A stretch of DNA of 64,000 bases from Paracyclopina nana (Eukaryota; Arthropoda; Copepoda; Cyclopoida; Cyclopettidae), in NCBI GenBank assembly GCA_019096065.1, contig JAGUCH010000002.1:12102501-12166500 (forward strand), in the 5' to 3' direction. The notes beneath the pieces are model-generated. The model worked only from the letters and a program-made list of their open reading frames with translations. It made no database searches and was not told the DNA's origin. Both the position numbers and the translations under genes were made by a program. This document shows, piece after piece, positions 1-64,000 of the stretch (within the stretch, counting starts at the first letter, position 1; each line of letters begins with the position of its first letter).

Positions 1-188
1 TCAGCACCGAATTAAACTCTGCAAAAATAATAGGTTGGCTTGATTAATGGCCGGCCTTTCCCCTCGTCGTGAACATATATCTAGAACACGACAGTTCGGG
101 CTTAATAACACCAGTTCTGTAATGATCATATATGCGGCTTGGAATGAAGGTTTTATAATAGTCACGTGGAATGGCAACAAATAATTAC

Positions 189-3100
189 CGTCGTCATTCG
201 TTATTGTGACTGCAGTCCGGTTAATTTTTCCTAATTTGGCACCGCCCTGAGGCTCGAATAGTTCAATTTCGAAATTTTCGTCTTTTTCAAACTCCATATC
301 GTTCACGATTGGAATTGGCAACAGTTGCTTCGTTTCTCCATGGTTGAATTGGATGGTTCCCTGTCCTCCTTGATAATCCTTGCCATTGATCGCAGTCTTA
401 TCAATCGACCTCCACTTGATGGAGACCTCACCATCTGCGCCATTTTGACGGACCACCAAAACTTCAGCGTTTCCGCAACTCTCCTTAACCAAGTAGCCGC
501 GTTTTTCAAACTGGATCGTTCCGGGTTCTAAAAGAGGGAGCACTCTAGTTGCATTAACTGAATTTGAAGAGGATCATATCTTAAAAAGGCCTACGACATC
601 TATAGAAAAATGAGAGACCAGCAAAGAAGAGCGGTTGTGAATCTATAGATTGGTGAAGCATCAATAAATTGCATTTGAAATCAGGTGACTCGAAAAGGCT
701 AAGCAAAATGTCAGCCGTGGAAGGGAATTGTTCTTAACGCGACATTGAAGTGCTATTAGTTATAATAAGGATTATCAATTGATTCGAGCTGAAATTACGT
801 TCCAAATCACAAAATTGTTTTAGCTAGAAACATTCCACGCTCAAATTGTCTTGCATGTTGAGCCGTTATTATAGAATGGCACAATATATAAAATACCACA
901 CGGTTGATGCTTTGCTTAACCCGTTTTTCACATTGACATAAAATACTTAACTTTCGCTACTGGATCTGTTGTGAAAGAAATGCAATTTTAATCATTGAAA
1001 TGCGAGCACGATCAAAATCTAAGACATTTTTAATTATATACAAGGAAATAACAATGAGACTTTGAAATGAAGTAATTAAGGCTTTGTTAATACACTTCGT
1101 GTGTAAACGGTAAGGGCAAATAAGTATTTGAGAGTAGATAATTACCGTCATCATTAAGAATGGTAATTTCCATAATGGAGCTTTTTCCTAGGCGCACATT
1201 CTCGCTGTCAGTTCCAGGAATCAATGTCAATTTTACGAAAAATTCTTCGTCAGGCTCCCATTGGTTGTCATCGATTATTTTTACCCCAATCTAAGGAAGT
1301 AGAATCGAAAAGTTAATTAAAAATATGTCAATGATACACGGATGTATGTATCTTTCGTAAAATACCTCTTTGTCACGTTCATTGGGCTCGAATGTCAGGA
1401 CCTCGTTAAGGGGCTCATAATCTTCGCCTTCAATGGCAGATCCATCAATAGTCTCAAGCCTGAAATACAGCTCTTGATGAAAAATGTGCCAAAAACAATG
1501 AAACTACGCTTCAAACGGGAAATCTCTGAATTCTTGTCAGTAAAATTTGAGCAATGATTTAGGCCCTAAACTGCTTTAACTAGAAACTTTTATAGTACGT
1601 CAATAATCGTAGCTTACGTGGAGAACGTGAGCATTTCAATACTTTAAGGGCGCTTTCTGAGGCCCAAAACCATACAGTACCTGACTTTGACAGAACTTTT
1701 CATGCAGCCGTGACGCACAACATTCAATTTGTAGGTGCCAATGTTCTCCATTACGGCCGCAGTAGCTGCAAGTAGGAATCAATTAGCAAAATTCTACTTC
1801 ATGACAGCCAATTATCAACTTACAGGCATGAAACTCGATAATGGCCTTCTCCTCGTCCTCATCCGGCCACACGATATTAGGAGCCTCTGGATTATCATTG
1901 ATGGCATCATAAACCTGCAAGCACGTCGACAGCATTAACCTTTCTGAAAGCAGTTTGCTCATCTATCATCGATATATGTCTGAATAAATGGGTTGAATGT
2001 AACATAATCACAAGAGTATATACATTCCATGTTAGATGGTCCAAGTCATGCATAACTGAAAGTGCACACGAAAAAAAGCAGGTCACACATGACCAGAGAA
2101 GGGTCACGAAAATGAGGAATTCGACAGGAAAACCACCTGAGTGCAATGTCAAAAATCTTGGCGTTTAATTAAAAAGCAGCACGCAACTTGCGCGCTGATA
2201 AAAATAATGAGACCATAACACGTGGCAGAAGGAAAAATTCGCCAAATGGTCATGTCCCCTGCAGCGATGGCACCATAAGCGTGCAATTTTGCGGAATTTA
2301 ACCATGTCAACAAAACCATATTAAAAACAAACAAAATGAGAAGTTTTGCTGCAAAAAAAATCTAGCTACCGCATTAGAAGCTATGAAATTCAGAAATCGT
2401 TGATGATAATCTCTACCTTGATGCCATTGTCGGTGACAGGAGCAATGAATCCAGCAAAGCCCTTTCGGTGTTAGTGAGAAAAGTGAGTGGTTTTAGTGCA
2501 GACAATACAAAAAAGCAACGCAGTTGCAATCAGCACGAAATACTTCATGAGAGTAGGTGATACAGCCTTTAAAAGTGGTACTACACAGTGCGCCACACGG
2601 GTATTTATAACAAAGTTGCACGAGATCGAAATGGGTGAATGTGTGTAAATTATTACACTTTTTCCAGTCTTCACGTAAGGTCCACCGGGAGGAGAGGAGA
2701 TCTTAGGAAATTGAGACGGAAAAAGTGATAATTTGGTCAAAGAGCTGCTTACATAGTCTTAATTCTCGTCCCTTGTGGTATTACTCAAAATACTATGCTC
2801 GTAGAAAGTAAGTATATACTAAAGTATGAAAGCATTTCTGTTGAAAGCATGATGATGTACTCAAATCCAAAGCTATTTTAGGTGTAGCTTTACGAACCAT
2901 TTCATAATAAGTAGGACGTGTGCAGCTCCGGGACAGCCTTTCATTGGACTGCAATATGAGGTGGTCATAATAATAATAAGCTACAAAAGCCATGCTTTCA
3001 ACTTATTCCAGCTTAGGTCGAAGAAACTTTTTTTTGGAGTCACTTCTGATTTGCAAGCTAAGGCTGACTACTGTATTGGTTTATACTCCACGACACTTAA

Positions 3101-6100
3101 CCTTTTTGGCAAAAGCTGTCGGCTTGGCCCAAAATTGGCCGATGCAACTTGCATCATTTCTGGCGATTCTGGTCTGGCATGGAAATAGTGTTGATATAAT
3201 TAGATTGATGTGAGTACACAAGCCAAATGGTACGTGACTTGCAAGGCTTCGGCTTAAATATTGCATATTTTTTAAAAAGCTGCAGCATATGCACGAATAT
3301 TTTCAATCTAGTTGCTACTACTCAAAATTGGCATGATGGCAGTAGCCCATGAAAGTCATGCATATTCTTCTGAATTTTCGCGCCTTTATACAACTGGATG
3401 TTAGGTCAGCGTTGGGAAATATTAGTTTTTAGAAGATGAAATGATCGAAAGCCTCCTTACCTCCTTGAGTCGGTCATTCATTTTCGAGGAAGGCTGGGTT
3501 TTTCTCCCACCTGTAATGTTCCTAATCGCTCCAATTCGGTACCACATTCTTGAATGTGGTTTAGAGTCAACAATTCTGCAACGAGAAAGCAACAAATTAG
3601 CGTTACTCTGACACCCTAACAAGAAATGTCTGGACACGAGTCCTGACAGGTTCAGGACATGTACTGCATGAATCAATAATGAGGTCACTTCATGACATAA
3701 GAAGCTCTTACTTGGAAGCAGCTAACACCGCTGCATCTTCGTCACTCAATTTTGTGTTTTTCTTCACATCCTTGATGAAATTAACCAGTCCTTCTTTGTC
3801 CAGCACCCCGTTCTTGAAGTAGTCTTTTGTACGAAGCATTTCCTCAGCTGAAAAAACAGAATTGAATTAGAGTTGTCAAGGTAAACATGCCGAGGTTCAT
3901 GTACAGCAGCGACTCATTACTGCCATTCGTTTCCACTCAAAGTCCATCGAATTTAAGTCTCATTTAAAACTGCTGTACATTTTTGCATTGCATATCAATA
4001 TATATTGAATGGTGAAAGTGACATTGATTAGTTAGTTAATGTGCATTAAGCATTAATCAACTATACTGTTGATGTACGTGCTCGGATAAAGATAGATTAA
4101 TTATTTTGGGCCACAGTGGGGTACACAGCGGCCCGGTCTCTAAACGTACATTACATAATAGAGAGTGACTGTGTGAATTTTGTGCTGCTTCCACTTTTTC
4201 GCTAGAGCCTTCCTTTTTAAATAATGTGTTGCGAACGAAGCTCTAGGAAAAAATCGATACACTTTTCACCTTTGGCTAAATCACTTTGCGACACCGCATG
4301 CCCCAGTTGAGATGGAATATCCGACACTTTACCACCATTGAGAAATCCATTTAAGCCTCCTTAGAAGTAAGTAAGAAGAAAGAGGATGCACTTCAAACAG
4401 CCAGAAAAAAAGGAGTTGTGCTTTCCAAATCACATATGATGCATCAAAATATCAGTGAATGCGCGAAAAATCTCACTAATCTTGACAGTTGACACACGCC
4501 CATTTGGCGGATTTTTGTCATCAGCTCATCCACGTGGTTTATCCACATCGAGTCATTTGCCGCACATTAACTTTTTTATCACAGACTAAATTCCTGATCA
4601 CAAATATGCATATTTTCTGAAAGCCCAGCGCTAGGCCAGGATTTTTAAATCACTACAAAGCAAAACATAAGCTTTCATAAAATACACATTTTTAGTGGGA
4701 AACTTTGCATGGGTAAGGGGATACTCCTCATGTTAATGTGGCTGAAAAGGATAAAAGGCTGAACATTGTTTTCTTGCTCTACATGAATAGCCACTATAAG
4801 CGCCTTAATTCTTGAGATTTTTCGCACGAGTGCTGATTTGGGCTTGAAATTTCGGTGCAGGTAACTTTTCCTCTTATATACTCACTCAAAAACAGTTTCA
4901 CTACAATCCCCCCAAAAAGTCAATCCTCTGCGAACTGTTTATCAAAGAGCGATGTAAGAAGGCTTTTGAAAAAATAAACAACATAACAGCATAGTAACAA
5001 GGCCTAAAAAGGTTAATTGATAGCTGCCAGACAACCTTTGCATGTTCCAAGTTTATGCCTCATGCATTGTCGCAGCGATAATCTGAGCCACATAGCCATG
5101 AGCATTGCCTAAAAAAATATCGACCTCAGCCCCTACTTATAAAAGGAGTGGCCTTTCTGCTGAACCTATACCAGTTATGAATATCTATAACAAGCTTTTG
5201 TGTTAAATATAGAGGTTTCCAAGGCCACAAACACACTCATTTCTCATAGGTCTACAGCGCATGTTCAATGGTTCACTTTTTCCAACAAAAGGCTTCTCCT
5301 CAAGGCCAAACAACAGCAACAGCAACAATAACAGTATAACTAGATGATTTAGCAAATAATGAGGAGAGGTGCCGAATAAACTCAGGTCACGACAGTTTCA
5401 TATTGAAATATGTCTAGTGTAACAATCACACCGCAATATTAGGCTTCTTTTTCCAACAAAAGATGCCAATTATGTATAAAGGGAGGTAACCTTATCAATC
5501 AAGGCAAAAGTAAAAGGGACAAACCTTAGCATTAGAAAATTGGAAAAAAGCTCTCAGCTTCATTAACTTGAAAGCCTCGAAGGAAAACCACAATTTTAAC
5601 ATAAAGTAAACGGCTGTGTTGAACATGGTAGGTCTTCATTTACTAACTTTTCATTCTAGCTACTTATCGTTACATATGCAACTCGAGAAAATCTACCCGG
5701 AAACTCTGTAAGCGATACAAGCTTCCGGCAAAATGCAAAACTGCTTGTCTAATGGATTGGAAAAGTAGTTTTACATGCGGCAAAATAAAAAGCACGTGGA
5801 AGGTTTTGTGAGCGTGTGTGCTAAATCTGAAAATTGCGCGACACACCTACGTGTTTCATTCAAAATTAAAAAATCTGATCATTTTGTATCGAGGATTGCA
5901 ATAAAGTCAGATTGATCGTGCAAGCACTCAGGCTTGCTAGTGAAGGGCATTGGAGTTGATTTGATCTGAGAGCTGCCAGAGAACAAAAAGAAAGTCAATA
6001 CAGAACTAATGGAAACAAAAAGAGGAACTAGGCATGACTCATGCAAGCATAACAGCACTAAAATAATTTTTTCAAAAGAAAAGGGAGAAAAATGCAGAAA

Positions 6101-9100
6101 CTTTTAAGTAAAATGCTCTTGCCACATTGCTTACCTCATAAAAAAGCTTACAATGTAAAAAGGTGACAAGTAACATATTTGACTAACTTTTGAGGATCAA
6201 TATTGCTGATAGCAAACAAAAAACAAACAGTGTCGTGATTATGATCAGGTTTTGTCAAATCCATAGCAAAAAGGCCTTCATGGCCTGACAAGGTACTTTT
6301 TATGGTGGAAAATGCAAGACAGCCGTGGCTTTTGGTGACAGACTAAATAAAGAGCTGGCACAACATTTTTGCACTTTTCTTGCCCTCTTCAACAGCCTTA
6401 GAGTACATTTTGCAGAAAAATAACATGTTGCAGCCGAGTTAAGGTAAAAATTAGAGCTTGTCAAGCTGTGTCAAAAGTAGCATGCTTTACTGCCTGCTGC
6501 AAGCATATCCAGTCACTTTTACTACAAAAATAAAGAAATAAATAAGAGCAGCTTTTTCCGCGAAATGAATCTTTAATTGAACTAAGTGAATCGACGGATT
6601 TTCCTGTTTTGCTTATAAATCTAATTAAGCCACTAAACTACACAATATGGAGTACAGAGAGGGCGAGAGAGCAGTAGTCAATCAATCACCTTGAAGAAAA
6701 TGCCTTTTCAGCCTTGGCCTTCGCTGCAAGGCGCTGTCATGCTCACGTTATTTTCCATAAAGTGCTTCCTCCTTGCTAAGTATCAAAATGAATATCAAAT
6801 ATGGCAGTTTATAAAAGATATTCCGTATTTTCAGGAGCTTTTAAGAAGTACTTTTAAAAATGCTAGAATATGCCAATGAAGTTCTGGAGAAATAAAGATT
6901 TTCATTGCATGATTCACCATCCTCAACAAGTGAACGTGAACCAAGCCCATATTTGCAGAAATGTTACTCTATACCTATCTTGCATGGCCATCGAATGCAT
7001 TTTCTCTTTAAGCCGGCTGTTTGAACACAGCTTTGCGTACGCAATAGGTATAAGACTTATTACTATTAGCTGAGACGGCTGAGCAGTACATAAGCTCCGA
7101 CCATATAATTTCCATGATTTTTCATTGTTGTTTGATGGAGAGGAGGATAATGAACATTATGCATCTACAAGTGGATAATGATCATTATGCCTCACTTGAT
7201 CCTTGCGCCATCTATCATGGAAAAAAAGGGAAGTAGCAGTAAGAATCGAACCCCGGTCACCCGGGTAGCGCGCCGACGCTCTACCTCTGAGCCATCAATT
7301 TGATTATGAAAATAGCTTATGAGCAAGCGGTTAAAAAAGATGGCCAGACGGGCCGGCGCGGCACGGCCGCAAGACGCAACGGCAACAGGCGCATGCACAG
7401 TGGTTAAAAATGCTGCTATCACGCTCATCCCGAAAAAGTCTCAAAATTGATGAAATTGAAGCTAAAAACAGGCTACCATAGCTCCTTATTCCGCGAATTT
7501 CCGCGCCCAATTTCAATTGATTATACTAAAACGGTGTCTTGGTTATTTTTTTGTCACAGTATCTTGATTACATTCGGTTCCAAACAAAAGTTATAGCTGA
7601 CTGAAAATAGCAAAAAATGGCTCCTCTACTATTTTTCCAAAAATGGACTTTATCAAAGAAAAATTTATTTTTAAGGCAGACTGTCATCTTAGTTTGGTCA
7701 AATTGGTCAAGAAATGAGAATTTGGCAATTTGACAGAATTTCTAGTGAGCGCGAAAACGGCTTTTTTGTCCACTGTGGCATTGTGAAGGCTAGACTGCTA
7801 GGTCAGCTTTGATGAGCTCACGCTCGCTGTGTGCAGCGGCCACTAGCTAGCGCGGCCGGTGCAAGCTAGACCGCTGGGTCAACTTTGATGAGCTGTCTGC
7901 AATAAAGCGAACCCCAAAATTTAAGGCATATCTTGCAAAAAAATGAGCAAGAAAAGCACTTCTTAATTGACTATCAGGTATTGCTTGAAATGTTGGGGTA
8001 GCTAATAGTAATAGGATTATACACCTCTAGGCTGTCGGATAACACTCATTATTTTTTAGTGTCGCGTGACAATCACTCGTTCGCTCCGCTCACTCGTGAT
8101 CTGTCACTTGACACTAAAAAATAATTCGTGTTATCCTCCAGCCTAGAGGTGTATAATCCTATATTATTGGAAATCCATTAGGGAAACAAAGTGCGCCGAT
8201 CTTCGAGCAAAGAAAGCTCCCCCAAAAAGTGCTTTATGCACTATGCCTGTTTGAATAATTAATGCGAGGCCTGACGTACTTGAGCAATTCTTCAGCCCAC
8301 GAATAGTGCATGTAAAAAACCACCCAAATCATATTCAGCCTAAACTTTTTCTTGGATAAACAGTTAGCAGTTAGTACGGGACACTGATTAGTAGTCCGGT
8401 TAATTGGCGACGAATAACATCAGATGTAGTAGTAGCAGTAGTATGAGGAAAAATTGGTGCAAAACTGGTTCGATACGTACTCTCACCTGGCTGGAAACTA
8501 CCCAACTCGATCTGCCTCTGCTTGTCACTCATGTCAAGGGCCGTGGCTCCACTGCCCTTTTTGCAGCGCAAAAAGTCCAGCCAGCCTTTGTCAGCAGTGT
8601 ACGCGATCACCGTCAGGATGGGAAAGAAAAGAAAGGTGAGCACAGCTTCCCAAACTTCCACCACGTCCTTCGAGCTCCACACCAGGATCACCAGCAGCCA
8701 AATGTAGGCGAATATGGAGAAGAAGCCGGTGACAGCGAAGACAATGATCATGTCAATCCGCCGCGTTTCCCCCTTCGGCACCCCCATCACGCACACGGCT
8801 GAGATGCAGAGCAGGTTGAACGCTGCTGATCCCACGATCGTGCTCGGCCCCAATTCTCCAGCCTCGAAGTTGTTGCCAATGATCTCGATGACTGACAGGA
8901 GGATTTCGGGCGCGGAGCTGCCCAACGCCATCAGAGTGAGGTTGGCCACGGTGCCGTTCCACACGGGGACCTCGATGATCTCCGGGCCATCTCCGGACCC
9001 TTCCGCCAGGTGAATTTGCTTCGTTTTGGAAGTGATTTTCTCGATGGCACACATGAAAATATCGGCCACGATGGACACGCCCAGGAAGGAGTAGAGCAGC

Positions 9101-9282
9101 GCCACGAGGTAGAGGACGGCACGCAGCTCCCGAGGCCACGAGTCTTCGATGAACAAGGGCAACAGCAGGCCCTTTTGCGAGCATTCGCCCTTGAGGCCGC
9201 ACCACGCGGGTGCCTGGCCCTCGGGGTCGAAGCACATGTGGCTCTTGTTGCTCATCCATTCTCCTTGAGTACCCATGGTCAT
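189..9282 (-). CDS. Calx: Na+/Ca2+ exchanger, Calx type (3' end beyond window)
   Basis: Plasma-membrane antiporter that exports Ca2+ in exchange for Na+. Exons in gene order: 8487-9282, 3712-3847, 3461-3575, 1824-1914, 1681-1765, 1366-1459, 1146-1290, 189-527; phases agree at every join. The first exon carries transmembrane helices and the alpha-1 repeat (ALGSSAPEILLS, GPSTIVGSAAFN). The next two encode the cytosolic regulatory linker (PHSRMWYRIGAIRN). The following four make Calx-beta domain 1, with acidic Ca2+-binding ends (IIDDNQWEPDEEF), and 189-527 encodes Calx-beta domain 2. The alpha-2 repeat and C-terminus lie left of the window. Start chosen at ATG 9282; 9276 is also possible. No signal peptide is visible before the first helix, so a further upstream exon may exist. 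Identity is secure, exact start is not. Confidence 0.93.
2417..2461 (-). other. possible 45-nt cassette exon of Calx
   Basis: On the gene strand a pyrimidine-rich acceptor ending in AG is followed by 45 nt without a stop and then AAG|GTAGAG. The segment would add GFAGFIAPVTDNGIK in phase 0, exactly between the exon ending NDRLKE (3461-3575) and the one beginning VYDAIND (1824-1914), which also join in phase 0 without it. It lies in the linker before Calx-beta 1. Real use is unproven. Confidence 0.35.
7215..7302 (-). repeat. tRNA-like SINE remnant
   Basis: On the minus strand an A-box-like GGCTCAGAGGTAGAGC (about 7294-7279) is followed at tRNA-like spacing by a B-box-like GGTTCGATTC (7252-7243). 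The T-stem and acceptor stem do not pair, so this is not a working tRNA. It looks like the polymerase III promoter head of a tRNA-derived SINE or a decayed pseudo-tRNA inside the Calx intron. Confidence 0.45.
7789..7894. repeat. imperfect 30-bp direct repeat
   Basis: Copies at 7789-7818 and 7865-7894 (GCTAGACTGCTAGGTCAGCT versus GCTAGACCGCTGGGTCAACT, both continuing TTGATGAGCT) differ at about four positions and flank a GC-rich spacer. They may belong to the same repetitive patch as the neighbouring foldback. Confidence 0.6.
8004..8169. mobile_element. foldback/MITE-like palindromic element
   Basis: The left arm reads ATAGGATTATACACCTCTAG and continues through GGATAACAC, TTATTTTTTAGTGTC and GTGACA. 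The same series appears as reverse complement on the right (about 8090-8163). The arms are roughly 65-75 bp with few mismatches and meet at a short CGCTCCGC-containing loop. Transcribed within the Calx pre-mRNA it would form a long hairpin. No coding capacity; target duplication unclear. Confidence 0.75.
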
Positions 9283-10807
9283 GCACACGTCGCGTCTTCT
9301 AGGTTGTCATGCACGCCGAACTACTTCAGAGCATTGTCCTGGCCAACTGTTGGAGTCTCGACTTCTACTGCTGCTGTTTTTCGTTTTGCCTTCGTTGCCG
9401 CGGCCGCGTACGTCGTCGACGGCGTCGTCGTCAACGGTGATCAAGTCGTGGTGGTGGGAGAGCTCCAGAGCTGTGCACAACGGAGCATATAGCAGCCTGT
9501 AATGTACGGGCGAGTCAACCGACTATGAAAAGTGCGGGAGTAAGAAAGTGTGTCCCGGCGATCTTGAACGAGACTCAAACGCTCAGGAAGAGCGATGAAT
9601 ATTCTCAAGGGTGTCTCTTTCAAGAGTGCGCCGAAAATTGCGACCAGAATTCCTTTCCTTGCATCGCAGAGTTCGCCGGCTTTGCTATCAATAGATAAGA
9701 TAAGGCGAGCAAACACAAGACAGTCATGTTGCCCCAGTGCAGTTCTATAAATCACACACGAAAATTGATGAATGAAAGCTTCATTTATTCATAGGAACTT
9801 ACGAATTTCTTGTTTATTTGTCCATGTCTAGGATTTACTTCGTTAGAAGTAGAGACTCGTCGAAAGTTGAAAGCTGCTTCGATAGCTAAATGTCGATGAA
9901 AATTGAAATCTTACAGGCTGACTGGAACTGAGAAGAAGTCTCTTTCAAATGCTGAGTTGAGAATACTCTGGTGATGTTCACTGCTCAGTAGTACTCAACA
10001 GCTGAAGCAAATGAAAACTTGAAAAGTAAACAAATCATAAAAATTCGCCGAAATCGCATGACGTCATTTGAGCAAAAACAAAGAAACGAAAATCGCTGAA
10101 AATCTTCTTCATCCTTGGAAAAACATGAAGCGGCTGGATTCCTACACCCGAACAATTACTTCATCGTCATTAAAAAATTGGGACTCTATCGCATCGATGC
10201 ATGCAGTGCTACAGGTGTGAGTATATGAAACATCGAAAAATCGTGGGCGCGTGAAGCCAAAGCGACTTTGAGCTCTGCTAGCGAGTTCAGGCTGAACAAT
10301 AATATTGCTCGTCATTCACAAACTACATCTCTACACTTTTATATGAGATGAACATTTTTACTTGAGCTCTTCACTTCCCCGCTACAAGTAAGAAAGAAAT
10401 TTTCTATTAGTAAGGCAGGCGATTTTGGTATCGCACATTGTTTTACATGGAACCGGACATTGCTTCCCATCAATATTCCTTGGTGAAATGGCCGTTTCAT
10501 TTCTCGTAATAGCCTCAATTTCTCAAGTTTTGTGTAAAGTCTTATATTTCGATTATTTTAAGCAAAAAATTGGAAATTGGAGGGCTTATAGAGATGAATG
10601 TTTCACGCCCGTTAAGTTTAGTTGAATGACATCATGGTATTAATTTATTGCGATTTTGCATGGATTTCATGATGGCTAATGCTTGGTACGCCTTTTCATT
10701 TTTTACCCTAGTTAGAGTGGCAATGTCGTTTATTCTATGCTATCTGCTGAAAACAGCTCACAAGTGTGTTCTAAGGAAAAATTGCTTTCTTGGCACAACG
10801 TCACATT
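9283..10807. other. intergenic, Calx 5' side
   Basis: No gene recognised. The part beside Calx (about 9330-9480) is GC- and CpG-rich and probably holds Calx 5' UTR and promoter. The remainder is AT-rich with no convincing exon. Confidence 0.5.
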
Positions 10808-12924
10808 TTAGCATCCTGTCATCACAAAATTAAGCTGGAATCCTTTGTCCACTGGCGTGTTCATAACTTCCGTCATTTGTTCGTACTGGTCCGTGATGAA
10901 CCTCAATTGGAACGGAGTCCTCATTGCTGCGGAGGATAGCATTTGCTTAGCAATATTGATTAGACTTAAGTTCATTGATGTACTCACAGCAAATTGTTGC
11001 TGCTGTTGCTCCGGCCACTGAAACGAGGCCAACACCTCCGCAAAAACCCTTTGCTGCTATCATCATATTATCCGCCGCCTTGGAAGCCGATGGGATTTGG
11101 ACGCAATCAAAGTTTGACTTTTTACCATCCGCTCCATAGCTGCAGCAAGTGTTGATTACTCCCATGGCATCCGCGTTGGAGATGGCAAAATCAGTGTTCG
11201 TAGTTGTGGTCCAGCAAATTCTGCAGTTGCCCCTTTCTTTCCTGGAAAAGCAATTGTCGAGTGGTAAAGGCTTGAACAATGGCATTGCTACCAAATGTAT
11301 CACATGGACCAAGTAGTGAGTGCATTATATGCAGAGCTATAGTATTTTGTGGGAATGACAGCAGATGTTTGTCATTCTCCACACAGAAAGAGCTGTGGCA
11401 TTTTGAGCGCACGTGAAGGCAAAGTATGCTTGATTATTTGCTCTTTCATCCAGCTCAAAAGGTTAAATTTCCGAAGGCTGAACTGCGCTTTTTAAGCCAG
11501 AGGAGCTCTAGCTTGCATACCTAATGCATATTTTCTGGTTCTGGTTGGCTAAATTGTATCCATTTCCATTATTGTAATTGTAGCTCCTGACTTGGCCAGC
11601 GGAGTTGCCGTAATAGTATTGTGTGCAACCTGCAGGAGCCTTGGCACGAGAGTTGCAGTCAATTTGAGTGACCTAAAACGATTAAGCATGGGTCTCCTTA
11701 GAGAAATGTGAATGGTTGAAGCTCTCACTTTAATGCTCCATGACCGCGTTGCTAGGCCAGTTACGCCTTGAGCTGTGGTGCCCAGTTGAAAAGAAAGCTC
11801 ATTGCATGCCTTGTTGGAGTCGACATACACTATAGGGAGCAAATAGCATTATTCAAACCCTTATGGACACAGAGTGCACAAAAGCTCTTTTTATGGCTGC
11901 TTTTTTGGGGGGGGGGAGGCTACTTACTGTGTTCTCCAGAGTTAGTGCCGCAAATGGAAGGTACGCTGCTCCCCGATGCACTTGTGACTGAGAAAATGTC
12001 AGTCAGACACTGTGAGGCCACAGTGGACGGATTTCCCGCTGTGTTGACGGCTCCGTTCAAAGTCTTGGTCACCGTGTTGGTGGCAGTGCTAGGCCCAGTG
12101 ATGACAAATGTTTGGAAGTCCAGGCGGAGCTGAAGGAGGAGAAAAAATAGCCATAAAAGTAGGAGGAAGCTAGATTGCTTTATTATGAGCTTGTTTGCCT
12201 ATTGTAAATAGTAGCTTAGTGCACTCTTTAGAGAAAATGGCTTACTTGGCAAATTGAGTTGCTGCAGGGGCAAATTTTGGCCCTGCAACTCCCGGCCGTT
12301 CCAGTTCCGCTGGATTCGAAATAGGTGCAATTTTGGCTGCTGGAGCCTCCACACCCCAATGTAACTGAAATTCCGCTTTGCTTTTACTATATACAGGAGA
12401 AATGCAGAAGGAAGATGGCTTACATATGCAGCATACTCCGTAGCCACTGGCACAGGATCCCGAGCTGGTTCCTCCCTTGGAAGTGCATTCAGAACTGAAA
12501 GATAATTGGTTTATTAAAGAGAAAAGAGGTCACGTGGCCTGTTGACAAAACATCCTAGGAAAACATGGCAGATCATCTTTGACTCTCCCCCTTTTTCCCG
12601 CATAGCAAAATCAATCGCATTCTCAACGCGAAATTTGGTACACAAATATAGCAAACTTACGTTGTGTAGCAAGTTCCATTTTTGGAGCCGCCATAGCAGA
12701 CATCGTTGGGAAAAGTTACCACTTGGAAGACTGACACTGGAACAAAAAGACGTCAGCAAATTCGCTCCGGTCAAAAGAGTATTAAAATTCATACAAACTT
12801 TGCCCCCTTTGCTCTGCTGCTGTCTAATTTTGCTTTTGGTGAGCTCATGATCCTCAGTTGCTGCGGTGAGCCCTACTAATAAAATGGCAATTGTTACAGT
12901 GAACAAACTTTTGTTGCTGCTCAT
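10808..12924 (-). CDS. secreted cysteine-rich CUB-like protein A
   Basis: Predicted secreted protein of 404 aa. Exons in gene order: 12795-12924, 12661-12736, 12424-12494, 12246-12364, 11938-12129, 11728-11829, 11521-11672, 10988-11241, 10808-10926. An N-terminal signal peptide (MSSNKSLFTVTIAILLVGL) precedes a short Cys-rich module (CYGGSKNGTCYTT, SGSCASGYGVCC). A CUB-like beta-sandwich region follows (ICQLRLDFQTFVITGP, then CIRKERGNCRICW). It shares exon structure and motifs with the divergent neighbour at 13221, so the two are old duplicates. This architecture is common in arthropods, but I know no function. A TATA box sits about 50 nt upstream of the start. Confidence 0.8.
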
Positions 12925-12971
12925 CTTGAAGCGTTGACTACGACTGAAGTTTAGGAAATGGCGAGCCACGT

Positions 12972-12979
12972 CCTTTATA
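12972..12979 (-). promoter_or_regulatory. TATA box of CUB-like gene A
   Basis: TATAAAGG on the minus strand, about 50 nt upstream of the ATG at 12924, at a spacing suited to a short 5' UTR. Confidence 0.65.
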
Positions 12980-13147
12980 AACTCAATATTGAAGCACCCT
13001 TCTTGTTTTATGCTTGGTCAAAGTAGGTTAGTGCACAAATATCCAAAGAAATTCTCAAGTGGCTGATGTCGAGTGCTCTTCAAATGTGCATTTGGCGAAT
13101 TGAACAGTTTTCAAGTGTGTCAAAAACCATGACTACTTACTAATGTT

Positions 13148-13155
13148 TATAAAAG
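13148..13155 (+). promoter_or_regulatory. TATA box of CUB-like gene B
   Basis: TATAAAAG about 66 nt upstream of the ATG at 13221. With the opposite-facing TATA at 12972 it defines a roughly 300-bp bidirectional promoter. Confidence 0.7.
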
Positions 13156-13220
13156 TGGGCTCTTGGTCTCTCCGAGAAATCAGTTCGTTTTGAGGCCTCG
13201 CAGAAGTCGCATCTCTTAAT

Positions 13221-15062
13221 ATGGCACATAGGAATTTTTGCATTCTGCTCATTGCTCTCCTTTCTTTGGCCACGTTGGCCTTTGCTGAAAAGGAAGAAGT
13301 GCAAGAGGCTAAAAGAGATGGCAAAGGTTGATTTCTACCCCATCTTAATTCAGAATCAGTTGATGGATTTCATTATTTTCTAGTTTTTTCTCTATTTTCT
13401 GTGGTTCAGTTTAAAAATGTTGCCTGCATCAGTACGTCCAGTTTGAGCACTGGCCAATCGACCAACAGAAATGGAACTTGCTTCAGCTCAAGGTAAATGG
13501 GCATAGAAATCTTTGTGATTTCCTTGCAAATAATGCATTGTTTGCAGTGAATGCTCGCGGAAGGGAGGATCTGCCAAAGGCTCGTGTGCGAGTGGGTAAG
13601 TATTTTTCTACGAGCCTAAGCTTGAAATAATGCATTTTATCCCTCATGTTTAGCTTTGGTGTATGTTGTGTTTTCACAGTGTCTGCAGCCAGCAGCACAA
13701 TTAATGTGAATGACACCTACATACAAAATCCAGGGTTCCCATCTGCTTACTCGGGAACCAATGCTGTCTCCTACACCATTCAAAAGTGTTCCAACGGTAA
13801 TCATGCAATGCCTAAATCATTGCTACAAATCTTTGTCATTATTTGTTTTCTAGACATTTGCTGGATCCGGCTGGATTTTGAGCAGTTTAATAACTTGGGA
13901 CCTTCAAATACCGTAGAGACCACAGGAGGTACTTGCACCGACTCTTTTACGGTTACGGTATGTAATAAAGCATTGCGAAAAATACTCTAGCGTTTTTCTA
14001 GCTTATCAATGACATTCGTGCTTTCAGACTAGTTCGAGCCAGCAAGTACCAGTCATTTGTGGGGTGAATAACGGGCAGCATATTTACCTTGACTTGGGCG
14101 CTCTACCTACTGATACCGCCACATTGAACTTTAATTTTGCTGGCACCTCAACGAGCAGGATTTGGGATATCAAAGCGTCCCAAATTCCCTGCGGCACAAA
14201 CTACGCGTAAGCATACCGATGACAAGGAAAATGAGCCATAACATGCAGACTTTTAAACTTGCAGGCCTCCCAATGGATGCCTTCAGTACCAGTATGGTTT
14301 AACTGGAAGAATCAAATCGTTCAACTTTGATGCGACTTCCAGCACTCACTTGGCTTCTCAGAGTTATGCTCACTGTATCAGGAGAGAGGAGGGTTATTGC
14401 TGCGTCCTATACCAAGTAAGTGCTGATTGGAATAATTTAGTGGGTTTTTTAAACTTTCCAATTTTTTGTTATTTAGGTGTGCAGTGATGCTAATTCGTTT
14501 AAGCTGAACAATGATGCAGCCACTGCTTTGGTTGATAGCGAATGCACCAAGGATTACATCAATATTGAGAGTGAGTTGAACTAATCAATGTGAGAATAAT
14601 CAAATTATTTCTATTGGCTAAATGTCCAGCTTCATCAAGCGCTTGCCAGCAAGTATCAGCTGGTGTTTCTTTCACCAACAAGTATTGTGGAAACATCCTC
14701 AATACTTTCAAGACAGCCACTGTGAACTCTCCCATTTGTGGTAATTTTCTGCCTTTGGATATAGCTTGTACTACAAAATAATCTTCTTTGTCTTGCTTTC
14801 TTATATAGATTGCACAGCTCCTTTTGAAGTCAACATCAGAACAGATAATTTGGCTGATACCAATTCTGCCACAGTCAACAATAGGGGTAAGCTTTTCCCA
14901 TCAATGAGAATAGCACGGAGGTTGTCCGACAAATTCCTAAAAAGTGCTACTACAAAGCTTTCTTTGATGAAAATTGTCGGACAATCATACTTACGATGTT
15001 TTCATGATTTTCCCATTTCAGGAGTGTGTCTGGATTACACACAAGTTCCCTGCACTAATTAG
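13221..15062 (+). CDS. secreted cysteine-rich CUB-like protein B
   Basis: Predicted secreted protein of 387 aa in 11 exons: 13221-13326, 13384-13492, 13548-13595, 13654-13796, 13854-13957, 14028-14206, 14265-14415, 14477-14570, 14630-14740, 14809-14886, 15022-15062. A signal peptide (MAHRNFCILLIALLSLATLA) is followed by a charged pro-segment. A Cys-rich module comes next (NRNGTCFSSSECSRKGG, GFGVCCVF). A CUB-like fold begins with NPGFPSAYSG and continues through ICWIRLDFEQFN and CIRREEGYCCVLY. It is paralogous to the divergent gene A, with many matching intron positions. Introns are mostly 50-70 nt. Poly(A) signal at 15115. Function unknown. Confidence 0.82.
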
Positions 15063-15114
15063 GATATTTTACAATAATTGGCAATGTCATCTTTTTAATC
15101 TATGCTCTCTGCTG

Positions 15115-15129
15115 AATAAACGCTTTATT
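15115..15129. terminator. palindromic bidirectional poly(A) signal
   Basis: The sequence AATAAACGCTTTATT carries AATAAA on the plus strand (15115-15120, for CUB-like gene B) and AATAAA on the minus strand (15129-15124, for the omega GST gene), 3 nt apart. The minus-strand copy overlaps the GST stop codon (15127-15125). Confidence 0.8.
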
Positions 15130-16099
15130 GAGGATCATAATTGGGCGACTGCTCCATGTAGCTTTTGAAGAAGGCTGTGTGTTCTTCCAGAGTTAAAATG
15201 TACCCATGCACAACAGGATCTTCCTTCATAGCTTTGATCCAAGCGTTCTGCAAAGAAAAGTGCATTTTCTACTTCCGAAATAATGAGGAAACTTTGTGTA
15301 ATATTTACAATTCTTGGGAATGAAGAGGTGGGAAGAATTTCTGGCAAATCCGAGAACAAACTGGGTATGATTTCCACTCTCTCCATCCATGGCCAAGTCA
15401 TGTAATCCAGCATTCCAGGCTCATTTTCCTTGGACAGAAACTTGCTCTCCCTTTTGGCCAGCTCCTTTTCAAAGAACTCCATTTTTTCATTGAACTTCTT
15501 GATGTTCTCCTCTCTGTCAGACTCGGATAGAATGATTTTGTAGAATAGACCAATGGCCTGCATGTCAAAAATCAGTATAAGCAACAATATACTAGTATAT
15601 GAATTGTGTGCCTTTACATTATCATAATGAGCCAGGAACATGCGATCCTTGGCTCGTTCTTCAGCTTTGGCAGGGTTTAATTTTCTGCCTGGAAACACTT
15701 CATCCAAATAATCATTGACGGGATGGCTTTCATAAAAAATCTCATCTCCCACCTGCAGCAATAAAAGAGGCCATCAAGGGCAAAAAGAAAGAGTATCAAT
15801 ATAGACGTGTACTTGAATGGTTGGCACTTTCCCCATAGGATTCTTGTTCAAAAACCATTGGGGCCTGTCCTTGAGGTTAACGTTGATCATGTCATACCTT
15901 CACAATTTTTGTTATTTTGATTCATACTTGAATTACGTAACTTTTCATGATATTGTACTTACGGAATCTTCTTAGCTTCAAGGGCCAGAACAGTTCTCTG
16001 GGCATATGGGCAGTACCTCATGTTGAACAAAGTCAGTTTATTTTTGTCAATTTTGGGACACTCATCAGAGCTATCGAGATGCTTGGACCACCTTACCAT
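15125..16099 (-). CDS. omega-class glutathione S-transferase
   Basis: Cytosolic thioltransferase/dehydroascorbate reductase family, 242 aa. Exons: 15963-16099, 15813-15897, 15618-15752, 15309-15557, 15125-15247. The thioredoxin-like N-terminal domain has the omega catalytic-cysteine motif MRYCPYAQR near residue 29 and the glutathione-binding KVPTIQ and ESHPVNDYLDE. The all-helical C-terminal domain follows. Length is normal for the class. In insects this class includes the pyrimidodiazepine synthase of eye-pigment synthesis, but the exact substrate cannot be read here. The stop codon lies inside the AATAAA of a poly(A) signal shared with the convergent gene. Confidence 0.9.
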
Positions 16100-16655
16100 G
16101 ATTGAGAAATTGCTGCGACTGCTTGATTGCAGTGCTTGTACAACGTTGTGTCAAGGTAGTGGAAGCCAGAGTGTACGTACAGCATAATATCACCTGGAAC
16201 TCCCACAAACCTCAGCAATTATCAGTGCTACTACAGGCTGTTTGATCTTTAAGCTAGGACAGCATGCATTCAGTTTAAACATTGGCGGGAACTTCCTCAT
16301 TTCTTCATGTTATGCTTCTGAAAAGAAGTGTTTTTTTAAATTGATCTTTAAAAATGCCAACTGTTTTACCACAACGCATCCAATGTTTATGGTGACTGGC
16401 GAATGCGCAATTGTGGTACTTTTTTGCGAATTCTCTTTATGTATTGGATGGCAAAAAGAAGTCTAGAAGAAAATCTAGTAATCATTTTTTGACATTAAAA
16501 AAGAAATTCAATGAAATATTTAAAGTTGCAACTGACTGGAAGGCGAATAAAATAGAGAAAGGCCTGGCGAAACGAAAGCAAAACGAAAAATAGTGAAAGC
16601 ATACATCGAGCTTGTGCCAGATTTTCTGCATGACACTGACCCTGGGTGAGCAAAA
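16100..16655. other. intergenic between divergent GST and RING genes
   Basis: AT-rich 556-bp spacer between two divergent start codons. It probably contains both promoters. No TATA or other clear element recognised. Confidence 0.4.
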
Positions 16656-18420
16656 ATGTCTGATTACTCTACTGCAAGATCTGCGAGAATCAAAACTGCC
16701 TCAGATTGGGCAGGACTCTTCTCCATTCCCAGAACTTTGGACTCTTACACCTCAAGATACTCTTCCACTTCAACGCCTCCAAGCGCTAGAAGGAGTTATG
16801 AACCCAGCTACTCGTCCTATTCATCTATCTATGCGTAAGTTCATGATTTGCTATGGTCTACCAGAGATGCAAATAAAATGTTCATAAATTGAAATAATTT
16901 AGGAATAGATCAATTGATGCAATCAGACGACCTTTCACTAGCCGATTTTTAAGGCATTCCGAGCCGAGAGAGGAAAACAGGAACAAAGCTGAAAGTCAAA
17001 ATGCAAATCCTGTTTTACCAGAAGATTCCAAACCAATTCAAGGCGAAAACAGGTGAGAACTTTATGGAAGTTCACTCTGCAAAATTCATAGTTGACATAT
17101 ATCACTGACTTTGCAGCGAAGGCAGAAAGAAAAGGCGAAGGTACCATAACTATCCCACCGTTTTAAATAATGGATCCGTCATCAGGATTCGTCATGAAGT
17201 TTCTTCTTCTGAGGAAGAAGAAACGTCCGAGTCCGAGCCAGAGATTCAGCCCGAGCCCGAGATCGTGCCGGAGCCCGAACCAACACCGGAACCGGAAGAC
17301 CCTTTAGACAAAGAGGAGCGCGAGCTAACCAGTCAATTGATGCTTTCTCTCACTCTTACCCTAGTTGATGAAGAGAACATTCGACAAAGGCTTTTGGAAA
17401 TTCGTAAATCGAAATTGCGCAGAAATCAGCAAATCGTAGAATCAAGCTTGGTGCAAAAGTTCACCAATGATGCTGATGTGACGTTATTTGAAAACCAAAT
17501 CAGCACTGCCAAGCAAGAGGAGGAGAAGAACCTAACTCAAAGGTATTTCAATGAATCTTTACACCAATATTCAAAATGAAATTGACGAATCATTTAGGCT
17601 GAATGACGCTAACTCGGGACTCACAGAAGTAGAGCAAAAGGACATTCAAGTGCGCTTGCAAGAGTTATTCAGAGATCGTCGCATTGTCCTCGAAACATGC
17701 TTGAAGAACATAGAAAGCACATATGAGCATATTTTGCAAGTAAGTATAATATTTGAAATGGCCCATGATCAAATCTTCCGCCAAAGGGAGGGTAGACAAA
17801 GCAGAAAAGGCTATTTGACGGAAAACCTGAGCTTTGTTTATTCTCCAGGAAACGTCTACAGAACTCAATGAACTGGAAAGCTCTATACGCAACAAGAACG
17901 AAATGGTGGAAAAGCTGCAAGATGAAATGTTGGCCATGACAGTCAGGAAGGAAATGATGTCCAAAGCTATGCACAAAATCAACGAGAGCCACCAAGTACA
18001 TAAATAGTAAATAGGTTTTACGTATGCAAGTACATTTGGTTACAGGAAAAAATCACGAGTATCACAATGGCCATGGCAGAGATTGACGAGAAGACGAGCC
18101 AATATGCAGTTTTGGTGCCAGCACCTCACCTTGGCCAAGGGCAACAGAAGTCCTCAAAATTGTCGGACATCGAGCCCAGCGAGGAGTTGAGGGAAATCGA
18201 GAGGGAATTGGAATGCCCAGTGTGCATGGAGATGGCAAGACCACCCATTTACCAATGCGAGGAAGGCCACATTATATGTGCCTCGTGCAAGCCTCTCCTC
18301 ACTAATTGTCCGCACAATTGCGGCAAAAAGTATTCCGAGCCCGCCATTCGTTGCAGATTTGCGGAGAAGCTAGCTGATAAATATTCAGCCCAACTAGCCA
18401 AGCACTTTGGCAACAAATAA
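16656..18420 (+). CDS. coiled-coil RING-finger protein, probable E3 ubiquitin ligase
   Basis: 472 aa; exons 16656-16834, 16903-17052, 17117-17542, 17598-17739, 17849-17995, 18046-18420. The N-terminus is Ser/Tyr/Arg-rich and probably disordered. A basic patch (GRKKRRR) and an acidic Pro-Glu run (EPEIQPEPEIVPEPEPTPEP) follow. Residues about 210-370 are charged and predicted coiled coil. The C-terminus is a RING of SINA-like form (ECPVCMEMARPPIYQCEEGH, then CASCKPLLTNCPHNC). RING domains recruit E2 enzymes; the target here is unknown. The stop codon is embedded in AATAAA (18416-18421), and the last 27 nt overlap the end of the opposite-strand zinc-finger ORF. Confidence 0.8.
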
Positions 18421-19911
18421 AGAGGAGCCTTTTTCTGCATGCACTTTCTGGCAATGTGTGCGCAAACTTGCTTTTTGCGTGAAACACTTGCCACAGTGAT
18501 TGCACATGAATTCTCGAACTTTTTCGTGAACAGTTCTCACATGAATTTGCAAATTGAATTTGCACGAAAAGTCTTTGTGGCAAAAGTTGCACTGCACTAA
18601 TGGTGACGTGCCATGCTTTTCTTCCTTATGCTTGTTGAGCAAATCACGTGTCTTGAAGAATTGCTCACATTTAATGCACATGAACCCGTGAGCTTCAATC
18701 ATATGCGACTTTCTTTTGGCTGCGCCCAAATCTTCATTGCAAATATGGCAACGATTGCTGGAATCATGCGTGGTGATGTGATGCCTTTTGATATCCCTAA
18801 AAAACTTTCCGTCACATTTGGTGCAGGCGCCGGCCAAAATTGCCTCATGAACGAGCCTCACATGTCGTCGCAGCACCTCTCTCCTGCCATACTTTTTATC
18901 ACACTGTTCACAGCAAAATACTGGCTCTTCGGCCTTCACGTTTTGGCCTTCATGGACTTGCCGAATGTGTCTGCGGACACATTCGCGTCTGGCATAGGAC
19001 TTGTCGCAAAAATCACACTTTAAAACCTTCTTCGTGGTTGGAATGGCATCATTTTTGAGGCTATTGCAATTATGTGCTTTCTTCATATGCAGACTAAGTA
19101 AATACCTGAGATCGAAGCACCCTCTGCACACTGGACAAGTGTGGCTCTTTCTCTCATGTATCTCATTACTATGTTTCTGTCTCACGTGCCTTTTGAGCGA
19201 TTCCTGTCTGGAATAAGACTTATCACACTCGTTACACACAAAAAACACCTGCTTGGTGGCATCCTTATCCAAATTGACATTATCGTACTCTTGGATAGGT
19301 TCTTCCTCATTATCAGAGTCTTCTGTTGACTCGTTCATAAAGCGAGAATCGGCGGTAGGCTCCATTTCACTTGACATTCCAAAATTGTGGCAGTTTTTTG
19401 TATGATCTTCTTTTAGCATTGGATGGGCAAAGCTTTGCTCGCAATACTGACACTGATCAATAATTGCACCCGCATTGCCTGCATGCACACTCTTCAAATG
19501 CCTGACAAGTAGGGATCGCTTGAGAAACTTTTTGGCACATAGGTCGCACGTGTATTGACACTCGTCCCTTTTATGTTTGGATATCACATGGCCTTTCAGC
19601 GTTTTCTTGTCGCGCAAAACTTTGCCACAAAATTCGCAAGTCAAACTCATATCATTGCCATGCACTAGCGACAAATGCTCATTGAGATGCGATCGCACGC
19701 CAAATCCCTTATGACAAGTAGGACAATGGAATTTCTTCTCATTTTCATGCATATTCGCTTTGTGCCTTTGCAAAGACAATTTGTCGACAAATGGCTTGCT
19801 GCAGTGCTCGCACAAAAAGTCCAATTTGCCCAAATGAACTCTGTTGGTATGATTCAGCAGTTCTCTTTTCGTGTTGTAACTCTTTGGGCACTTGTCGCAC
19901 TGAAAATTCAT
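18394..19911 (-). CDS. 15-finger C2H2 zinc-finger protein
   Basis: Probable nuclear DNA-binding protein, 505 aa in one coding exon. I count 15 C2H2 fingers from QCDKCPKSYNTKRELLNH to FMCNHCGKCFTQKASLRTHC. Fingers 1-6 and 7-15 are separated by an acidic linker (ESTEDSDNEEEPIQEYD). Finger 11 has a shortened helix and finger 12 is atypical. The ATG at 19911 lies a few bases after a good acceptor (TTTTTGTTTGCAG), so a non-coding first exon is likely upstream. Which arthropod ZNF this is cannot be told. The last nine codons, including the stop, overlap the RING gene on the other strand. Confidence 0.85.
   Translation of the reverse strand: MNFQCDKCPKSYNTKRELLNHTNRVHLGKLDFLCEHCSKPFVDKLSLQRHKANMHENEKKFHCPTCHKGFGVRSHLNEHLSLVHGNDMSLTCEFCGKVLRDKKTLKGHVISKHKRDECQYTCDLCAKKFLKRSLLVRHLKSVHAGNAGAIIDQCQYCEQSFAHPMLKEDHTKNCHNFGMSSEMEPTADSRFMNESTEDSDNEEEPIQEYDNVNLDKDATKQVFFVCNECDKSYSRQESLKRHVRQKHSNEIHERKSHTCPVCRGCFDLRYLLSLHMKKAHNCNSLKNDAIPTTKKVLKCDFCDKSYARRECVRRHIRQVHEGQNVKAEEPVFCCEQCDKKYGRREVLRRHVRLVHEAILAGACTKCDGKFFRDIKRHHITTHDSSNRCHICNEDLGAAKRKSHMIEAHGFMCIKCEQFFKTRDLLNKHKEEKHGTSPLVQCNFCHKDFSCKFNLQIHVRTVHEKVREFMCNHCGKCFTQKASLRTHCQKVHAEKGSSLFVAKVLG
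18416..18421 (+). terminator. poly(A) signal overlapping the RING gene stop
   Basis: AATAAA whose TAA (18418-18420) is also the stop codon of the RING gene. Confidence 0.7.
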
Positions 19912-20004
19912 CCTGCCTGCAAACAAAAAGGACATCAATGTGAATTGATGAAAGGAAACGATAACAAACATGATTCTTTTATGGTAATATCGAAAAGAGA
20001 TAGA

Positions 20005-21801
20005 TTAAACAATTTGGACGAGTCCAGCTTGGTGTGGTTCATTTTCCTCAGCACCACCCTCTTCTGCGTCAGAAAGTTGTCCTTTAAGGAGCTCAAGCTC
20101 CTTGATGCCATCCTCGTACACTTCAGACTTGTGGCTGACTAATTTCAGGTAGAAGTGAGCTGCAAAGGCAATGAAGACGACCATGATGGGAATCAAAAGC
20201 CCGGTGGCTGTCCAAGCAGCTGAATGGGAGAAATTGTAGAATTTCACCCAGCAAAGAATGGCAATTTCAGCCAGGAACAGAAGAATGCCGAGCACAGTGG
20301 AGAATCCCCAAGCCAGCTCAACGATCGCACTCATAGTAATATGTGGAGATTCGAAGACTGTTTTAGACGTTTGGAAATGCAAGTTTGCCACAGCTTCCAC
20401 ATTGGGCAAAATGCAAGTGGATATCATCAATGCCAGCATATGGACTGCAATCAGCAGCACGGTGCATGCTGAAAAGGTGATGAGCAGCCCATTTGGAACC
20501 TGTGTAATAAATAAAATTGTAACTAAGCATATCCCATATGTTATTAACGAGTGCATTAATTTGTGCAATTTGATATGCAAGCTAATAATTCAGCAATTAA
20601 AGAGCATGAAGACGCCAGTGACGATTTTTACAATCCTAGCGCTAATTTTGTTACAAATTTCTTTTGCCATCATTCACAACGGCTCAGAGGTGTTTGAGCT
20701 GCCGCAATCTCCACCAAAAGAGGGATCAAATTCAAGTGAATTGATGGAGTCGAGACAAACTCCCATCAGATTTGGCTAATTGTAGCACATTCATCAAATT
20801 TACTCTAATGCCCACGCATCAAAAATGATAAGGTCTGAGCTTTGAAAAAGATTATGTGAGCATTAGGGTAAATCGGATGCTCGAACTAAGTACCTTGTCA
20901 TCGATTTGAATTTCCACCATGGCCACCATGGCAAATCCTGATAATAAAGCAGAGGTTCGACTGGACGCCTTTAACTTTGCACGACTGAGGTTCAACACCT
21001 TCCAGTGATAAATATTTTCATCTACACCCTGAATAGAAATAGTACGAATTAGCAATATACGCGCATTAGCATAAGATTGATCAAAAACATGAAAAAATAG
21101 ATGTGTTTTCAATTACTTTTGCACTACCGTCCGCATAAGTTGCGAAATGTGGAGCATTTGGGGTTGCACACCCCCTCATCACTGAGGGAGGTACAGAGTA
21201 GAAACTTGTAGTGGATAATGCAGAACTATTAGTATACTTATTAGCCTGAAGACATCCATGAAAGCAGCATATTAAAGAAGTAAGTATTATATGAATATCT
21301 CAGTGTTCAATTATCAATTTTACCTCCATGGCAAGGCCAGCGTTGTTGTTGGCAAAAATGACGGACTTGGTGGGTCCGAGAAGGAAATTCGACCTTGCCT
21401 TTGGTGGATACGAAGTGGTGTGAACAGTGGTTTCGGAATACAGTCCAGCTGAGGAGCCTCCTAGATAATGATCAGCCCTTCGATTGTCAAAAAGAGAAGC
21501 AGAAGCAGGGAAAGAAGCACTAACAGGCCTTGAGGAAGCTCCCAAGAGGTGACTAGAATTGGCTCCTGTGATAAGAAAATGGAGATTGTTACCTCGAGTC
21601 TAGCTAAATTATTTCAGAATGAGATTGAATTTTACCAGAACAAGTCGAAAACGGAGGAAGCCTGGTTGAAGCCAAGGATCCTATGGAATATTTGCTTTCA
21701 GAGTCAGCTCCAAAAGACTTTTCACGTTTCAGGCTGATTTTTTGCTCTGACAACAATGGCACAGGAGAGTGAACAGTTTTGCTATTCGGCTCAGAAGACA
21801 T
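20005..21801 (-). CDS. Orai: Orai store-operated calcium channel
   Basis: Pore subunit of the CRAC channel, opened by STIM when ER Ca2+ is depleted. 345 aa; exons 21636-21801, 21324-21565, 20894-21028, 20005-20499. A long disordered N-terminus precedes the conserved basic segment before TM1 ([20 protein letters not shown]). The pore glutamate is seen in [14 protein letters not shown]2 ([18 protein letters not shown]), TM3 and TM4 follow, and the C-terminal helix that binds STIM is present ([19 protein letters not shown]). All hallmark residues are intact. The gene lies downstream of, and on the same strand as, the unidentified region before divergent SGF29. Confidence 0.95.
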
Positions 21802-22209
21802 TGAAGCAGTTCTGAATAAAGCAACGGCACATGTTACAAGGAAGTATGAAAACCTTGAATATCTCGGAAGAAATTTGACAATCTCAATAACGCTTCTTCC
21901 TGACGCTCAACGTGCACTATCCAAAACAGATCTCCTCGTTCTTATTCCAAAGTTTTTAGATAACAGTAGGGAGAGATGAGATAGAGGCGTTTTTGACAAC
22001 TTTTTGGCTTCTATATCAAGTTTCAAAACAGAAAACTCAACATCAAAGTGTTGTCACATTGAGTTGTTGCCGCAAAGAAAAGCGGTCAAATTGGCGGTTT
22101 TTGATCTAATTTGTCGACAAATCCACTCCTACCACTAGGTACTTTGAAACTATTTACGCATAAAAAAAGTGAATGTAAACAATCAGAAAAATAAAGCCGA
22201 CTTTTAAAA

Positions 22210-23082
22210 ATGTCTCTGGGTACGAGTCCTAAGACGGCGAGTACCGTTCAAGCTCGGCTAAAGGAGCTGTACAAAATAATGAAGCAAATCGAAGAGGTCC
22301 GCAAAGGCTCAGAGTCTGGTTTGGCAGCCATTACAGCCGCGCACAAAAAAGCTGAATCCGACGAAAAACTGTCAGCCACCAACAAAAACAAACTGATCTC
22401 TCTTTGCGAAGATTCCATCAAGGACGCAGAAAAAGAGGAAGATGCATTACGGCGGGCACTGGAGAAGATCTACGATATTCGCCGAATCCGCCACGAAATT
22501 CGCATGGCCGCGAGAAGCGCTGGAAACAAAGAGACTATTCGACGTGGGGCCCTAATGAAAATGCTGGCCACTTCAGCTGAAACCATTCCATTATGGGTAG
22601 GTCGGGAAGGCGAATCGCCTCCGCCTCTCTGTGGAGCCATTCCACCTGATGGAACCTATGCTGCTCAATCTGGAGACATGGTAGCTGCCCTGGTTCGATC
22701 CCCTGAAGGCGACGAAAATTGGATCTTAGCTGAGGTTGTCAGTTATAACCCATCAAGTGCAAAATATGAAGTGGATGACATTGACGAGGAGCAAAAAGAC
22801 AGGCACACTTTGAGTCGCAGAAGGGTCATACCTTTGCCCACGATGAGGGCAAATCCCGAAACGAACCCCGAGGCCTTGTACCCGCAAGGAGCCACCGTTA
22901 TGGCGATCTATCCTCAAACAACTTGCTTCTACAAAGGAGTAATCAAAGAGCAACCGGGAGGAGCTGCCGAAGATTATCAGGTCCTGTTTGAAGACCCAAG
23001 TTATGCTGATGGCTATTCTCCACCCTTAAACGTGGCTCAACGATACATCATTCAAGTGACCGAAAAAAAGAAGGGGAAGTAA
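22210..23082 (+). CDS. SGF29: SAGA-associated factor 29 homologue
   Basis: Chromatin reader of the SAGA/ATAC acetyltransferase complexes; its tandem Tudor domain binds H3K4me2/3. Single-exon ORF of 290 aa. An N-terminal coiled coil (about residues 10-100) is followed by the SGF29 C-terminal tandem Tudor region, starting near GDMVAALVRSPEGDENWILA and including the aromatic/acidic binding strands (KYEVDDIDEEQKDRHTLSRR, ALYPQGATVMAIYPQTTCFY). Length is normal for the family. It is convergent with SMYD4, with 84 bp between stops. Confidence 0.95.
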   Translation: MSLGTSPKTASTVQARLKELYKIMKQIEEVRKGSESGLAAITAAHKKAESDEKLSATNKNKLISLCEDSIKDAEKEEDALRRALEKIYDIRRIRHEIRMAARSAGNKETIRRGALMKMLATSAETIPLWVGREGESPPPLCGAIPPDGTYAAQSGDMVAALVRSPEGDENWILAEVVSYNPSSAKYEVDDIDEEQKDRHTLSRRRVIPLPTMRANPETNPEALYPQGATVMAIYPQTTCFYKGVIKEQPGGAAEDYQVLFEDPSYADGYSPPLNVAQRYIIQVTEKKKGK

Positions 23083-23166
23083 TCTCAAAAATGATAATAT
23101 CATATTTAACGCTATTAAATGTACAAAACTGTAAGTACTTATTCAAACTAACTTCCAATCTTTAAA

Positions 23167-26100
23167 TTAGTTCGTCAATGTCTGTTCCAAGCTTCTGCCA
23201 TTGTTTCCAAATAGCTTGTTTTGTAGAGCCTTGAAGAACTCTTGACTTTGTAGAAATTGCTCACAATTCGGCCCAACAATGTCACACAATTTCTGATAGC
23301 TCTTGAGGAACAGGAGTCTTTGCTCTTTCAACTCCTGAATTGAATCTTGCAGGTCCAACTTGTTCACATGGCTTTTTATGAGTTCAATTTCAGTCAGGAC
23401 TTCATCCAAAAGGTTCTTCATCTCAGCTTCCCCTTTAGACTTTTTACAGCAGTAAAAGTAATCTGCCACAATTAACTTGTGGCAAACCAAGCATCTCCAA
23501 GGAGGATCTTTGACCATTTTCAGTTCACTCCTCATCTTGTAGTTGTCAATGCAGGCTATACACCTGCAGTGGAAGTTGTAATGGTCAAGCAACCAAGACT
23601 GCCTTGCTATTTTCTCCACATGAGTATATAAGGGGAAGTAGTTTTCAGTGACTTCTTCACCTGAGTAATTATTAACAAATGGCGAACAATCGAGCGGAAA
23701 ACAAACTTGGTTAAGCTCTTCTTACCCTTGTAGATATTTCTGTTAGCTACAGCAATAAGGGTTGATCCAGAAAAATATTTGTAAATGTTTGGGTCACATG
23801 AATGGTTCAACAGTGCAATAGAAGGGTAAATTGCTGTACCAATAGAATGAGTTCTCCACTGAGTCCAATTGCTACCAGCTCGTCCAGTTGTATCCTCCAC
23901 ATCCATCTAGGTACAATCAAATATTGCATGCACTCAAGAAAGAAAACTATAAGCCTCACTGAAAATATGGCATGAGTGTTGAACCTAAGCAACTGGAAAA
24001 TGTCCACCATGATAGCACCAATTTTGGCCTCCTCAGGGCTCAGATCTGCAATTTCATCTTTAGGTCTTCCAAAGTAACCAGCAACCTGCAAGGCTCTCAA
24101 ATGGAACACAGCGCTCAAAACCAACCAGAAAAGGGTACAAGGAGTATCCTGACTTGAGTGCTTCACAAGGCCTAGCAGGCCACGATAATCTTGGGTAGAG
24201 CTGTTAAAGAACTCCAATGGTTTTTGAGCCACTAATTTCAACAATAGCCTGTAAAATCCAACAGTTCCATCTGTTCCATTTACCTAGTTACACATTTTAA
24301 AAGATTTATCCCTAAGACGGAAAAGGGGAAGATGGGAATATACCTTTGAAATAAAGTCATCAAAGAAGGCAGTTGTGTTTTTTGTCACTGCTGAACACTC
24401 CACTTTATGGTAAGTTTGATCAGCAATACTCAAGCACTCCTCTGAGCAAAATCTGACATCCACACATCTCGGACAAGGCACTTGAAACCCTCCACAAAAC
24501 CTGTTAACAATTCTCTCTTTCATATCTATTTGCATGAGACAAAAATTGACTTACTTCAGGCAACCCAACTAGGAAATTTTTTTGGATGCTAAGCAGGTTC
24601 TGGACATGCAAAGACAAGTTTTTGCCACTACATTGAAATGTTAGAAACTGCATCAAAAACATGTACAATTTTTTGATGTGTATTCTAACAATTTTTTTGC
24701 TGCTCTATCCCTATCTTCTGGTTTACGGCAATTCTGCTGACATTTCTACCGGTTAGAAATCTGGCGTAAACTTGTTCATGTCACATACATGTTTTCAACT
24801 ATTTTCTATATTTTTCATGAACAAGTTTACTACAGGAAATCTGTGACATTTCATGTGGATGATTGCAACAGATTTCTACCAAAAATCTGGAGATGATGCT
24901 AATTGTCCTGAATGCATGTTTTCTTACATGAAACCAACAGTTTTTCTAACAAACCTTAATTCAAAATGTAGTAAATCTGACGATCCCTTTCTGAGCAAGA
25001 ATGATCTGGAATTTTGCCGAAATCAGCTTGGAGCCGGCCATCAGCAGACATTTTGGTTGTGGCAAGCTATTTGAAAATTAAAAGTTTGCCAGTTGAACAC
25101 ATGATGGTTCTTCATCAATAAAAGCCTTCCAAGGCAAAGCAAGACCTTCCTGAGCTGAAGAACATCAAGCAAATACCCTTGATAGAGATAATTTTCTAGG
25201 GAGAGTGCAAAGGTAAGGCATTACAAAATTATAAAGGAAGGAAGTCATGTGACTAAACACTTAATTTTTAAGGTTTTGACTCAGGAGAGGGGCAGAAATT
25301 CATCAACCCTTAATTTGGATGACAAATTCCCCAATTCCCCACAACTAGCATCAACACAAAGCATGGACATCTACTAAGATCCCTACAAGCCTTACAAGAC
25401 CTGAATTGGCAAAAACGAGAGCAAGACAATTCATTATGTTTAAATATTATTAGAATATACATATTTCCTGTAATGCAAGGCTGTAAGAGGCCAATGAGGC
25501 CACAAAGGGCAGCAAGGCCTGAATTCGCGACCTTTTTCAAGCTCCATGCAAAGACAAGTTTTCAACAAGCAAAAAAAAAATAGCATCACTTTCTTAGCAA
25601 GCTTTCGAGTAAAGCTGTTGAAAACATGACAGAATGCAACTGTAGATGGGCCTCGGTCATTTTACCAAATGTAGAAGCGACATTTTTGCTGACATGAGTG
25701 GGTAAAGTTATCGCGATAACAATTCATTTAAAGTCAGTCTTCCTGAAGCTTGCATCTCCAGATTGGCTAACATGAATGTACCAGTATAGAAGATGTTTGT
25801 TAAGATTTTGTAGATAAATCAGCTCGATATTCTGAACATGTCAGCATCATTCTGACCCTTAATTTTCCTAGTTGGGAATGCTCACAATGATCTTTGGCCA
25901 ATTCTTTCTTAACCTTAGCTCCCAAAGCAGACTCATGCACCAAGATTTCACCAGCCTTTATGTTCCTGTTGGCCACTCCAAATCTCCCTCTCTCAGGGGC
26001 TGTCATGATCTTTATGGCACTACTTAAGGCTGGATATTGAGAATGTGATGAAAAATGCACTAATTCAGAATCATCACAGGATTCCTCTGAGTCTGACTTG

Positions 26101-26675
26101 TCATCAAGATTAGCCAGTTCTATTTCAAGGCCAGCCTTTTTGTCAGCAGTCACTTCTTTTTTATCTAAAAGCTCTCTGATTAACGTTCTTGCTAGTTCTA
26201 TTTTCCCTTGGTTGATTAAACATGCAACCTTTCTTTCCAACAGCTTCAGAGGAGCAGGATGACCGGCTTGCAAAGCACGGTCAATGTCAGCTATCGCGCG
26301 AGCGCTCCAGAAGCGCCCGCCCAAACGTAAACAAACAGCTGACCTGTTGGCAACAGCCAAGGCGTAAGCAGAGCTCTCTTTGGGGTCAGCGTACATGGCA
26401 GCTTCAGTGTAGAGTTCAAGAGCTTTGCGGTCACGCCCATTTTTGAAGGCTGAATTTCCCAATTCACGCAGCCTTGCTGATTCCATGCTGCTCTTCAGCG
26501 TTTTATCGAACTCTTTGGCCTTTTTGGCTTGATCTCTTAGTATAGCCTTGACAGTGACCAAATTGTAGACAAACACGATTCTTTCTTCATGATTGGTCAA
26601 TTTTTCGTAGATTTCAAAGTTGGCTTCTCCTCCTACAAGGCTGACAAGCCTGGGTTTCAAATCGGAATCTTTCAT
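23167..26675 (-). CDS. SMYD4: SMYD4-like SET/MYND methyltransferase, interrupted by a mobile element
   Basis: Exons in gene order: 25877-26675, 24555-24563 (same exon, split by the insertion), 24292-24500, 23960-24231, 23726-23906, 23167-23660. The N-terminus has TPR-like repeats (ARLRELGNSAFKNGRDRKAL) and the start of a SET domain (GRFGVANRNIKAGEILVHES). Downstream are MYND cysteines (CPRC, FCSEEC, YHKVEC), SET motifs NHSCDPN and GEEVTENY, and post-SET cysteines (HCRCIAC). Coding sequence breaks after KDHCEH, where a 1313-bp element begins, and resumes on its far side in the right frame. Without the element and one 2-bp duplication the exons total 654 codons. As assembled, no splicing I can find restores the first CxxC of the MYND finger, so this allele is probably defective. 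Confidence 0.88.
24564..25876. mobile_element. 1.3 kb non-autonomous DNA element with terminal inverted repeats
   Basis: The ends are inverted copies of CCCAACTAGGAAA (24564-24576 and 25876-25864), similarity fading inward. The element is flanked by AA on both sides on the plus strand, consistent with a 2-bp target duplication. It sits inside a SMYD4 exon, between H and the second Cys of the first MYND CxxC. Internally there is an 18-bp direct repeat (CATGCAAAGACAAGTTTT at 24605 and 25545) and a 15-bp inverted repeat (24766-24780 and 24816-24830). No transposase ORF is visible, so it would depend on another element. I do not recognise its superfamily. Confidence 0.8.
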
Positions 26676-26834
26676 GCTGGATTGCTTTCACTGCACTTGG
26701 TGTTCTCACAAAAAGTGATGTGAAGTAGAAGAAAGCTGTCTATTTTTACTTTTGGAAGCTTCCAGGTCATTTTGCAAGCACATGCAACAGATTTGCTCAA
26801 AAAACTTCAAAAAATTGAATTGCTTGATTAACTT

Positions 26835-26840
26835 ATTTAT
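26835..26840 (-). terminator. poly(A) signal of the SKA3-like gene
   Basis: AATAAA on the minus strand 14 nt after the stop codon at 26854, and 160 bp before the SMYD4 start on the same strand. Confidence 0.6.
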
Positions 26841-26853
26841 TAGAGGATTATCC

Positions 26854-27625
26854 CTAATTTTCCTTGTCTTCAGCCATTTTTCTCAGGCGAAAGGTCTTAT
26901 TTTTAAAAGGTGAAACTGTTAATAATGGAAGTTGAGGAGAGCTCTGGCTTTGATGTTGCCCAGCATCGATTAATGGTCTAACACTGTTTTGTTCACACTT
27001 TTGAGCTTGTGATTTCTTCACACACAATCCAGGGCTGATTTCAACTTGACTGTTAGCTCCCCTGACTTTTTTTACGGTTGTTGGTGGGGTGTTGTTATCG
27101 GGTAAATTGATTCCCAAAGCTTTCAAGGTCTGCTTGCTGAGTCCAGCTAATAAGAGCTTAGGAGATTCCATTACCTCCAATCGATCCTGTGAAGAAGGAG
27201 CCTCCTGAAACATGAAACTTACCCATGTTTTAAAAGACAAAAATAAAAAGTTGTCACGGTTTTACCTCTACTTTGGTGATCGATTCCAAATCTTGTAAAT
27301 TTCGTTGGGGCTTAATATAGCCGAAATTTGCAGCATGCTCCTCAATTTCGGCGACTTTCTGGTCAATTTCAGCAATGGCCTCAGTTATTGACTGAATAAA
27401 TTGACCGAAACGCTCGTGCGAGCCTTGAGCGCTACAAGTGAGCACATCCAATTTGTCTGTCATTTCAATGATGTCTTTCTTTAAGCCAACAGAGATTTTC
27501 GCCGCACTTCCGCCATTCATGTAAATGTGCAAGGACTTTTCAAGAAGTTCATACGAAACTTCAAGTTGACTGACCTCGTTGTCCAAAAACGAGGCCAAAC
27601 TCGAAATTTGGCAGAAAATCGACAT
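26854..27625 (-). CDS. SKA3-like kinetochore protein (tentative)
   Basis: 236 aa; exons 27266-27625 and 26854-27204. The N-terminal half is helical/coiled coil and begins FCQISSLASFLDNEVSQLEV, resembling the start of SKA3 (spindle and kinetochore-associated 3). A later FGYIKP sits where SKA3 proteins have a similar YGY-type motif. The C-terminal half is disordered with Ser/Thr-Pro sites (SPKLLLAG, TPPTTV, TVSPFKNKTF), as in Cdk1-regulated kinetochore proteins. If correct, it would be a subunit of the Ska complex that couples kinetochores to microtubules. The match is weak and made from memory. A poly(A) signal lies 14 bp past the stop (AATAAA, 26840-26835). Confidence 0.55.
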
Positions 27626-27890
27626 CCCCTAAGTCTTGTGTTTTGAATATTGGAAGCAAAAACTGAGAATCTAACAACATGAGTAAAATGCCGCTACCAT
27701 GATCTAATTGGCGCGACCCAAAAAAACGAGAGTGACGAAATATAGTGTTCATTTTAATTCTTGAGCGTATTATATTGACAGTTCCTTAATGACAAGCGTC
27801 AATTTGACGAATATTAGTATGTTTAGCAATGCTGCGTCAGATAATTAGTTAAATACTGCAATCGTGGCATTGACAGATAAGTGGGCAAGA

Positions 27891-28907
27891 CTAGTCTTCG
27901 TGCAAATCAAAAGAAGCCACTCTTCTCGGTTGCTTGTCATCTTCATCATCAGTTGTCTCAACTAACTCTTCAAAGCCTGCCATGTTTGAGATATTTGCTT
28001 TTTCACAGCTCACTTTTCTGGCCAATTTGCTGAAACTGGCACACTTCTCTAATTTTTGTAGGACTTCTTTTTTAGACTTGCCCCTTTTGGACTCCTCTGT
28101 GTGATCACTGATGTGCACGGGATCAAGCATTTTGCCCAGAAGTAAGAACACCATGGAGAACAAAAAGATACTGATGAAAAGGACACCGACCACTCCTGAT
28201 ACATAGGGATAGTGGTACATCAAGTACCTCAAACCGCTGAAGGGTGAATGAATCCTTAGGTAGGCTTTGGACAAGCCTAGTGATCTGCTTCTGATTTCAA
28301 GGTGAGCCTTTGCCACAGGGGCATGCGTGTCATCCTTGAAATCACTGAAAAACTCAAAGCTCAAGCTTTCTTCCCCTCCAGACTTGGAGAAGGGAATGAT
28401 TGACCAGATATTCCTGTGTAAATCAGTTCTGTAGGGTAATACTGAGGATTTGCAGACTTGAGGGCCAACATTGCCATTAATGTTTTCTAATGATATGCAA
28501 CTTATAAACATGCCAACATTCCTAAAAGTAATTATTTTAAATACTGAAGCACGAATAATACCTAAAGGTGCATACCTATTTATGTCATCTGCGGGTAATG
28601 CTAACTCCAAACTTATGGAGTAAGTTTGCCCTGCTATGAGATAGTTTTCAAACTGGTCAAGCTGGAAATCCACGTTGGCTTTGAGAAACGAGCATCTGTC
28701 CTTGTCAATGTCTAAAGGACATGGGTCAAATGTGAAGTCCACAGGCAGCAAATACGTTTGCTGTGGCATGTAAGCATAGTAAAAAGACCCATAGATTCCA
28801 CCAGATAGCCATAATATTGTAAAAAGGCCAAAGACCAAAATGGTGGCCTTTATCACAAAAGTCCTCAAGATGAAGAAGAAGGGCACAAAGTCACGTAACC
28901 TTATCAT
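27891..28907 (-). CDS. Seipin: seipin
   Basis: ER membrane protein that organises lipid-droplet formation at ER-droplet contacts. 320 aa; exons 28576-28907 and 27891-28521. TM1 (ATILVFGLFTILWLSGGIYG) is followed by the lumenal beta-sandwich domain (YLLPVDFTFDPCP, CSFLKANVDFQL) with its hydrophobic helix region. TM2 is VGVLFISIFLFSMVFLLLG, and the cytosolic tail is acidic. The real ATG is at 28907; the frame stays open further 5' but has no earlier ATG. The only intron (28522-28575, 54 nt) is a multiple of three without an in-frame stop, so retention would insert 18 residues. Confidence 0.93.
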   Translation of the reverse strand: MIRLRDFVPFFFILRTFVIKATILVFGLFTILWLSGGIYGSFYYAYMPQQTYLLPVDFTFDPCPLDIDKDRCSFLKANVDFQLDQFENYLIAGQTYSISLELALPADDINRYAPLGIIRASVFKIITFRNVGMFISCISLENINGNVGPQVCKSSVLPYRTDLHRNIWSIIPFSKSGGEESLSFEFFSDFKDDTHAPVAKAHLEIRSRSLGLSKAYLRIHSPFSGLRYLMYHYPYVSGVVGVLFISIFLFSMVFLLLGKMLDPVHISDHTEESKRGKSKKEVLQKLEKCASFSKLARKVSCEKANISNMAGFEELVETTDDEDDKQPRRVASFDLHED

Positions 28908-29288
28908 TTTTGAGCAATTTTTGTCACGCCATTTTTCTGTCAAAGTTGCTTTCTGCTCTTCTCAGTTTGTTTTGTTTTGAGACTTATGACATGCAAGCAC
29001 CGCGCTACCAGACTTAAGTAGAACAAATAATGAGCAACAAGATTTATTGAACCAAATTACAGATTTCATCTTCTGGATCTTTTGAAAATTGAATTCTATG
29101 AAAGCAAGAATAAGGTACGCTTTGCAATTTCGCGCTACTAACTTGACATTTCAAAATTTGATTTTGGCGTTTATTGAATTTTGGTGAAAAAATATTGATG
29201 GCCCCCATGCACTATTAGTTCTGGTTTAGCCGTCTTGGCGAACTGATCAGTGATCACATATTATCTCATTTATCTGTCTCTCACCGCA

Positions 29289-29492
29289 ATGGCAACATTG
29301 CCTTCAATTGCTCAAGTAAATTCAGAGTTTAAGATAAAGATTTGCGCCGAAATCAAGGTAAGAATTGATAATTGGATTAGTGCTTATTTTTGACGCAATT
29401 AGAACTGTTTAAGAACAGGTTCACAGAGAAATGTAATTTGGGAGGAACTTTTGAATTTTTTCATTTTCTTGGAACAGTTGGTTAGTTGGTAG
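29289..29492 (+). CDS. possible 52-aa two-exon protein
   Basis: Exon 29289-29357 (MATLPSIAQVNSEFKIKI..., 23 codons) ends AAG|GTAAGA. A 45-nt intron ends CAATTAG, and exon 29403-29492 continues in phase to a TAG (ending IFLEQLVSW). The protein is small, mostly helical and hydrophobic at its end. I recognise no family. It sits divergently from seipin and stops 20 bp before the convergent dihydropyrimidinase stop, matching the compact style of the region. Evidence is only the two good splice signals and the joined frame. Confidence 0.4.
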
Positions 29493-29512
29493 AAATGGCT
29501 TGAGAATTCATT

Positions 29513-31240
29513 TCAAAAGAAAATGGAAGACTTGCCTCCTGGAGGATTTCTCACCCTGATTTGAGGCTTGGAATCAATAGCTGGCTTAGTGGGAGATACC
29601 ACAGCCTCAGCTTTAGCCTCTTGTTGAGGATGCCCCCCCAAGTCAAGGCTTGACTTGTGCTGATTAGGGGCTGGCTTTAAATCCTCTTCAAAGACTGGTT
29701 CCTTGCCTTCCACCTTCATGTCTTCAGGTGACCGTTCCACCTTTACTTCCCTAAGAAGCCTCTCCGCTTCATTTGCTTTCACTCTGTCATAAACATAGGG
29801 AGAGTAAGGTGGGTTCTTGATGAACCTTCCACTTCCTTGGCTGACCTTGAGTTCACCTTCATCAACTACTACTCGACCATTAGTCAAAACGTAGTCAGCC
29901 ACGCCATGCACAGTCATGCCTTCAAAGATGTTAAAATCAACAGCATGGTGATGAGTCGCTGCTGAAATGGTTCTCGTCTTCTCTGGATCCCAGACAATGA
30001 TGTCAGCATCAGAGCCTGGTGCAATCACTCCTTTGGAAGGATAAAAGTTGAAAATCTTGGCTGCAGTTGTGCTTGTCACCGAGACAAATCGCTCAGGAGA
30101 CATCTTGCCTGAGTGCACACCTCCCTCCCAGATTACGGACATTCTGTCTTCAAGTCCATTAACTCCGTTTGGAATCTTTGTAAAGTCGTTGATTCCAAGT
30201 GCTTTTTGCTTGGCATTAAAAGTGCAATTGTCTGTCCCTGTGAGATCCAGTCCTCCATCAGCAAGTTTGTCCATAAGATATTCTGGCGTGGACTCATCTT
30301 CCCTCAGAGGAGGGCTGAGAACATAGGCTGCTGCATGTCTCCAACACCTATGGTAATAATGGGTGCCATTGCATGCCAGAGATGCTGCTATGGGCTCGCC
30401 AAAAACAACTTGGCCATTGTTCTTCCTCTCAATGATAGTGTCAGCAGCAGTCTTGGACATGACATGCACAATATACAGAGGGCAATCCAGTTGATTTGCC
30501 ATCAAGCAGGCTCTAGTGACCGCCTCATTTTCACACTCCTCTGGTCTGGATAGGGGATGTCCTTCTGGACCAGTGATGCCTTTGCTCAAGAGCCTTTTCT
30601 GGTTCTCAGCAATGGCCTCTCCATTCTCAGCATGAACCTGAGCCAAGCCTCCAATATTTCTGCAGTGCTTCATCACCTCCATCATGTCTCCATCAGGCAG
30701 CATCAGGATATCCTTGTAAGCCATGAACATTTTGAAAGAGTTGATGCCAAGTTCCTCTGAGCAAATTTGCTCCATTTCTCTTTTGACATCATCATTCCAA
30801 TAGGTAATGGCCATATGGAGGGAATAGTCACAACAGACTTTCTCATCAGCCCATGCTCTCCATTGCTTGTAGGCCTCAATCAATGATGTGCCCTTGAGTG
30901 GGATGACAAAGTCAATGATCATGGTTGTGCCACCTGCCAAGGCTGCCTTGGTTCCCACATAAAAGTCATCTATGGCCTTTGTGCCCATGAATGGCATTTG
31001 ACAATGGGTATGCGAGTCAATGCCACCTGGCATAATTAGCTTCCCAGTGGCATCAATGATCCTGGTTCCTCCAGGAATGTCAAGGTTGGTCCCCACCTGC
31101 TTGATGTACCTGTCCTCCACATAGACATCAGCCTTCTGTGACCCATGCTCATTGACAACAGTGCCACCCTTGATGAGCACCCTGTTTTGGGAGCTTTGCA
31201 AGTGCATAGAAGTCTTCCTGGTGTCATCATGACCCGCCAT
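29513..31240 (-). CDS. dihydropyrimidinase/CRMP family protein with catalytic residues
   Basis: Cyclic-amidohydrolase TIM-barrel protein, 575 aa, one coding exon. All expected dihydropyrimidinase metal ligands are present: HTH near residues 77-79, the Lys that is carboxylated (SFKMFMAYK, near 170), His in VHAEN (near 203), His in YIVHVMS (near 259) and Asp in TGTDNCTF. It could therefore hydrolyse dihydrouracil-type rings. It also has a CRMP-like C-terminal tail ending [16 protein letters not shown] splice acceptor just upstream of the ATG (TTTTTTCCAG) suggests a non-coding first exon. It is the downstream member of a tandem pair with the CRMP gene at 31406. In Drosophila one gene makes both activities by alternative splicing. 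Confidence 0.93.
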
Positions 31241-31384
31241 CTTGTCAGAACTGGAAAAAAGGGCAAAACAAGTGTGGTAACAGGAAACTCGAGATTAAGA
31301 TTAAGCTGCTGCTGCTGCTAAAGTTCACTTATCCATTCGCGTGCACATGAATTATGTTATGAGGCAATAGCAAATCATTGTACA

Positions 31385-31390
31385 TTTATT
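31385..31390 (-). terminator. poly(A) signal of the CRMP-like gene
   Basis: AATAAA on the minus strand, 16 nt after the stop codon at 31406. Confidence 0.6.
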
Positions 31391-31405
31391 TCACTTTACA
31401 AAAAG

Positions 31406-33274
31406 CTACCAGAAGCTGCCAGAAGATCTTCCACCAGGAGGATTTTTTATCCTAATGGAAGATCTGTGCTTGGTTCTGGTCAAGTTGTTGTTTTCTAAAG
31501 CTGTCTCAGGCTCAGGGTCCATTGGATGAGATTTCAAGTCAAATTGAGAAATGTGTTGACTGGGTGCCTTCTCTGGCTGCAAAGATTTGGCAGCAGCTGG
31601 AGGGGGAATGTCCCCACCATTCACCTGAAAATCCTGCTCTTCGCGAATAACTGGGGTGAACTTGAACACTTCCTTGGACTTGATCTTCTCATAAACATGA
31701 GCTGGGTATGGCGATAGAGGGATGAACCTTCCATGACCTTGGACAGCCTTGAGATCACCTTCATCCACCACCACCCTCCCTCGAAGGATGACATATTCAG
31801 CCTTTCCATGCACAGACAATCCTTCATAGATGTTCAAGTCGGACTTGGAGATCTGATTCTTGGTTGAAATGGTGGTGATTGCTTTCGGGTCCCAAACAAC
31901 TATGTCAGCTTGAGAGCCTACATCAATGTATCCTTTATCAGGATACAAGCCAAAAATCTTGGCTGCAGCTGCGCTTGTCACTGCAACAAATCTCTCAGGT
32001 GTCATCTTTCCAGATTGCACACCTTGCTCCCAAATGATGGACATTCGTTCCTGCACTCCGTTTGCTCCAACTGGAATCTTTGTAAAGTCATTGATCCCCA
32101 GAGCTTTTTGGTTTGAGTTAAATGTTGCATGATTGCTCCCACTCAAGTCAAGACTTCCTTCCTCAGCCAAAGCATCATTCAGTGCTTCACTTTGATCCCT
32201 CCTCAATGGAGGATTCATGACCAGTGCAGCAGCCTTTTTCCAATCCTTCACCAAGTAACCTTTGCCATCCAGAGTCAAGCTAGCAGGGTTGGCTTCTCCG
32301 AAGATAACCTGATCTTTTTTCTTCTTGGCCTTGATAATGTCTACTGAGGACTTTGATGAGATATGAGGCAGATAAAGTGGACAATTCATTTGATTGGCCA
32401 AAGTGCAAGCTCTTAGGACTGCCTCTTCTTCAACTTCTTCGGAATGAGCAAGGGGAAATCCTTCAGGTCCGGTGACTCCTTGATCTAGGATTTTCCTCGT
32501 GTTCCTCTTCACCAGCTCTCCATTCTCATAGACCACCTGAGCCACACATCCTTAGAGGGGAGAGGAAGAAAACAGTAATTATTATTTGCCTCTATTGCTA
32601 TGAGAAAATAATTTCTTACCCAGGCTGGAACAAGTGTCAAAAAACTCTATTAGCTCTTCATCGTGGAGCTGCTCCATTGAAGCTTGGAAGCAATTAACAG
32701 CATAATTGTCCACAGTCAGCTCCCTCATTTCATCAATCATCGCAGGGGTGAGTTTTTCTTCTGGCAGTTTTATCTTGAAGGAGAAATCACAACATGCCTT
32801 TTCTTCAGCCCAACCTTGCCATTTGTCAAATGCTAATTTAAGAAGATTAAAGCATTTTATTGGCAAAATCACTTAGCAAGTTAAAGTACCTTTGATGAGA
32901 GATTCTCCAATTTCAGGTTTAACCAGATCAATCACAGTGGTGGTGCCACCAGCTACAGCAGCCTTGGTGCCACTGTAGAAATCGTCAATGGTCCTGGTAC
33001 CATTTGGGGCCTCAGTTCCCTCCGTTTTGACCGGGCTTTGGAGGTGCACATTGGGATCGATGCCACCGGGAATGATGTACTTGCCAAGCACATCAATGAT
33101 CCGCGTTCCCCCAGGAATGATCAAATGGTTGCCAACTTGCTTAATTATGGAGTCTTCGATGTAGACGTCGGCCACTTTGCACCCATCATGGTTGACAATT
33201 GTACCGTTTTTCAGCAGAATTCGGTGCTGTGCACTTTGCACATGCATCACCAGCTTTTTGCTGGTTTCGTCCAT
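31406..33274 (-). CDS. CRMP: collapsin response mediator protein-like, non-catalytic
   Basis: 580 aa; exons 32890-33274, 32620-32832, 31406-32550. Same fold and C-terminal tail (IRIKNPPGGRSS) as the neighbour at 29513, but most metal ligands are gone. The first motif reads DPNVH instead of DSHTH, the carboxy-lysine region reads NCFQASM, HAENGE is VYENGE, and TGTDNCTF is SGSNHATF; only the His in LPHISSK is kept. It is thus like vertebrate CRMPs, which act in axon guidance and cytoskeletal control rather than catalysis. Start chosen at ATG 33274, before DETSKK. Two introns of about 57-70 nt interrupt it, whereas the paralogue has none in its coding part. Confidence 0.9.
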
Positions 33275-35945
33275 AGCGCACGGAGTCTTGGCATTAACTA
33301 CTATTAGCACTAAAGCTAGTGTGCTACTACATTGCTATGGGAGTCTAGCTTATAGTAATGCACACTGGGCTGACGCAGGGAAAATCGACTTTACTGGGCT
33401 TGGGAATTTAGTAAAAACAGGAGGCCCCTCTTTTTTTGCTGGCATTATTACATAATGTGAAAGTTCCTTAGGTTGACACATTAGTGCTTATCCATATGGT
33501 AAATCATCAGATTTTCCGAAAAATCGCATATTTTATACAAAGTTATATTTGATATTTTTTAGGCAGCTTTATTCATCATTTTTTCGGGCTTAGTTAATAT
33601 TTTTATAGCTGCAGACCACTGTGTTACAGCTTTACGCATATCACAAGCTAGCGCGCTGTTTTTTTCACAGGTGCTTCTTTTCTTAATAAACCTTCGCCCT
33701 ATTACAGTTCTCGTAGAATGTAACGACAACTGCGGTTTTACACTTTGCTGCCCGATTATTGAAGGATTTTCGGTCTAGATGTCACGTTAGTCAAGCTTAA
33801 ATGACATTTTCCCAGCGTCTTTTTTACATAATTGTCCTCATTGCCTCACTTACTTTACTTCACTTCAAAGTTAGTTTCTGTAGCGAGACACTATTTTCAT
33901 GTAAGGCCATTTAAAAGGTTTGCATGTGCTTTGGAAGGCCACGTGAATTGATTGTAGCTAACAGCGTGGCCAATGATAAGAGAACCTTCAGCCATTTTCA
34001 TTACCATGGCTGATTTTACTTTACTCTATCAATCAGAGCTCTTTAAACTAAGCACCCCCCTTTCAAACTCCTTTGTTGCAACAATTAATAACACACACTT
34101 GCGTCATTAGCTTTGGGTGTAATTTTGAAACCCTAGATTATTAGACTTGTCATCCATCAAATCAACCTGGCTTCACACAATTTATTAAGTCCCATTAGTC
34201 AAAAGTACTAATTTTGACTGTAGCAGTGATACTTTCATACTTTTTTCCATTATAAGCACAGTTGATGATAAAAAAAGGAATCACGCTTGAAAATCTCCTC
34301 CTTTTGCCAGGTGCAATTCTTCATTATTACTATTTTATCTAGGCCTCTAATTTTTATCACCCGCGTGAACTTGTTTGCTTCGCAGTTCCCCGAATCACTT
34401 TTTCTTCTTTTGATGCCGCTTTTCTCTTTGACTACAGCGGAAGTTTCCTTTGTTTTTCTGCATGACAATGCATTTAGCTGTCATTTGTCTGGATTTAATT
34501 CATGGAACTTTTAATTGAATCTTTTGTGCTCGAATTTTACCTTTTCTCTCGGGAACTTAAGAATCACTGTCAACAAAAAAAAAGAAGTTATTTCAGTCTT
34601 GTCAACATTCCGTCGGCATTTTTATTGATATCGCAGCCACCATGGCAAATAAATATCACGGTTATTTGAGAGAATCCATCCATGATAATGACAAAAGATG
34701 ATCATCTCCAAGGAGACAGATGCGCTTTTGATTGTGACAAAAAAAAATGAATTCACGGCTAAAAAAATCCAGATATGACCACCGCGCCCAATTTGTGGCG
34801 AATTTCTAAAAATCATTCATTATTTGGCCATAAATATGACAAATTTGCAACACCTGCCAACTTGAAAGAGTGCCGCAATAAGTCAACATGCTGGTAACAA
34901 GTTATTTATGGACTTTTTTAAAAACGCCTCGAAAGATCTCGCCATTTTTCCTCCCCCCGTTCACCAGCAACCATCTTTTGTTAAAAATCAACCATTTTGT
35001 CAAGCTCGACAGAGTTGCATTCAACTTCTTGATTACTGACAGATGAGGATTCATTTTTTACCAAAATATGGCTGATGCTCCATTTAGCTTCTTCGTTTCC
35101 TGTGAAACTAATTTACTTCATGCTCCAGAGAAAAATGCTTTTTTAGCCGTGACAAGTCAAGCACCAAGTGAAATAATCGAAAATTGTGTTCTAATTTGCT
35201 TACTAATGACTCAAATCTGTACTGTATTTTTAGCAGCAGCAGAATATTGGTGTAATGTTGGATTTAAAATGACTCTTACCTTGATTTTGAGCAGCAGCTG
35301 GAGAACTTTCGGTGATTAGGGCCGGTATAGACTAAAGGGGCCACAAGGATTGGGTGGGTGTTGGAGCAGGTTAGAATTGCAGCAAGAACGCTACAAATAA
35401 GGTAGGTCGTGCGTGAAATCCACAAAATTGACTTGCCATTTTCAAACAAACCTTCTGCTGAACTTTAAGCCAGCTTTTGCTTTTTCATGCAGAAATTCAC
35501 CGCTGATTGCTGCTGCTGCCATAGAAAAGAATCACTTTTACTTGTCATGCGCCCAGTGTGATATGAAAAGTCGTTAATCACCAATGCTATAATTATAGAA
35601 CAAATTCCCAGTGGCAAAGTAGCTTAATTGAGGAAATAGCACGAGAATATTACAGCGTTGTTTTTGTCCAAGAAGACTTTGTGATGCATATCAAATATGG
35701 CTAACCTCTCTTGATCGTCCTTGATGTGCCCTTGTGTGCTTATAGTTTCACCTCTCCATATATAGGAGTCGGTATGCACTTTTCAAATAATAATGGTCGC
35801 AAGCAATTTCAAAGCTCAGCAAATAGAACGTGCGTACCTCTGAAATTCTCGCAAATTGTTGGAGCATACTTTTCAATAACTACCTTCAGCCAACGAAGCA
35901 TTTTATTGTAAAGAAAAGAAAATCACGCCAATTTCTAACACAGTT
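33275..35945. other. 2.7 kb spacer upstream of the CRMP pair
   Basis: AT-rich. Only short, uninformative open frames on both strands; no exon recognised. Upstream non-coding exons and the CRMP/DHP promoter may lie here, as may the 3' end of the TTC32-like gene. Confidence 0.45.
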
Positions 35946-36854
35946 TTATTTGATTTCGACCTGGCACTTTTCAAGAGCCTCTTGGTACTCTCTGTTCTCG
36001 CTGTCAGCATTGACGGCCTCCTGCAAATCAACGAGGGCCTCTTGGTATTTCCCCATGCGGTACATTATTGTGCCTCGGTTATACTTGGCCACAATGAGAT
36101 CTTTGTCCAGCTTTAGCGCCTCCTCGTAGTCTTTTAAAGCTGTTTCAAATTCCACCTACAAAAAGATCGAATGAACTGACTTTCTTTTCGAAACATTTAA
36201 AAAATGACCGAAGAAAGTATGTTCTCAAAAAATATATTACAATTATAGATACGAAAATAAATGAAACTACGCCATGTAGGTGTCGAATCAATGCAGCCTT
36301 GCTCTGCCCACACCTAAGCTAGCATAGGAAAATGCGAGCAGAGCAGAAATTGCGAACCTATCAACTTCGATCCAGAAAATTGTGCACATTTGAGCTAAAT
36401 GGTTAAGAATAAGGCTGCACAAGTAAAAAATGCAAAAAGAGAGCTAACTAAAAACCCACATCTAAATATAATGATTTTATTCGGTACCTTAAATTGGAGA
36501 ATTTTGATCGCTCTAGTTAAAAGCTACTATCTGCATAATTAATTGCTCTCAATCCCCTTAATCAGATTGATTTATCGCTATTTTTTAAACTGCGTAATGC
36601 TTGAGGACGGCGCTCCGCTCTAAGTAAATGAATAATGCAATTTAAAGGGTATTTAAAGTTGATTTGTATTTAACAAAACTTACTTGCATGTACTTGGCGT
36701 GTCCACGGTTGTTTAAAGCTCTTGCACGAATTTGATCCGACTCGCTTTGAGATTCCTTCAGGAAAGTGTTGAACATGTCTTCTACCTCGTGAAACTTCCG
36801 CTCCTTGTACAGCTTTTCAACGTTGGCCTCCAAAGCAGTCAGGATTGAGTCCAT
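35946..36854 (-). CDS. small TPR protein, TTC32-like
   Basis: 126 aa; exons 36684-36854 and 35946-36155, separated by a 528-nt intron. Three TPR units are visible: around EKLYKERKFHEVEDMFNTFL, RARALNNRGHAKYMQ...ALKDYEEALKL, and VAKYNRGTIMYRMGKYQEAL. Size and the NRG...YNRG...YRMG pattern fit TTC32, a protein of poorly known function; other short TPR proteins are possible. It is divergent from SDAD1, with 388 bp between start codons. Confidence 0.6.
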
Positions 36855-37242
36855 TTTTGAGGAAAATATGCTTGCCTTGCCGCTCCTTTTTTCTTGCTAT
36901 TTTATGAGTATCGATCTTCTCATTTGAAGTTGGGTGTTTTGTTTACATTTTGGTTCCGAGAGTTGCGATAAAAACGAGCAGCACAGTTTAAGGTGACACT
37001 AAATTTTTTTTACATTACTGCGTCGTACTTGATTCTTTTCTTCTTGCAATGAATTTTTCAATTCAAAATATTTTCCAATATTGAATATTTATGATGAGTA
37101 AGTTAAAGAATCTTTTTTATAGATTATCAATGTTTGAAAAGTTGAACTTGCAGGATCGTCGTTATTTCCGTTACGGCTAAGAGCCATTTAACAACAAAAC
37201 ACAACACGTGAAAATATCAGAAATTGTTCGTCAAATTGCAAC

Positions 37243-39728
37243 ATGGCAAATCGGCAGAATAATCAGTTGCCGCACAATTTGCCTCAATTGCAAAATCTGA
37301 TCAAGCGTGATGCAGAATCGTATAAAGAGGAGTTTTTGCAACAATTCCGCCATTTCGAGTCTACCTTGCAGGTGTTTGAGCTCAGCCCAAGTGAATACAG
37401 CAAATCATTGGATGAACAAGTGATGTTTCTTTCCCAAGTGGCGAAATGCTATCCAACAGAGCTAGCAGATTTGCCGCAGAGGCTTGTTATGTTGTTGAAC
37501 AAGCATTCAACTGTCATGCACTCAGAAATGAGAATGTCAATCTGCAAATCGCTCATCTTGCTTAGGTAAGGCATAATTTTCTACGTCATAGGTGAAATTA
37601 AAAAATTGCGCGCTGTAGTTACTGTTACTCTGGGCATAACATACTCATTTCTTGATTGACTAACCTGTCGACATGGAGGTCAAAAGTCACTAATAAAAAA
37701 AGAGACCTTTTCTGAAATACTGCACACCAAAAATCTTGCCATTAAAATTCCTACTGGCTTGATTTACTGAAAATGCTGACTAATGTCATATGATTTATAT
37801 TTGTCATTTCCCCCTAAGCGTTTTTTTATTCTAGATCCTTTAAAAGTACTTAATTATTAACATTCAGTCTCCATGCGTTGATTGTTCGGTAGAGGGGCAT
37901 ACTTTAGCTAACAATGGTTACTGAATCCTATTAAAAAGGTGTTTTTTTTGTTTGTTTCAGGCATAAAGACTTGTTGGCACCTACTGATTTGATGCAATTA
38001 TTTTTTGAGCTATTCAAATGTCAAGATAAAACCTTACGCGCCTTCCTTCGTGATCACATCGTCACAGACCTGAAAAACACCAACGCAAAACACAAGGATG
38101 TCAAGTTGAACTCTGCTATGCAAAACTTTATGTATAAAATGATCAGCGATGCTCATCATGTTGCTGCCAAAATGGCACTAGACATCATGATTGAGCTATA
38201 CAAGAAAAACGTGTGGAATGATGCCAAGACTGTCAATGTGATCAGGTCTGCCTGCTACAAGAACACTGATGGCAGACTTGAAATCACAAGATTGACTCCA
38301 ATGGCTTTGAGATTTTTCCTTGGCTCTGATCAGACGGAGGATGACAACGACGACGATGATGACGAAAAGCTGCCTACCTTGAAAGAGATCAAAATGGCAA
38401 ACAAAGTAAACAAAAAGTCGCGAAAACGTGAAAAGATGTTGGAGAATTTGAAGAAAGCCCACAAGAAGGCTGCAAAAAAGACCAAGGCGGACAACTTTAA
38501 CTTTTCTGCTCTTCATCTGATCCACGATCCTCAGAAGTTTGCTGAGGAGCTCTTCAAATGTTGGAAAGATTCCAAGGAGAAGTTTGAAATCAATATGCTA
38601 TTCGCTGACCTGATCTCCAGATTGATTGGAACTCATCAGCTTTTCGTGCTGAACTATTACAAGAAAATCGCCGACTATTTGAGGCCTCACCAGAAGGAAG
38701 TGATTCAAATCTTGCAGTTTGCTGCTCAGGCTGCTCATGAACTGATTCCGCATGATGACATTCAACCAGTTGTTTCAGCCCTTGCTAACAATTTTATCAC
38801 TGAGAGGAATTCCAGTGAAGTCATTGCTATTGGCATAAATGCAATGAGGGAAGTTTGCCGGCGGTGCCCATATGCTTTGGACGAGACTTTGTTAAGAGAT
38901 CTGGCTGAGTACAAGTCGTATAAAGACAAGGCTGTCATGATGGCAGCACGGTCCTTGATCAGCCTTTACCGAACCACTCAGCCAGAGCTGCTCCATAAGA
39001 AAGATCGTGGACGACCTACTGAGGCCATGGTGGAGTCATCAGGCCTTTCTCAGAGAAAGTATGGTGAATTGGAAGCAAAGGACTTCATTCCAGGTGCCGA
39101 AGTCGTTGACACAGAGGCCAAGGCTCCTGAAAAGGCAGTCAAATCCAGGAAGCGAAAAAGGCAGGACTCAGAAGGAGGAAGCGATGATGAATCAGAAAGT
39201 GATTGGGAAGAAGTCTACCATTCGAGTGACGAAGAAGAAGAGGAGGAAACCGTGACCAGCCTTGAGGAAAGGAGAGCAAAGGCCATGGAGGTGACTAGCA
39301 CTCGCATCTTGACTGACGCAGACTTTAGAAGGATCGAGGCTGCCCAATTGAGGAAACAAGTGCAAGGATTTAGCAGAGGAAAAAACAAGAAGCGAAAGCT
39401 GGATGAGGACAACCCACTAATGGCAGATCAAAAGAAAGGTCGTGAGGAGCTGGTGGACTTGGCCAACATTGAGATGATTCACAAGAAGCGAAAGCACGAT
39501 AAAGAGTCCAGAATGGCAACAGTTTTGGAGGGCCGCGAAGACAGGGAAAAGTTTGGATCCCGAAAGGGAAAAATCAATGAGTTTGCTAGCACCACCCATA
39601 AGGAAAAGGCAAAGAAGAAGAATTTCATGATGCTTAAGCACAAGTTGAAATTCAAATCCAAAAGGTCTTTTGTGGAAAAGCAAGCTCAAATGAAAAAATC
39701 CATGCTGCGTTCTAAAAAGTTCAAGTAA
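37243..39728 (+). CDS. SDAD1: SDA1 homologue, 60S ribosome biogenesis
   Basis: Nucleolar protein needed for 60S subunit maturation and export, 696 aa; exons 37243-37565 and 37961-39728. It begins LPHNLPQLQNLIKRDAESY, typical of the SDA1 family. A helical-repeat N-terminal half is followed by an acidic stretch (DDNDDDDDEK) and a basic KKSRKREKM segment. The SDA1 core includes RRCPYALDETLLRDLAEYKSY and DKAVMMAARSLISLYR. The tail is Lys/Arg-rich with nuclear/nucleolar targeting signals. Poly(A) signal ATTAAA about 20 bp after the stop. Convergent with ClpX. Confidence 0.95.
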
Positions 39729-39808
39729 TTACTTCTGCAAAAAATTGATTAAATCATTGTTGATATCCCATGCTTGCTAAAAATTATTCTCAAATCTTGC
39801 AAACAAAC

Positions 39809-39814
39809 TTTATT
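39809..39814 (-). terminator. poly(A) signal of ClpX
   Basis: AATAAA on the minus strand, 52 nt past the stop codon at 39866. Confidence 0.65.
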
Positions 39815-39865
39815 TGGTTCAGTAGGAAAATAACATTATATCTATAATGACTTCCTAGTAATAAC

Positions 39866-41920
39866 TTAATCGCCTCCTGCTGCTGCTCTGGATTGTTCTG
39901 ATTCAGGCTCTTGAGATTCATCTGTACTTGGACTTCCTCTGTGATAAATTGGAGGAGACTTGCCAAGCACAGCATCTTCAGTGACCTAAAACATGATTAG
40001 GTTAATAATTGCAAATGCTTTCTCAAAAAATAAAGTACTTCAACACAAGTGATGTCAGATCCAGGAATCTCGAACATTGTGTCTAGCAACAGTTTTTCCA
40101 AGATTGCCCTGAGTCCTCTGGCACCTGTCTTCTTCTTGATTGCTTGCCTGGCAATAACTTTCAAAGCATCTGATGTAAAAGACAGCTCCACCTGGAAAGC
40201 AAAGTTAGAAAACAAGTATTTATAATCAGATATCAAGATCTGACCTTGTCCATTCCAAAAAGCATTTGGAACTGTGGCACGAGAGCATTCCGAGGCTCGG
40301 TTAAGATTTTGACCAACATGTCAGCATCAAGAGCATGGAAAGGGACCAATGCTGGGAATCTGCCAACAAATTCAGGAATCATTCCGAAGTCAATTAGGTC
40401 GTAGGCCTCAACTTCTGCAAGGTAACGATCCCGCTCTCTTTGATCTCCTTCTTCATCTAGACCTTGGCCTTCATCATGCGCAGATTGAGCAGCTGCTCTG
40501 CGGCCTTGAGTGGAATTTGATTTCATTCCAAATCCTATTGATTGAACTTATTAAAGTCTGCGCAAAAATGACACATTAGAAAAGAAATATAATTACCAAG
40601 GTATTTTTCGTTTTTGCGCCTTGAAACAATTTTTTCAAGCCCATTGAAAGCTCCAGATGACACAAAGAGGATGTTTGTGGTGTCAACCTGAACAGTGTCA
40701 CCTCTGGTTTTTCGTGAGTTCTTTTCTGGTACATTGACAATCGTACCTTCCACCATTTTCAGCATTCCTTGCTGGACACCTTCACCTCCAACATCTCTCA
40801 GTTGATGAATGCCAGGCACAGCTCCAATTTTGTCCACCTCATCCAGAAAAATGATGCCCATTTGTGCTCTTTCGACATTACCATTGGCATCCTGTAGAAG
40901 CTTGGCGACAACAGACTCGATGTCATCACCAACATAACCAGCCATGGTCAATGTTGTGCAATCACAAATTGCAAAAGGGACATCCAGACATCTGGAAAGA
41001 ATGCTTTCAGCCATAATTCTACACATACTGAAAAGTTGGCAAATTTACCTAGCAATTGTCTGTGCAAGCAAAGTCTTTCCACTTCCTGTGGATCCAAACA
41101 TCATAATATTGGACTTCTCCAGCTTTAAGTCATGTGTTTTGGCATCCAAAATGTCACTGCCAGACAGGTTTGACGTACTGTCTTCATTTTGTTGTTGGGA
41201 TTGCTGAGGAGGGAATCCCACTCCCAAAGATGAACCCATTCCAGCAATGTGCAGCAAATCCCGATGACTTGGCAAAGTTCCTGGCGCATTGAACCCTGAC
41301 ATCTGCTGACTCTCCTCCATCTTGGTAACCTCCCTCTTGTTCACGGGGATATTGTGGTAGATTCTCTTGTAGTGATTGTACACAGCCACACTGAGGGCTT
41401 TTTTGGCCACTTCTTGGCCAATGATGTACTTGTCCAAGAACTCCTTGATTTTCTTTGGTGGCGGAGGCGGCTTCCTGGCAGGGCTGGCTCTGGATCCTCC
41501 AGCAGCCTCGTTGGCCTCAGTAGAAGTTCCAGGAAAGGCCCTTTTTCCTTTGCCAGCATCAACATCAGACAAGACGACAAAGAAATGTGAGCATTTGTCA
41601 CATTTGACAAATCTTGTCGAAGACACAAAAGCATTGACATTGTCGCAGGGATCTCCACATTTTGGGCAAATCAGCCGTTTTTTGCCACCGTTGTCTCCAC
41701 TTTTGCCAGAGCCTCCCCCACCAGCATTGGAAGGTGGAGGAGTGGGGCTACTTCCATCTGGCCTTTTGCAGTGCAAAGAAGGGCTTAAAGCTGAGAAAAA
41801 TCGTTTGTCTCCCACTTGGAAAACACACACTTCACTCATCAAGGCCTTTCTTGGCCTTTGCGAAATGGTCAGAATTTCTGAATACCGCCCAATGCGATGA
41901 AGTTGACCAAGCCTTGACAT
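39866..41920 (-). CDS. ClpX: mitochondrial ClpX AAA+ unfoldase
   Basis: ATPase that unfolds substrates for ClpP in the mitochondrial matrix. 609 aa; exons 41049-41920, 40597-40991, 40245-40534, 40039-40191, 39866-39985. The N-terminus is basic and Ser/Arg-rich, suiting a mitochondrial targeting peptide. A four-cysteine zinc motif follows (CPKCGDPC ... CDKC), then the conserved [21 protein letters not shown]. Walker A is GSTGSGKT (family form GPTGSGKT), Walker B is FLDEVDK, and the sensor/arginine-finger region ([23 protein letters not shown]) is present. Start at ATG 41920. Confidence 0.95.
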
Positions 41921-43031
41921 TATGGACACTGACTGTTTTCTAGGGTTGGCTGGTTAAATATGGTCACGTGCAGATTTGTAATCTTATTGTTGAGTTGACA
42001 CTTCCTGCATAAACGTGAGTTTTAAGCTCCAAGGTCAGGACGACGAACGAAGAAGAAGCCCAATGATACAAGCTGAAAAATATTCAATTAAAGGACCATT
42101 CACGCAACAAAATCGCAAATACGGGAAAATGATTTTCATTATGTAAACAAACAATTTAGCCAGCTTTTTTAATGAGTCACACTACAAAATCATCACTTGA
42201 AATACTGACATGTCACTAAAACGGCAGCAATTGAGAGTTATAACCTACCTCGAGACGCGTTTTAGGGTATGGACTCCGTTGCTAGGAACCTGGAATTTGT
42301 TAAAATTTGCTCAACTTCTAAAGCTGCAGTCTGGAAAATTTACGGAATCAGCAATTTGCTGACAAAGCTCAGTGTGACAAGGTGTTTTCAGGAAACGCCA
42401 GTTTTCCAATTTGAAATTAGCAGCTAGGGCAATTCATCATGTTTAATAGGAAAACATTGAAATTACTGTAAATGGTTAAGGCTTGATTCTTGTGATGAGC
42501 TTAATGTGGAAATTCTTTGGAATTAAATCAATGCAAAGTGTAAATTATATTTAGGATCTGGTCACAGGGTTATTTCTCAGATTAGAAATGATTGGTCGAA
42601 ATAATGAAAAATGAGGCTAAAATTAGTTGTCATTGCTAAAAGTGTCCATAAACAAAAGTTTCTGCAGCTCAAAAATTTTGTAGGAGCTTTTGATGAAGCT
42701 GAATTAATTTCTTTTCGTTTTTTCACGAAATAATGCGCCTGAATCATTCTATTCTGATTCTGTATGCTATATATAAAAGTTGAGTCAAGCTTTTTAAGGT
42801 AATAAATATGATTCCTTAAATACTAGCTTAGAATAATTTTTCCGCTAAAAGAGGCAAAAAGCATGGCTATTAATTTGATTTTTTTTATCAGCCGTTTTGA
42901 ATAATATTGAATAAATACAATCACACAATAAATTAGAAATTAAGCTGATGAGGATAATTCTCGCTCCGATTTTTTACTCATTCATTGTAAATAAACAAAC
43001 CTCATTTGGGAGAAAAATTCGCGAAATCAGC
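41921..43031. other. spacer between divergent ClpX and mRpL21
   Basis: 1.1 kb AT-rich intergenic DNA with both promoters presumably inside. No further exon or repeat recognised. Confidence 0.45.
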
Positions 43032-43808
43032 ATGATTCCACTTGTGTCAAGAAGTGTGACGCGAGCGTTAACGAAATCGTTTGCAAATAATAGCTGCCAT
43101 TTGAGTACAACCAGAATCGCCAATTTGCGCACGCCCAGAACAGACCTTTCAACCCCGTCGAGATTGGCAGCCTTTCAAAACAGTGAAATTTTACCCGATT
43201 CAACCACAGCAGATTCAGCCGAGACTAAAGGTAAAGCCACGCTAACAAATAATTTTTATTCAATTTTTATTTTGATGCGATAACTATTTATTTCATCATC
43301 TGAGCAGAAATTTGGTCAAAAATAAACGAACAAATAGAAACGGACTCTTATGGAAGGCTGTTTGTTGTGGTCGGAGTTGACAAGCACCAACATAAAGTGA
43401 CGTCTGGGGATTTGCTTATGGTCAACCATGATTTAGGAGCCAAGAATGGGCAACGCATTCGCTTAGAAAAAATACTCTTGGTTGGTGCCAAAGATTTCAC
43501 GCTGTTTGGTCGGCCCTTTCTGCCCCGTGATCTCGTCAACGTTGAGGCCACAGTTGTTGAGAAGTCTTTGTCACACAAAAAGATCAACTTCTACGCTCGG
43601 GGGAAAAGAGATGTAAAATATTGCACCTGTAAGTCAAGCATTAAAGCTCTTAACAATTTACTGAATTCCTATCCATTTTTTAGTTGATAGGGACACGACA
43701 ACAACGCTTAGGATTAACAAGATTGATTTGCTCAAGCCAATCGACGACACTTCTGACAGGATGGGTTTCGAGCCAGGAAAAAACTTGTATGGGCCGGAGT
43801 TTGAATAA
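43032..43808 (+). CDS. mRpL21: mitochondrial ribosomal protein L21
   Basis: Component of the mitochondrial large ribosomal subunit, 214 aa; exons 43032-43230, 43308-43628, 43684-43808. The start at 43032 gives a basic, Ser/Arg-rich presequence (MIPLVSRSVTRALTKSFANN) without acidic residues. The bL21 domain follows (RLFVVVGVDKHQHKVTSGD, RIRLEKILLVGAKDFTLFGR, VEATVVEKSLSHKKI, LRINKIDLL). An upstream in-frame ATG at 42948 is less likely. The stop codon is inside AATAAA (43804-43809). Confidence 0.92.
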
Positions 43809-43847
43809 AATCATTTTGAGGCAAGCAGAAAATAGGAAGGCTTTATT
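43804..43847. terminator. facing poly(A) signals embedded in two stop codons
   Basis: Plus-strand AATAAA at 43804-43809 contains the TAA stop of mRpL21. Minus-strand AATAAA at 43847-43842 contains the TAA stop of ABCF1. The stops are 34 bp apart, so each transcript must be cleaved within the other gene's 3' region. Confidence 0.75.
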
Positions 43848-46520
43848 GTTTGACAGCTGCATTTGCTATTAGTGAAGGATTTGTCACTTCTTCACCAAGA
43901 GCGTCCAACACTTCCTTTCTGTATTCATCAAAGTCTCCTTCAATCTCATTGATGGTTTGATCCTCTATCACCCAAAGCTGGCACTCTGTATCACGGATCA
44001 ATCGTTCGTCGTGAGATACAATAATGACACCGCCTGCAAAAAAATTGCATTATTATTAAAACATAATTTTATAGGGCAGCACGGAATATGACCAACAACA
44101 CAGCCAAAAATATCATACTGGTTTAAGGCTAAATATGTTAATGGCAAGGAGGGTATTTGGCTACAATGTTGAAAGCTACCATAGCAAAAGGTGCATGACC
44201 TTATCCCTTTACCTTGATATTCTCCGATAGCTTCCGCAAGAGCATCAATAGACTCAATATCCAGATTGTTGGTAGGTTCATCAAGAATGACGACATCAGG
44301 GGCTGACAAAGTCAACTCGGCCATGGCCACTCTCGATTTCTGGCCTCCGGATAAATCCTTCATCTTGATGGTATGCGCATGGGACTGAAGGCCAAATGAG
44401 CCCAACTGTTTCCTGGCCTTTTCCAAAGGCAAATTGAAGAGTCTCATCAAGTACTCGGTGGGAGACTCGTCAGCAGTCAAATGCTCACCAGAGTGCTGGT
44501 CAAATCTGCCAATCTTAAGCCTCAAGTTTCTCCTCGCCTCTCCCGAAGTGGGCGTCAAGTCTCCCATCAGCAGCTTGAGGAACGTGGACTTGCCAACACC
44601 ATTGGGGCCCACAATGGCCACTCTGGATTCCATGTCTATGCCAAAATCGACATTTTTGAATAGTGGAGGCTGGTCCGGATAGTTGAAGCTTACATTATAA
44701 AGGCCAAGGATGGGAGGCTGCAACTGAGAGGTTTCAGGGAAGCGAAATTTCACTATGTATTCGCGAGGCTTTTCAAGCAGCTCTGTGGGACCTTGCTCGT
44801 CATCATTTTTCTGCATCTTGCTCTGGTTCTTCATTTGCTTTCTCGTCAGCGCTTCTTTAGTCTTGGCCTCAGCCTTTTTCTTGGACTGGCCCGAAGACTT
44901 GAGCTCCTTTATGCGTTTTTCTTGCTTCTCAAATTCCTTGATAAGCTCTCTCCTCTTTTGCACCACCATTTTCTTGAACATGGAGTAGTTGCCCTTGTAA
45001 TACCACAGTTTGCACTGAAATTGGGGCAATGATTATGTAACAAGCAATTTGACGAACAATATGACAAGGTACCTGATCCAGATGGATGATGTCAGTGCAC
45101 ACGTTGTCCAAGAAAGACTGGTCGTGAGACACGATTAGCAGCGTTTTCTTCCAGTTTTGCAAGTAGTTATCCAACCAGATGACAGCGTTCAAGTCCAAAT
45201 GGTTCGTGGGCTCGTCCAGCATGAGCAGGGTGGGCTCAATAAACAGAGCTCTAGCCAGGGAGACTCTCATTCTCCAACCACCAGAAAACTTGTTGGTGGG
45301 CCGCTCCTGCATTTCCTTGTCAAAGCCCAGACCTGACAAAAGTCTTCGAGCTTTGGGCTCAGCTTGGTCGGCCCCAATGGCACGAAGCTCGTCGTACACT
45401 TCATTCAGCCTCTCCGTGACATCTTTGCCTTTCTCCTGTTTAGCTTCCAACTCTTTGCACTCCTTTAACAGCTCTGTCCTTTTCACATCGGAAAGCAAAA
45501 CAGTCTCGAGAGCAGTTTTCTCATCAGCTACCACTTCTTGCTCGCAATAGAGAACGTCAATGTTGGGAGGAATTTGCAGAGCTCGAGAGCCAATGTGCCG
45601 AAGTAAGGTGGTCTTGCCATGGCCATTAGGGCCCACGAGGCCATAGCGACGCCCCTGGGCAATCAGCAGGCTGGCATCACGGAAGAGATCTTTGCCCTTG
45701 GCAGCAATGCTGAACTTGTCGATTTTGATGTCTACTGCCGTTTCAAGTTGGACCAAGGCTCCGCCGGTTTTCAAGGCTTGAGCCACGGTGAAATTTTCCC
45801 CCAATTCACTGTGGCCTTCGCCGCCTTTTTTCGTGATTCTGGCCACTTCCGCCTCCATCTTTTGCTTCTTCTTCAGCTCCTTTTTCTCCTTGTGGGACAT
45901 GGGCTTTTTCGCTTCAGCTCTGTCCTCCTCCTCAGACTCGTCCTCTTGCTCAGAGCCGTCATCATTTTCTTCTTCAGAGTCAGAGACAGCTTTCTTCTTA
46001 GGCAGCTTCTTTTTACTTTTGGAGGTTTTGGAAGCTGGCTTATCTTCATTGTCAGAGTAGTCTTGGGGGACATTTTTACCTTTAGCCTTTGAAGGTTTGG
46101 CTGCTTCCTCTTCTGAGTCATCTTCAACATCTGAATCTTGAGCTTTGGAGCCTTTCTTTGGCTTCTTGTTGCCCTTTTTACTCTTGGAGGGAACAGATTT
46201 CAAGCTTTCTTCATCAGAATTGTCTTGGTCAGCCTAAAACACAAAGAACAATTTGACTCTCACTGGAACTTAAACACAATTTTAAAACCCTAGCTTACCT
46301 TGGACTTGTCCTCGTCCTCGTCAGATTCCTCGATTTTGAAGCCCTTCTTCTTTTTCTTGTTATCCTTGTTGACCTTGATTGGCTTAATGTCATCTTGGTC
46401 TTCGGCTTCGACCTTCATCAGATTTTTCATCTTTTCCTCCAACTGCTTCTCCGCATCATCACCATCGTCCCAGTCGTCTTTGGCGTTTTTGCCACCTTTC
46501 TTCCCTTTCTTAGGGCCCAT
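43843..46520 (-). CDS. ABCF1: ABC-F ATPase, ABCF1/ABC50-like
   Basis: Ribosome-associated ABC-F protein acting in translation initiation with eIF2. 791 aa; exons 46299-46520, 45073-46233, 44213-45014, 43843-44033. A long Lys/Glu-rich N-terminus (about 280 aa), typical of ABCF1, precedes two ATPase domains. NBD1 has [12 protein letters not shown], signature [15 protein letters not shown] and Walker [16 protein letters not shown]2 has [26 protein letters not shown] and [12 protein letters not shown], ending with [10 protein letters not shown]. No transmembrane segments. The stop codon overlaps AATAAA. Divergent from the NEPRO-like gene. Confidence 0.95.
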
Positions 46521-46992
46521 TATGGATAAATTACAACGGTGAAAGTGATCTTTTCACGTGTGTGATGAAATACAGAAATCTGCTGTTGCTGCTTAGTAAT
46601 ATTTGGTGTACACCATTGTATTTCGTGCGAAAACAATCAAAGCATTGCAAAAAATGCCAAATTCCTCCATTCATTTTTGAAAATTGTTGTTTTCGTAACG
46701 CCAAATGGCGGCAAACAAATCACAGATCGAAAAGTGTCAACTTTCACATTCTCGTCAATTTTCCTACTTACGTTGCAAAAATAGCCTATGTAAAGCTCAA
46801 TATTTGTTATTTACAATTTTTTTGAACATTTATCTAGCAATATTCGTTATAATTATACTTTTGTCGTGATAATGCAAAAGTGTTAGAGCACGAATTGCCA
46901 TAAAAATATTTGCTCGATAATTGAGCTCATAATTTAAAAAAATAACAAACACATCCAGACTGTCAAACAATTTTGTTGATCTCCACGTGAAA

Positions 46993-48153
46993 ATGGCGGG
47001 TTTAGATAATATATCAAACAAAGCTCCCACGCCGTTTACAATTCCTGTCGATCTGAACAACGAAGAGAAAAGTAAGTGGCCAATAGCTCATCTGTGCGAC
47101 ACAAATTCATTTAGCTGATTAATAGGAAACCTACTTCTTACTCATTTGGTTTTGAGCCACTGCAAAAAGAGGTTCGAAGATGTTTTCAGCTTTTTCGATG
47201 CCACAATGGACGTTGTTCATACTTCTTTGTATAAAAACAAGAATCGATTTAGAAATGACAAGTCATACAAGGGACTTGTCATGGTGCAAAAAAGGTGCAA
47301 AATGTTGCGCAAATTCCCGCTGCTGATTCATCTTGAAAACTTCAAAAATCAGCTTCCTCACGGGGATGACATCAAAAACAGAGATCGGCATTACTTACCA
47401 ACTCAAAATCACTTGAAACATTGGCTAACGATACACCAAGAGTCAATTGAGCAATGCCAGAAAATTGTGGGATATTGCAAACACACCGCAAAATATCTTC
47501 AAATGAGACTGCAAACTGGGCACTTTTGGAACTGGGCCATGTTCATGTATGCTAATATTGGCAGAATTTGGTAATTTATATTTTATGTATTTAATTCAGT
47601 AAGGTGAGAATTCGTTTCATTATATAGGTCTCTAGCACAGGCACTAATTGCTAACCTTCACCTAAGTTATGAACATCATTTGGCGGTGATTGACATTTTC
47701 CCCATGGGAAGCACCCAAGGCCTTTTTGACCAATTGGATTTCAAAAGCTGTCCATTGGCAGTGCCTGAGCAGCTGACGAAAGACTTTCCCAAGCTTGATC
47801 AAGTGTTAATGGAATGTGACAAACCTGAGGTTCAATTTGTGGGTGAAATTATATCCAGAAGAGCTTGCCAAGAAACAAAAGCTCCCACAAATGACAAGTA
47901 TCTCCTTAGAGTGAAAAAGAGCCTCAAACATATAAAAAGCATGGACACCTTAAAACAATTCCTTATTGATGAAACCAAAAGCAGGCAAGAGTGCAGGAAA
48001 AAGGCAATCACCAAAAAGCTTGATCAAAAAGACTGGAAAGAATTGAAATCTAGCATCAGAGCTAAAATGGAGCTAGAAGTCGAGATCTCTTCTCTTAAAG
48101 CTGCGTTGATTTCGTGGATTTTGTGTCCCAACAAAAAAGGAGAGTTGCCTTGA
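46993..48153 (+). CDS. NEPRO-like nucleolar protein (tentative)
   Basis: 349 aa; exons 46993-47071, 47126-47570, 47628-48153. The N-terminal half contains YKNKNRFRNDKSYKGLVMVQ, resembling the N-terminal domain of nucleolus and neural progenitor protein (NEPRO), a factor linked to RNase MRP and rRNA processing. The C-terminal half is Lys-rich and charged (VKKSLKHIKSMDTLKQFL). No catalytic motif or membrane segment. The family call is from memory of one motif and is moderate at best. Poly(A) ATTAAA at 48315-48320, less than 100 bp before the next gene. Confidence 0.5.
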
Positions 48154-48403
48154 AAATTATCTTGAGGATCTTACCACCCAATTTTTATGTTGTAGTTAAT
48201 CCTGTTTTGGGCGTGCCCCTATCAGGAAAACAGACTATTAAAAATGTAGCTTAATGATAATTTTGTATTACCAATGTATCTTTGCTAGTGGCAATTGTCT
48301 GCATGTAAGATGTAATTAAAGCCGTTATCTCTATGACCATCTTTTACTGAGTTCTCTCAATTGGCATTTGGCTGCCAGCTTGCGTCACAAAAACAACCAA
48401 AAT

Positions 48404-50853
48404 ATGGCAGATAAGGTGCGAGGCGTATTTTGGTTTACTTCAAGTAATGTTACTTACTTTTTCAACTTTTAGGTTGTCAATGAACCAGAGCTGTCAGGAA
48501 TGCTTAATTTGACTTTGCTTAAGAAAAATAAAAGAAGCATTGATTTGAGCACTGATTTGGCCTCATTTCATCCTAATGAATCCAAGGTAATTGTTTCATT
48601 TTTTAGCCTTTTTCAGCCAAATCAGATGGCAATTCTTTAATGCGTATCTGTGAACACAGGTACTTGTGTTGTATACTGGTGGCACCATTGGCATGGTGCG
48701 AAATTCTGAAGGAGCTCTGAGTCCAGCTGCTCATGCTTTTGAGGCGAAAATTAGACGAACATGCACAATGCATGATGAAGACTATTCTCATGGTAGATTT
48801 GGTCACTTGATTGGCCCTGACAAGGAAAGCCTTCTTCCATTGGCACTTCCTCAGGTACCAGAGCATAAAAGGGTTCTCTACTCAATCTATGAATATGACC
48901 CTCTCTTGGACTCATCCAATATGACCATGGATGACTGGGTGCAAATAGCCAAGGATGTCAAAGACAACTATGAGATTTTTGATGGATTTGTCATTCTGCA
49001 TGGCACTGATACCATGGCCTACACTTCCTCTGCCCTGTCTTTTATGCTGGAGCATTTGGGGAAGCCTGTCATTCTGACAGGATCTCAAATTCCTTGTTTT
49101 GAGACTAGGAGTGATGGCAGAGACAACTTTGTGGGAGCTCTGATCTTGGCTGGCAACTACAACATACCAGAAGTGTGTGTATACTTTAGGCATCAGCTCA
49201 TGAGAGGCAACAGGACCATCAAAGTCAGCTCTGGGAATTTGGATGCTTTCCAAAGCCCTAATATGCAGCCACTAGTCAAGGCTGGCATTGACATAGAAGT
49301 GGACTACAGAGCTATATACAAGTATGAATTTTGCCATTGTCTCCCTTCAATAAGTTAAAACTTGTAAAAGACAACAAGTTTATCTCAATGAATCATTTAT
49401 TATTCCTGTTTAAATCAAGATGAATATTCTTTACACACCAACCTGAACTGAACTGGTTAATTCTAATTACCTTTGTTGAGTTTTTATTTTTTATTGCAAA
49501 AATGGCTACCAGATGTATCCCACTTTTTTAGGCCAACAGCCATTGAAAAGTTCACTGTGCATACCAAGTTAAACCCAAGCGTGGTTCTTTTGAGGATTTT
49601 CCCATCAATGACCAAGGAAACGGTGGCACATTTTCTTAAACCGCCCATAGAAGGTGTTGTCCTCCAATGTTATGGCGCTGGGAATTTTCCAAATAACAGA
49701 AAAGATATCATGGACTTGCTGAAAGAAGCCATTGAACGGGGAGTACTCATTATTTCAGTGACACAATGTATCAACGGCAGTGTTAGCGCAATCTATGCTA
49801 CTGGCAAGGCTCTTTTGGATATTGGAATCATCCCTGGCAATGACATAACCACCGAGGCAAGAATCTCTGCTCTTAAAAAGGGACTTTTTTTATCCTATAT
49901 TTTAGGCTGCTATGACGAAGCTGAGCTATGTTCTTTCAAAAGAAGATTGGGACTTTGAAAAGCGCAAGAAAATGATGGAAACCAATTTGGTAGGAGAAAT
50001 GAATGTGCTTCGTTTCAAAAAGGAGGGAAATGCTAGGAAAAGCCTGGCCACTTTTACCAATGGTGAAGAGGAGCATGATTTGATCCTAGCAGTGGCAAAT
50101 CAACTGAAGGCATAAGTTGAGCTGCTTTTCAAATCACCTAGGCTCATCCTTTTTTTTTCATAGGTGAATACTTCAGATGAAATGGATGGCATAAGACAAG
50201 TTCTCTTTCCTTCAATCTTATGTGCTGCAGTTTACACTGGACACACAGCAAAACTGGAATACTTGAGAACGAAGTATGATGCTGATTTGGCTGTGGCAGA
50301 TTATGATGGCCGGACACCTCTCCACATTGCAGCATCAGAGGGCAACGCAGCTGTGGTTGAATACCTAATGAAAGCAGGGGCTGGAATTCACGCAAGGGAT
50401 CGAAACAATGACACTCCCCTTTTATGTGCAATTAAATCGTGCCACAGGTATGCAACTCAATTGAACATGGTTTAATTAAAAAAAATCATATTCAATACTG
50501 CCAGGGATGTTGTGAGATCATTGGTGGCTTGTGGAGCTCATCTCCAATCTGGAGCCTTGGAGCTCGGTGAAGAACTCTGCTACTTAGCGAGGCTGGGGCA
50601 AAAAAAGAAATTGAGCTGCTATAAGCTTGCAGGGGCAAATCTCAACTCCTTGAACTTGTCAAGGCAATCTGCGATGCACGCTGCTGTTGAAACAGGACAA
50701 GTGAAGGTGGTCCAGTTTTTGCTTGAGCATAACTGTGAGGCCACCAAGAAGGACATTTTCGGGAAAACTCCTTTGGACATAGCGAATGAGTTGGGAAGGG
50801 TGGAAATTGAGCACTTGATCATTAAGCACTTGCAAACGACCAAGGAGGTGTAA
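48404..50853 (+). CDS. ASPG: L-asparaginase with ankyrin repeats
   Basis: Cytosolic asparaginase/60-kDa lysophospholipase family, 649 aa. Exons 48404-48415, 48473-48586, 48660-49321, 49532-49856, 49906-50109, 50164-50447, 50505-50853. The N-terminal asparaginase domain has both catalytic threonine motifs, LYTGGTIGM and ILHGTDTMAYTSSAL, plus LTGSQIPCFETRSDGRDN. Two clear ankyrin repeats follow (DYDGRTPLHIAASEGNAAVV; SRQSAMHAAVETGQVKVVQF). Two introns appear to use GC donors (49857 and 50110); the first is needed to read the expected AAMTKLSYVLSK instead of a frameshift. The first coding exon is only 12 nt. Confidence 0.9.
49857..49905 (+). other. 49-nt GC-AG intron in the asparaginase gene
   Basis: GAG|GCAAGA ... 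TATTTTAG|GCT. Removing it joins NDITTE to AAMTKLSYVL, the conserved family sequence. Reading through gives an early stop. Confidence 0.7.
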
Positions 50854-51047
50854 CGTTCATCATCAGAGTGGTTTATATTGTCATGCTTATTGTAATAAGT
50901 GTAAAAAGAAGCCATGATTATTATTAACATGTGGAGATCATTCTTTGGCACATTTTCTCTCATACTACACACACTCTTAATACTATCTGTACATTGAAAG
51001 GTTATGATCATGATACAATACTGCTACCAAATGCATGTGGAGATTCT

Positions 51048-52786
51048 CTAATCTGTTGCCTGATGGCGAATAAAATCAGTCAAGCTGCTCATTTCTGAAG
51101 CGTCTCCAGTCACTGATGACACTGAAAACTCAATTTCCTCGCCAGTATTGGCTGGAGGGCCGGAAATGTTGTCGTCATTGGAGCCCCAATTTTTGTGAGA
51201 AGGGGCGTACAAAAAGAGCAGGCCCATGATGTAGATGTTCCAAAGACCATACACACCTGTCATGAATCCCGAAGTGTACTCGAGCGAAATGTTCTCGTCC
51301 CATTTGTATTGGCCCTCTGAGACTTGTCCGATGATGAATCCAATTGTGGTCATGGCGGCTGTTACCAGAGTGGCCAACATCAGGAACCGGAATCTCCAAA
51401 TGAGACCTTCATAGTGGATCCTTCTGACCCTAGACATGGCTGAGATGGCCGCCTGCTTTGCTGAGATCGTCCGGAAGACCTTGTAAATTAGGACACAAAG
51501 GTAGAGGAAATAGATGCCCGCTGAGAGACCAGCCAGTACGATGAAGCCTAGCGCCAAGTTCGTGCCCAAATCGGTTACCCAGATGGAGTAGAAGGGATCC
51601 TTGAGTTGAACGCCACGTTCGCAAAGGTCGAAAATGAAGAGGCAAAGGCAGCCAAACATGACGAGAGACAAATTCTTCCAATAAGCCAGCAGGCCGTTTC
51701 GCTCTCCGTTGGTGTCATCATCGTTGATCAAGTGTTCACCAGCAAAAACCAGCCAGAAAGCCATGAGGGCCGCATAGAAAACGCCCTGTTTGATGTCGTT
51801 GAATAAGTTGATCCAGGGCATGTCAAAGGACAATGTTAGGTACTCCAATGGAAGGTTCAACATAGTCAGAGAAGCTCCCAAAGAGAGCAGCATCTTCTCC
51901 AAGAGAGTTGCGTTCCTCGGCAGCATTTTCAGCCTTCGATGCATCCACCACATCTCCAAGACAATGGCGGGGAAGAAGATTGTCTTCAAACTGACCCAAA
52001 CCTTGGTGAAGCCGCCGTTTTGGTGTATGCCTATCAGCCACAAATCGACCAATTTTCCCAGCTTGTCATTGATTGAGATCTCGTGGCCGTCGTAGTCGTA
52101 AATGCTAGGGATCCTCAAGTTGATGAGATAGTAGTCATGGTGCAGGGATCCGAGATCAAACAGAGGAATGCTCGAGCAATTGTAGTAGTAGCCATCGCGT
52201 TTGAGTTCCTCGTCAATGTCGCAGTCAAGATTCCTACAATTTAAAAAAATAATTCGGCTGTAGCAAAATAAGAAGAGTGAAAATTGTACCTGTGAACGAA
52301 TGAGTGCGCGTATTCCTTCCAATCGTGCGGAGCATCTCCCTTGTTTCGATAGCCTAGACGAGCGTTGATCAAGAGGTGAACTCGCGAATCATGATTGAAC
52401 CCATCTTCATATTCAATGTCCATAGACAGCACTGCCATCAAAGTTTGCTGCCATCGTGAGAAGTCAATTTGAACATTTTCCCTTGGGGGCGGCATTTGGA
52501 AGGAGAAAACAATGTTGTCAGCCGTCAGTTGTTGTGCAGCCGCCTCTGGGTCATCAAAGTGTTCGATCCTTTGACAAGCTCCTTGGCCACGAGTCCAGTA
52601 CCAAGCTTTGGGGTCTTTGCCAGCCGATTTGTCAACGCATTTCGTCGCCAAATATTGCATCGAGGCATTCGGCATCGGAGACACCAGAGCTCCGACGAGA
52701 AAGCAGAAAATCAGCATGACGGTGGCTGCACTTAAAACATAGCCGAGCTTCCGACTCGACATATTTTCAATAATTGAGCCCGCCAT
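51048..52786 (-). CDS. Wls: wntless, Wnt cargo receptor
   Basis: Multi-pass membrane protein that carries lipidated Wnt from Golgi to cell surface. 560 aa; exons 52290-52786 and 51048-52233. TM1 (LSAATVMLIFCFLVGALVSP) is followed by a large lumenal domain (CQRIEHFDDPEAA, FSFQMPPPRENVQIDFSRWQ, DCDIDEELKRDGYYYNC). The remaining helices form a GPCR-like bundle (TIFFPAIVLEMWWMHRR, FWLVFAGEHLINDD, YFLYLCVLIYKVFRTISAK). Length matches the family. It shares a 410-bp bidirectional promoter with RpS3A. Confidence 0.96.
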
Positions 52787-53196
52787 ATTGAAGGGGAGGT
52801 CTTTGCTCCACTCTCAATTTCGCGAGTTTTCACCTTTCGGTAATGTTTGTTTTGACACTTTAATTAAAGACTTTGTGTAAATCTGAAAACCCACTAAACA
52901 CTTAGAATACGATGGAGTTTCGTGTTATTCGAGTGAACAAGTGGGAACAAAAAAATTCAAGTGTAACTTAAGCCGTCTTTAAAAAATTAAATTAATCTTA
53001 AGAAATAATGTTGATTATTTTCCTGAATTCAAGCAATTTGTATCATTTTGAATATTTACTTACTTACTACTCTTGGTATTTTTAGGGCGTTTTCGCGTCG
53101 CCTTTCAACTCGAGCTGTGATTGGCCGAGAGCGAGGACCAATAGTGGCCGGTAAAATATTCCGTTTCCGTCTTTTCGTTCCAATCCACGTGAAATT
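52787..53196. promoter_or_regulatory. bidirectional promoter of wntless and RpS3A, with TOP-like tract
   Basis: 410 bp between divergent ATGs. Just upstream of RpS3A there is a pyrimidine-rich stretch (TTTCCGTCTTTTCGTTCC, about 53164-53181), like the terminal oligopyrimidine start sites of ribosomal protein genes. Confidence 0.5.
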
Positions 53197-54333
53197 ATGG
53201 CCGTCGGAAAAAATAAGGTAAGAAAAAAGCTAGCTTTTCTCTATCAAATAGCTTTTTAATTGTCATTAGTGTGTTCCTAAGCTTTGTAAGAAGCTACCTG
53301 GTGATTTATATTTCATAATTTCCGTTAAGATACTCGAGCTTAAGGCGAGGAAACTCGGCTTGGCGGAACGCTGTAGCTTTGTTTATAGTTTAATTTTTCG
53401 CCATTAGGGGCTGGCCAAGACTGGCAAGAAGGGAGTCAAGAAGAAGGTCGTCGACCCTTTCACCCGTAAGGACTGGTACGACATCAAGGCTCCCACAATT
53501 TTCAAGGTTCGCGATGTCGGCAAGACTTTGGTCAACCGTACTCAGGGAACCAAGTTGGCCTCCGACGGTCTCAAGGGCCGCGTCTATGAGGTGTCTCTTG
53601 CTGACCTGCAAAACGAGACGGTAAGTGGCCCTTTTCTCCACGTGCTTTTTTGAAGTTGGAACAGCGTGCTTATATTTACTTTTCTCCTTTGAAGGACGCC
53701 GAGAGGTCCTACAAAAAGTTCAAGTTGGTGTGCGAGGATGTGCAGGGCAAGAACTGCCTCACCCAATTCTACGGCATGAACTTGACCACCGACAAGCTCC
53801 GCTCGATGGTGAAGAAGTGGCAGACTTTGATCGAGGCATACGTCGATGCCAAGACCACTGACGGCTACCTCTTGAGGGTCTTCTGCATTGGATTCACACT
53901 AAAGCAGGCTCAATCCAACAAGAAGCATTGCTATGCCCAATCTCAGCAGGTACGTTCAATAATAAATGGCTCTTGTGCTTTTTCAAGGAATTAATTGTGT
54001 GCATCAATTCAGGTCCGCCAAATCCGCAAGAAGATGGTTGACATCATCACCCGAGAAGTGTCATCTGTCGACTTGAAGGAAGTGGTCAACAGGCTGATCC
54101 CTGACTCCATCTCTTTGGACATTCAAAAGTCCTGCCAAGGAATTTACCCCTTGCACGATGTGCATCTGCGCAAGGTCAAGGTTTTGCGCCGGCCTCGCTT
54201 CGACTTGGCCAAGCTGATGGAGTTGCACGGAGAGGGCTCTGGCAAGGCTACCGTTGTCACCACAGACCCTACCACCGGAGAGGTCGTTGAGAGGCCAGAG
54301 GGCTACGAGCCTCCAGTGCTGGAGTCCGTGTGA
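53197..54333 (+). CDS. RpS3A: 40S ribosomal protein S3A (eS1)
   Basis: Small-subunit ribosomal protein, 269 aa; exons 53197-53217, 53408-53620, 53695-53949, 54013-54333. It begins [20 protein letters not shown] and continues with [41 protein letters not shown] and [19 protein letters not shown], all eS1 hallmarks. Codons are more GC-rich than in the neighbours, as expected for high expression. Poly(A) signal AATAAA at 54361-54366. I looked for C/D-box snoRNA signals in the introns and found none convincing. Confidence 0.98.
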
Positions 54334-54360
54334 ACAAGTTTATGAGATACACTAAAATGT

Positions 54361-54366
54361 AATAAA
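54361..54366 (+). terminator. poly(A) signal of RpS3A
   Basis: AATAAA 28 nt after the TGA stop. Confidence 0.75.
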
Positions 54367-54669
54367 CAGAGAAATCGTTTCTCGTGGACAATTTTGCGTT
54401 TTAAACTTTATTCAAGACTTGAATTATGGTCAAACGGTAATTTGCCTTCGGGAGCATAGCAAGTTGTCAGTTATTAAACAGCGCCATCTTGCGGCATTTT
54501 GAAAGATTGTTTTAACAGGTCACCAGAGTTGCCGGAGTGACACACGTAAAAGTCCGCAATCACGGCTAATTTAAGCCAAACTTAAGCCATGTTTCCTAGA
54601 TATGTAATGAGCAACTTTAAGGCTGAGAATATGAGAATTTGATGCAGTCAATTTAGTGAAGTCTTGGCA

Positions 54670-56130
54670 ATGGCAAGTAAATTGCACAAATACCGAGATG
54701 ATGAAGAGAGAGAAAGGAAGAAAGTAACCAAACCTGCGACTTTGATTCGCCACAAGTTCTGCTTGTATTGCAACAAGTCGGAGCTCGAAGAAGGAGTCGA
54801 AATTCGCGATTGCATCGATTGCGGACTCTGCATTTATTGCTCGGATATTTGCGAGCGTGACCATGAACATGGTGCAGATGATCACGCTGCCGACTGTATG
54901 ATGCTAACCTTTTTCGATAGCAGTTAAGTACATCCAAATATTAAGTAAAATGTATAGTTATAACCTTTCTTCTTTCCAGTAATGGCAGGGAGTGTAAGGG
55001 ATGGGCATCTGGACGAAGAGGATTTGGAAGGGGACATCAAGTGCAATGGGACAAATCATGATCAAAAGTGCTTTCATCTTTCACCAGGTGAGGATCACCA
55101 TCGTTCTATATTGGCCTATCATCTTTCTCTTGCAGATGGTCGCGTGCGTGATATGATTGAACGTGACCTGCTCCTTGCCAAGTACAGATGGGCTAAAATC
55201 GTGGAAAGTATCGCGTACAGGTACAGCGCTGGAATCTTGATGAAAATGTACGCCACGATTATGGAGGAGCTCATGCTCACGACCACCCTGTTCAAAGTCA
55301 ATGGAATCAGTCACGAGATGGTCTACACATATCTAAACTTGAGTATGCTGATAATTGATCAGGGTGCAAATGTAACCCTCGTTACCTATGCGTTTTCCAC
55401 TTTAGGAGAATACGAGAAAGCTGACAACTTGTACAGGAAAGCGCTGAAAGAAGCTGAAGAAGATGATAAGTGCGACGAGGACTATCTTTTGATGCTTCTC
55501 ATATCTGGTGTGGTATTGGGATTCTACATCATGGAGAGAATCAAAAAGGACCAAGACAGCTTTGACACCTTCATTTCCATTTTGCAACAATCCCCTTTTG
55601 GCTCATCCGCTAATAGGCTTTCCCACACTTATCTAGCCATAGTAAGTAACACTCGATGAGTATTTATGCTGAGCTTATTTTCTTGGTCTAGGATAAAATT
55701 GCACGGTTGGTTTTTGACGGTGCCTACCTCTTCTGGAAAAGGGACGACTATGAGGAGCACCTTCAGAAGACCTTGTATTTGATCTACTTGTACGACGACA
55801 GCTATGGGATCCTTCAGCACTTGGACTACCCTCACGTAATCGAACTCGGACCAACTATCACAGTGGATCGTTGTTCGTTTAAAATTAGCTTGATTTTCTT
55901 ATGTCGTCTCTGTGATGGTTGGTCCACTTCCGTTTTTCCAATAGCTGTTCAAGATGAGCGAACGCATCCCACAGCATATCCGCACTCAACTGGCCCTTGC
56001 GCACAAAATAATTCATCGATTCACTTTGGCGCCTGTTTACCTTGAAAGGTTCATCACCCAAAGAAGCAATCTGCGGTACACACATCGAAATCCCAAACGA
56101 AGCCGAAAGCGAAAATATAGTGAAATTTGA
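54670..56130 (+). CDS. MYND-type zinc-finger protein of unknown function
   Basis: 423 aa; exons 54670-54922, 54980-55641, 55692-55862, 55945-56130. The N-terminus holds a MYND-like finger (CLYC ... CIDC ... YCSDIC ... HAADC, about residues 31-75). The rest is helical, with TPR-like segments (YEKADNLYRKALKEAEEDD) and a basic tail (RNPKRSRKRKY). There is no SET domain, so it is not a SMYD methyltransferase. The donor of the last intron (ACA|GTGGAT) is weak and that join is the least certain. The stop is 12 bp from the convergent dynamitin stop. Confidence 0.7.
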
Positions 56131-56142
56131 CCACTGTATTGT

Positions 56143-57556
56143 TCACTTCTTTAATTTAGCAAGACGCTGGTCAAGATTATCAAAGTTCTTCTGAACTGTA
56201 TCCAGGTTGACAGCCATTTGGGCACGTGTTTCCTCCAAGACCTCTTGGTTGCCAGACAGGCTGGCCTCAAGCTTTTGCTGGAATGAGTCGAGCTGGACCA
56301 AAGTCTTGCTAAATTGAAGAGCCTGCTCGTGCAAAGCCTGTAGGGAGTCCAGCCTGTCAACCACCTCAGGCAAGGCTGTGGCCATTGCCTGATTGGCAGT
56401 CACCATTTCATACAGTTCTGCAATTTTGTTGTTCTTCTCAGCATCTTCTAGAGCTGCCTTCTTCTCAGAGATGGTGTTAAGCTTTTGGAGCAAAGCTGCC
56501 AGCCTTCCTTCTATGTGATCTAAATGAGCCGGCTCCAGCAATCCAAGCCTGCTATTCAACACTGAGATGGCCGCAGTGACATTTTTGGTATTGGTCTCCA
56601 CACTCAATACTGACTGTAAATATAAAGTAGAGATTAACAAAGAGAAATTGGCTTAGAGGCAATTAATTACCATTTTAGCAGGATTGGGTCCCAGAGCTTT
56701 TTCAAGAGCCTCAAGGCGACTCTCAAACAGCGCCAATTTTTGCCTTTCCTCTAATTTGGCACTACCAGGTTTCATCATTAGTTCATAAAAGACTTCTCCC
56801 TCATTTTTAGAAGGTTCGCCTGGCTTCCCATCGCCACATCCTTGAGTCTTCAATTGCTCAATTTGCTTCAGCAGTTTCAGCTTGTTTGCTCCAGAAGGAT
56901 CTTGGATGTCCTGAACAGGAGCAGATCCGAGGTACTCCTCAAGCTTCAAGGCTGCAAGCTGATCGTGCAAAACTTCAGTTTGCTTGGCCAATCCGGAGAG
57001 AGATTGATTGCCCACTTTTTCAGCTCCGCTCTCTTTGAGGCCTTCCAAATCATCAAGAAGCTGGCGAATTTCACAGTTGAGTCTCTGGTACTTTTGCTCC
57101 AGAGTCTCGTTCTCATCACTGCCAGCCAACTCATAATCCCCAGTCCAAGAAATGTACCTAAAACGGACTCAATGCAATATTTACATGAGTGAGCTGGCAT
57201 AGCTTACCCTTTTTGCTTGCTCCGACGAATCTTGTCGGAAAAATCGACTCCAGACGTATCCAAATGCTTGCCTTTGAACCGGCCAAAAGCTTCACTGGCT
57301 GTTATATGAAGAGTCTCAACTGCATCTGATTCCTCCACCTTTTTTATCATTAGAAAATCTTTTTTTGCAAAAGAAAATAAGCGAAGAAAGCTTACATCGA
57401 AATCCAGGTTTTGGTCGGCCTCAGGAAGTTCATTGGTTTCATACAAATCAGGCTGATCGCTGGCCTAAATTAAAATGCCATCAAATAACCGTGAAAAACA
57501 GAGCCAAAAAAGATGCTTACAATGCCAGGAAGATTTGCATATTTGGGATCTGCCAT
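56143..57556 (-). CDS. DCTN2: dynamitin, dynactin p50 subunit
   Basis: Subunit of dynactin, the dynein cofactor; forms the shoulder linking the p150 arm to the filament. 397 aa; exons 57521-57556, 57396-57464, 57208-57338, 56671-57157, 56143-56613. The protein opens MADPKYANLPGIASDQPDLYET, a strongly conserved dynamitin start, followed by the KGYISWTGDYELA motif. Three long coiled-coil regions follow (QKYQRLNCEIRQLLDDLEGL, SRLEALEKALG, VVDRLDSLQALHEQALQFS). Length is normal. Confidence 0.95.
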
Positions 57557-58271
57557 TCTTTTATTTGCTTTTCCTCACAGATGTTCTATTTTCTTTCACT
57601 TCTGATTTGTTTACAATTTTCGACTTCAGTGTACGCCTAAATCGGTGCGAAAAGTAGACCGAGCCAATTTGCGGGGAAACTTTGAATAACTATTTTTGAG
57701 GTAATTCTGTTTCTCTTAAAATATGCAATAATAGTCACTTAAGTCTGCATGACAGCATCCATTTTGTTAGATTTACAACTAATGTTCAAAACTAATTCAC
57801 TAACTTTAAAAGTACCCCACAAAAATTATATCCAACACTACCATGACAGAAATAAAATTAGTTGAATATACCAAATATTTATAATAAAATTCATTTTTCA
57901 GCTCATTATCTTAAGGTTCATTTAACAAATTAACAAATTTAACATTTAACAAATTTAACATTGATGTATGTTTATCATAAAAGTATTCTAAAAAGCAATC
58001 AAACCTCATTTAAGTAAAAATGAAAGTTGCTTGCTGCAGCCAATAAATATAATGAAATTCCATTGCAACTAGCACCAATAATTATTTTAAAAGTGAGAAT
58101 GTGGTTGTTGGAAGAAGGACACACTTCCAAAAAGGAAAAAGGGAGATGGGCAATCAGCCAGTGCACAGGGCATGGGGCAAAAGGAATGCGACCAATCACA
58201 TTTTCCCTGGTTCATGATATGCCGAAAATAAGAACTGTATTTATGTTCCCCAAATTCATACAGATACAATT
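57557..58271. other. AT-rich spacer
   Basis: Between the dynamitin start and the small Maf stop. No exon recognised; contains short A/T runs and a local repeat of AACAAATTTAACA-type sequence around 57925-57960. Confidence 0.45.
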
Positions 58272-59092
58272 TTAGGAATACTCATTAGTGCTGTTCTTCA
58301 CAAATCTGATCTCAGGTTTGGAGGCTAACATGCTCTCCACGGAATGAGAGCTGCTATGGTCATATCTACCTCCTCCAGGACAATCATTGGGCGTGAATCT
58401 TAATCTAGACAAAGCTGTTTCAATGGCTTGTGGGACCTTGATGCCACCCTCAATTGCTATCTTCTTCAAAATTTCCAACTCTTTTCGTGCAGACAAAATG
58501 GTTTCATGATTGGCAGCAATCAAAACATTGACAGACTCAGTTTCGGCTCGAGTTGCGTCCAGTTTCTTGCGGAGCTCTTCATTTTCTGCCGTGTACCTCT
58601 CAATTGTGTTTTCCTTCTTGACTCTACCGTCGGCAGCATAGCGTCGATTCTTCAAGGTTCTCCTTTTTTGCTTAAGTGTCAATGCTCCTTCTTTGCTGAA
58701 GGGTCAACAAAAAGATTAATAGTCAAAACTTTGTGACATACAGTATGATTGCTTTTAACCTGATTCCTCTGCTTTTAATAAATTTGTTCAGTTGTGTGAC
58801 AGGCATCTCAATCAGGTCTTGATCCGAGATGCCAATGTCATTCCGCACATTAATTGGAGGCAGCATATCCTATTAGTTAACAGAGAGTTTTTTCAAACAT
58901 CACAATACAAAGAAGAATTAATCTACCAAGTCGTCACTGTTCCCTTCAAATTCTTCGCCTTGAGGTGAAGTTGTTGAGGGAGTGTCTGAAATAGGTTCTG
59001 GATCTCAAAAGGAGGACAAGGTAATTAACGCAAATCATAGGAGGATAATTACCCAAACTAGTGAGGCCTTCTTGATCAAGTCTGCCTAACAT
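58272..59092 (-). CDS. maf-S: small Maf bZIP transcription factor
   Basis: Likely partner of CNC proteins (Nrf2/cap'n'collar) at antioxidant-response elements. 210 aa; exons 59053-59092, 58927-58985, 58760-58869, 58272-58695. The Maf extended homology region is seen in ISDQDLIEMPVTQLNKFIK. The basic region is LKQKRRTLKNRRYAADGRVK, followed by a leucine zipper (about 50 residues, coiled coil). No activation domain is obvious, as in small Mafs. The basic region departs from the usual NRGYAxxCR: Gly is Arg and Cys is Gly. Longer than vertebrate small Mafs at both ends. Confidence 0.85.
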
Positions 59093-59337
59093 TTTGGAGC
59101 AGCCTTGTCTAGTTTTACGCTCTGAAAGCACAAATAGAAGACTTGTTCAGGTTTTGCTCACCCTGCCAAGTCTGCCCCTTTTTGCAAGCCAGCCTTGCCA
59201 ACAGATGAGTAAAATTCCAGGGAGACGAATGCAATGCAAAGCTGTCGGAAATCTTTTGGCTTCGGCCAAGCACTTGGCTCGATTAAAGTATTTAAAACAA
59301 AAATGTACTTGTTTGACATAGTCGTTTAAACTGGGAT

Positions 59338-59426
59338 ATACTAAAATACACAACATGCGCAATAAACGCAATATGAGCAACTACTAAAATACGCAACATG
59401 CGCAACTACTAAAATGCGCAACAAGC
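59338..59426. repeat. short tandem repeat, ACTACTAAAATACGCAAC-type
   Basis: About three imperfect copies of a 25-40 bp unit containing TACTAAAATACGCAACATGC, with another partial copy near 59651-59663. No coding signal. Confidence 0.65.
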
Positions 59427-60019
59427 ACAATTTCCGTGATAGTATCAGATTTTTTTGTAACCAATTGGCTCAATTTTCTAATTATTTTCATTTACTAATA
59501 CATGCTAATTAAAAATGTCAGCTTAACAAAAGAATTTGAAAAAAAAAGTTTATGAAGAAAATCTAATCTATGTAATAAAATTATAACTGCTTCATTTTAT
59601 TACCAACAACATAGTAGACTTCAATTTTGTTGTACAATTCAGTACCTACTTAAATGCGCAACAATTTAATCTTTTAAGTTTGATAACAAGTCTTATTCTT
59701 GCTGAAAAATATAATTGATAAAATATAGATAAGCAGTAGACTTTTTTGTGACAGTCTTATCCTTGCCAAAAAATGTAATTGTAAATAATAGCATCTTAAT
59801 GAGACTTCATTAGCCAATTCATTTTTTGGCTGTATTCGGATGAAAGCTAGTTGCACATTTTAGTAGCTACTGAAATGAGCGACGTATACAATTGTAACAT
59901 TCTTTATTTGATGGCATTCACATGTCAAATCAAGGGACAGTTTTAATGGGAAAAAGAATCTTTAATTATGTGCTTGAAATAGACTTTATGTAAAATGTCT
60001 ATGGTTTGATTTGGTTAAA

Positions 60020-60333
60020 GAGGTTGACTTGTCGAAGTTATTATGACTATGCCAAAAGGTGTAGTAGATAAAACAATTGTACCAAAAGGTGTAGAAGATA
60101 AAACATCTACGCATGATTTTTAGAAGATAAAGCAACAGTACTGTAGTAGTTAAAACAACTATGGCATTATGTGTAGTAGTTAAAACACACAGACTTGTAG
60201 AAGTTAATCCAACTAAACCAAAAGGTGTAGTAGTTAAAGTACGAACCACACTCAAAATGTGTAGCAGATAATCCTACTCTACCAAAGGTGTAGAAGTTAA
60301 AACAATAGTCAGAAAAGTGAAGCAGATAAAAGT
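60020..60333. repeat. degenerate minisatellite, about 30-bp unit
   Basis: Roughly ten diverged copies of a unit with core CCAAAAGGTGTAGTAGTTAA (variants GTGTAGAAGATAAAAC, GTGTAGCAGATAA). Copy length drifts between about 25 and 33 bp. It lies 250-560 bp downstream of the lin-28 stop, so it may be in the lin-28 3' UTR. AATAAA signals on the minus strand occur both before it (60508-60503, 60425-60420) and after it (59909-59904). Confidence 0.75.
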
Positions 60334-60578
60334 GGAGCCCTTTTTGCGAGTGCTTAAAAAAATCGATCACTGCGCCCACTATAAGCATGCAATTCTGCCT
60401 AGCTAGTTATTTCCCTCTCTTTATTTCTTCATTTTAGCTAAAAATAATCAAAAACTCCGGGCATTCTTGCCCGAGTCTTCAGTTCTACCAACATTATATT
60501 GCACTTTATTTTCAGTTTAAAATCAATTATGAAAGCTTGACAAATCGGTGGGGTGGTCATTGCAAAACAAGCTCGTTA

Positions 60579-61924
60579 TTACGCTTTCTTCTGACTAGTT
60601 TTGGCCTTGTTATTATGACGCGTAGCTTCCTCTCGTTTCTTCTCCTCTGGCAACGTCGGGCACTTTTCTATCAAGTGGTCTTGGGCCTTGCAATTGTGGC
60701 ACCGCTTGGGCATGGGCGCCATCGTGCACTGTGAGGCGAGGTGGTTGGCAAACTCCCCGCAGTTGTAGCAGCGCACCTTTTTCTGCTTCTTCTTGGCCCC
60801 CGGCCTTCGATGCGAGCCTTTGCATTCCGCGCCCGCGAGGCCTCTGACCTCGACAGCCTCGTGGCCTTTGTTGGACTTTGCGGCTCGGAACTCCACCTCC
60901 TCTTCATCTGCCAGCGATCGGAATCCGGCCATTTGAATGACTGACTGAAATGGTAAATGGGGGAGTAGAGTTACCAGTATTTGGCATGCGTGGGTGCACA
61001 ATTGCATCTGTCATAGCCGAAAATTTGAATAACAAAGGGAGAAACGTTTCTGCAAATTCCCTATATATTTGGCTACACGCGCAAGTGTACGGCAATACAC
61101 TATATACAGGCTGTCCCACCGTTTCGCGAGTGAGCTGGCAGTGAGCCTACATTTCTAGGGCTTTTTAAAGCTGGCAGCTCGACTTGGAACCCGATCAGGT
61201 ATTTTCCATTCCGATTAGAGCGGGGCAATCTGTAAATGTACGTTTTGGCTGCTTTTCTCTGTGCGTTCGGATCACCTGACCAAAGTTGTCAATAATGGCA
61301 ATAAATCAGCCCAATTTATTCCCCCCCAGCTAACACGAGACTACTAACTGCCACAAAAGAATAAAAGAAATACCAGCCTCATTTGCACGTTTGAGCAGGG
61401 CGTTGATATTTGAAAAAAGCCGGCTCGCGTGTAATCAATACCTACATTTTTTGCATCAGTCTATTATTACGATGTCACATCAAGATCGCGATGACGTGCA
61501 CATTATTATAATATGAGTGGGTGGAGGGGGAGAAACTGTTGAGCTGATTTTTTTTATCTATCTAGCACGAGCCGAGCAAAAACTAGCTTGAAAACGAGGG
61601 TAAAAGGGCAGGTGCGGCTGGATGATCAGACATGAACATTGGCACTTTGTGCAGGCAACAAAAGAAAGAATTGGTCAGCTTGTTCATTGGTCACCACCAG
61701 CAGTGAAATACGAGCTCGTTTCATGCCGCAAAATGGACTCGGTAAAATAACTTGAATTACCTGGTGCACGAATACATCGGGCCCGCCATCCAAAGGGGTC
61801 ACAAATCCCCAACCTTTGGCCACGTTGAACCATTTGCACTTGCCCTTGCGAAATTCTGATGGTAAAAATGTGGATTAAGCTTCGTTTTTAAAGGGTGGGA
61901 TTTTTACATGCCTGAATCCTCCAT
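60579..61924 (-). CDS. lin-28: lin-28, cold-shock/CCHC RNA-binding protein
   Basis: Developmental-timing regulator that blocks let-7 maturation and controls mRNA translation. 157 aa; exons 61912-61924, 61761-61855, 60579-60944. Cold-shock domain: [26 protein letters not shown], and [19 protein letters not shown]. Two CCHC knuckles, [15 protein letters not shown] and [14 protein letters not shown], and a Lys-rich tail. The first coding exon (MEDS plus one base) requires a GC donor (CAG|GCATGT) to keep frame. No alternative ATG is seen in that open frame, but a different first exon further upstream is possible. Confidence 0.93.
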
Positions 61925-62863
61925 GCTGTTATGTTGCACTAATGCACAGGCAATTGCTTCATTTTTGGCACGAGTTGAAGGCAATGACCGACTAGGTGAT
62001 TTCTACCCCATCCAGATTTGCCCAGGGTTGTTTGTCAACTGCTGAGCTGGGTGCATAATGGAAGCGCACGAATTGGAATTCGCCACCGAATTGGCGCTCA
62101 TGGCGGTGCCGGCAATCACCGGCACTATATAACACAGAAAATTGCATTCTTCTACCAGTTGAAAAAGTTTTTTTTGTTAATCAATTGCAGCAATTAAAGG
62201 TACATCTCACCATATACTATATTAGTTAAGAAAGAATCGAGAGCATCAATTCCGAACTTGAAAAAGTATCAATTTCTAACTTTTAAACATATCCGAGTAG
62301 TTTACTGAAGAATTCCGTTTTGGCCAAACTCAGTAATTTTCTGAAGACAAAATAAAGGTATTTTGTAAAGGTAAAACAGCCACAATTCACGGTTTCGCGA
62401 CCAAGATAACGTCCATTGCAAAGCTTCATTAAAATTGCAATTCAAATATATATATGAATAAATTGGTGAATTCCAAGGCGTGCATCCGTTGATGTTGTTT
62501 ACTCGAAAAGTGCAAGCTGTCCGAGTTGCATTAGAAAGCAGATGAATGGGGTAAACTCGCATATTTCCTCCACCCACGCGCGCGCGCGCGCGCGCACGTA
62601 CTGAGTATGCACGTACACACTTTGCAGCTTGCAGTTGTTACAGTGCTGATGATGCAGGTTCAATTTCGCAACTGCCATCGATTTTTCGCTTTTTTCCACG
62701 CGCGTTCCGGATCAAGAGAATTATTGCAGCTGCTTCTTCTTTAAACCTGCCACGGTAATTACAGGAAATGCGCTCACCTATTGCTAATAAGGGATACTCC
62801 AATTTTCAGTATACCTACGTACAGTTTTTGCCCTTAGAAACGAGTTGAATAAAATTGTTTGTA
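61925..62863. other. spacer upstream of lin-28
   Basis: No gene recognised. AT-rich except for a (CG)n tract at 62577-62595. Probably contains lin-28 5' UTR/promoter and the 3' end of the next minus-strand gene. Confidence 0.45.
62577..62595. repeat. (CG)n dinucleotide tract
   Basis: Nineteen alternating C/G bases in an AT-rich surround, extended by CA/CG on both sides. Such tracts can adopt Z-DNA. Confidence 0.85.
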
Positions 62864-64000
62864 TTACTTTTGCAATAGAGCTCGAAATTCATCTAGGGTC
62901 ATCGATAAAGAAAGTCGAGAATTAAGACGCTTGAAGACGCGGTTAATGTCGCCCAATTGCTGATTTGTAAACATTTGGGCTCCGTCAGTGCGACCGAAGA
63001 ACTTCTTCTGAGAATCTGTGCTCATGGCAAGTAAACAAGTCTGCGCATGCTTTGCGTCAATTCCAAGCCGGCCGAGCATGTCAGCAGTCTTTTCCTGGGG
63101 ATTCTCCAGCAAATCCTCATAGACTATGAGCTGACTGAAATCCTCTCTATGCTCAGAGTAGCAAATGATTGCCAAAGCGAACACAATGGCAACATAGGAA
63201 TCCATGCTGTTCAAGCTTGTCTGGAATATATCCCTTTCTCAATGATCTCACCAAAATGCTAATCTGTGTCTCACCTTGGCTAAGATATTTGCCTTAAAAT
63301 CTGCCCAGCTCTCACTGTTGTAGGGCAGGGGAGCTATTCTGTGCATCATCCTGGTCAAGTCATATTTAACATTGGCCATCACGGGTCCTTGAGAAAGTTG
63401 GTACAGCGATACCAAGGATGGCTTTGGGTGCCTGGTGCAAAACATCAATTTGACATTCGGACACATTTTCCTCACGATGGGAATCTGCTTGAGACAGAAA
63501 TCAGCTTGAAAAGTAATATTTAACATATTTCTGAATAATTCACTTGAGCTGACGCCCACACAGATTGCTTGAAGAAAATCCTGTCAATTCTGGCGCCATG
63601 CTCAGGCTTGCACTGCATCCTGATGCAGGCCTGGATGATGTTTGCATAGTGGTCAGGATCCTGGATTTGCCCTGCCATCCATTTGGAGTGGGCCACTGTG
63701 GCCGCCCAGGGCTCAGACATTGACCTGGTCCTGGGCAGCCTGTGGAACATTTGGCACAACAGAGTGGAGCCACATCTGGCTGTGTTGAACATCATGATGA
63801 CTTCCTTGCCGCCTGATCCAGGATCCGGCAGCTCAAGCTGGGCCAAGCGCAAAAAGGCCCCAATGGGCATGATGATGAGCTTTTTTGCCAGTGCATATTG
63901 GGCTACCCAGACAAAAGGATGCCTGGTCAAGTCATAGACGTTGACATCTTTGTCAGTGATGCAGAACCAGGCTCGGGTCCGGTCAACGCCCATCAACGTG
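62864..64000 (-). CDS. sulfotransferase-like P-loop protein (5' end beyond window)
   Basis: Exons 63544-64000 (open at the window edge), 63275-63487, 62864-63220. A P-loop-like 5'-PSB motif is visible (FNTARCGSTLLCQMFHRLP), and later a 3'-PB-like segment (FCTRHPKPSLVSLYQLS). An acidic VYEDLLENPQEKTADMLGRLG segment near the C-terminus is common in sulfotransferases. PAPS-dependent sulfate transfer is therefore likely, but acceptor and subfamily cannot be told. A hydrophobic stretch (LIIMPIGAFLRLAQLEL) precedes the P-loop. The reading frame is open to the right edge; ATG 63993 is probably internal. The acceptor at 63487 could shift by one codon. Confidence 0.7.

Follow-up and report, generated by a model that had tools for sequence, protein, structure and literature searches.

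The CACTA (En/Spm) transposons of plants duplicate 3 bp of their target on insertion, and their short dSpm derivatives are non-autonomous passengers, bounded by terminal inverted repeats (TIRs), that interrupt exons. Plant CACTA ends have a CACTA core, and the animal elements described as Transposons Related to CACTA (TRC) have ends that start with CCC and are flanked by 2-bp repeats (PMC1636069). The ends given for this group read CCCAGTCAAC in Aedes and CCCTAGTAGCACC in Tribolium, and SmTRC1 of Schistosoma, for which alternatively spliced transcripts were described, showed 2-bp direct repeats in 7 of the 14 copies analysed (PMC1636069). According to the same account, TRC elements have sizes of about 5.2 and 9.2 kb and carry a CxxC motif, the eumetazoan ones share the motif L/V/I-D-X-L/M-H-X3-L-G, and the published distance between the two aspartates is 80 (PMC1636069). 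In the wider CMC group, the transposases hold C(2)C and H(3-4)H motifs between the second D and the E, and the termini of CMC/CMCT elements are 5'-CA..TG-3' in most cases (PMC12730594), a form from which published TRC ends also deviate (PMC1636069). Another described element, Spongebob (tabulated as EnSpm-4N1_HM, from Hydra), has CCC ends and 2-bp duplications and was assigned to the TRC group of CACTA; its consensus is 5,836 bp long, and its exact transposase was difficult for its authors to find (PMC4298943).

In a stretch of 64,000 nucleotides of Paracyclopina nana DNA (the window), we found a 1313-bp element that shares with SmTRC1 and with the Tribolium and Aedes elements the CCC-starting ends, the 2-bp repeats and, in its larger relatives, the CxxC motif, but which differs from them in its end CCCAACTAGG, in a eumetazoan motif that is only partial and in the lack of a Transposase_21 match. 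A further difference is that the larger elements carry a second gene head-to-head with their transposase, whereas the account of SmTRC1 is one of alternative splicing. The 1313-bp element has CCC-starting ends and 2-bp duplications in common with Spongebob, although the two sequences are different and the Spongebob consensus is larger, at 5,836 bp. Finally, it is like plant dSpm in being a short TIR-bounded passenger inside an exon, and unlike plant CACTA elements in its CCC ends and 2-bp duplications. We consider it very likely that this is a non-autonomous DNA transposon of the TRC branch of CACTA/EnSpm (CMC), an assignment that rests on the CCC ends, the 2-bp duplications and the larger relatives with the CMC pattern D..D..CxxC..HxxxH..E. 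The locus (Table 1) shows clearly, and in a form open to testing, how a young CACTA-type element of an animal breaks a conserved coding exon; a paralogue may act as backup.

Table 1. Features of the interrupted gene and of the inserted element, in window coordinates.
Feature	Position	Strand	Remarks
1313-bp element, very probably a non-autonomous TRC-type CACTA transposon	24564..25876	.	11 full-length genome copies, 2-bp duplications, longest stop-to-stop stretch 86 codons
Left terminal inverted repeat CCCAACTAGGAAA	24564..24576	+	exact 13-bp match to right end
Right terminal inverted repeat, same 13 bases on minus strand	25864..25876	-	
Target-site duplication AA, left copy	24562..24563	.	
Target-site duplication AA, right copy	25877..25878	.	
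SMYD4-like exon 1, first part (TPR-like region, SET start, first MYND Cys)	25877..26675	-	
Exon 1 remainder past the insertion (24555-24561 plus duplicated AA), up to donor GTAAGT	24555..24563	-	
SMYD4-like exon 2, remaining MYND finger	24344..24500	-	
SMYD4-like exon 3	23960..24283	-	
SMYD4-like exon 4, with NHSCDPN of SET domain	23726..23906	-	
SMYD4-like exon 5 through stop	23167..23660	-	

The host gene has five exons (26675 to 23167, minus strand) and GT-AG introns of 54, 60, 53 and 65 bp. Its product shows a TPR-like region and a MYND finger within a split SET domain, and from this layout we take it to be SMYD4-like. Between the insertion and the GTAAGT donor of this exon there are 7 bases, or 9 if the duplicated AA is counted. 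When the element and one AA are removed, the flanks join as DHCEH-CLK and the exons encode 653 residues plus the stop, that is, 654 codons counted from the codon after the ATG (26675-26673). This reproduces exactly the total in an earlier note on this DNA, which had also recognised that the element splits a MYND Cys codon whose joined flanks restore DHCEH-CLK, and the gene is otherwise intact. In Pfam, the joined product matched SET (E 2.8e-10), with MYND just below its cut-off (E 0.00015, 22.2 bits against 22.7) and TPR_2 also below its own (E 0.008).

The inverted ends of the element are exact over 13 bp and 94% complementary over 16 bp, and coding capacity is absent, no stop-to-stop stretch being longer than 86 codons. 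In agreement with the original description of a TIR element without transposase inside a duplicated AA, we see the AA outside both ends. End structure alone is nevertheless weak evidence, because the window contains a second 13-bp inverted pair with a matching outer dinucleotide (GA) at a spacing of 0.5-3 kb, at 14223-15432; this pair is single-copy in the genome, a chance look-alike that serves as a control. For 24564..25876, an origin as a chance inverted repeat is ruled out by the genome copies of the element and of its ends. The element is real, and it is the copies, rather than the structure, that decide this.

Searched against the genome (91.95 Mb in 10 contigs, one assembled haplotype), the 1313-bp element gave 32 match rows, 11 of them full-length, comprising eight at 99-100% identity (window copy included) and three at 92-93%; the remaining rows are two copies split by other insertions and others that are partial or diverged. 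The window copy differs by 1, 1, 3 and 4 mismatches from L002, L003, L004 and L005, respectively, and by 12 mismatches and one gap column from each of L006-L008. A genome-wide count of the 13-bp end gave 46 occurrences (including a 3.1-kb pair on contig C6) against 4 for the same pattern read backwards, and CCCAACTAGGAAA, beginning with CCC, is found on both ends of the window copy and of the 1.3-kb copies L002-L008 and L015-L017. The earlier note had made its reading depend on further copies existing, and many are present genome-wide.

The 2-bp duplication was found in all 19 insertions of this and related elements having one left and one right end (L001-L008, L014-L018, L022, the 6.5-kb L051 and four copies of about 8.8 kb), with ten different dinucleotides among the 19 and a third duplicated base in a single case, against a chance expectation of about 0.066 dinucleotide matches per site. 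The count leaves out L013, L019 and L021, which have one end only, L023, which covers the locus already counted as L051, and L020, a rearranged locus that has two left ends and no duplication (CA vs CT). Additionally, the joined flanks of 18 sites (the window's own excluded) were searched against the genome, the best 40 of 184 candidates being scored, and among the matches listed there were related empty sites for three of the 18: L005, with 38 rows at 97-99% that belong to a many-copy repeat, L010, with one at 100%, and L051, with one at 99%. The L005 repeat filled this listing to the point that for the other 15 sites not even their own flanks appeared in it. For the window site, the one empty counterpart comes from the paralogue, in which CEHC-L is uninterrupted. 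The CCC-ended TRC group gains in this way a family for which 2-bp duplications are documented at 19 insertions, three of them with related empty sites; provisionally, we take it to be a new family of a known kind.

Because no frame in it exceeds 86 codons, the 1.3-kb element must depend for its movement on a protein made elsewhere; mobilisation in trans, as a non-autonomous passenger, is the most likely mode. The best candidate source of transposase that we found, judged on sequence, is the family of four elements of about 8.8 kb, which are 97.9-99.2% alike when the fetched sequences are compared with their flanks and without counting gaps, have the same left end as the 1.3-kb element and are flanked by the duplications AT, GA, CT and TA. 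Their right end reads CCCGACTAGG inward, with one base different in the first ten. As their ends are only 67% (over 280 bp) and 71% (over 133 bp) identical to the 1.3-kb element, this family may not be its source and a closer one may exist. Where the earlier note had looked to the genome for both copies and an autonomous relative, the copies were found and the relative has for now a candidate.

The 8.8-kb elements contain a 679-codon transposase frame, uninterrupted in two of the four and broken in the other two. We aligned it with 12 relatives from the same genome, giving 13 sequences in which near-identical pairs are included (such as L038/L039 and L041/L042). All 13 have the second Asp (D277, in GD.P.R), C296xxC299, H520xxxH524 and E543, and all 12 that cover the region of the first Asp have D212. 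The larger relatives have, as CMC transposases do, C(2)C and H(3-4)H between the second D and the last E, residues that would be expected to have a catalytic role. The motif corresponding to that of eumetazoan TRC elements reads E/D-P-M-H-X3-G, with P, M, H and G invariant in the 13 sequences, D in 2 of them and E in the other 11; the L before the G is absent, and the distance from the first to the second Asp is 65 against the published 80.

Profile searches were mostly silent. Transposase_21 (PF02992) matched none of the 13 aligned transposases and was blank genome-wide, as it was in its 14 control genomes, and the nearest Pfam entry was DUF1258, in 2 of the 13, with a best E of 0.01 and one match at 15.5 bits against a cut-off of 33.1. 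No Pfam family matched the transposase above cut-off (the genome-wide runs had silent controls), its comparison by sequence with solved structures gave no relative, and a search for the transposase pattern in viral contigs gave 57 pattern matches and no relative.

This Pfam silence, together with L020, the partial motif, the Asp spacing of 65 and the 67-71% end likeness of the 8.8-kb relatives, weakens the TRC assignment. It could be read as a sign that the element belongs to another superfamily, be it Mirage, Chapaev, Transib or a new one, for which the lack of any Pfam match above cut-off speaks with the same reservation about silent controls; we regard this as very improbable, given that 2-bp duplications without TA preference, CCC ends and CxxC/HxxxH jointly fit TRC. 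Target-site duplications are TA for Mirage, 4 bp for Chapaev and 5 bp for Transib, none of which fits here, and for Mirage in particular the duplication is TA in only 2 of the 19 insertions. Within the preferred CACTA assignment, the ends are CCC..GGG rather than the 5'-CA..TG-3' of CMC/CMCT termini, and the CCCAACTAG ends and 2-bp duplications depart from the CACTA core and 3-bp duplication of the plant type. In sum, the TIR element, its insertion in the MYND exon and the 2-bp duplication of the earlier note all stand, and the superfamily that it could not name is most likely TRC/CACTA, since CCC ends together with 2-bp duplications have been published as hallmarks of animal TRC elements and the transposase pattern of the 8.8-kb relatives matches.

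By analogy with the TRC/CACTA family, insertion would have proceeded by cut and paste. A transposase from an 8.8-kb-type relative would recognise the CCCAACTAGG ends and excise the 1.3-kb element elsewhere, the element would be pasted in where the exon of the SMYD4-like gene had been cut with a 2-bp stagger, and repair of this cut would double two bases, leaving the AA duplication.

As it stands, exon 1 reads 25 codons into the element and then meets a stop. The predicted product is about 291 aa long, and a Pfam scan of it matched neither MYND nor SET. If the element is kept in the RNA, translation would accordingly end at that stop, before the remaining MYND and SET. We enumerated donors, sought from 26072 on, and acceptors with a generic score matrix. 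Through an acceptor in the element there are five in-frame, stop-free routes, all of them via the left inverted repeat at 24568, which on the gene strand ends ...TTTCCTAG|TTGGG, a weak possible splice acceptor; one further frame-keeping route goes straight to exon 2 from a very weak donor. Neither the five in-element routes nor the direct one succeeded in restoring the original protein with the element as an intron.

A precedent for such splicing exists in maize dSpm alleles, in which CACTA inserts are removed via an acceptor in the inverted repeat. It is conceivable in the same manner, if very unlikely, that splicing removes a portion of the element, from donor 25856 to acceptor 24568, so that the gene is not abolished and the protein is otherwise in frame, with 9 residues added in the first MYND knuckle (DHCEH-SQLGKLRLG-CLK). 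This route scores best among the five, and its donor, at 0.5, scores like the four native donors (-0.1 to 4.9), but its acceptor, at -3.7, is lower than the gene's own four (-2.0 to 2.7), a 14-nt exon piece would be left ahead of the normal donor, a 1.3-kb intron would be unusual for a gene whose introns are 53-65 bp, and the Cys spacing in the MYND knuckle would be altered. Truncation appears to be the likelier outcome than frame-keeping splicing. Among the papers searched, none brought SMYD4 together with a transposon insertion.

We regard a recent insertion as probable, given that the gene is otherwise undamaged and that a single base in 1313 separates the window copy from its closest counterparts. 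A paralogue of the gene is located on contig C3, 57% identical to exon 1 over residues 2-156 and 40% over 175-265; in the part read, which extends as far as the fetched locus reaches (L047 1477-3468), it retains CEHC-L and the following MYND cysteines, with 23 of 39 residues identical there. Because this paralogue retains the MYND start, loss of all SMYD4 activity is not implied, which weakens the 'loss of SMYD4 function' proposed originally. The locus with the intact CEHC MYND start adjoins another gene, which by eye looks REEP5-like.

How the interrupted copy came to be in the assembly can be read in two ways. We find it about evenly balanced whether the assembly picked up, by chance, a rare or heterozygous allele with the insertion, the site being empty on most chromosomes: the other exons and splice sites are intact and the nearest copies are one base apart, as would be the case for a young allele, but the genome search, covering one haplotype, gave no second allele of exon 1. 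That the window gene is instead a duplicate, recently killed and now fixed in that state, with the C3 paralogue doing its work, seems to us rather unlikely, for although the paralogue keeps CEHC-L and the following MYND cysteines, the window gene is without any further lesion.

More unusual than the single insertion is the large and diverse set of TRC-like transposases that this genome has. A transposase search of the genome, in which the best 65 of 241 candidates were scored, listed 66 rows; among these matches, 55 are open, with no stop, over 650 aa or more, and 57 show 30-42% identity to the query. These dozens of uninterrupted frames provide material for studying animal CACTA elements. On the opposite strand of the 8.8-kb element (L010 5497-6522, +) a second protein is encoded, with 28 genome rows at 23 places, and at 17 of the 23 it lies head-to-head with a listed transposase row, with 1.5-1.9 kb between the matched stretches; the 17 comprise the four 8.8-kb elements, among them that of the query, and 13 further loci. 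Such an arrangement points to a two-gene plan, transposase and second protein head-to-head, that may be conserved. The second protein had nothing above cut-off in Pfam in the parts scanned. For the elements L044 and L045, one pair of copies, a pattern search for the far end gave four matches, none of them pairing within one element; the pair ends in CCCCACTACC, again starting with CCC. Tentatively, and with somewhat less than even confidence, we propose a large radiation of an undescribed TRC/CACTA sub-lineage with a head-to-head DDE transposase and second protein, active now or very recently and still making gene-breaking insertions.

Several neighbouring structures were also observed. An element copy in L014 (1310-8168) is split by a 6.86-kb FoldBack-like insert with a 9-bp duplication and inverted arms of about 1.4 kb made of short repeats, 88% identical, and another in L018 (271-704) by a 434-bp insert similar to a short hAT element, whose inverted ends read CAGAGACTTATATA and whose duplication is 8 bp long. 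L022 (282-1560) and L051 (101-6564) represent another subfamily bearing CCCAACTAG ends, which has in common with the 1.3-kb element an inner block of about 250 bp at 73-75%. Retroelement-like frames, gypsy-like by eye in L051, occur within or beside TRC-ended elements in L051 (826-5325) and L050 (3-6736). Elsewhere in the window, at 29516-33334 on the minus strand, there are two tandem genes that resemble dihydropyrimidinase/CRMP.
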